The notes below the pieces were generated by a model. The model was not told the DNA's origin. It made no database searches and saw only the letters and a program-made list of their open reading frames with translations. Positions 1-33,120 of a stretch of DNA of 33,120 bases are shown piece by piece. Position 1 is the stretch's first letter. The number at the start of each line of letters is the position of its first letter. This DNA is from Candidatus Omnitrophota bacterium (lineage in GTDB: Bacteria; Omnitrophota; Gorgyraeia; Gorgyraeales; Gorgyraeaceae): positions 1 through 33,120 of the forward strand of contig JAUSEX010000008.1 of assembly GCA_030649895.1 (NCBI GenBank), written 5' to 3'. The position numbers and the translations under genes are program-made.

Positions 1-274
1 TGAGGATAGTAGTAAAATCTTTTAATACTTTCTCATAGTTAGTTTCTGTGATTAGGCCTGATTTGAGTAAAGCTGTTAGGCTATTGTAGGCTCTCGATGT
101 ACTATTTCCTGCGTACTGGGGGATTTCCTTGAGGATAGTAAAGATAGCTTCTCTATTTTGAGGAGTTATAACTCCGGATTGTTCTAGTTCTCCTAAAGAT
201 TCTTCTGCATGTTTAATGTAACCACCGCAGTATTTTTCTATCTCTTTAAAAATCGCTTTTTTCTGTTCATCTGT
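1..274 (-). repeat. Second copy of the 117-bp repeat block, downstream of the VWA domain
   Basis: Positions 1-85 and 10086-10170 are nearly identical, and positions 123-274 closely match 10440-10586. The encoded protein repeats the N-terminal pattern (IFKEIEKY, SGVITPQNRE, LKEIPQYAG, AYNSLTALLKSGLI), including the irregular NYEKVLKD unit. The block runs off the left edge, so the number of C-terminal units is unknown. Confidence 0.85.
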
Positions 275-3200
275 GAAGCTCCACGGTTTTATGGTTCGAC
301 TTCGCTCACCATCTTTCGAATCATTTTGAGCGAATCCCGAGCCAGCCCCATTCATCCCATGGGCTTTCTGGCGAGGGGTAAAAACTGTCTGGTTTGAGGC
401 AAGGGGCATAGACGCATCCTTTGTCTTTAAAACAGGGGTTTCTAAGCCTAATGCCTTGCTCAAATCTCCTAAAGGTAGATTCCCGCGCTGGACCTTTTCC
501 CTGGCAATCCTGATAAGTATATTCATAAGCTGGCTATCGTTCGGATCTTCGCCTAATAACAAATATCTGTTATAGCTTGTTACTTCTTTTGTTCCCACTC
601 CTATAAATATTACGTTAACACCATACTCTTCTTCAAAAGAATTAACCATTGTCTTAAGCTCTTCAAAGCTTTTACCAGAAGTCTCACCACCATCAGTGAG
701 AACTATGTGAAGCCTGTTTCCAGTAGGAATCACAGATTGTCCATATAACCTTCTTAATCCTGTTACAAGGCTCGCTGTATTAATTCCGCCAAAGTCATTC
801 TGCTGCCATAGGGCTTGGACAGAACCTCTTAAGATATCTTCTTTTTTACAATCGTCAAAACCAAAAACCCTGTGAAATTCTTCGCCTATAGCGCTCAAAG
901 AAAATCTTACACTAGAGGTATTCCTGCCTGCAACGTAAAGCAGGCTTTCAAAGAATTTGGTCATATTGGTAAACGCCTTTACCAGGGCTGGGCTACCTGC
1001 AATACTTCCACTTACATCCACAGTCACGCTCATATAAAGTGACGGCGTAGATTCTTCTATAATAGTTCTCTTAAATACCTTCTGGGACAATGTTATCCAT
1101 TTTCTTATATCAAGCCTCCTTCCTGAGGCAGCATGGACTTCCTCTTGTTTTGGTTCGCTGGCAAATATATCTATAAATTTTTTGGCAAAACTACCCAATT
1201 TCTGGTAATAGGTCTCAAGCCACCCTTTTTCTACTACAACGCCTTCCAGAGAGACCTCGCCTTCTTCTCCGCCGCCTTCTCCATTGCCTTCAAATTCTAC
1301 ACCCGGCATATCCTCTTTTTCTTTTGCGTCAGATTTAATCTCGACTTTTTGTTCTATTTCCTGCTGTTCATTTTGTTTGACCTCAACATCCGGAGGATTA
1401 GCTATGCCTTCTGTAAATTCGCTAATCGCATCGCCTCTTGCCTTGTCTGATTCGGATTTATACCTGCCTTTTTTAGCTGTAGAAAGATAATAATCTCCTA
1501 TAAATTTCTTTTCCCAGGCATCTTTGTATAACCTTATCCCTATTTTACTTATCAAGGTTTTATCGAGTACCGCAATCTTTTTATATATAGCATGTATATA
1601 CTCATCTTCAAAAGAATCTGTTATTTCCTTTATCTCCTGCAATTGAGAATCGCCTGGATTTTCTTCCTTTAATACCCTCAAGAATCCATTGAAGATGCCC
1701 TTTGCTGCCTGGCAATAATAAGAGCTGGCATCCTTATTTGAATTCAGTAAATACAGAAGTTCTTTTTCAACATATCTTTTATTATCTTTGGCAAAAATCA
1801 CCGGAAATAGCATGGAGAATAGCTCTATATTGGGATGCGAAGATATTTGCTCGCTAAGCGAGCGAATATGATCAACCAAATGGCCTATTTCATGATATCC
1901 TACCCAGGAAATAAGTTCGCCCTTTTCGGTTTGTCCCGAACTTGCTAATGTGGATTCCTCATAAATAAGCGCATAATTTTCGCCTTTAAAGACGCCCCGG
2001 GCTCTTTTTTCTTCCATAAACGGATGTCGTTCCACAACATAAGCCACAAGAGGGATTTTGTCCTTAAATCCGGTTGTCTCTATGCCTAATTCTTCAAGAT
2101 GCCCTTTTTCAATAAGCACCCTTTCTTTTATTTTTTCTGTTTCAACGAGGATAAACAACCTGTTATCTTTAAGTATCGGGAAAGAAAATATAAATCTATT
2201 TACAGCTTCATTAGTTAATACTTTTTTTCTAAGCTCCATCAATCTTTCTCTTACCCTGCTATAGTTTATTGAAGGCTGTAGGTATAAATTTACTATGTCT
2301 CTTAGGCATTCAAAAAGGTTATTGTCGATTGCGCTCGCTGTTTCGAGAACCATATAAGTCAAAGATTCTTTATCCCCATCTTTATACCATTTAATATTTC
2401 CTGCTCCATCGCTCAAAGCCAATAGATAATCCCTCAATATATTATCGAGAAAATATTGGTATCTTGAAACTCCGTCTTGAATAGAGCCAACTCTTTTCAA
2501 GCCTTCTGTTATCTTTTGGATACTATACTCAAAAGAAATGTCTTTTCTTATTGGCGTAACCATGTCTTCTTTCTTTGATTTGCCTGGTTCGGCAAAAGGT
2601 TTTCTTCTATCATAACGCGCATAGCCAGTGTCAGGAATTTTTAGCGGCTCTAATTTTATTACATTGAGGGCGTTATTTGTAAGTTTTTCGCTTTCAGCAG
2701 CATATGTCTCATCTTCTTGCGCGTCAGTCTCTAATTCTTTCATTTTTCTTTTATGCATGCCGAAAAGTATTGATACGAGGTCTTCTTTTTTTACCCTTTC
2801 TGATTCAAGATATGTGTGCAGGGCAGGGACCCATATCTTTAGGCCGTCTTCTATTATCTCCCATGGAAAACTCTTTCTGTCGCTATGAGTCTCGGGCGGG
2901 TTTCCGGCTATAAACAGGATCACTTCTGGATCAAGCTCTACTGTAAACTTTTCTCCGAATAAATAAAAAGTAAAATTCCTATCCCCTCTGAATAAAGGTT
3001 TGAGGCAATAGAGAATCTGAGGGCTAACATTTGCCTCGTCAAGGAAAAGTATCTTCCTGGTAGAATGCCTGTTTTTACCCGGTGGATAATAATATTCGCC
3101 GTTTATTTTACCTAAATCACTGAAGAATTCCTTTAATGAAAACAGGATTTTTCTCTCCTTGCCTTTCTGCGCAATGCCCATGCCGGCAAAAAGCGCGTCT

Positions 3201-6200
3201 GGTTCCATGTTGTCGTAACAGTGGAGTGTATGTAAAGGCGCTCCTGTTATGCGGCTTAAATTTCTTACTATAGTGCTCTTTGCCCCGCCTGTTTTACCCA
3301 TAAGTATTATTGGTAAAGGCGGCCTTTCTCTCCCGGTAGAATCCTCTACCCTGCGGCTTGCCCAGAATATAATCGACGCGGCCTCGTTGATCGCTCCTGT
3401 ATAATTTATATAATCCCTTCTTGGAACCTCTTCCGGAGGCAACCCGTAGTTAGTGTCTGTAGCAGAGTCTATCTGTCCTATAGATTTGATCATGCTAATA
3501 GACACCAAAAGCCCAGTTTTCTCCAGCCTTACCTTAAGTCCGCCTGAAAGCTCTGTCTCTTGGCTTAAGGAATCTTTCTTTATTCTGTATTTATTTATAG
3601 GCGTGCCTATTGCTATATACTCTCCTTCTTCTTTTATCCTAAATCCATTTGTAAGGGTAATGCCGTCATTTAATTCTTTTGGGCTGACTACTATATCAAC
3701 CCATTCCCTCTCCACCTCTCTAATCTTTGATTCTAATTCTTTTATGGTATTTTCGTCTATGCCTTCATATTTGAACACTTCCTCAAATAAAGCTCCAAAA
3801 TAGAGTTTTCTGTCAGAGGGTTTGTCCTTGCTGGATGTATCGTCCATGCCATTACCATATAATCTCAGAATACATGTTAAAACAGTCTTTACAGAATCTA
3901 CCTTCGCGGCATCTGCCTGACTCATCCTTTCCTGCACCACTAATTCAGCAAGCTTGTATACATCTTTTATGCTGAACCCGTATCTATAGGTAAATTTATT
4001 ACGGTCCAAATTGCAACCTACTCCATAGCGGCCCATATCAAGATACCACGCAGTTTTTGCCGCCCCATAGATCAGGGATTTTTCTTCCGTGCTTAAACCA
4101 GGGTAATATTTATCAAGATAAGTAAAGACCTCATCCCTTTCAATAACAGCTCCCAGGCCTATCTTCTGGAACCTGTTGTAAAACGGAGAAGAAAAACGCT
4201 TTTTCCTCAAGACAGATGTTTCAGCCACTATTCGCACATTACCGGGAAGCACATAATACTTGTCACCTATTCTTATCCTGCCTGTATTTAGAAAATCATT
4301 CAGTGATTCAAGCTCCTCGCTGGACATGGTGTCAATGGAAGATAAATACAAAATCTTGATAGGCTTATCTTGCGCTGTTTTTTCATCATATTCATCCTCT
4401 TTTATAAGATGCTCGCCTATAAATCCCAAGACAGTCCCCAGTTCGTCAGTGCTTTCAGCTGTGCCTTTCTGATTTAAATCTCCGAATTTAACCATTTGGC
4501 TGCCTAATAATTCCACTGAATTTACAAAAGGACTGCTATCAAATACAAATAACTCGCAGCCCATGGCCTGGGAGAAAAATCTAACGAGCTCCAGGGGGTA
4601 ACTGCCCTGTTCAGATAGTATTAGCGTATGCTGTTTTCCACCTGATAGGCTTAAGGCTAATGCCTTAAGAGAGGTTATCTGGGAAGAAACCGGTGTGAAG
4701 AAGTTTTCTCTCTCCGGATTTTCAAGTTTGACCTCTTTTCCTCTAAAATATACACTCCTTTCTTTCTGCCATGAGGTATAAAACTCTTTAAAACCCGGGA
4801 ACACTTTTTCTACGATGTCTATAGCTCGTTTTAAATCCGAAGGCGCGCTAAACTGAAAAAGATAATTAAGCAGTATGGCCTCAAATAAACTAATATGCCT
4901 ATTCACCAGCTCTGTTATACGTATTAATTCTCTCGGACTGACTCCGTATTGATAAGTATAAAGCTCATTAAATTCACTAAAACTAAAGCCTTTTACTTCC
5001 TCGGGGATATCACCTTTATAAGAATCCTTAAATTGTTCATCCATAATATATTTCATAAAAATGTGCAGTTTAATAAGCCGCCCTATGTCTTCTCGGGTCA
5101 TGGCATTTTTGTCTTTCAGATAATAATCAATAAGTTTTCTGTAACTTTCCTCTTTCCAGTTATCTGTAACGTATATTTTTTTAGCAAGCCAGAGAATCTC
5201 GAGAGGGATATCTTTTCTTTCCTTGGTAGTTTCCCATGGATTGATAGTAATAAACGCCTTAAAATCAGGATGAACGCTTATTAAATGCTCTCCTATCTTT
5301 ACGCCGTTATGGTATATGCCTAAATCTATTGGCTCTCCTCTTACGATCTGAGTAATAAAACTCATTGCCTCAATCGAAGCCTTGGAGATATTGGCTTCGT
5401 CAAAACACCAAACGCCCCCATTTTCCAAGAAATCCAGGAATTCGGAAAGAAACTTTCCTTCCTCTTTCCCGCATGTTATTTTGAACTTACTATGCCCGAC
5501 TCTTTCTATTTTCCCCAGGAATTCCCAGAGATCTATCTCCCTGTACATGGAAATCTTTTTAAACCTCAAGTTAAGCCTTTTGGCTATATCTTCAGCTATG
5601 GCGGTCTTTCCTCCGCCAGGAGGGCCTTCGAGTAAAATTAGTTTTCTGTCTTCCATATAGGCAGATAATATTGACTCATAAATTTCTAATACTTCGTCTA
5701 CTGGGCAAAGATAGGACTCTCTATGGCTAGAGGCTATATCAGAATAGCCTGTTTTATATTCCGCAAGGCCTACTTTTAAATAAATGCCTCCATTTTTTTG
5801 AATATACTCTAATGATGGAGGCGACCTAGGCATAAATGGTTCTCTCGCCTTATCGCTCAAACACATTCCTATTGTGTAATAAGCTATCTCCCCTATAACC
5901 TTTGCATCAAGATTATCCCTGGTCCTGAGTATCTGAGCTAAGTATTCGTCCAAATCACGCTTGCTTAATCTTATCTGGCTATGGTTCCCGTTTTCATATT
6001 CTTTGACATAAGCTTCGTATATAAGTTTTGCCTTGGAAATAACCTCTTTGGCTATTTCTCCTTTTACGTCTTCGATTCTTAATTTATCCCGTAAATATCC
6101 TTCAATCCAAAAACCTGACATTTCGTCAGGTAAAGCCACGCTCACCAGTCTTGATAATTCCGCGCCGCTCATAGGCAATTTATCATCATGAGAAGGCTCT

Positions 6201-9200
6201 TTTGTAATATAGGTTAACGCTATTATCCTGAGATTTTCAGGGATAACCGCAAACCTAGCGTCTACTAACCTGCCTTTATAAACACTCGCCACAGAGGGAG
6301 AAAGCTCTATCCTGCCTTCCTGCAGGGCTTTATTCAAGCCTATGGCTGTGTCTGGATTTAATTGATGAAAATTATCCAGGATAAAAAGATGTTCCTTGCC
6401 GGGATCTGATTCTGCCTGCTCAATTATCTTAAGAAGCGCTCCTTGAAATACGCCTAACTTGCCTTCCAAATCCACAGAAGTTTCACCTACAAGGTTTTCT
6501 AATTCTATAAAATCGCTCACGCTCATATAATGAGTAATGTTCTCTGCCGGCAGAGCTTCCTTTATTATCTCATATCCATCCCCTGCGGCATTTGAATGTA
6601 TGATCAAGTGCCCTAAGTTAGAGACGAGGGCATCTCTGATAAATCCCTTTATGTCTAAGTCTTCTTTTATCCATAAATCCATTTCCAGGAGCCTGGCCTT
6701 TATTTTTTCCTGCGGCTCTTTTTCCTGCCACATTAACCATAAACATGACTTTACTGCATTCTTAAAAGCTGTTTCGCTAGCCTGGCCTTTTGTTTTCTGA
6801 TAATATCTGAACATCTTGATAGTTCTTATGACGTCTCTTAATGTAAGCACCTGATATAATGATCTTATCTGGCCATTGGCCATATCCTTTTGCAAGAAAT
6901 AGTAAAGTTCGCCTAGGATAGCGCTATATTTATCTATCTCGTCTTTTGGCAGATTGTTGAAATGAATCCTGAATAACTCTTTTGTAAGTCCTATTATCTC
7001 CTGCTTGATGCCTTTCTGGTATTTTTCGTCCTCTTCGGAATAGTCATACCCCATCCAGAAGGCAGCGGAAAAATTTTTATTCTGCTGCGGAAATCTCTCT
7101 CTTGCTCTATAGTCATCAGGGTTTATGTCTGCTACGTAAATATTTCCGGAAGATATGGGGTTAACATAAAATGGTTCGCCGGTGCCTGGAGGCGCTGGTA
7201 TCTCAGGAAGAAGCCTTTTCCCAGCAAGGCTAAATTCAGGATAAAGCCAATATAATAAAGAGCCTTTGTACGATGTGTTTAATTCGCTGAAATTGATTAA
7301 ATAACCGCCTTCTCTTTCAGCCTTTAAAAATGGCGTATCGTTATGTATCTCCAAGCCTTCTTTGCCAGGAAAAACGCCGCCCCTGAATTCCTCCAATGCG
7401 CTTCGTTTATGCACCGTAAACCCAAGATTTTTATACCCTAATATTCTGGAAACTACCTGGCATAGCTGAGTCTTGCCTTCTCCGCTTACTCCTTCCAATA
7501 CAATTACCCTGCTAGCTGCCTCCTCTCTAAACGCCGCTTGCCTCACCAATTGGGAAATCAGCATTAAGTCTATGCCCCTTATTACATAGTCATAATCCTC
7601 TAAAACAATTTCAGAAAATTTCTTTCCAGGATTACTTCCTACGCTCGCAGCAAATTCCTCGCTTACCCCAATAGAAACGCCATCCGCAGTAAGCTTGCCA
7701 TTTCTTATCTCTATATGGCTGCGCTTGTATTCTTCAGGAATAGCTCCAAATAAGCTATTGAAAACTATGCCAAATTTTTTTCTGTCTTTCTGATACCTGA
7801 ATCTTAGATTAATATACCTATAGATTTCTTCTTTTAAGAACTCTATCTTTTCGCCTCTATTTTTAGCGTAAATAGCGATATTGACAAAATCCTGGGCGCT
7901 AAAGAAAAGGCCATGCTGTTTCCATGTCTCCTGACCAAGCTTAAAAAATAAATTAGACAACTCTCCTGCCCATTCCTCGCTGATCCCGTGCTTATTCACT
8001 AAGAGATTCTTAAAATCTTCTTCACTGAGCCCTCCTATTCTTTGCCTTAAGACCCTGTTTAAAAAAGCTTCGTCATGCACTTCACTAGACTCATCCATGC
8101 TGAATATAATATGCAGATTCTTTGGGACTTTGAATCTCTTATTAATCTCTGGAATAACAAAGGATTTTTCCCATAAAACAGGATTTAATTCCACCCTTAA
8201 ACTACCTTGCACAGCTTCTATGTTATCCAATACGAGATATATTGGGGTATTTGGATTAGCCGTTGCCCTTTCTGCCATCCGAGGTATTACTCCAAGGAGA
8301 AATCCAGGATTTCCTTGGTCGTCAGGAACGCTCATCCCGAAAAGATCCGAGCGTTCGCTAAAATAAGAAAGCGGTATTCTTACAACCTCTCCTTTTGTGT
8401 CTTGGCTAACCTTTTCTACTGCCTCCTCAAATGCCCTGTGACTGTTTCTGGATAAAATAAATAAACCTGGCTCAGACATCTCTACGCACCTGAGCATCGA
8501 ATAATACGCCCTTTGGTATGGCTGAACCCCCCAAAGTAAATTTTCTTCCTTTTCTTTATCAAGCGTGGTAAAACTTTCGTATAAAAGCTTTTCTATAAGG
8601 AGATCTATTTCTGCGCCCTTCAATGACTTCTCTCCAAGGGACAGCTTAACAAATATTGCAAAGTTCTTGCTTATGGATTCACGCAATATGCCTTTAAATT
8701 TATCGCTCTCTTCTCCAAACATGCCTCCATATATGGACAGGCAGGAAAGAATAAAATATTCCAGGGTATGTTTTATTTCCACGCCTCCCTCTTTTACGGA
8801 AGAAAGATACCATCTTATAAATTCAGCATGGAGCCTTATCTGCTCCCTGAAACTGGTAATCCACAAATCATCATTAGGATGATTTGTAGCGGCGTATTTC
8901 CTGATCATTTCATCTATGTCCAAGCTTAGATTTATCATCTCGATTATATCCGAGTCTGAGATATAAAAATCATCCCCTTTTAATGCATTCAAAATAGAAT
9001 AAACTAACGGGCTTTTTTCAAATCCTCCATAAGTTACCCTAGCCATAACCGACGGGTATTGCCTGTGAAGCCAGTTATAAAATAGGGGCTTCTTTTCTTC
9101 GCTAAGCGCTTCAGGTTGCGTTGATGCGGATTCTATTTCAAATTGTTGAATTTGAGATACTAACATATCAAGGTATTTGTTTATATTTTCTTGAGTTTTA

Positions 9201-10804
9201 TTTTTCGATATTTTATCTACCAGGTAAGCAGTAAGAAAGATTCTCATCTCTTTTAATTTAATTACCAAGGGATCTTTTTCTACATCGTCAACATTAAAAG
9301 ATGTTCTGCCGGTTAATTTTGTTATCAAGGTCCTTCTAAGCATGAATTGTTCTAATTCCATTGCAAAATTATAAACGCCTACATTACCCTGCGTCTGCGT
9401 ATTGCTGGCTGCGAATCTTGAGCGCAATTCTGCATACGAGGATTCTGCAATTTTTCCATCTGATGTGGAATTCAATAAAGCGCTTAGACTACCAGAAGAT
9501 CCTGGTCCTGTTTCTATTACCGGGTCTTTTACCCTGGCTAGGATAAAATCTCTTATTGCATCTAATGTGCCTTTTACGCCTGAGTCCTTATCTCCCTGCT
9601 TTATCATATTTAAAATCACCATTAGAGAATCTTGGTCCAAGAGCAGGTTCTTTTGTTTCATGAGTTTCAGTACATCTAGAAGAGAGTCATATGCCTTATG
9701 CGTGTCGCGATTTGCGTGCTGAGGGATTTCCTTGAGGATAGTAAATATTTCTTCCTGGTTAGTTTTTGTGATTAGGCCTGACTCTAGTAAAGCTATTAGG
9801 CTATTGTAGGCGCTACCTGTATTTTCTCCTGCGTACCGAGGGATTTCTTTGATGAGAGTAGATACTTCTTGTCGAATAGGTTTCGCAATTAGGCCTGGTT
9901 TTACTAAAACTGTTAGGCTATCGTAGGCGCTCGATGTATTGCTCCTTGCGTATTGGGGGATTTCCTTGAGGATAGCAAATACTTCTTCCTGAATAGTTTC
10001 TGTGATTAGGCCTGATTTAAGTAAAGCTGTTAGGCTATTGTAGGCGCTCGATGCATCCTTCCCTGCGTACTGGGGGATTTCCTTGAGGATAGCAGTAAAA
10101 TCTTTTAATACTTTCTCATAGTTAGCTTCTGTGATTAGGCCTGATTTTAGTAAAGCTGTTAGGTTATAGTAGACATTGTCTGTACTACTTCCTGCGTGCT
10201 GAGGGATTTCCTTGAGGACACTAAATAGTTCCTTTTGGTTAGTTTCTGTGATTAGGCCTGATTCTAGTAAAGCTCTTAGGCTATTGTAGGCTCTCCACGT
10301 ACTACTTTCTGCGTACTGGGGGATTTCATTGAGGACACTAAATAGTTCCTTTTGGTTAGTTTCTGTAATTAGGCCTGATTCTAGTAAAGCTTTTAGGCTA
10401 TCGTAGGCAAATATTGTAATGCCTTTTGCGTATTGAGGGATTTCCTTGAGGATAGTAAAGATAGTTTCTCTGTTTTGAGGAGTTAAGACTCCTGATTGTT
10501 CTAGTCCTCCTAAAGCTTCTTTTGTGTCTTGAATTAGGACACCACCATATTTTTCTATTTCTTTAAAGATCGTTTTTTTCTGTTTATCTGTAAAGACTGT
10601 TTGGTTAGAAACAAGAGCAGACATTGACTTGCCTCTTTTTTCGAGATTTAATGCCTCTTTAAATCTATTAATATTTTCTGATGAAGTTTGAAGCGGTGGC
10701 CTTAATTTGGTCTCAATAGAACAGGGATATACATTGCTGTTAACTAAAAATGAAATCAGCAGTATAAATGATATAGTTTTTTTAAATATTGTATCTTTTT
10801 TCAT
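1..10804 (-). CDS. Giant midasin-like six-AAA+ / HEXXH / VWA protein (partial, 3' end beyond window)
   Basis: Open frame of at least 3601 codons with no stop to the window edge. Numbering from the ATG at 10804; an in-frame ATG at 10813 is the alternative and is better spaced from a weak AGAGA. Residues 1-28: basic then hydrophobic signal-like segment. Residues 113 to about 385: seven 39-residue helical repeats. Then six AAA+ modules with Walker A or its remnant near residues 778 (degenerate), 1105 (GVSGEGKT), 1391 (degenerate), 1727 (GPPGGGKT), 2055 (degenerate) and 2503 (GKTGGAKS). HEIGH at 2971-2975, Glu-rich linker about 3136-3190, VWA with DVSGS at 3263, T3343 and TDGG at 3371, then a second repeat block. 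This order matches eukaryotic midasin (Rea1/MDN1), a mechanical ATPase that pulls assembly factors off complexes, minus its very long linker. MoxR plus VWA proteins are the nearest bacterial relatives known to me. Function and substrate unknown; a remodelling role is inference. Confidence 0.9.
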   Translation of the reverse strand, partial: MKKDTIFKKTISFILLISFLVNSNVYPCSIETKLRPPLQTSSENINRFKEALNLEKRGKSMSALVSNQTVFTDKQKKTIFKEIEKYGGVLIQDTKEALGGLEQSGVLTPQNRETIFTILKEIPQYAKGITIFAYDSLKALLESGLITETNQKELFSVLNEIPQYAESSTWRAYNSLRALLESGLITETNQKELFSVLKEIPQHAGSSTDNVYYNLTALLKSGLITEANYEKVLKDFTAILKEIPQYAGKDASSAYNSLTALLKSGLITETIQEEVFAILKEIPQYARSNTSSAYDSLTVLVKPGLIAKPIRQEVSTLIKEIPRYAGENTGSAYNSLIALLESGLITKTNQEEIFTILKEIPQHANRDTHKAYDSLLDVLKLMKQKNLLLDQDSLMVILNMIKQGDKDSGVKGTLDAIRDFILARVKDPVIETGPGSSGSLSALLNSTSDGKIAESSYAELRSRFAASNTQTQGNVGVYNFAMELEQFMLRRTLITKLTGRTSFNVDDVEKDPLVIKLKEMRIFLTAYLVDKISKNKTQENINKYLDMLVSQIQQFEIESASTQPEALSEEKKPLFYNWLHRQYPSVMARVTYGGFEKSPLVYSILNALKGDDFYISDSDIIEMINLSLDIDEMIRKYAATNHPNDDLWITSFREQIRLHAEFIRWYLSSVKEGGVEIKHTLEYFILSCLSIYGGMFGEESDKFKGILRESISKNFAIFVKLSLGEKSLKGAEIDLLIEKLLYESFTTLDKEKEENLLWGVQPYQRAYYSMLRCVEMSEPGLFILSRNSHRAFEEAVEKVSQDTKGEVVRIPLSYFSERSDLFGMSVPDDQGNPGFLLGVIPRMAERATANPNTPIYLVLDNIEAVQGSLRVELNPVLWEKSFVIPEINKRFKVPKNLHIIFSMDESSEVHDEAFLNRVLRQRIGGLSEEDFKNLLVNKHGISEEWAGELSNLFFKLGQETWKQHGLFFSAQDFVNIAIYAKNRGEKIEFLKEEIYRYINLRFRYQKDRKKFGIVFNSLFGAIPEEYKRSHIEIRNGKLTADGVSIGVSEEFAASVGSNPGKKFSEIVLEDYDYVIRGIDLMLISQLVRQAAFREEAASRVIVLEGVSGEGKTQLCQVVSRILGYKNLGFTVHKRSALEEFRGGVFPGKEGLEIHNDTPFLKAEREGGYLINFSELNTSYKGSLLYWLYPEFSLAGKRLLPEIPAPPGTGEPFYVNPISSGNIYVADINPDDYRARERFPQQNKNFSAAFWMGYDYSEEDEKYQKGIKQEIIGLTKELFRIHFNNLPKDEIDKYSAILGELYYFLQKDMANGQIRSLYQVLTLRDVIRTIKMFRYYQKTKGQASETAFKNAVKSCLWLMWQEKEPQEKIKARLLEMDLWIKEDLDIKGFIRDALVSNLGHLIIHSNAAGDGYEIIKEALPAENITHYMSVSDFIELENLVGETSVDLEGKLGVFQGALLKIIEQAESDPGKEHLFILDNFHQLNPDTAIGLNKALQEGRIELSPSVASVYKGRLVDARFAVIPENLRIIALTYITKEPSHDDKLPMSGAELSRLVSVALPDEMSGFWIEGYLRDKLRIEDVKGEIAKEVISKAKLIYEAYVKEYENGNHSQIRLSKRDLDEYLAQILRTRDNLDAKVIGEIAYYTIGMCLSDKAREPFMPRSPPSLEYIQKNGGIYLKVGLAEYKTGYSDIASSHRESYLCPVDEVLEIYESILSAYMEDRKLILLEGPPGGGKTAIAEDIAKRLNLRFKKISMYREIDLWEFLGKIERVGHSKFKITCGKEEGKFLSEFLDFLENGGVWCFDEANISKASIEAMSFITQIVRGEPIDLGIYHNGVKIGEHLISVHPDFKAFITINPWETTKERKDIPLEILWLAKKIYVTDNWKEESYRKLIDYYLKDKNAMTREDIGRLIKLHIFMKYIMDEQFKDSYKGDIPEEVKGFSFSEFNELYTYQYGVSPRELIRITELVNRHISLFEAILLNYLFQFSAPSDLKRAIDIVEKVFPGFKEFYTSWQKERSVYFRGKEVKLENPERENFFTPVSSQITSLKALALSLSGGKQHTLILSEQGSYPLELVRFFSQAMGCELFVFDSSPFVNSVELLGSQMVKFGDLNQKGTAESTDELGTVLGFIGEHLIKEDEYDEKTAQDKPIKILYLSSIDTMSSEELESLNDFLNTGRIRIGDKYYVLPGNVRIVAETSVLRKKRFSSPFYNRFQKIGLGAVIERDEVFTYLDKYYPGLSTEEKSLIYGAAKTAWYLDMGRYGVGCNLDRNKFTYRYGFSIKDVYKLAELVVQERMSQADAAKVDSVKTVLTCILRLYGNGMDDTSSKDKPSDRKLYFGALFEEVFKYEGIDENTIKELESKIREVEREWVDIVVSPKELNDGITLTNGFRIKEEGEYIAIGTPINKYRIKKDSLSQETELSGGLKVRLEKTGLLVSISMIKSIGQIDSATDTNYGLPPEEVPRRDYINYTGAINEAASIIFWASRRVEDSTGRERPPLPIILMGKTGGAKSTIVRNLSRITGAPLHTLHCYDNMEPDALFAGMGIAQKGKERKILFSLKEFFSDLGKINGEYYYPPGKNRHSTRKILFLDEANVSPQILYCLKPLFRGDRNFTFYLFGEKFTVELDPEVILFIAGNPPETHSDRKSFPWEIIEDGLKIWVPALHTYLESERVKKEDLVSILFGMHKRKMKELETDAQEDETYAAESEKLTNNALNVIKLEPLKIPDTGYARYDRRKPFAEPGKSKKEDMVTPIRKDISFEYSIQKITEGLKRVGSIQDGVSRYQYFLDNILRDYLLALSDGAGNIKWYKDGDKESLTYMVLETASAIDNNLFECLRDIVNLYLQPSINYSRVRERLMELRKKVLTNEAVNRFIFSFPILKDNRLFILVETEKIKERVLIEKGHLEELGIETTGFKDKIPLVAYVVERHPFMEEKRARGVFKGENYALIYEESTLASSGQTEKGELISWVGYHEIGHLVDHIRSLSEQISSHPNIELFSMLFPVIFAKDNKRYVEKELLYLLNSNKDASSYYCQAAKGIFNGFLRVLKEENPGDSQLQEIKEITDSFEDEYIHAIYKKIAVLDKTLISKIGIRLYKDAWEKKFIGDYYLSTAKKGRYKSESDKARGDAISEFTEGIANPPDVEVKQNEQQEIEQKVEIKSDAKEKEDMPGVEFEGNGEGGGEEGEVSLEGVVVEKGWLETYYQKLGSFAKKFIDIFASEPKQEEVHAASGRRLDIRKWITLSQKVFKRTIIEESTPSLYMSVTVDVSGSIAGSPALVKAFTNMTKFFESLLYVAGRNTSSVRFSLSAIGEEFHRVFGFDDCKKEDILRGSVQALWQQNDFGGINTASLVTGLRRLYGQSVIPTGNRLHIVLTDGGETSGKSFEELKTMVNSFEEEYGVNVIFIGVGTKEVTSYNRYLLLGEDPNDSQLMNILIRIAREKVQRGNLPLGDLSKALGLETPVLKTKDASMPLASNQTVFTPRQKAHGMNGAGSGFAQNDSKDGERSRTIKPWSFTDEQKKAIFKEIEKYCGGYIKHAEESLGELEQSGVITPQNREAIFTILKEIPQYAGNSTSRAYNSLTALLKSGLITETNYEKVLKDFTTIL
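275..379 (-). mobile_element. 105-bp in-frame palindromic insert in the giant gene
   Basis: The C-terminal repeat block reads SNQTVFT, then 35 extra codons, then DEQKKAIFKEIEKY. The N-terminal block reads SNQTVFT directly into DKQKKTIFKEIEKY, so it supplies the empty site. The insert is visibly richer in G and C than its surroundings, has imperfect inverted ends around TTCGCTCA, and is flanked by TTTAC and TTCAC (minus strand), a possible target duplication. It shares the 12-mer GAGCGAAGTCGA with the palindrome at 24709-24760. It preserves the reading frame. Confidence 0.75.
470..1398 (-). other. Glu-rich linker and VWA (MIDAS) domain of the giant protein
   Basis: About residues 3136-3190 are rich in Glu, Gln and Gly (VEVKQNEQQEIEQKVE, EGNGEGGGEEGE). 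The following VWA domain has the complete MIDAS set: DVSGS (D3263), a threonine in GGINTAS (T3343) and an aspartate in VLTDGGET (D3371). These residues bind a divalent cation and a partner acidic residue in integrin-type VWA domains and in midasin. The pairing of acidic linker and MIDAS domain is as in midasin. Confidence 0.85.
1880..1894 (-). other. HEXXH zinc-peptidase-like motif in the giant protein
   Basis: Residues 2971-2975 read HEIGH, preceded by ISWVGY and followed by LVDHIRSL. A glutamate lies 18 residues after the second histidine (E2994, in HPNIELF), the spacing of gluzincin-type HEXXH-X18-E peptidases. It sits between AAA6 and the acidic linker. Zinc binding and proteolysis are inferred from the motif only; a structural helix with a chance HEXXH remains possible. 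Confidence 0.55.
2645..8527 (-). other. Six tandem AAA+ modules of the giant protein
   Basis: Approximate modules by residue: AAA1 760-1010, AAA2 1080-1330, AAA3 1375-1620, AAA4 1700-1960, AAA5 2030-2270, AAA6 2480-2720. Walker B in AAA4 (FDEAN, D1802) and AAA6 (LDEAN, D2589) is intact; AAA2 keeps the glutamate (FSELN, E1174) but not the aspartate. AAA1 (LDNIE, D860) and AAA3 (LDNFH, D1477) keep only part of Walker B and lack Walker A. AAA2, AAA4 and AAA6 carry midasin/MoxR-like sensor-1 NP dipeptides (INPDD, INPWE, GNPPE). AAA5 has neither Walker motif (SEQGSYP, YLSSID). Boundaries are my estimates from motif spacing of roughly 290-450 residues. Confidence 0.8.
9655..10468 (-). repeat. Seven tandem 117-bp (39-residue) repeats, N-terminal block
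   Basis: Each unit encodes two predicted helices around the conserved pieces LKEIPQYA and AYNSLTALLKSGLI. Six repeat intervals span 714 bases from the unit start at 10468 to the one at 9754: six times 117 plus 12, because the third unit has four extra residues (NYEKVLKD region). Units are still very similar at DNA level, which implies recent expansion or ongoing homogenisation. They resemble HEAT/ARM-type solenoids in size and pattern, but I cannot assign them to a named family. Confidence 0.85.
10721..10804 (-). other. Signal peptide or N-terminal membrane anchor of the giant protein
   Basis: The first 28 residues have lysines at 2, 3, 8 and 9 followed by a hydrophobic core (TISFILLISFLV), then NSNVYPC. 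The cysteine context (VYPC) is not a canonical lipobox, so type I cleavage or an uncleaved anchor is more likely than a lipoprotein. Export would place ATPase modules outside the cytoplasm, which is hard to reconcile with their intact Walker motifs. Confidence 0.6.
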
Positions 10805-10834
10805 ATATATCATACTTTTACAATCTCTTTATTA

Positions 10835-10862
10835 AGTATATCATATTACAGCTATATTTCAA
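10835..10862 (-). promoter_or_regulatory. Sigma70-type promoter for the giant gene
   Basis: On the minus strand, TTGAAA (10862-10857) and TATACT (10840-10835) are separated by 16 bases, each matching the consensus at five of six positions. Transcription would start near 10828, giving a 5' leader of about 15-24 bases before the candidate ATGs at 10813 and 10804. It lies in the 83-base or longer gap after mdh, so the giant gene can be transcribed independently of the upstream genes. Confidence 0.6.
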
Positions 10863-10896
10863 GCATTATATAAAAATAAGCTATAGGTTTATATAT

Positions 10897-11895
10897 TTAT
10901 AGGGTTTTAGCGATAGATTCGCGAATTTGGCGGGCGGATTCCTTGAAGGCACGCTTCTCTTCTTCGGTAAGCTCTATTTCTATTATTTTTTCAATACCCT
11001 GGCTGCCCAAGATAACAGGAACCCCTATGTAAATATCTTTTTCGCCATATTGGCCTTTAAGATAAGCGCTTGCGCACATAGTTTTCTTCTCATTTTTTAT
11101 TATAGCTTTTAGCATAAAAAATACAGACGCTGACGGCGCAAAATAAGCGCTTCCCGTACCAAGATATTTCACTATCTCCGCCCCGCGGTTCCTGGCGAGT
11201 TCTGACGCTTCTTTGAAAACGCTGTCCGGGATATTTTTAGACCTGGATACAGGAACCATTGTATCTCCGTGACTTCCCATCATTAAGATTTCTTGAGATA
11301 ATTCTCGACTCGGCCGCTGGCCTCGCTCGAACAATATTCTTCGAGCGAGCGACCGAAGGAAGTACTGAGCAAAGCGAATGTACGAAGCGAGTCGAGAAGA
11401 ACCTTTCCTGTTTATATCTATATTTTTTTCTCTCAGGACATTTATGAACCTGGCAGTATCCAGAACACCCGCCATCCCGATTACTTTTTTTGGATCAAAC
11501 CCCGCGGTCTTTATTACAAGATAGCTCATCACGTCTAAAGGATTAGTAACTACAATAACTATTGAAGAAGGACAATAATTTTTAATCTGGAGCGAAAGAT
11601 TTTTTATTATTTCTGAGTTTTTCTTCAGCAGATCGTCGCGGGACATACCGGGTTTTCTGGCCAGGCCGGCTGTAATAACTACTATATCCGAGCCTTTCAT
11701 GTCCTCAAAATTCTCTGTGCCTATTATATCAGCCGAGGAATTAACTATAGGCCTTACGTCAGAAATGTCCAGCGCCTTGCCTTTTGCCATACCCGGCACT
11801 ATATCCACCAATACCACATCCGCCAGATCAGCGTCTATAACCCTGGAAGCAACCATTGCCCCAACGTTACCTGCACCGATAATAGCTACTTTCAT
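10897..11895 (-). CDS. mdh: Malate dehydrogenase with in-frame palindromic insertion
   Basis: NAD-dependent interconversion of malate and oxaloacetate in the cytoplasm. The N-terminus has the dinucleotide-binding GAGNVG and an acidic residue at the end of strand 2 (D31), favouring NAD. Substrate arginines are R80 and R86 (GLARKPGMSRDD) and R149 (DTARF); the catalytic histidine is in GSHGD (H209). About residues 165-199 are an extra segment (GSSRLASYIR to SREL) just ahead of the GSHGD strand, encoded by a palindromic element. Without it the length would be near that of ordinary LDH-like malate dehydrogenases. Shine-Dalgarno AGGAG lies 7 bases before the ATG. It follows icd, so a joint TCA role is likely. 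Lactate dehydrogenase is the alternative family member but the arginine pattern favours malate. Confidence 0.9.
   Translation of the reverse strand: MKVAIIGAGNVGAMVASRVIDADLADVVLVDIVPGMAKGKALDISDVRPIVNSSADIIGTENFEDMKGSDIVVITAGLARKPGMSRDDLLKKNSEIIKNLSLQIKNYCPSSIVIVVTNPLDVMSYLVIKTAGFDPKKVIGMAGVLDTARFINVLREKNIDINRKGSSRLASYIRFAQYFLRSLARRILFERGQRPSRELSQEILMMGSHGDTMVPVSRSKNIPDSVFKEASELARNRGAEIVKYLGTGSAYFAPSASVFFMLKAIIKNEKKTMCASAYLKGQYGEKDIYIGVPVILGSQGIEKIIEIELTEEEKRAFKESARQIRESIAKTL
11302..11398 (-). mobile_element. 97-bp palindromic element inside mdh (family A)
   Basis: Outer arms TTCTCGAC (11302-11309) and GTCGAGAA (11391-11398) enclose an inner palindrome, CGCTCGAACAATATTCTTCGAGCG. The same arms and core occur in gaps at 24709-24760 and 30885-30956. 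Here the copy is translated in frame as about 33 residues that other malate dehydrogenases lack. Its behaviour resembles Rickettsia palindromic elements that insert within proteins. Confidence 0.8.
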
Positions 11896-11906
11896 ATAAC
11901 CACTCC

Positions 11907-11974
11907 TAAATAGGGACAGCGACCATTTTTTAAATAGTAGGAACTGAGATAAAAATGGTCGCTGTCCCTATTTA
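11907..11974. repeat. Perfect 24-bp inverted repeat (family B, GGGACAGCGACC)
   Basis: Arms 11907-11930 and 11951-11974 are perfect inverted copies around GGGACAGCGACCATTTTT, with a 20-base loop. The element fills the gap between icd and mdh and ends just before the mdh Shine-Dalgarno. It looks like a REP/MITE-type palindrome of the kind moved by single-strand Y1 transposases; no transposase is in the window. A role in mRNA stability is possible. Confidence 0.8.
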
Positions 11975-11995
11975 ACCAAGTTCTGTTTTCGTGAC

Positions 11996-12013
11996 CGCTC
12001 GAAGAATATTATT
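11996..12013. repeat. Half copy of family A palindrome at the icd stop codon
   Basis: The 18 bases are identical to 24727-24744, which is the left half of the family A core. The first two plus-strand bases of the icd stop triplet (12012-12014) lie within this match, so a palindrome remnant abuts and overlaps the end of the icd gene. Confidence 0.6.
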
Positions 12014-13097
12014 ATGCATTCAATCTCTCTATAATTGCATCTGCCATCTGACTTGTGCCAACGCTGGTAGAATCATTGCAATCTTTTTTTAAATCATAGG
12101 TAACGTATTTGCCTTCAGCTATTACTTCTTCCGTAGCTTTTTCCAGCCTATCCGCTGCATCATTTTCGCGTAAATAGCGAAGCATCAATACGCCTGAAAG
12201 TATCATAGCGGTAGGATTTACTTTATCCAGCCCTGTGTATTTCGGGGCGCTGCCATGAACAGCTTCAAATAAAGCCATGCTATCCCCTATGTTTGCTCCC
12301 GGAGCTATCCCTAGCCCACCTATTAATCCAGCGCATAAGTCCGACAATATATCCCCGTATAAATTTGGCAACACAAGCACATCGTATAATTCCGGCTTTT
12401 GAACCAGCTGCATGCACATATTGTCAACTATTCTATCTTCAAACTCTATCCTGCCCTTGTATTCCTCGGAAACATCTCTTGCGCACTTCAAGAAAAGCCC
12501 GTCTGTTTCTTTCATTATATTCGCCTTATGAATGGCTGTGACTTTACGCCTATTATTTTTAACAGCGTAATCAAAAGCGAATTTTACAATTCTTTTGGAC
12601 GCGCTTATGGAAATAGGCTTTATACCTATAGCGGAATCCTTTTTTATAGCTATGCCGCTTAATTCCTCTAAATTATCTATGATATCCTGGGTCCTCTCTA
12701 ATCCCTGGCTGAATTCTATTCCGGCATACAGGTCTTCGGTATTTTCTCTGACTACCACGAGATCTATATTCGTATATCTACTTTTTACGCCTTTTATTAA
12801 CTTGCACGGCCTTAAGCACGCATACAGATCCAGGGCTTTTCTAAGCTGCACATTTACCGACCTGAAACCTTTCCCTACAGGCGTTATAATAGGCCCTTTT
12901 ATAGCCACCTTGTTCCTTCTTATGGAATCCAGGACATTTGCAGGTAAAACTGTCCCGTATTTAGCAATAGCCTCCTCGCCCGCTATTTGCTCTTCCCATG
13001 CTATTTTAACGCCCGTAGCGTCGATGCATCTTTTCGCAGCGAAACTTACTTCTCTTCCTATGCCATCGCCTGGGATCAATGTGACTTTATGGTTCAA
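12012..13097 (-). CDS. icd: Isocitrate dehydrogenase, probably NADP-dependent
   Basis: Oxidative decarboxylation of isocitrate to 2-oxoglutarate. The 361-residue protein belongs to the isocitrate/isopropylmalate dehydrogenase family. Isocitrate rather than isopropylmalate specificity is shown by S80 and N82 (RSVNVQLRK), followed by R86, R96, R117 and Y124 ([10 protein letters not shown]). Metal-binding aspartates are in YGDILSDL. The cofactor loop reads GSAPKYTG (K285, Y286) and VTYDLKK (Y334, K338), close to the NADP-binding Lys-Tyr and Tyr-x3-Arg of E. coli Icd; NAD-type enzymes usually have Asp in the first position. It overlaps leuD by 11 bases, implying translational coupling. The shorter length than E. 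coli Icd (about 416) is usual for this subclass. Homoisocitrate dehydrogenase is a less likely alternative. Confidence 0.85.
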
Positions 13098-13587
13098 TTT
13101 TCAGCCCCCCGTATTTTTTGTAATAATTCACTATACCACCGATTTCCACGAGACTTTTCTGAAATTTTGTAAAAGGCTTTATGCGCAAAGTATACTGTTT
13201 GTCCGGGCCCACAACAACGCCTTTTTCAATATCAACCTCTATTACATCTTCTTTTTTTATCTTATCAGTATCGCACTCTACCAAAGGCAGGCCAAGATTA
13301 AAAGCATTTCTATAAAATATCCTCGCAAAACTTTTAGCGAGAACTGCGTGACATCCTGCGTATTTAAGCGCCATTGGAGCCTGTTCCCGGGAAGACCCGC
13401 ATCCGAAATTAGTGCCGGCTATTACAAAAAATTTATCCCCGCCGATCTTTTTGTAAAAATCCGGCTCGATATCCTCGAATACATGCATTGCGAGCTGATG
13501 AGGGTCTGTTATGGAGAATTTATACCTGCCGGATATAATCAAATCCGTATTGATATCATTGCCAAATTTATAAGATATGCCTTTCAT
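13087..13587 (-). CDS. leuD: LeuD/aconitase-family small subunit
   Basis: Swivelling small subunit of a two-subunit hydro-lyase (isopropylmalate isomerase, homoaconitase or aconitase-like). The 166-residue length fits the HACN/archaeal-type LeuD. The substrate-carboxylate motif GCGSSRE is present at 63-69 ([16 protein letters not shown]). The specificity loop, normally YLRT in homoaconitase-type or YLVY in isopropylmalate-type subunits as I recall them, reads YKFSITDP at 22-29, so the substrate is uncertain. The gene overlaps icd and lies 63 bases after pilT, with its LeuC partner just before pilT. Shine-Dalgarno GAGG lies 8 bases before the ATG. With icd and mdh adjacent and no leuA or leuB in view, a cis-aconitase role is plausible but unproven. 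Confidence 0.8.
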
Positions 13588-13611
13588 CGCAAAACCCTCA
13601 TTTTGGCTTAA

Positions 13612-13650
13612 GGTTCGAGGCTCCAGGAATTTTTCCTTCAGCCTGGAACC
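13612..13650. repeat. Hairpin between pilT and leuD
   Basis: Arms GGTTCGAGGCT and AGCCTGGAACC pair at 10 of 11 positions, and an inner stem AGGAA/TTCCT closes a 3-base loop. The hairpin abuts the pilT stop codon. No U-tract follows on the minus strand, so an intrinsic terminator is unlikely; an mRNA-stabilising hairpin or a palindromic repeat fits better. Confidence 0.55.
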
Positions 13651-14697
13651 CTACAAATTCCTTACTTCATCCGGATTCCTTATGTATGTTTTAAAAACAT
13701 CTTCCGCGATAAGTCCTTTTTGATAAAGCACTTTCAAAGACTTGTCCATTGTATGCATGCCAAGCTGTCCGCTTGTCTGAATATGCGTCAGAAGCTGTTC
13801 TGTTTCATGCTCGCGGATAAGATTTCTGATTGCGTTTGTGGCAATCATCACCTCTGTCGCAATAACCCTGCCCGGCCTGTCTCTCCTGGGCAATAGCTGC
13901 TGCGAAATAACCCCCTGCAAAGTAGTAGAAAGCTGTATCTTTATCTGCTCCTGCTGATAAGGAGGAAAAACATCTATAATCCTGTCTATTGTCTGGGACG
14001 CGTCAGGGGTATGCAATGTCGCCAACACAAGATGGCCTGTCTCCGCAGCCGTAAGAACAGTGGCTATTGTCTCCATGTCCCTCATCTCGCCGACTATTAT
14101 TACATTAGGATCCTGCCTTAACGCATGTATCAGCGCGTTCGAAAAAGACCTGGTGTCGGAAAAAACCTCTCTTTGTTTTATTATGCTGCGCTTATTTACA
14201 TGCACATACTCTATGGGATCTTCTACCACTATAATAATTGCCTGGCGTTCTGTATTTATCAGGTCCAGCATTGCCGCAAGCGTTGTAGTTTTACCGACTC
14301 CGGTAGGGCCTGTAACAAGAACCAGCCCCTGGTTTTTACGACAAAGCTCTGCCACAACGGGAGGTAACCCCAGTTCGGCAATAGTCCTTATTTTCAATGA
14401 CACCAGCCTGAAAGCAGCCTCAACGCTTCCTCTCTGCATATGTACGTTTACCCTGAACCTGTTCAAACCAGGAACATCAAGAGATAAATCTAATTCCAGG
14501 TCTCTTTCAAAAATAGCCTTTTGCTTATCGTCCAATATGCTGTACACCAGCCTCTTGCAAGCCTCCTTGTCCAGCTTTGGAAAATTCAAAGGTATTAATT
14601 TTCCATCCATTCTTATTATAGGAGCTGACTCTGCTGTAATATGCAGATCTGACGCATCTTTTTCAACAGCGGCTTTCAGAAAATCTCTTATATCCAT
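13651..14697 (-). CDS. pilT: Twitching motility ATPase PilT
   Basis: Hexameric ATPase that retracts type IV pili at the inner face of the cytoplasmic membrane. The 348 residues match the family length. An N-terminal PAS-like domain (SDLHI, about 16-20) precedes the RecA-like core with Walker A GPTGVGKTTT (130-139), Asp box VEDPIEYVH, Walker B VIIVGEMRD and His box GHLVLATLHT. The C-terminal QQLLPRRDRPGR region is also typical. It sits between the LeuC- and LeuD-type genes, 14 bases after the former, so it is probably cotranscribed with unrelated metabolic genes. No other pilus genes are in the window. PilU is a possible alternative name. Confidence 0.93.
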   Translation of the reverse strand: MDIRDFLKAAVEKDASDLHITAESAPIIRMDGKLIPLNFPKLDKEACKRLVYSILDDKQKAIFERDLELDLSLDVPGLNRFRVNVHMQRGSVEAAFRLVSLKIRTIAELGLPPVVAELCRKNQGLVLVTGPTGVGKTTTLAAMLDLINTERQAIIIVVEDPIEYVHVNKRSIIKQREVFSDTRSFSNALIHALRQDPNVIIVGEMRDMETIATVLTAAETGHLVLATLHTPDASQTIDRIIDVFPPYQQEQIKIQLSTTLQGVISQQLLPRRDRPGRVIATEVMIATNAIRNLIREHETEQLLTHIQTSGQLGMHTMDKSLKVLYQKGLIAEDVFKTYIRNPDEVRNL

Positions 14698-14711
14698 AGG
14701 TATCCTTTGGG

Positions 14712-15971
14712 TTATCCTACGTATTTTCTTGGATCTGTAATCTTGCCTTCCAGAGCTGAAGCTGCCACTGTAGCGGGAGAGCCAAGATAAATAAACGCAT
14801 CCGGGTTGCCCATCCTGCCTTTGAAATTTCTATTAGCGGTTGAAATGCAGATCTCTCCATTGGAAAGAACCCCGTTATGAGTCCCCACGCACGGCCCGCA
14901 TCCTGGCGTAACTACGCACGCGCCTGACTTTACAAATTCTGATATTATGCCCTTTTCTATCGCCTTCTGAAAGATATCTTTTGAAGCAGGCGCGATTATC
15001 ATCTTTACGTTCTCATTTATCTTCCTGTTTTTTAATATAGAATGCGCTATCACAAGGTCTTCCAGCCTGCCATTGGTGCATGTGCCCAAAAACGCCTGGT
15101 CAATCTTTGTCTTTTTCAGTTTATTTACCGGCGTAACATTGTCTACGGTATGAGGCCTGGCTATCTGCGGAGTAATCTTGCTCACATCAAACTCAAGGAC
15201 TTCTAAATATGTTGCGTTTTTATCGCTTTTTATATTTTTCCCCTTCCCCTTTAAGCCTTGAGCCTTGAGCCAGCCATATGTTTTCTCGTCCGGCTCCATC
15301 AACCCTGCCTTTGCTCCCATTTCAATCACCATATTAGCTATGGTAAAACGGGCATCCATGCTCAAGCTGGTTATATATTCTCCTGAAAACTCTACCGCCT
15401 TATATGTAGCGTAATCAGCGCCCAGCTTTCCTATTACATAAAGTATCACGTCTTTTGAATAAACACCTTTTTCAGCTTTGCCCTTAAGGATTATTTTTAT
15501 AGTCTCAGGCACCTTAAACCAATTTTTTCCGGTAGCAAGCGCTACTGCAACATCCGTAGAGCCCATGCCCGTTGAAAAAACTCCAAGCGCCCCATATGTG
15601 CATGTATGAGAATCAGCTCCTACTACCAGGCCTCCCGGCATGACAAGCCCGGCTTCAGGTATTACCTGATGACAAACTCCGCAGCCAATATCAAATATCT
15701 TAAGAGCATGCTCTTTTGCAAAATTTCGCATCTTCTTATGCACCTCTGACACCCCTATGCTTGGACTTGGAGCGCTATGGTCTATAACCATGCGAAATTT
15801 ATCTTTATCGAAAACTTTTTTTGCGCCAAGATTCCTGAATGCGTCTATAACAAGCATGCTGGTCCCGTCCTGGCCAAAACAAAAATCTATATTTGCGACC
15901 ACCACTTCCCCGGCCTTTACATCTCTGTTGCTATGCGCGCTGAATATTTTTTCTACTACAGTCTTACCCAT
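14712..15971 (-). CDS. leuC: LeuC/homoaconitase-family large subunit
   Basis: [4Fe-4S] hydro-lyase large subunit that isomerises a 2- or 3-hydroxy tricarboxylate through a dehydrated intermediate. The three cluster cysteines are C298 (FLGTCTNGR), C358 and C361 (TPGCGPCVGTHNG). Other family blocks are VIDHSAPSP, CGVCHQVIPE and GADSHTCTYGALG. At 419 residues it is the short HACN/archaeal type rather than the roughly 465-residue E. coli LeuC. It starts 9 bases after the aminotransferase gene and its small subunit is encoded one gene further on. Whether it makes 3-isopropylmalate, homoisocitrate or isocitrate cannot be read from the sequence; adjacency to icd favours isocitrate. Confidence 0.83.
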   Translation of the reverse strand: MGKTVVEKIFSAHSNRDVKAGEVVVANIDFCFGQDGTSMLVIDAFRNLGAKKVFDKDKFRMVIDHSAPSPSIGVSEVHKKMRNFAKEHALKIFDIGCGVCHQVIPEAGLVMPGGLVVGADSHTCTYGALGVFSTGMGSTDVAVALATGKNWFKVPETIKIILKGKAEKGVYSKDVILYVIGKLGADYATYKAVEFSGEYITSLSMDARFTIANMVIEMGAKAGLMEPDEKTYGWLKAQGLKGKGKNIKSDKNATYLEVLEFDVSKITPQIARPHTVDNVTPVNKLKKTKIDQAFLGTCTNGRLEDLVIAHSILKNRKINENVKMIIAPASKDIFQKAIEKGIISEFVKSGACVVTPGCGPCVGTHNGVLSNGEICISTANRNFKGRMGNPDAFIYLGSPATVAASALEGKITDPRKYVG

Positions 15972-15980
15972 GACTTCCTT

Positions 15981-17150
15981 CTACGCGTTATTTTCAAACC
16001 ACTGCTCTACTCTATCTATACCCTTTTTAATATTCTCCATGCTGGTGGCAAAACTAAGCCTCATATGCCTGTCAGAACCGAAAACCTTACCTGGCACAAC
16101 AGCAACCCTTGCCTCATTTAAAAGCCTATCTGCCACCTCCATGCTGGAAAGGCCCGGCTTGCGTATCCTGCAAAATACATAAAAAGCCCCTCCGGGCTTT
16201 AAACAGGAAAGCCCTTTTATTTTATTTATTCTGTCCACCATATAATCTCTTCTTTTCTCAAACTCATCCCTCATTTCGTCTACGATAGCCCCGCTATTTT
16301 TCAGCCCTTCCAAGGTTGCCTTCTGGCTTATAGAGGTCGGATTAGACGTGGAATGGCTCTGTATGTTTTTAACAGCTGTCACAAGATCGTTGTCAGGCGA
16401 AGCAAGGTACCCTATCCTCCACCCTGTCATGGCAAAACTTTTGGAAACGCCATTCACCACAACGGTATTTTTAAAAATATCCTCCCCGAGAGACGCCACG
16501 GAAACATGCTTATTGCCGTCAAAGATAATCTTTTCGTAGATCTCGTCGCTGATTACAAGGATCCCTTTTTCAGCCGCTACTTTTCCTATTTCCATTAACG
16601 CCTCTTTTGGATAGATAGCGCCTGTGGGATTTGACGGGCTGTTTATGATAATAATCTTTGTTTTTTTTGTGATTGCTTTTTTAAGGTCTGATATTGATAT
16701 CCTGAACCCGGAAGAATCGTCTGTTTCTATAAAAACAGATTTTGCCTCCGCTAAATTCGCCATCTCCGGATAACTCAGCCAGTAAGGAGAGGGAATGATT
16801 ATTTCATCGCCTTTCTCGCATACTGCCTGAATTATATTATAAAGCGAATGTTTTGCCCCGCAGGATACCACTATCTGGGACGGGCTATAGGTAAGGCCAT
16901 TATCTTTCTGAAATTTATCGCAGATTGCTTCTTTCAGCTCGTCGGTGCCTGATTCAGCCGTATATTTTGTAAAGCCCTGCTGGATAGCTTTTATTGCGGC
17001 CGCTTTTATATGGTCCGGGGTATCAAAATCAGGCTCGCCCGAGCCAAAGCCAATAACATCTATGCCGGCCTCTTTCATCTTTTTGGCTTTGGCTGTAATA
17101 GCAAGAGTCAATGACGGGGAAACACTTTTTGCGCGGGAAGAAAGTCTCAT
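15981..17150 (-). CDS. aspC: Class I pyridoxal-phosphate aminotransferase (aspartate type)
   Basis: Transfers amino groups between an amino acid such as aspartate or glutamate and a 2-oxo acid. The 389-residue fold-type I protein has the cofactor lysine K237 in SKSFAMTGWRIGY, N174 in NSPSNPTGA, D202 and Y205 in SDEIYEK, and the substrate arginine near the C-terminus in MRLSFATS. This pattern is that of the Ib aspartate/prephenate aminotransferases (AspB type); exact substrate is not determined. It begins 26 bases after rplQ and runs into leuC, so it joins the ribosomal array to the metabolic genes. It could use the 2-oxoglutarate and oxaloacetate made by the icd and mdh products. Confidence 0.85.
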   Translation of the reverse strand: MRLSSRAKSVSPSLTLAITAKAKKMKEAGIDVIGFGSGEPDFDTPDHIKAAAIKAIQQGFTKYTAESGTDELKEAICDKFQKDNGLTYSPSQIVVSCGAKHSLYNIIQAVCEKGDEIIIPSPYWLSYPEMANLAEAKSVFIETDDSSGFRISISDLKKAITKKTKIIIINSPSNPTGAIYPKEALMEIGKVAAEKGILVISDEIYEKIIFDGNKHVSVASLGEDIFKNTVVVNGVSKSFAMTGWRIGYLASPDNDLVTAVKNIQSHSTSNPTSISQKATLEGLKNSGAIVDEMRDEFEKRRDYMVDRINKIKGLSCLKPGGAFYVFCRIRKPGLSSMEVADRLLNEARVAVVPGKVFGSDRHMRLSFATSMENIKKGIDRVEQWFENNA

Positions 17151-17176
17151 ATTTAATGAAAAATAAGAACTTTATG

Positions 17177-17761
17177 TTAATCGCCTTTTCGTCCAAAAAA
17201 CTTTTTAAAGAACCCAGGCCTCTGTATGGGCTTTTCCGGCTTCTTTGGCTGAGGAGCTTCTTTTTTGTGCTCTTCTTTCTTGTACTCTTCTTTTTTCTGC
17301 TCAGGTTGAACCGGTTTTTCTTCTTTTTCAGTCTTGGTTTCTATTGCCGGTGCAGCTAACTTTTTTTCTTTTTTCCCGGCTTTCTTCTTGGGCTCCGGAG
17401 GCTTGGGCTTTTCAACAAATTCAAGTATAGCCATCTGCGCATTGTCCCCGTGCCTTTTTACAGTCAGCATAACCCTGGTATATCCGCCTGATCTGTCCTT
17501 AAATAAAGGCGCAATATCATTAAAAAGCATAGCGACCAGTTTTCTGTCTCCCAGAATAGCGTACGCCCTGCGCTGGTTGGTTACTGTTTTTTCTTTTCCG
17601 AGAGTTACAAGCCTATCTGCCAGACGGGATGTCTCTTTCGCCTTTGTCTTTGTTGTGGTTATACTCTTACTGATAATAAGCGCTGAGACCAGGCTCTTAA
17701 GCGTTGCCTTATAATGACTTCTCTGTCTTCCGAATTTTACGCTATGTTTATGGTGTCTCAT
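17177..17761 (-). CDS. rplQ: 50S ribosomal protein L17 with long charged tail
   Basis: Large-subunit protein near the exit tunnel. Residues 1 to about 118 are a normal L17 (MRHHKHSVKFGRQRSHYKA, TNQRRAYAI, GGYTRVML). A tail of about 75 residues follows, rich in Lys, Glu and Pro (KPPEPKKKAGKKEKK, QKKEEYKKEEHKKEA), ending in PGFFKKFFGRKGD. The family is usually about 115-130 residues. The start overlaps the end of rpoA by four bases (ATGA), the classical alpha-operon arrangement. The tail is probably disordered and surface exposed; its job is unknown. Confidence 0.95.
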   Translation of the reverse strand: MRHHKHSVKFGRQRSHYKATLKSLVSALIISKSITTTKTKAKETSRLADRLVTLGKEKTVTNQRRAYAILGDRKLVAMLFNDIAPLFKDRSGGYTRVMLTVKRHGDNAQMAILEFVEKPKPPEPKKKAGKKEKKLAAPAIETKTEKEEKPVQPEQKKEEYKKEEHKKEAPQPKKPEKPIQRPGFFKKFFGRKGD

Positions 17762-18744
17762 TTTAAAGCCTTTTCCTTTGGTATTTCCATCCCTAAAGAA
17801 AGCCCCATGTCTTTAATCATCTCTGTTATTTCCTGGAGCGATTTCTTACCAAAATTCCTATACTGGAGCATTTCCTGTTCTGTTTTCGTAACCAGCTCTC
17901 CTATGGTTTTTATGTGAGCCTCTCTGAGGCAATTGCCGCTTCTTACGGAAAGCTCAAGCTCTGAAACAGGCAATTTTAGCTTATCCAACAGTTCTCTGTT
18001 CTCCTTGGTATCTTCTGCCTGTTCTTCATCTTCCACAACGATTTGTCCGAATTTTAAAAATACATCCAGGTGCTTATTCAATATATGAGACGCGTACAGG
18101 ATAGCATCTTTAGGCTCCATGCTTCCGCTTGTCCATATCTCCAATATTAACTTGTCGTAATCTGTAATCTGGCCTACCCTGGTATTTTCTACGTGATAAC
18201 TTACCCTTCTTACGGGCGCGAATATGGAATCCACGGATATTACGCCTATGGCCTGGCCTTCTTTTTTATTCCTCTCCGAAGGCACAAACCCTCTGCCTCT
18301 TCCTATTTCAAGTTCCATGTTAAAACTCGCATCCTTGGTAAGAGTTGCTATATGCAGCTCCGGATTTATTATCTCCACCGTATCGTCGGTGGATATATTC
18401 TTCGCGGTAATCTCGCCTTTTTTAGATGCCTTTAAGCGCAGTATCTTGGGGGTGCGGGATTCTGACTTAATAATTAACTGCTTTATATTCAAAATAATCT
18501 GCGGGACATCTTCCAGCACGCCAGGTATAGTAGAAAATTCATGCAGCACGCCATCTATCTTTATGGAAGTAACTGCTGACCCTTCTATAGAAGATATAAG
18601 AATGCGCCTTAAAGAATTTCCTATTGTAGAGCCAAAACCTCTCTCAAACGGTTCTGCAATAAATTTTCCATACGTTTTAGAATAACTAGCGTCATCACAA
18701 TCCAGCCTTTTAGGCATTTCAAAAGTCTTCCAGCTAATACCCAT
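17758..18744 (-). CDS. rpoA: RNA polymerase subunit alpha
   Basis: Dimerising core subunit that starts polymerase assembly and contacts UP elements and activators. The 328-residue length is normal. The N-terminal domain has EPFERGFGSTIGNSLRR and VEIINPELHIATL; the acidic interdomain linker is at about 237-250 (VEDEEQAEDTKENRE); the C-terminal helix-hairpin-helix domain has ELSVRSGNCLREAHIKTI and YRNFGKKSLQEI. It is followed by rplQ with a four-base overlap and preceded, after a 135-base palindrome-containing gap, by rpsD. Confidence 0.98.
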   Translation of the reverse strand: MGISWKTFEMPKRLDCDDASYSKTYGKFIAEPFERGFGSTIGNSLRRILISSIEGSAVTSIKIDGVLHEFSTIPGVLEDVPQIILNIKQLIIKSESRTPKILRLKASKKGEITAKNISTDDTVEIINPELHIATLTKDASFNMELEIGRGRGFVPSERNKKEGQAIGVISVDSIFAPVRRVSYHVENTRVGQITDYDKLILEIWTSGSMEPKDAILYASHILNKHLDVFLKFGQIVVEDEEQAEDTKENRELLDKLKLPVSELELSVRSGNCLREAHIKTIGELVTKTEQEMLQYRNFGKKSLQEITEMIKDMGLSLGMEIPKEKALK

Positions 18745-18786
18745 CTAATACCCCCTCTTTAAGTAATAAGAGACAAGAAATAAGGG

Positions 18787-18820
18787 AAAAACTAAAATCC
18801 ATACATGGAGTTTAGTTTTT
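18787..18820. repeat. Inverted repeat between rpsD and rpoA
   Basis: Arms AAAAACTAAA and TTTAGTTTTT flank an inner TCCAT/ATGGA stem with a 2-base loop, giving a nearly continuous hairpin in the 135-base gap. GAGACA at the left of the gap and TGTCTC at the right could extend it. On the minus strand the stem ends in a T-rich run, so partial termination before rpoA cannot be excluded, but the stem is weak and AT-rich. Confidence 0.5.
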
Positions 18821-18879
18821 GTTTTCCCGTGCCCTCTATCCGCTCTGTCTCCTGTCGCTAACTTAGCTATTATTCCTTT

Positions 18880-19509
18880 TTATTTAGAGTACAACTCTAC
18901 TATCAACTGCTCTTTGATGTCAGCTGCTATGTCGCTTCTTTCAGGAAGCCTTGCGATCTTTGCCTTAAGGCCCGCCCTGTCTACATCGATCCAGCCGGGA
19001 TAAGGTTTGTCTTTCAGCTTCTCGGCAGATTCCTTGACTATTTTTAAGATTTTTTCTTTTGGTTTTATAACCACATTATCTCCCGGCTTCACAGAAAAAG
19101 ACGGAATGTCCACCTTTCTATTATTTACAAGAACGTGGCCGTGCATTACCATCTGCCTTGCCCCAGGCCGTGATGAAGCAAAGCATGCCCTAAATATGAC
19201 ATTGTCCAGCCTTCTCTCTAAAAGCTCTAAAAGTTTCGAACCCGTGACGCCTTTTGAGCGGCTAGCTGTCTGAAAGTATTTTCTAAACTGCCGCTCCAAT
19301 ATTCCGTATACCTTCTTCACCTTTTGCTTCTCTCGTAACTGCAGGCCATAATTTGAAAGTTTAATTCTCCGGCCTTTTCCGTGTTGGCCAGGCGCATAGC
19401 TCCGCTTATCAAAACCGCATTTTTCAGTATAGCACCTTTGGCCTTTTAAAAAAAGTTTGATGCTTTCCCTTCTGCATATCCTGCATGATGATCCTGTATA
19501 TCTTGCCAT
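18880..19509 (-). CDS. rpsD: 30S ribosomal protein S4, zinc-binding type
   Basis: Primary 16S rRNA-binding protein that nucleates small-subunit assembly. I start at the ATG at 19509 (MARYTGSSC) because AAGGAG lies 5 bases upstream; a GTG two codons earlier would have no spacing. The 209-residue product has four N-terminal cysteines ([17 protein letters not shown]) that form the zinc site of C+ S4 proteins. The S4 RNA-binding domain is at about residues 97-160 ([33 protein letters not shown]). Gaps of 138 and 135 bases on either side carry palindromes. Confidence 0.97.
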
Positions 19510-19541
19510 TAACACTCCTTTACACTTTATTCTTCATTTTA

Positions 19542-19558
19542 GCAGGCTAAAAGCCTGC
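19542..19558. repeat. Short perfect hairpin upstream of rpsD
   Basis: GCAGGCT and AGCCTGC are perfect 7-base arms with a 3-base loop, within the 138-base gap between rpsK and rpsD. The rest of that gap has further imperfect inverted pieces (GGTAAA and TTTACC) and no open frame I can support. An S4-responsive leader is conceivable but I do not recognise a known one. Confidence 0.45.
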
Positions 19559-19647
19559 CCAGTATCTTTGTCGCAAAAGCCTTTACCCCGCACCAGACGA
19601 TACGGTAAACAGGCGAATCGAAATCTGCCTATCCCCGGTCTTTACCT

Positions 19648-20037
19648 TTAAACCCTTCTCTTCTTCGGCGGCCTGCAGCCATTATGCGGAATAGGCGTTA
19701 CGTCCCTTATAGCGCTTATATGTAACCCGGCTGCCTGTATAGCCCTTATCGCCGCTTCCCTGCCTGAACCAGGGCCTTTTACAAAAACCTCCACATCTCT
19801 AAGTCCATGCTCCATAGCCTTTTTTGCAGCGTCGCTGGCAGTCACCTGCGCCGCGAAAGGCGTTGATTTCTTAGAGCCTGTAAAACCCACGGACCCGCAA
19901 CTGGCCCACACTATAGCATTGCCCTGTTTATCGCATATGGTAACTATAGTATTATTAAAAGTCGCTAAAACATGGGCTATGCCACTGGTAATATTTTTAG
20001 TAATTTTTTTCTTTGTTATCTTTGGTTTTTCTGTCAT
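19648..20037 (-). CDS. rpsK: 30S ribosomal protein S11
   Basis: Small-subunit platform protein contacting mRNA near the E site. The 129-residue sequence has the expected [15 protein letters not shown] and [19 protein letters not shown], and the conserved C-terminal block ([18 protein letters not shown]). It follows rpsM by 23 bases, the standard alpha-operon order. Confidence 0.98.
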
Positions 20038-20060
20038 AAAGCTCCCCTTAAAATGTTATA

Positions 20061-20462
20061 TTATTTTGCTGGCGGTGCCGCTGTAGCCTTAGTTGCTTTT
20101 CTTGTAACGCCTACTGTCTTTCTCGGGCCTTTTCTGGTCCTGGCGTTTGTCTTAGTTCTTTGACCCCTTACAGGCAGAGATTTTCTATGCCTTAAACCTC
20201 TATATGATCCAATATCTACAAGTCTTTTTATATTCTGAGAAATTTCCCTTCTCAGGTCTCCCTCAACCTTGCATTCCTTCTGAATAATAGCAGCTACCCT
20301 GGAGATTTCATCCTCTTTCATGTCCTTTGCCCTGGTATCAGGATTCACAGCTGCCTGTTTCAATATCCTGCTGGAAAGGGCTCTTCCTATGCCATAAATA
20401 TAGGTTAAAGCTATCTCTATGCGCTTTTCTTTCGGTAAGTCAATTCCCGCGATTCTTGCCAT
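20061..20462 (-). CDS. rpsM: 30S ribosomal protein S13
   Basis: Head protein of the small subunit that bridges to the 50S and contacts the P-site tRNA through its tail. The 133 residues include [20 protein letters not shown], the helix-hairpin-helix [32 protein letters not shown] and the basic [11 protein letters not shown] end, followed by a short Ala/Thr tail. A 115-base gap with a palindrome separates it from rpmJ. Confidence 0.98.
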
Positions 20463-20489
20463 CTTCTCTCCTTGTTAAATATCAATGCC

Positions 20490-20544
20490 TGTTGAATGCG
20501 TAAAGTGTAATACGTAACGTAGAGTTTATTTTACGCATTCAACA
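20490..20544. repeat. 15-bp perfect inverted repeat between rpmJ and rpsM
   Basis: TGTTGAATGCGTAAA (20490-20504) and its exact inverse (20530-20544) enclose a 25-base loop containing TACGTAACGTA. The element fills much of the gap between rpmJ and rpsM. A related fragment (TTACGTTTTACGC) lies at about 27645-27658 between rplN and rpsQ. Confidence 0.7.
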
Positions 20545-20577
20545 TCACGCAAGCGCTTATTTTTTTTATAACGTAAA

Positions 20578-20691
20578 TCATCCCTGCCTTTGTTTATGCT
20601 TGGGGTTCGAACAAAGCACCCTAACTACGCCTTCACGCTTTATTATCTTGCATTTATCGCATATAACTTTTACTGAAGCCTTGACCTTCAT
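20578..20691 (-). CDS. rpmJ: 50S ribosomal protein L36
   Basis: A 37-residue zinc-ribbon protein that binds 23S r[21 protein letters not shown], then [19 protein letters not shown]. Zinc ligands are C11, C14, C27 and H32, the complete C+ set. The position between infA and rpsM is canonical. The gene starts 57 bases after infA and is short enough to be missed by length-filtered gene calls. Confidence 0.97.
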
Positions 20692-20748
20692 TTTAAACCT
20701 CTTATTTTATTACAGACAAAGGATAACCGATGACCGTCCTCTACGATG

Positions 20749-20967
20749 TTATTTTGCCCTGTAAGTAATCCTTCCTCTTGTAAGGTCATAAGGCGAAAGT
20801 TCCATTTTTACCTTATCCCCCGGTAAAATTTTTATAAAATTCATTCTCATTTTCCCTGAAACATGCGCAAGCACTTTATGTCCGTTTTCCAGTTCCACCC
20901 TGAACATCGCATTCGGCAGAGACTCTACTACCGTACCTTCCACCTCTATCGCATCTTCTTTAGGCAT
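20749..20967 (-). CDS. infA: Translation initiation factor IF-1
   Basis: Binds the 30S A site and stimulates IF-2 and IF-3 during initiation. The 72-residue OB-fold protein has the expected [39 protein letters not shown] and [10 protein letters not shown] blocks. It lies 15 bases after map, the usual arrangement at the spc/alpha junction. Confidence 0.98.
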
Positions 20968-20982
20968 ATGCTTAACCTCGAT

Positions 20983-21726
20983 CTAGGTTAGTATCTCAGG
21001 ACCCTTGCCTGTTATTGCTATCGTATGTTCAAAATGAGCTGATAATAATCTATCTTTCGTAACCGCTGTCCAACCATCGCTTAAGACTTCTACTTCATAT
21101 CCGCCCTCATTAATCATGGGCTCTATCGCCAGCACCATTCCATTTTTTAATCTCGGGCCAGTGCCTTTTTTTCCAAAGTTAGGCACTTCCGGATCTTCAT
21201 GCAGATTTTTGCCTATGCCATGGCCTACAAACCCTCTTACTACTCCGTAACCATGGGACTCTGCGAATACCTGTATTGCATTTGAAATATCAAAGAGCCT
21301 GTTTCCTTCTACTGCATTTTCTATCCCAAGATATAAAGATTTTTCAGTAACTTCTATGAGAGACAGCGCATTGCTGGAGACCTTATCCCCAACTGGAATC
21401 GTAATCGCGCTGTCTGCGTAATACCCGTTCTTTTCTATGCCTACATCCAGGCTTAATATATCTCCGGAAGAAAGCACCGTATCTCCGGGGATACCGTGCA
21501 CAACCTGCTCATTCAAAGAAGCGCATATCACTCCTGGAAATCCTCTGTATCCAAGAAACGCAGACCTTGCATTTGACTTTTTTATTATTTCATCCGCTAT
21601 TTTAGAAAGATCCGCTGTTGTTATCCCTGGTCTTGCCGCAGCCTTAAGTTCTTTTAGAACCAGCCTTACTATTTTTCCTGCTTCAGATATAAGCTTAAGC
21701 TCATTTTCTGACTTTATATCTATCAT
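20983..21726 (-). CDS. map: Methionine aminopeptidase, type I
   Basis: Removes the initiator methionine from new proteins at the ribosome. The 247-residue pita-bread fold shows the dinuclear metal ligands: two aspartates in LDVGIEKNGYYADSA, histidine in VGHGIGKNLHEDP, and glutamates in AIEPM and HFEHT. There is no N-terminal SH3-binding extension, so this is the compact type Ia. It starts 7 bases after adk. Confidence 0.97.
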   Translation of the reverse strand: MIDIKSENELKLISEAGKIVRLVLKELKAAARPGITTADLSKIADEIIKKSNARSAFLGYRGFPGVICASLNEQVVHGIPGDTVLSSGDILSLDVGIEKNGYYADSAITIPVGDKVSSNALSLIEVTEKSLYLGIENAVEGNRLFDISNAIQVFAESHGYGVVRGFVGHGIGKNLHEDPEVPNFGKKGTGPRLKNGMVLAIEPMINEGGYEVEVLSDGWTAVTKDRLLSAHFEHTIAITGKGPEILT

Positions 21727-21733
21727 CCGGCTT

Positions 21734-22378
21734 TCAGGCGTTTAATATCTCAGCTAACTCGCTGTAAACCTTAGGGGCTTCCAGGTCGCCTGAAACCTCT
21801 TTAAGTATCCCTTGAGCCTTATAATAATCTATAAGCTCTTTTGTCTGGTTATCGTAAACCTCTAATCTCTTTTTTATAGTCTCTTCGCTGTCATCTTTTC
21901 TCTGATAAAGCTCTGAACCGCATTTATCGCATACGCCCTGTTTCTTTGGCGGCATATTAACTATATGATAATTTGCCCCGCACTTAGAGCAAAGCCTTCT
22001 GCCTGCGAGCCTTAAAATAACCGTCTTTATGCTGGTTTTGAAATACACCACCATGCCTATGGGTAGTTTTAGGCCGCTTAACTCCATGTCCAGCTTTTTT
22101 GCCTGATAAACTGTCCTGGGAAATCCATCCAAGATAAAATCGTTTTTTTTCCTGGCATTCTTTATAGTATCAAGCATCATCTCTATTACAATATCGTCAG
22201 AAACCAGCTCCCCTTTTTCCATAAACTCTTTTGCCTTTTTACCTATGTCAGTATTATTTTTTACATTCTCCCTTAAAATATCTCCCGTAGAAAGATGCAG
22301 AAATCCTTTTTTTTCAGCAAGCATGACAGCCTGCGTCCCTTTGCCTGCCCCGGGTGGCCCTAGCAATACCATTCTCAT
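21734..22378 (-). CDS. adk: Adenylate kinase, zinc-lid type
   Basis: Converts AMP and ATP to two ADP in the cytoplasm. The 214-residue long-form enzyme has the P-loop GPPGAGKGTQ (residues 8-17), AMP-site residues STGDILREN and LDGFPRT, and a lid with four cysteines (CSKCG and CDKCG) that bind structural zinc. It follows secY by 2 bases, the usual secY-adk-map order. Confidence 0.98.
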   Translation of the reverse strand: MRMVLLGPPGAGKGTQAVMLAEKKGFLHLSTGDILRENVKNNTDIGKKAKEFMEKGELVSDDIVIEMMLDTIKNARKKNDFILDGFPRTVYQAKKLDMELSGLKLPIGMVVYFKTSIKTVILRLAGRRLCSKCGANYHIVNMPPKKQGVCDKCGSELYQRKDDSEETIKKRLEVYDNQTKELIDYYKAQGILKEVSGDLEAPKVYSELAEILNA

Positions 22379-22380
22379 GA

Positions 22381-23727
22381 TTATCTTCTGCCCCTGATTC
22401 TTCCCTTTTTAAGAAAACCTTCGTAGTGCCTCATCAAGAGCTGGGATTCCACGGCCCTCATCGTATCCAGCATAACGCCGACTACTATCAAAAGCGCTGT
22501 CCCACCAAAAAAGCTGGCTATGAGATACGGTATCTTGAGCCAGGCGCCTAGCATATCAGGAAAAACAGCGATAAACGCAAGAAATATCGCACCGGGAAGA
22601 GTTATCCTTGTCATTATAAAATCAAAATATTCCGCAGTTGGCTTGCCCGGCCTTACGCCTGGCACAAACCCTCCGTATTTTTTCATATTATCAGCCACAT
22701 CAGCAGGATTAAACGTAATAGCTGTATAAAAATAAGCAAAAAATATAATCAATAAACTATAAAGAACAGTATATAGTATCTGGCCCCGCATCAACGCTTC
22801 CGCAAACCTTTGAAGCCCGGGATTCGGTATAAAGCCAGCGACTGTTGCGGGAAAAAGTATTATTGACTGGGCAAATATAATAGGTATAACCCCTGCCTGG
22901 TTTACCCTTAATGGTATATAGGTGCTCTGGCCGCCGTACACCTTTCTGCCTACAATCCTTTTGGCGTATTGAACAGGTATCTTTCTCTGGCCCTGAGTAA
23001 TCAATATAACAGCCACTACTACAGCAACGCCAATCACTGACATAAAAACCAATGTAAAAAACGGATATTTTATTAAGCTTTTTGCAGGGGCAAATATCAA
23101 TGAAAAAACTTGTTCTAAGGCCGTCGGCAGCCTAGAAATAATACCTGCTGTAATTACAAGAGATATGCCGTTTCCTATGCCATATTCCTGGATCTGCTCT
23201 CCTATCCACATTATAAAAGCAGTGCCTGTGGTAAGCGTAACTACAGTCAGAAATCTAAAACCCCATCCGGGATTATCCACAATCTGCAGCCCCTGAAACC
23301 TTGCGGGGTTTTCCAGCCACATGCTTATAAAAAACGCCTGAATAATAGAAAGCACTATTGTGCCATAGCGCGTATACTGTATCATCTTGCGCCTGCCAGC
23401 CTCGCCCTCTTTTGAAAGTTTCTCAAGGTAAGGAACCACTGTGACAAGAAGCTGCAAAATAATAGAAGCGGATATATACGGCATTATCCCCAGCGCGAAT
23501 ATAGTAAGGCGCGTTAAAGCGCCTCCTGAAAACATATCCATGATACCGAAAAGCCCGCCGCCCTGCGATCTGGCCACGCTGTTAAAGAACTGTATCAAAG
23601 CTGCGCCATTTACCCCTGGCGTGGGTATATAGGCGCCTACTCTATAAATCGCCAACAATAAAAGCGTGATAAATAATTTTTTTCTAAGATCAGGTATCCT
23701 GAAAGAATTTATAAATGCCTGTAGCAT
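22381..23727 (-). CDS. secY: Preprotein translocase subunit SecY
   Basis: Channel subunit of the Sec translocon in the cytoplasmic membrane. The 448 residues contain ten hydrophobic segments, beginning at FITLLLLAIYRVGAYIPTPG (about 18-37). Family blocks seen include QYTRYGTIVLSIIQA, GIGNGISLVITAGI and the cytoplasmic loop VQYAKRIVGRKVYGGQSTYI. The basic C-terminus HYEGFLKKGRIRGRR is typical. It starts 3 bases after rplO. Confidence 0.98.
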   Translation of the reverse strand: MLQAFINSFRIPDLRKKLFITLLLLAIYRVGAYIPTPGVNGAALIQFFNSVARSQGGGLFGIMDMFSGGALTRLTIFALGIMPYISASIILQLLVTVVPYLEKLSKEGEAGRRKMIQYTRYGTIVLSIIQAFFISMWLENPARFQGLQIVDNPGWGFRFLTVVTLTTGTAFIMWIGEQIQEYGIGNGISLVITAGIISRLPTALEQVFSLIFAPAKSLIKYPFFTLVFMSVIGVAVVVAVILITQGQRKIPVQYAKRIVGRKVYGGQSTYIPLRVNQAGVIPIIFAQSIILFPATVAGFIPNPGLQRFAEALMRGQILYTVLYSLLIIFFAYFYTAITFNPADVADNMKKYGGFVPGVRPGKPTAEYFDFIMTRITLPGAIFLAFIAVFPDMLGAWLKIPYLIASFFGGTALLIVVGVMLDTMRAVESQLLMRHYEGFLKKGRIRGRR

Positions 23728-23730
23728 AAT

Positions 23731-24174
23731 TTATTTTATGATCTCACATTTCCCGCCCACGCTTTTTATTTTTTCTTCCGCTGATCTTGAAAATGCGTGC
23801 GCCTGTATATGCACAGGGACCTTTATTTCTCCCTTGCCCAGTATCTTTAGATAATTAATAGTCCCTTTTATTATTCCTTTTTCTTTTAATATTTCAGGCG
23901 TTATCAATGCCTCTTTTTTTAATTTCGAAAGCACTTCAAGATTTACTATAGAATATCCAGCTCTTGGCCTTCTTCTGAATCCTCTTTTTGGTAATCTTCT
24001 TATGAGCGGCATCTGTCCGCCTTCAAAACCAGGAGATCTTCCCGAACCTGAACGGGACATCTGGCCTTTGTGGCCTCTAGTGGATGTCTTGCCATGGCCT
24101 GAACCAGGCCCTCTTCCTACTATTTTTCTTCTTTTTTTAGCTCCTATTGCCGGCCTTAGATCCTGTATCTTCAT
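23731..24174 (-). CDS. rplO: 50S ribosomal protein L15
   Basis: Late-assembling large-subunit protein. I take the ATG at 24174 ([16 protein letters not shown]), giving 147 residues, because it overlaps the rpsE stop as ATGA and matches the family N-terminus; a longer upstream frame only reads through rpsE. The Gly/Arg-rich loop [18 protein letters not shown] and [10 protein letters not shown] are diagnostic. rpmD (L30), often found between rpsE and rplO, is not present. Confidence 0.97.
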
Positions 24175-24689
24175 TCTCCGCCCTCTGACTCTGACATGTC
24201 GCGTTCCAATCTTAATCTTTTCAAACCATCTATTGTAGCTTTTGTAACATTTATTGGATTCGCAGAACCAAGCGATTTGGTAAGTATATCTTTTATCCCG
24301 GCTGCATCGCATATAGCCCTGACAGACCCTCCTGCAATAACCCCCGTCCCTTCAAGCGCTGGTTTCAAGAGAACCTTTGCTGCGCCAAAATGCCCCATTA
24401 TCTCGTGAGGTATTGTCTGGCCTCTGACAGGGACTTTGAAGAAGCTCTTCTTCGCGTTAGAAAGAGCCTTTCTTATGGAATTTGCAACATCATTTGCTTT
24501 TCCATAACCGCAGCCAACTGTTCCGTTGCCGTTTCCAACAGCAATAAGCGCGGTAAATGAAAATCTTTTTCCGCCTTTCACAACTTTCGAAACCCTGTTG
24601 ATGGCTATAACTTTTTCTATATACTGGTCTTCCTGAGCCGCATCAAGCTTTTTTACCAATCTCTCTTTTGACTGAATCCTCTCTGCCAA
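24171..24689 (-). CDS. rpsE: 30S ribosomal protein S5 (TTG start)
   Basis: Small-subunit protein at the mRNA entry channel and decoding site. The 172-residue product has the S5 N-terminal double-stranded RNA-binding fold ([20 protein letters not shown]) and [20 protein letters not shown]. The start is TTG ([10 protein letters not shown] follows), preceded at 5 bases by a strong GGAGG. No nearby ATG or GTG gives a better start. A family A palindrome fills the gap to rplR. Confidence 0.97.
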
Positions 24690-24708
24690 TTTATCCTCCG
24701 CGTAATTC

Positions 24709-24760
24709 TTCTCGACTCACTTCGTTCGCTCGAAGAATATTATTCGAGCGAAGTCGAGAA
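24709..24760. repeat. Family A palindrome between rplR and rpsE
   Basis: A 52-bp element with arms TTCTCGAC and GTCGAGAA around the core CGCTCGAAGAATATTATTCGAGCG. It abuts the rplR stop codon exactly and ends 20 bases before the rpsE start, outside the Shine-Dalgarno. It is the shortest and cleanest copy of the family in the window. Confidence 0.85.
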
Positions 24761-25138
24761 CTAAAACTTTAACCCCGCTTCCCTTGCGGCATCTGCAAGG
24801 GCCTTTACCCTGCCATGATACAGGTAACCGCCTCTGTCAAATATGATTTTCTGAATGCCTTTTTTAACCGATTCCCTTGCAATGTACGCGCCAACCTTTT
24901 TAGCCCCATCAACATTCCCGCCATTAGCGCCGAATTCTTTCTTAAAAGCCTTGTCATTTGTTGAAAGAGAAAGTAACGTATGGTTAGCTACATCATCTAC
25001 AAGCTGGACGTAAATATTGTTATGGCTCCTGTGAACGATAAGCCTGGGAACCTCTTTTGTCCCTGATAACCTTTTCCTTATCCTGTAATGCCTCTTTACT
25101 CTTCCTAATTCTGATTGGCTTATGATTTTTTTCTTCAT
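24761..25138 (-). CDS. rplR: 50S ribosomal protein L18
   Basis: Binds 5S rRNA with L5 in the central protuberance. The 125 residues show the basic N-terminus [14 protein letters not shown], the core [19 protein letters not shown] and the C-terminal [20 protein letters not shown] block. It starts 1 base after rplF. Confidence 0.98.
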
Positions 25139-25139
25139 T

Positions 25140-25691
25140 TTATTTCTCTGTTCCCCCGACTGCTTTGCCGGCTTTTTTCCTTACAAATTCTCCCAAATAT
25201 CTTATGCCCCTGCCTTTATAAGGTTCGGGTTCAAAAAATGCCCTTACCTCAGCAGCTGTCTGTCCGACTCTCGCCTTATCAATACCTTCTATTATGATAT
25301 GGGCAGGTTTAGGAGGCGTTTTTATAGCTATCCCTTCAGGTATCGCGTAAACTACCTGGTGAGAAAAACCCAGATTTAGAGTAAGCTTCTTGCCATCCGT
25401 CTGAGCGCGATAACCTACTCCAACTATTTCAAGGGTCTTAACATAGCCTTCGTTTACGCCCTTTACCATATTATTTATATAAGCCCTGGCCAATCCGTGC
25501 ATGGTAAAAGCGATTTTATCTTCTTTCAATCTTTTAACAATAAGGCTGGAATTATCTACTTTTACCTCCACGCTGGAAGGAAACGCCCAATCCAGCTTAC
25601 CCTTCGGGCCTTCAACGAAAATCTTTCCCGCATCTATTTTGATTTTTACTTTATCTGGAATCTGTATCGGTTTTTTGCCTATTAATGACAT
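25140..25691 (-). CDS. rplF: 50S ribosomal protein L6
   Basis: Two-domain 23S rRNA-binding protein near the sarcin-ricin loop. The 183-residue sequence opens with [16 protein letters not shown] and carries the C-terminal signature [20 protein letters not shown] followed by [12 protein letters not shown] 92-base gap upstream, holding a decayed palindrome, separates it from rpsH. Confidence 0.98.
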
Positions 25692-25713
25692 TTTAGTATT
25701 CCTATTGCTTCCC

Positions 25714-25758
25714 GGCTTCGTCCGCTCCGCTCAATGAATAATAATGTTCGAGCGAGGC
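25714..25758. repeat. Decayed family A palindrome between rpsH and rplF
   Basis: GCTTCGTCCGCTCCGCTCAATGAATAATAATGTTCGAGCGAGGC is split here by position: the right part (GTTCGAGCGAGG) matches 30925-30936, and the left part is a mutated counterpart. The outer arms TTCTCGAC/GTCGAGAA are lost. It appears to be an old copy. Confidence 0.5.
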
Positions 25759-25783
25759 ATCAAAAACACCAAACCTAGAACTG

Positions 25784-26182
25784 TTACCATACATAGCAGA
25801 GAACTTCTCCGCCTGTATGCATCTCTCTTGCCTGCGTATCCGTTACAATGCCTCTGGATGTGGATATAACAGCCATCCCAAGACCTCCTAAAACCTTCGG
25901 TATCTTGTCTTTCTTTACGTAAATCCTGAGGCTAGGCTTGGATATCCTGGCCAGTCCTTTTATAACAGGCTCTTCGTCTCTTGTATATTTCAGATAAACC
26001 CTCAACGCGCCCTGCTTTTTGTCGTCTAAAAATTTAAAATCCTTTATATATTTCTCTCTTTTAAATATGTTAAATATCTCTTCCGTCATCTTGGAAAACG
26101 GTATATCCACTTTTATCTTTCTTGCCATGCTTCCGTTTCTGATTACTGTCAATGCGTTGCTTATCGGATCCGTTAAATTCAT
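25784..26182 (-). CDS. rpsH: 30S ribosomal protein S8
   Basis: Binds helix 21 of 16S rRNA and, in enterobacteria, represses its own operon. The 132 residues include the N-terminal DPISNALTVIRNG and the C-terminal signature GLGMAVISTSRGIVTDTQAR with GGEVLCYVW. It follows rpsN by 13 bases. Confidence 0.98.
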   Translation of the reverse strand: MNLTDPISNALTVIRNGSMARKIKVDIPFSKMTEEIFNIFKREKYIKDFKFLDDKKQGALRVYLKYTRDEEPVIKGLARISKPSLRIYVKKDKIPKVLGGLGMAVISTSRGIVTDTQAREMHTGGEVLCYVW

Positions 26183-26195
26183 GTATTTTTCTCCC

Positions 26196-26381
26196 TTACC
26201 AGCTGGCCTTTGTAACGCCCGGTATGTTTCCGGCAGACGCCAGTTCCCTGAAACATAAGCGGCAGACTTGAAATTTTCTTGAATATGCGCGCGGCCTTCC
26301 GCATAACTTGCATCTATTATATTTCCTTACCTTAAACTTTGGTTCCTTTTTTTGTTTCGCTATTAAACATTCTTTTGCCAT
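26196..26381 (-). CDS. rpsN: 30S ribosomal protein S14, short zinc type
   Basis: A 61-residue S14 of the C+ (type Z) class. The zinc ribbon is CKLCG followed by CRLCF, with RPRAYSRKF between. It ends in the usual [11 protein letters not shown]. The long zinc-free form found in E. coli is about 101 residues. It lies 2 bases after rplE and 13 before rpsH, the standard spc order. Confidence 0.98.
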
Positions 26382-26383
26382 AT

Positions 26384-26935
26384 TTATTTTTCCTTATTAG
26401 TAAACGGCATGCCAAACAGTTTCAATAGTTCATGCGACTCTTCCCTGGAATTTGATCTTATATTCATTATAATATCCATGCCCTGTATTTTCTGCACTTT
26501 GTCCACGTCTATTTCAGGGAATATGGACTGCTCCTTTATCCCGAGAGAATAATTGCCTTTCTCGTCAAAGGAATCAGGGGACACTCCTCTGAAATCTCTT
26601 ATCCTGGGCAATGCTATATTCAAAAACCTGTCTAAAAACTCGTACATCCTGTTTCCTCTTAGCGTAACCTTGCAGCCTATGGGCTGGCCCTGCCTTATTT
26701 TAAAGTTCGCTATTGCCTTTTTTGCCCTTGTCATGACAGGTTTCTGGCCCGCAATATTTCCCATGTCCGCCATTCCCTGCTCTACGAACTTTATATCCTG
26801 CGCCCCCGCTCCGATCCCCATGTTTATAACTATCTTAATAATCCTTGGGGCTTGCATGGCATTTTTATAACCAAACTTTTTGGATAATTCAGGTATCACT
26901 GTCTTTCTATACTTCTCTAATAATCTCGGCGTCAT
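26384..26935 (-). CDS. rplE: 50S ribosomal protein L5
   Basis: 5S rRNA-binding protein of the central protuberance. The 183 residues contain [36 protein letters not shown] and [20 protein letters not shown], all L5 blocks. The start overlaps the rplX stop by four bases (ATGA), suggesting coupled translation. Confidence 0.98.
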
Positions 26936-27246
26936 ATTATTTCCTTACATTTCTTACAGATCCTTACCTTTGTCCCGTCGGAAAGCTTGCTAAACCCGAT
27001 CCTCGCAGCCTTGGAACACTTCTGGCAAATAATCATTAAATTTGAAATATCTATAAGGCTTTCTTTATGCACAATACCGCCTTGCTGCTGGTCGTTGCTT
27101 TGCCTCCTGGAGTGCTTCTTGACCATATTAATCCCCTGGACAAGCGCTTTCATTTTTTTAGGAAGGACTGTTAGCACCTTTCCGGTTTTGCCGTTATCTC
27201 TTCCCGCCAATATTTTCACTATGTCGTTCTTTTTTATCTTTGCCAT
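26932..27246 (-). CDS. rplX: 50S ribosomal protein L24 with CXXC pairs
   Basis: Assembly initiator at the tunnel exit. The 104-residue protein has the N-terminal KOW motif ([18 protein letters not shown]) and [12 protein letters not shown]. The C-terminal half carries [13 protein letters not shown] and [11 protein letters not shown], two CXXC pairs that could bind zinc, as in many but not all bacterial L24 proteins. Confidence 0.97.
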
Positions 27247-27263
27247 AATTTTAACCTTTTGTC

Positions 27264-27632
27264 CTATATTACTTCCGGCGCTAATGAAATAATCTTCATG
27301 AAATTTTTGTCCCTTAATTCTCTTGCTACTGGGCCAAAAATCCTGGTGCCTCTTGGATTAAGCTGTGCATCTATTATAACGATCGCATTAGAATCAAACC
27401 TTAAATAGGACCCGTCAGCCCTTCTCAGGGCATTAACGGTCCGTACCACAACCGCCTTTACAACCTCTCCCGCTTTTACGATACCATCCGGCGACGCTTC
27501 TTTTATATTGGCTGTTATTACGTCTCCGACTTCCGCGATCCTTCTGCCGTGCCTTCCTATGACTCCTATACATGAAGCCCTTTTCGCCCCTGTATTATCC
27601 GCAATATCCAATATAGTTCTCATGGTAATCAT
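27264..27632 (-). CDS. rplN: 50S ribosomal protein L14
   Basis: Conserved 122-residue subunit-interface protein. Diagnostic stretches are [20 protein letters not shown], the [19 protein letters not shown] strand and the C-terminal [17 protein letters not shown]. The ATG start gives the standard MI-x-M opening. It lies 29 bases after rpsQ; a TTACGTTTTACGC fragment related to the palindrome near rpsM sits in that gap. Confidence 0.98.
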
Positions 27633-27661
27633 AGATTCACACCTTACGTTTTACGCAAACA

Positions 27662-27913
27662 CTATTTTTTTATAACTTCTACAAGCCGCCATCTCTTATT
27701 CTTGGAGAGAGGCCTTGTCTCTTCAAGCCTTACCTTGTCCCCAACCTTCGCTTCTTTCTTCTCATCGTGCGCCATAATCTTCGTAGACTTAGACATAACG
27801 CGATTATAGACAGGATGCTTCGTAGTCCTGTCTATCCTGACTACAATAGTCTTCTCCATTGAATCGCTTACGACAATCCCTACTTTCTCTTTGCGCGCTG
27901 ATCTGGCTTCCAT
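27662..27913 (-). CDS. rpsQ: 30S ribosomal protein S17
   Basis: OB-fold 16S rRNA-binding protein of 83 residues. It shows KVGIVVSDSMEKTIVVRIDR and the signature GDKVRLEETRPLSKNKRWRL. It starts 2 bases after rpmC. Confidence 0.98.
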   Translation of the reverse strand: MEARSARKEKVGIVVSDSMEKTIVVRIDRTTKHPVYNRVMSKSTKIMAHDEKKEAKVGDKVRLEETRPLSKNKRWRLVEVIKK

Positions 27914-27915
27914 AT

Positions 27916-28119
27916 TTATTTATCCTTCCCTTGCTTCATTTCGCTCAAAATAGTCTTAATCCTAGCGATGTCGCGTCTTGTATCCTTGATGTCGCTCGGC
28001 TTTTCTATACGGCCGGTCTCTTTCTTGGAAACCATTTCAAAAAGAGCTTTCTTGAGAGCTACTATCTTATCTTCCAATTCCTGCCTCGATATACTCCTTA
28101 AATCAGACGCCTTTAACAT
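27916..28119 (-). CDS. rpmC: 50S ribosomal protein L29
   Basis: Two-helix protein near the tunnel exit, a docking site for trigger factor and SRP. I choose the ATG at 28119 (MLKASDLRSISRQELE), giving 67 residues, because GAGG lies 6 bases upstream and the family length is 60-70. A TTG four codons earlier is possible. The second helix carries the typical DTRRDIARIKTIL. Confidence 0.95.
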   Translation of the reverse strand: MLKASDLRSISRQELEDKIVALKKALFEMVSKKETGRIEKPSDIKDTRRDIARIKTILSEMKQGKDK

Positions 28120-28127
28120 TTCCGACC

Positions 28128-28541
28128 TCAATGTTTTTTTCTTGAAATAAACCTTGTTTTAAGCGGGACTTTGGATGCCGCGAATCTCATTGATTCTTTC
28201 GCTATTTCTTCCGCAACGCCTCCAAGTTCAAAAATAATTTTTCCTTTTTTAACCACGCTAACCCAGTGCAAAGGCATCCCTTTGCCTTTTCCCATCCTTG
28301 TTTCAGCTGGTTTTTTCGTAACTGACTTATCCGGGAAAATCCTTATCCATAGCTTGCCAGTTCCCTTCAGATTTCTCATCACGCAAACCCTGCACGCCTC
28401 TATCTGAATATTGGTAATCCACCCGTTATCCAGGGCCTGTAAGCCATATTCGCCAAAAGATATATCAGAACCCTGAAAAGAAATGCCTTTTCGTCTTCCT
28501 CTTTGATATTTTCTGAATTTTACTCTTTTAGGCATTAACAC
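28128..28541 (-). CDS. rplP: 50S ribosomal protein L16 (GTG start)
   Basis: Large-subunit protein next to the A-site tRNA elbow. The 137-residue product starts at a GTG ([16 protein letters not shown]), supported by AGGAG 8 bases upstream and by the common MLMPKR opening of L16; the inner ATG at 28535 is too far from that site. Core blocks: [37 protein letters not shown] and the [13 protein letters not shown] helix. Confidence 0.97.
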
Positions 28542-28556
28542 AGCTAATTCTCCTGA

Positions 28557-29246
28557 TTACTTGGTTTTTTGTTCTTCTGTTTGCGCCTGTGCCTTAGGCC
28601 TTGTCCCCACGCCTCTTTTTACAATTATTTCTCCCAGGCATATCCACACCTTTACTCCTATCAAGCCATACACAGTATGGGCTTCACTGAATCCATAATC
28701 TATATCCGCCTTAATGGTCTGTAAAGGCACCTTGCCTTCCATATATTTTTCCGACCTTGCTATTTCAGCACCGTCCAGCCTGCCTGCGCAACGGATCCTT
28801 ATGCCCTGAGCTCCTGTCGTCATTGCCTGCTGCACAGCCTTTTTCATAGCCCTTCTGAATCCAACCCTTTTCTCCATCTGGAACGCAATGTTTTCCGCTA
28901 CTAGCTGAGCGCAGATAGCAGGTTCTTTTATCTCCTTTATGTCAATCTGCAATTCCTTATCAACCATATCCTTGAGATCATCCCTGAGCTTATCTATCTC
29001 AGCGCCTTTTCTTCCTATTATTACGCCCGGCCTGCCGCTATGTATTATTATCCTGACCCTGTTAGAAGCCCTTTCTATCTCTATCTTAGCAACAGCTGCC
29101 TGCATTAAATTCTTTTTTATGTGCTTTCTTATTTTGGTATCCTCCACAAGAAGCCTGCCAAAATCCTTATTTTTGGCAAACCACCTGGAATTCCAATCTC
29201 TTATATACCCCAGCCTGAAACTATATGGATGTACTTTTTGTCCCAA
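28557..29246 (-). CDS. rpsC: 30S ribosomal protein S3
   Basis: Forms the mRNA entry site and helicase with S4 and S5. The 229 residues include [20 protein letters not shown], the KH domain [17 protein letters not shown] and the C-terminal domain [18 protein letters not shown] short Gln/Thr/Glu tail follows. It starts 3 bases after rplV. Confidence 0.98.
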
Positions 29247-29249
29247 AGT

Positions 29250-29723
29250 TTATTTCTCCTTTGTTTTTATCTTGCGCTTAGATTCTATCTTGTGTCCTGT
29301 CTGCTCCGCAGGATCGGCTGCTTTTGTCTTTTTCCTGGTTGTCTTTTTCTCCGTATTTTCCGAATCTACGCTGATCTTTTTCTCCGAAACCTTAATCTTA
29401 TCCAGCTCAAGCGTTATATGGGTTGTCCTGTGTAATATTTCTGTCGCGCGGCCCATTGAAGCAGCCCTGAACCTTTTAATAAGAGGGCCTCCGTCGGCCT
29501 TAATAAGAGAAATATACAAATTAGCCGCGGGTATATGAAAACGCTTATCCGCGCTGTCCACGGCTGACCTCAATACCCTTTTTATGTAAATGCACGGCCT
29601 TTTGCTTAAATTGCTCAGAAGCGCGTCTGCCTTTACCGCAGGCATGCCCCTCACTAAATCCATTACCTTTCTAGTTTTCCTTGTAGATATTCTTATATAT
29701 TTTGCGCTGGCTTTAGTAATCAC
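29250..29723 (-). CDS. rplV: 50S ribosomal protein L22 with charged C-terminal tail
   Basis: Lines the peptide exit tunnel with its beta-hairpin. Residues 1 to about 112 are ordinary L22 (KYIRISTRKTRKVMDLVRG, the ADGGPLIKRFRAASMGRA hairpin, RTTHITLEL). A further 45 residues, rich in Lys, Glu and Thr (TEKKTTRKKTKAADPAE, KIESKRKIKTKEK), extend it to 157 compared with the usual 110-120. L17 in this window has a similar added tail. Confidence 0.96.
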   Translation of the reverse strand: MITKASAKYIRISTRKTRKVMDLVRGMPAVKADALLSNLSKRPCIYIKRVLRSAVDSADKRFHIPAANLYISLIKADGGPLIKRFRAASMGRATEILHRTTHITLELDKIKVSEKKISVDSENTEKKTTRKKTKAADPAEQTGHKIESKRKIKTKEK

Positions 29724-29735
29724 TCTGAATCCTTC

Positions 29736-30020
29736 TTATGTTTTGTCCATCGACTGCTCTGTATGAGCGCCGTGTTTCTTGAACAATCTTGTAGGCGAAA
29801 ATTCTCCAAGCTTATGGCCGACCATATTTTCTGTTATAAAAACCGGTATAAATTTCCTGCCATTATAGATTGACACAGTAGCTCCTACAAAATCAGGGGT
29901 TATGGTAGAGCGCCTGGACCATGTCTTTATCGGCCTTCTGTCGCCTCTTGCCTGCAACTCTTTTACAATATTTAATAATTTCTCGTCTACAAACGGACCT
30001 TTTTTTAACGACCTGCTCAT
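29736..30020 (-). CDS. rpsS: 30S ribosomal protein S19
   Basis: Head protein that forms intersubunit bridges with S13. The 94-residue sequence contains [35 protein letters not shown] and [17 protein letters not shown]. It follows rplB by 13 bases. Confidence 0.98.
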
Positions 30021-30033
30021 TTTTCTCCTCTTT

Positions 30034-30876
30034 TTACGATGTTACTATCTGGCTTTTACGCTTCTTTACAATATATTTATCAGACTGCTTTCTTTTTCTG
30101 GTTTTAAATCCTTTTGCTATCATTCCCCATGGAGAGCACGGATGCCTTCCGCCGGAAGACTTGCCTTCTCCTCCGCCCATTGGATGATCAACAGGGTTCA
30201 TGGCAACGCCTCTGACTCTGGGCATGCGGCCAAGCCATCTAGACCTTCCCGCTTTGCCTATAGAAATAGCGTCGTGATCTATATTGCCGAGCTGGCCTAT
30301 TGTAGCCATGCAATCAAGGTCTACAAGCCTCACTTCCCCGGAAGGCAGCTTGACATGAGCGTATACGTTTTCTTTCGCCAGTATCTGCGCGCTTGTCCCT
30401 GCGCTTCTTATAATCTTTCCGCCTGTGCCTTTTTTAAATTCCAGGTTATGTATAGGAATGCCCGGCGGTATATGCCTGAGCGCTATAGCATTGCCGGGTT
30501 TTATTTCTACCTCGGACATGCTCGAAATAACCGTATCCCCTACATTCAATCCGTTAGGCCAGAGTATATAACGCTTATCATTGTCTTCGTATTTAATCAA
30601 AGCTATCCTTGAAGACCTGTTCGGGTCATATTCAATAGACATGACTTTTCCCGGCTTATCAAACTTATTTCTCTTAAAATCTATTATCCTGTATCTTCTC
30701 TTATGGCCTCCGCCTATCCATCTGGACGTAACCCTGCCCTGAAAATTCCTGCCGCCTGTTCTCTTTATAGATTCTGTCAGAGATTTCTCAGGCTTATGCG
30801 CCGTGAGTTCCTTGAAATCAGAAAGCGCTGTCCATCTTAATCCCGGAGACCTTGGTTTATATTGTTTTATACCCAT
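30034..30876 (-). CDS. rplB: 50S ribosomal protein L2
   Basis: Primary 23S rRNA-binding protein near the peptidyl-transferase centre. The 280 residues include [20 protein letters not shown], the KOW-like middle region and the conserved loop [20 protein letters not shown] with the functionally important histidine. The family A palindrome at 30885-30956 lies just upstream and its edge (TCGAGAAG) reaches close to the ribosome binding region. Confidence 0.98.
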
Positions 30877-30884
30877 TTCTTATC

Positions 30885-30956
30885 TTCTCGACTTATCCGC
30901 TTCGCTTATTCGCTCGAAGAATATTGTTCGAGCGAGGCCAAAGGCCAAGTCGAGAA
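30885..30956. repeat. Family A palindrome between rplW and rplB
   Basis: A 72-bp copy with arms TTCTCGAC (30885-30892) and GTCGAGAA (30949-30956), core CGCTCGAAGAATATTGTTCGAGCG, and an extra GGCCAAAGGCC inner palindrome on the right side. It fills nearly all of the 85-base gap between rplW and rplB. Confidence 0.8.
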
Positions 30957-30961
30957 CCTTT

Positions 30962-31246
30962 TTAAGTAGTCGCTACTTCTATTTTATCGCCCTGCTTAAG
31001 CGTCACTATCGCTTTTTTCCAATCAGGGGTCTTACCCTCTTTATATCTCACGCGCTTCCATTTGCCCTGCACTTTAAGAGTGTTGACTTTCTTGACCGTA
31101 ACATTGTATATCTCTTCGACCGCCTGTTTTATCTGGATCTTGTTTGCCTCAGTAGCAACGTGAAAGATATACTTGTTTTCCGCGAGCATATCAGAACCTT
31201 TTTCTGTCCTGACCAGGTGCTTTACTATATCGTATGATGTATCCAT
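30962..31246 (-). CDS. rplW: 50S ribosomal protein L23
   Basis: Tunnel-exit protein and docking site for chaperone and SRP. The 94-residue sequence has the typical YDIVKHLVRTEKGSDM opening, FHVATEANKIQIKQAVEEIY and VKKVNTLKVQGKWKR. The ATG overlaps the rplD stop by one base (TAATG). Confidence 0.97.
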   Translation of the reverse strand: MDTSYDIVKHLVRTEKGSDMLAENKYIFHVATEANKIQIKQAVEEIYNVTVKKVNTLKVQGKWKRVRYKEGKTPDWKKAIVTLKQGDKIEVATT

Positions 31247-31917
31247 TATTTCAGCCTCTTCACTATAGCGTCGTGCGTATCCTTCGAAAACAGGATCTTT
31301 GAATTTGACAATACATCGTATGTATTAAAATCGATTGAACGCCTGATCGTCATATTCTTTACATTTCTGCAGCTTTTCATAATGTTCTCGTTCGTATCCG
31401 CGCATAAAAACAGCACCCTGTTCTCGTATATCTTCAAAGACAAGAGAAGCTTCGCGATCTCTTTTGTTTTGGGCTGTTTTAATTCAGGGTTTTTTTCAAT
31501 AATCAATATCTCGTTATCTTTTAATTTTGCGCTCAAGCTTGATATAAGCGCTATTCTTTTTGTCTTCTTTGGCATATCGTATCCAAAATCTCTCGGGAGA
31601 GGGCCAAACGTCGTGCCTCCATGCCTCCACAGAGGAGATCTCGTAGAGCCAGATCTTGCGCGGCCTGTGCCTTTCTGTCTCCAGGGTTTTTTACCTCCGC
31701 CTCTCACAAGCCCTTTTGTCTTCGTAGAAGCATTACCCTGTCTGGCATTAGCCCTGTACATCTGTATTATTTCATGAAGCAGCGGCTTATTAATTTTCGC
31801 GCTAAATACGTCAGGATCAAGTTTAAATTTATCAACCTTTTTTCCTGAAAGGCTGTAAACATCCACTACGGGAATTTCTTTATTTTCAATTTTAGCGACT
31901 TTTCTAGCTCTCGGCAT
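31246..31917 (-). CDS. rplD: 50S ribosomal protein L4
   Basis: Tunnel protein that also controls the S10 operon in enterobacteria. I take the ATG at 31917 (MPRARKVAKI), giving 223 residues, because GGA lies 7 bases upstream; an in-frame GTG at 31929 would add four residues. The extended tunnel loop GRARSGSTRSPLWRHGGTTF and the KGLVRGGGKKPWRQKGTG motif identify the family. Confidence 0.96.
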   Translation of the reverse strand: MPRARKVAKIENKEIPVVDVYSLSGKKVDKFKLDPDVFSAKINKPLLHEIIQMYRANARQGNASTKTKGLVRGGGKKPWRQKGTGRARSGSTRSPLWRHGGTTFGPLPRDFGYDMPKKTKRIALISSLSAKLKDNEILIIEKNPELKQPKTKEIAKLLLSLKIYENRVLFLCADTNENIMKSCRNVKNMTIRRSIDFNTYDVLSNSKILFSKDTHDAIVKRLK

Positions 31918-31933
31918 ATATATTTCCACATTT

Positions 31934-31958
31934 ATCCCGATCGGTGAACGGGACAGGT
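31934..31958. repeat. Half copy of the family C palindrome
   Basis: The 25 bases match the right arm of the palindrome at 32634-32658 with two mismatches (GGT in place of GAC within the arm). It lies between rplC and rplD, overlapping no coding sequence if rplD starts at 31917. Confidence 0.65.
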
Positions 31959-31964
31959 CTACTA

Positions 31965-32588
31965 CTATTTCTTTTTAGCTGTCTTTATTTCCAGGTATCC
32001 GTTGCGGCAACCCGGCACAGAACCTTTTATAAGCAATAAATTCTTTTCCTTTAAAATTTTTACTATCTCCAGACTCTGTATGGTCTTTCTTACATTCCCC
32101 ATATGGCCTGGAAATCTTTTTCCTCTGGGAACGTTCTTACGGCACCCTCTTCCACCTGCCGTAGAACCTATGCCTCCCGGAGCTCGATGAAACATGGAAC
32201 CGTGGCCTCCAGGGCCTCCTTTAAAATGATGACGTTTTACAACGCCCTGAAAACCCCTGCCTATAGAAGTGCCGGCTATATCTACGAAATCTTTTTCTTT
32301 AAAAATATCTACTGTCAGCTGCTGCCCTACAGTTACCTTATCCTTTGCGTCAAAAAGTATCTCTCTTACAAATACATTGGGTTTCTGATTTATTTTTTTA
32401 TAAAAGCCTAATTGGGGCTTCGCGGTATTTTTTTCTTTCTTCTCTCCATACCCAAGCCTAACCTTCTTTTCAGAGACATCCAGCACTGTGCACGGTCCGG
32501 CCTCTATTACAGTAACCGGAATATACGCGCCCTGGTCGCTAAAAATCTGGGTCATCCCTATTTTTTTACCTAACAATCCTACTTTCAT
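31965..32588 (-). CDS. rplC: 50S ribosomal protein L3
   Basis: Early-assembly 23S rRNA-binding protein whose loop reaches the peptidyl-transferase centre. The 207 residues show VGLLGKKIGMTQIFSDQGAY, the loop region GRGFQGVVKRHHFKGGPGGH and KRFPGHMGNVRKTIQSLEI. The upstream gap to rpsJ is filled by the family C palindrome. Confidence 0.98.
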   Translation of the reverse strand: MKVGLLGKKIGMTQIFSDQGAYIPVTVIEAGPCTVLDVSEKKVRLGYGEKKEKNTAKPQLGFYKKINQKPNVFVREILFDAKDKVTVGQQLTVDIFKEKDFVDIAGTSIGRGFQGVVKRHHFKGGPGGHGSMFHRAPGGIGSTAGGRGCRKNVPRGKRFPGHMGNVRKTIQSLEIVKILKEKNLLLIKGSVPGCRNGYLEIKTAKKK

Positions 32589-32600
32589 ATCTTCTTTCTT

Positions 32601-32660
32601 TTACCTGTCCCGTTCGTCGATCGGGATACTACCATCCCGATCGACGAACGGGACAGGTAA
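32601..32660. repeat. Perfect 27-bp inverted repeat (family C)
   Basis: Arms 32601-32627 and 32634-32660 are exact inverted copies containing CCTGTCCCGTTCGTCGATCGG, read in either direction, with a 6-base loop (ACTACC). The structure would form a very stable hairpin in the S10-operon mRNA between rpsJ and rplC. A half copy lies at 31934-31958. Lack of a U-tract argues against a simple terminator. Confidence 0.85.
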
Positions 32661-32666
32661 TTGCAA

Positions 32667-32972
32667 TTATTTTATCTCCACGTCAACGCCTGCAGGCAAA
32701 TCCAGTTTTTTCAACGCGTCTATTGTCTTTGCCGTGGGGCTTATGATATCTATCAGTCTTTTATGCGTCTTCATCTGAAATTGTTCCCTGGATTTTTTAT
32801 CTACATGAGGAGATCTTAGTACTGTAAAAATCTCTCTCTTTGTAGGTAGCGGTATAGGGCCTGAAACCATTGCGCCTGTCCTTTTTGCCGTATCCACTAT
32901 TTCCAGAGCAGACTGATCTATGAGCTTGTGATCATATCCCTGCAATTTTATGCGAATCCTTTGTTCTGACAT
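32667..32972 (-). CDS. rpsJ: 30S ribosomal protein S10 (NusE)
   Basis: Small-subunit head protein that also acts as NusE in transcription antitermination. The 101-residue sequence has [18 protein letters not shown], the signature [20 protein letters not shown] and [19 protein letters not shown]. It starts 1 base after tuf. Confidence 0.98.
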
Positions 32973-32973
32973 T

Positions 32974-33120
32974 TTATTGTATTATCTCCGATACAACCCC
33001 TGCTCCTACTGTATGGCCGCCTTCGCGTATTGCAAAGCGAAGCTCTTTTTCCATAGCTATGGGGATTATAAGTTCTCCTTCCAGGTCTATGTTGTCTCCC
33101 GGCATAACCATTTCAACGCC
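32974..33120 (-). CDS. tuf: Elongation factor Tu, C-terminal end (partial)
   Basis: The last 48 residues of EF-Tu domain 3: [18 protein letters not shown], then [17 protein letters not shown] and [11 protein letters not shown] before TAA. EF-Tu delivers aminoacyl-tRNA to the ribosome. The rest of the gene lies beyond the right edge. It is 1 base upstream of rpsJ, the classical str/S10 junction. Confidence 0.97.

Follow-up and report, generated by a model that had tools for sequence, protein, structure and literature searches.

The window, the whole stretch of 33,120 nucleotides analysed here, corresponds to the entire contig C26, which belongs to a genome of 1.68 Mb that is 98% complete; window base 1 is the first base of the contig. 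It begins within a giant open reading frame on the minus strand (10813..2), which runs for 3604 stop-free codons and is still open where the contig ends. Bases 1-112 of C26 are the exact reverse complement of C15:1-112, with the same reading frame across the overlap, and the frame carries on into contig C15 to a stop at C15:2602-2604, affording a full product of 4434 amino acids; since the join sits inside a repeat, the number of C-terminal repeats is provisional. The uninterrupted giant frame reported in the original prediction was thus confirmed, and the extension of the contig that it had proposed supplied the 3' end. Furthermore, compared with a relative 58-60% identical, codon positions 1, 2 and 3 differ at 0.32, 0.24 and 0.58, indicating that the frame is under selection. 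The features are as follows (window coordinates, strand).

2..10813, minus: giant ORF, residues 1-3604 of the 4434-aa protein; the rest lies on C15 (locus L009:113-2604, plus strand), joined by the 112-base exact overlap.
10718..10804, minus: Sec-type signal peptide or signal anchor, MKKDTIFKKTISFILLISFLVNSNVYPCS (hydropathy test and relatives' N-termini).
9494..10621, minus: repeat block 1, 117-bp (39-aa) helical repeats, residues 65-440 (TRF period 117, 6.3 copies).
8654..9016, minus: candidate lid-like helical domain upstream of module 1, WITSFREQIRLHAEFIRWYL...IYGGMFG, residues 600-720 (hhalign).
7814..8551, minus: AAA+ module 1 (M1), no P-loop, arginine finger R920 kept (AAA_5 8e-4; hhalign to M5 1.8e-14; R in 12/12 relatives).
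6644..7621, minus: AAA+ module 2 (M2), active type, GVSGEGKT K1114, Walker B Glu E1177, no arginine finger (AAA_5 0.02).
5744..6628, minus: AAA+ module 3 (M3), no P-loop, arginine finger R1555 kept (AAA_5 0.007; hhalign to M5 2.8e-14; R in 12/12).
4724..5716, minus: AAA+ module 4 (M4), active type, GPPGGGKT K1736, DEAN E1806, no arginine finger (AAA_5 4.3e-6; PDB profile midasin 6.8e-61).
3734..4711, minus: AAA+ module 5 (M5), no P-loop, arginine finger R2214 kept (SSPFYNRF; PDB profile match to midasin only, 2.9e-13).
3488..3709, minus: small beta domain in the M5-M6 interval, residues 2369-2442 (AlphaFold2, local pLDDT about 80-85).
2714..3436, minus: AAA+ module 6 (M6), active type, GKTGGAKS K2512, DEAN E2593, no arginine finger (AAA_5 1.8e-9; PDB profile midasin 1.2e-34).
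1511..2521, minus: linker containing a well-predicted globular domain with HEIGH at residues 2974-2978 and, further downstream, a conserved N-x-E (pLDDT mostly 80-91).
1229..1393, minus: short stretch rich in Glu and Gly, residues 3141-3195 (13 acidic residues among the 40 of 3141-3180).
464..1042, minus: VWA domain with complete MIDAS D3266-x-S-x-S (DVSGS; D3266, S3268, S3270), T3346 and D3374 (Pfam VWA 2.6e-8).
2..415, minus: start of repeat block 2; blocks 2-4 run on in C15 up to the stop.

The domain order is therefore signal peptide, helical repeat block, lid-like region, six AAA+ modules, HExxGH linker, acidic stretch, MIDAS VWA domain and three repeat blocks.

The neighbours of the giant gene on C26 are ordinary bacterial genes, including those for ribosomal protein S3, SecY, RpoA, aconitase and dehydrogenases, as are those on C15 (lipoamide-dehydrogenase-type, ArgS, SurA-like and PdxA). 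An ORF with the catalytic part of aconitase (14712-15971) and another with its C-terminal part (13087-13587) flank a gene for a PilT-like type II/IV secretion ATPase (13651-14697; the whole spans window 13087-15971). Named relatives of the giant protein come from MAGs of Candidatus Omnitrophica, including one in the same genus as the window, and from one MAG labelled Chlamydiae, which places the host in Omnitrophota. A genome-wide scan of contigs with profile A1 gave four loci only. The fact that C26 terminates within the giant gene, at a repeat, would suit an assembly or binning artefact, either eukaryotic contamination or a chimeric contig. However, the same contig carries the bacterium's ribosomal protein operon along with its secY and rpoA, the artefact reading of the part in the window has already been refuted, and the same core is present in independent MAGs from other sites, so that such an origin is scarcely conceivable; eukaryotic contamination in particular was rejected, as the bacterial ribosomal operon adjoins the giant gene.

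We then examined the six tandem AAA+ modules that had been claimed for this chain. When searched singly against Pfam, five of the six matched AAA_5, M2 and M3 weakly, and M5 gave no match. Since the 10-member profile of M5 finds midasin, and M5 aligns end to end with both M1 and M3 (hhalign 1.8e-14 and 2.8e-14), the chain indeed contains six AAA+ modules in all, of which M1, M3 and M5 are degenerate paralogues and only M2, M4 and M6 carry a P-loop. The hhalign comparison of the M5 and M4 profiles was disregarded, as it aligned overlapping sequence only. With the whole chain as query, Pfam returned generic AAA, VWA and spurious helix-repeat matches only, and NCBIfam and PADLOC gave nothing above cut-offs apart from the P-loop. 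Assignment to ternary MoxR-VWA conflict systems or known defence systems was also rejected, because the PADLOC matches are short and confined to the P-loop and the neighbours are housekeeping genes.

The live and dead modules alternate strictly. Among 12 relatives, down to about 20% identity, the Walker A Lys of M2, M4 and M6 is kept in 36 of 36 cases, as is their Walker B Glu (36/36), and the finger Arg is likewise kept in M1, M3 and M5, which have no P-loop (36/36); an Arg occupies the finger position of M2, M4 and M6 only once in 36. All 12 members have Ser or Asn in place of the Walker B Asp of M2, and turnover at this site may therefore be slow. If the protein were a degenerate giant with a structural or adhesive role that had lost the motor function of its AAA+ modules, the lack of a P-loop in three of six modules would be accounted for, and an adhesin role has been proposed for giant proteins of Omnitrophota (PMC10066038). 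Nevertheless, the full conservation of the P-loop Lys, the catalytic Glu and the arginine fingers in complementary modules at about 20% identity makes this very unlikely. The simplest reading of the motifs is instead three composite ATP sites, each pairing a P-loop module with the arginine finger of the dead module that follows it. In Rea1, AAA5 provides the finger for the AAA4 site, so that site n takes its finger from module n+1 (PMC6286127). By this rule the M1 finger could serve M6 only; that it is strictly conserved speaks for a closed ring, and we infer that the ring closes through module 1.

The predicted structure, which the original prediction had proposed as a check for a six-module pseudo-hexamer, gave a partial answer. 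In AlphaFold2 models built on 4-5 sequences (mean pLDDT 55-57), ring closure was not seen, and module 2 was also poorly modelled. Foldseek with both low-confidence models gave long collinear matches to dynein motors, and with the M1-M4 model an additional match to Rea1 (2.1e-12). These matches support tandem AAA+ folds rather than a closed ring.

We also characterized the domains flanking the AAA+ core. Repeat block 1 belongs to the same family as the three blocks downstream of the VWA domain. For the region before M1, the family alignment matched the N-terminal lids of a second family of giants (family B, below) by hhalign with E=1.3e-4 and a probability of 54%, which is no more than suggestive of a lid-like domain at this position in the family of the window protein (family A); the three closest members alone gave no significant match. 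The linker after M6 contains the HEIGH domain, a putative zinc metallopeptidase fold. Its HExGH motif is invariant in close-relative alignments and was found in 7 of the 11 members reaching that far. The HExxGH domain has no matching Pfam family, and its identification as a DUF2201 metallopeptidase was not supported, as neither family A nor family B gave such a Pfam match. The domain also occurs outside the giant ORFs, in proteins of about 1150-1220 aa from several Omnitrophota genomes (L083, L084, L119, L120), which match that part of the profile only, with 104-117 bits. M6 and the VWA domain are spaced by about 560 aa, including the HExxGH domain and the 55-aa acidic stretch. The predicted Glu-rich linker is thus present as an acidic stretch, but a short one, far from the long D/E region of midasin. 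The complete MIDAS set of the original prediction stands, its positions being shifted by +3 since they had been counted from the second ATG, and a DxSxS or DxSxT motif occurs in all 11 members reaching the VWA domain. The signal peptide, the HEIGH domain, the 39-aa repeats on both flanks, the arginine-finger pattern and the restriction of P-loops to M2, M4 and M6 go beyond what had been noticed earlier.

Next to these features, kinship with midasin was assessed by profiles and trees. Against the PDB, the M4 profile matched midasin with 6.8e-61, a sum over seven stretches that flatters midasin because several of its modules are added up, and the next family was NorQ (3.8e-9); M6 likewise matched midasin (1.2e-34) and then NorQ (1.3e-7), and the M5 profile from 10 relatives matched midasin alone (2.9e-13). 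For all three modules midasin ranks first, far above NorQ, CobS/CbbQ and dynein, dynein being far lower or absent. The claimed domain order and midasin kinship were borne out. When midasin modules are taken one by one, M4 reaches at best 44.5 bits locally, M2 40.6 and M6 31.9, and the single-domain score of NorQ for M4, 39 bits, is close to these.

The module tree that had been called for gave a divided result: midasin goes with other giants of the phylum, families B and C, and the active modules of family A stand apart from it. In the 76-row tree that includes outgroups, the family-A modules M2, M4 and M6 group together (99/98), with a separate subclade for each position, and the deep base is not resolved; in the tree lacking outgroups, midasin clusters with families B and C (100/99) rather than with A. 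AU tests rejected the pairing of A2, A4 or A6 with midasin modules in all nine combinations tried, in several registers (p 0.0002-0.031), which rejects position-by-position orthology with midasin for the window protein. In addition, none of the Pfam midasin lids PF17867, PF17865 and PF21108 was found in the window protein, whereas they are present in family B. The separate clade, the AU rejections and the lack of midasin lids thus count against the suspected direct bacterial counterpart of midasin at this locus. By sequence, the window family appears to be of midasin's kind and architecture rather than its module-by-module counterpart.

Much closer relatives of midasin are encoded in other genomes of the phylum (E=1.8e-148, with Pfam midasin lids). 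The giant ORF L021 (L021:3-12026, G014:C16) comes from a different genus within the window's bacterial family. Its six-module product of at least 4008 aa has all six P-loops intact and three families of Pfam midasin lids (8e-33, 2e-9 and 9e-9). The whole protein scores 499 bits to Mdn1, dynein not being among the matches, and a single module matches all six midasin modules, the best with 118 bits versus 76 for dynein and 56 for CobS. L021 is, as its sequence indicates, closer to midasin than the window protein is, and the suspicion of a bacterial midasin counterpart thus holds for other Omnitrophota genomes. Transmembrane segments separate modules 2 and 3 of L021. Families B (L021, L073, L075/L076) and C (L077, L081, L082) both show odd/even module pairs three times over, the odd and even modules forming separate clades, and AAA2/4/6 of midasin likewise form one clade. 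In family B, a lid precedes module 1, but module 6 is not followed by one. Similarly, Rea1 is reported to lack the AAA6 lid and to have an N-terminal domain in its place (PMC6286127). Among 384 genomes sampled in the phylum, 30 gave a match to the family-A profile and 9 to a midasin lid model; the lid was found in none of 14 well-known control genomes, and viral contigs, phages and plasmids contained no six-module homologue, only single-module CobS/MoxR-like proteins.

Several other giants show further variations. The family C ORFs carry AAA+ pairs with GxTAGGKS and GQSGGGKT and long inserts in the odd modules. Large inserts with repeated beta-propeller-like motifs, xVRLWxKxGxxW, lie inside or beside dead AAA+ modules in L071 (module 3, G215) and L069 (before module 5, G190). 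L087, from the MAG labelled Chlamydiae, is an ORF of at least 5976 aa that has the same core at 44% identity with copies of a membrane block on both sides; in both L087 and the window protein, the core lies between copies of one repeated unit. L050 (G138:C9:63936-64283), an ORF of 35,009 aa, matched the family-A profile (A1) only marginally (3.9e-4), in its linker/VWA part.

The window protein might be a fast-evolving member of a true orthologous line, or even stand for the direct ancestor of midasin, the ring having arisen once and being shared with eukaryotes. The same domain order, the first rank of midasin for the M4, M5 and M6 profiles, and the midasin lids of the closer relatives, permuted as in Rea1 (before M1, none after M6; PMC6286127), would speak for this. 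On the other hand, the active modules form their own clade, nine pairings with midasin were rejected, and the active sites are 2, 4 and 6 as opposed to 2-5 in Rea1. Long branches and possible concerted evolution could hide common descent, but orthology is weakened and we consider it unlikely.

The alternative fusion origin, a MoxR-type ring joined independently to its VWA partner, was retained in part: a separately elaborated single-chain MoxR/midasin-type ring fits better. Ordinary MoxR proteins of the same genome score below 15 bits against these profiles, which weighs against an ordinary MoxR/VWA pair fused into one cytoplasmic protein that acts on a metalloenzyme or membrane complex, with the signal peptide as an uncleaved anchor and the ring on the cytoplasmic side. 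This would agree with the general theme of MoxR-clade AAA+ proteins with VWA partners (PMC7159879, PMC13036017) and with the c-region of the window protein, a poor cleavage site. However, the positive-inside topology of the N-terminus predicts that the chain lies outside, and good cleavage sites occur in several relatives, so that this version is rather unlikely.

Indeed, signal peptides were found at all eight complete N-termini (the window protein, two in G210, and one each in G190, G308, G215, G323 and G071), as compared with 2 of 32 neighbouring genes, one of which encodes SecY. Complete giant ORFs L068, L069, L070, L071, L076, L079 and L112 start with a signal peptide, with clear cleavage sites in several (AHAQ, GFAQ, VRAY, LAAG, GFAN), and L112 (family A, G210a) and L076 (family B, G071) have in common an IHIQDAHxxYxAQ...EGG stretch after it. 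Because ATP is normally absent outside the cytoplasm, an ATP-driven ring would be hard to explain there; it might be accounted for by an anchor of unusual topology, by activity inside a host or prey cell, or by another nucleotide supply. For Omnitrophota, host-dependent traits have been reported, together with giant ORFs of few annotated domains and poorly understood roles (PMC10066038). It is conceivable, though doubtful, that the exported six-module AAA+/VWA giants of families A, B and C and midasin derive from one ancestral ring and that the bacterial proteins do their work beyond the cytoplasm, drawing for instance on the ATP of a host or prey cell on or inside which they act. If so, midasin has bacterial relatives of the same architecture.

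Taken together, we favour, with a probability of about 0.6, a single-chain mechanochemical ring of the MoxR/midasin type at the cell envelope, in which a trimer of dimers with three composite ATP sites remodels a client with the help of a docking VWA domain. The six AAA+ modules would assemble into a pseudo-hexamer, in which M2, M4 and M6 bind and hydrolyse ATP while M1, M3 and M5 bind none and supply arginine fingers. The composite sites would be 2/3, 4/5 and 6/1, as in F1-ATPase but within a single polypeptide, and the need of the M6 site for the M1 finger would close the ring. After M6, the linker with its metallopeptidase-like HExxGH domain would carry the MIDAS VWA domain, which, by analogy with Rea1 and NorQD, may dock on the ring while its metal binds an acidic residue of the client; ATP turnover would then pull or remodel this client. 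As the VWA domain is not C-terminal and the acidic linker is short, the Rea1 geometry may not apply. The helical repeats that flank the core on either side probably serve to bind a partner or a surface, and the signal peptide would export the chain or anchor it at the envelope. Most likely, by analogy, the protein works like midasin, with a client held by the MIDAS domain and moved or remodelled by a single-chain ring.

Single-chain six-module AAA+ rings have been described from eukaryotes, namely dynein and midasin. In searches of the open text of PubMed Central, no bacterial single-chain six-AAA+ VWA protein was found, in agreement with the original statement that no such example was known. 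Nor was a description found there of a midasin-like single-chain design in bacteria in which every second module is dead and an export signal is present. A bacterial family of the same architecture makes the origin of midasin testable. The alternation of dead, finger-giving and live, ATP-binding modules is a natural experiment on the division of labour in AAA+ rings and predicts exact residue pairs. Furthermore, part of the giant genes of Omnitrophota, whose roles have been called obscure, thereby gains a concrete biochemical hypothesis, and in view of the signal peptides it is possible, odd as it seems, that an ATP-driven machine operates outside the cytoplasm.

Among known systems, cytoplasmic dynein heavy chain also has six tandem AAA+ modules in one chain and gave the top Foldseek matches of the low-confidence models, but it has no VWA domain and lies far below midasin, or is absent, in sequence profiles. 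NorQ/NorD, CbbQ/CbbO and RavA/ViaA combine an AAA+ ring with a MIDAS VWA partner, NorQ ranking next after midasin for M4 and M6; they are, however, separate proteins with homo-hexameric rings and six sites alike, whereas the window protein is a single chain of unlike modules. F1-ATPase consists of three catalytic/non-catalytic pairs whose arginine fingers come from the non-catalytic partner, but differs in fold class, rotary function and separate chains. VWA8 unites AAA+ modules and a VWA domain in one chain (PMC10743472), but has been described with two AAA+ domains and from eukaryotic mitochondria. The family B giants share the six AAA+ modules in three pairs, the HExxH-type domain, the acidic linker and the VWA domain, and L076 also the signal peptide; they differ in their six intact P-loops, Pfam midasin lids and 499 bits to Mdn1. 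Midasin (Rea1/Mdn1) itself is a eukaryotic ribosome maturation factor that removes the UBL-domain factors Rsa4 and Ytm1 from pre-60S ribosomes; to our knowledge, bacteria lack these clients. It is the best-scoring solved relative of M4, M5 and M6 and has the same six AAA+ modules in one chain, followed by a linker, an acidic stretch and a MIDAS VWA domain. Its active sites are AAA2-AAA5 (PMC6286127), compared with 2, 4 and 6 only in the window protein, and its D/E-rich linker is long and helical, about 1700 aa (PMC11603028), whereas that of the window protein is shorter and contains the HExxGH domain. Unlike midasin, the window protein is bacterial, starts with a signal peptide and continues with repeats after the VWA domain, which is thus not the last domain of the chain.
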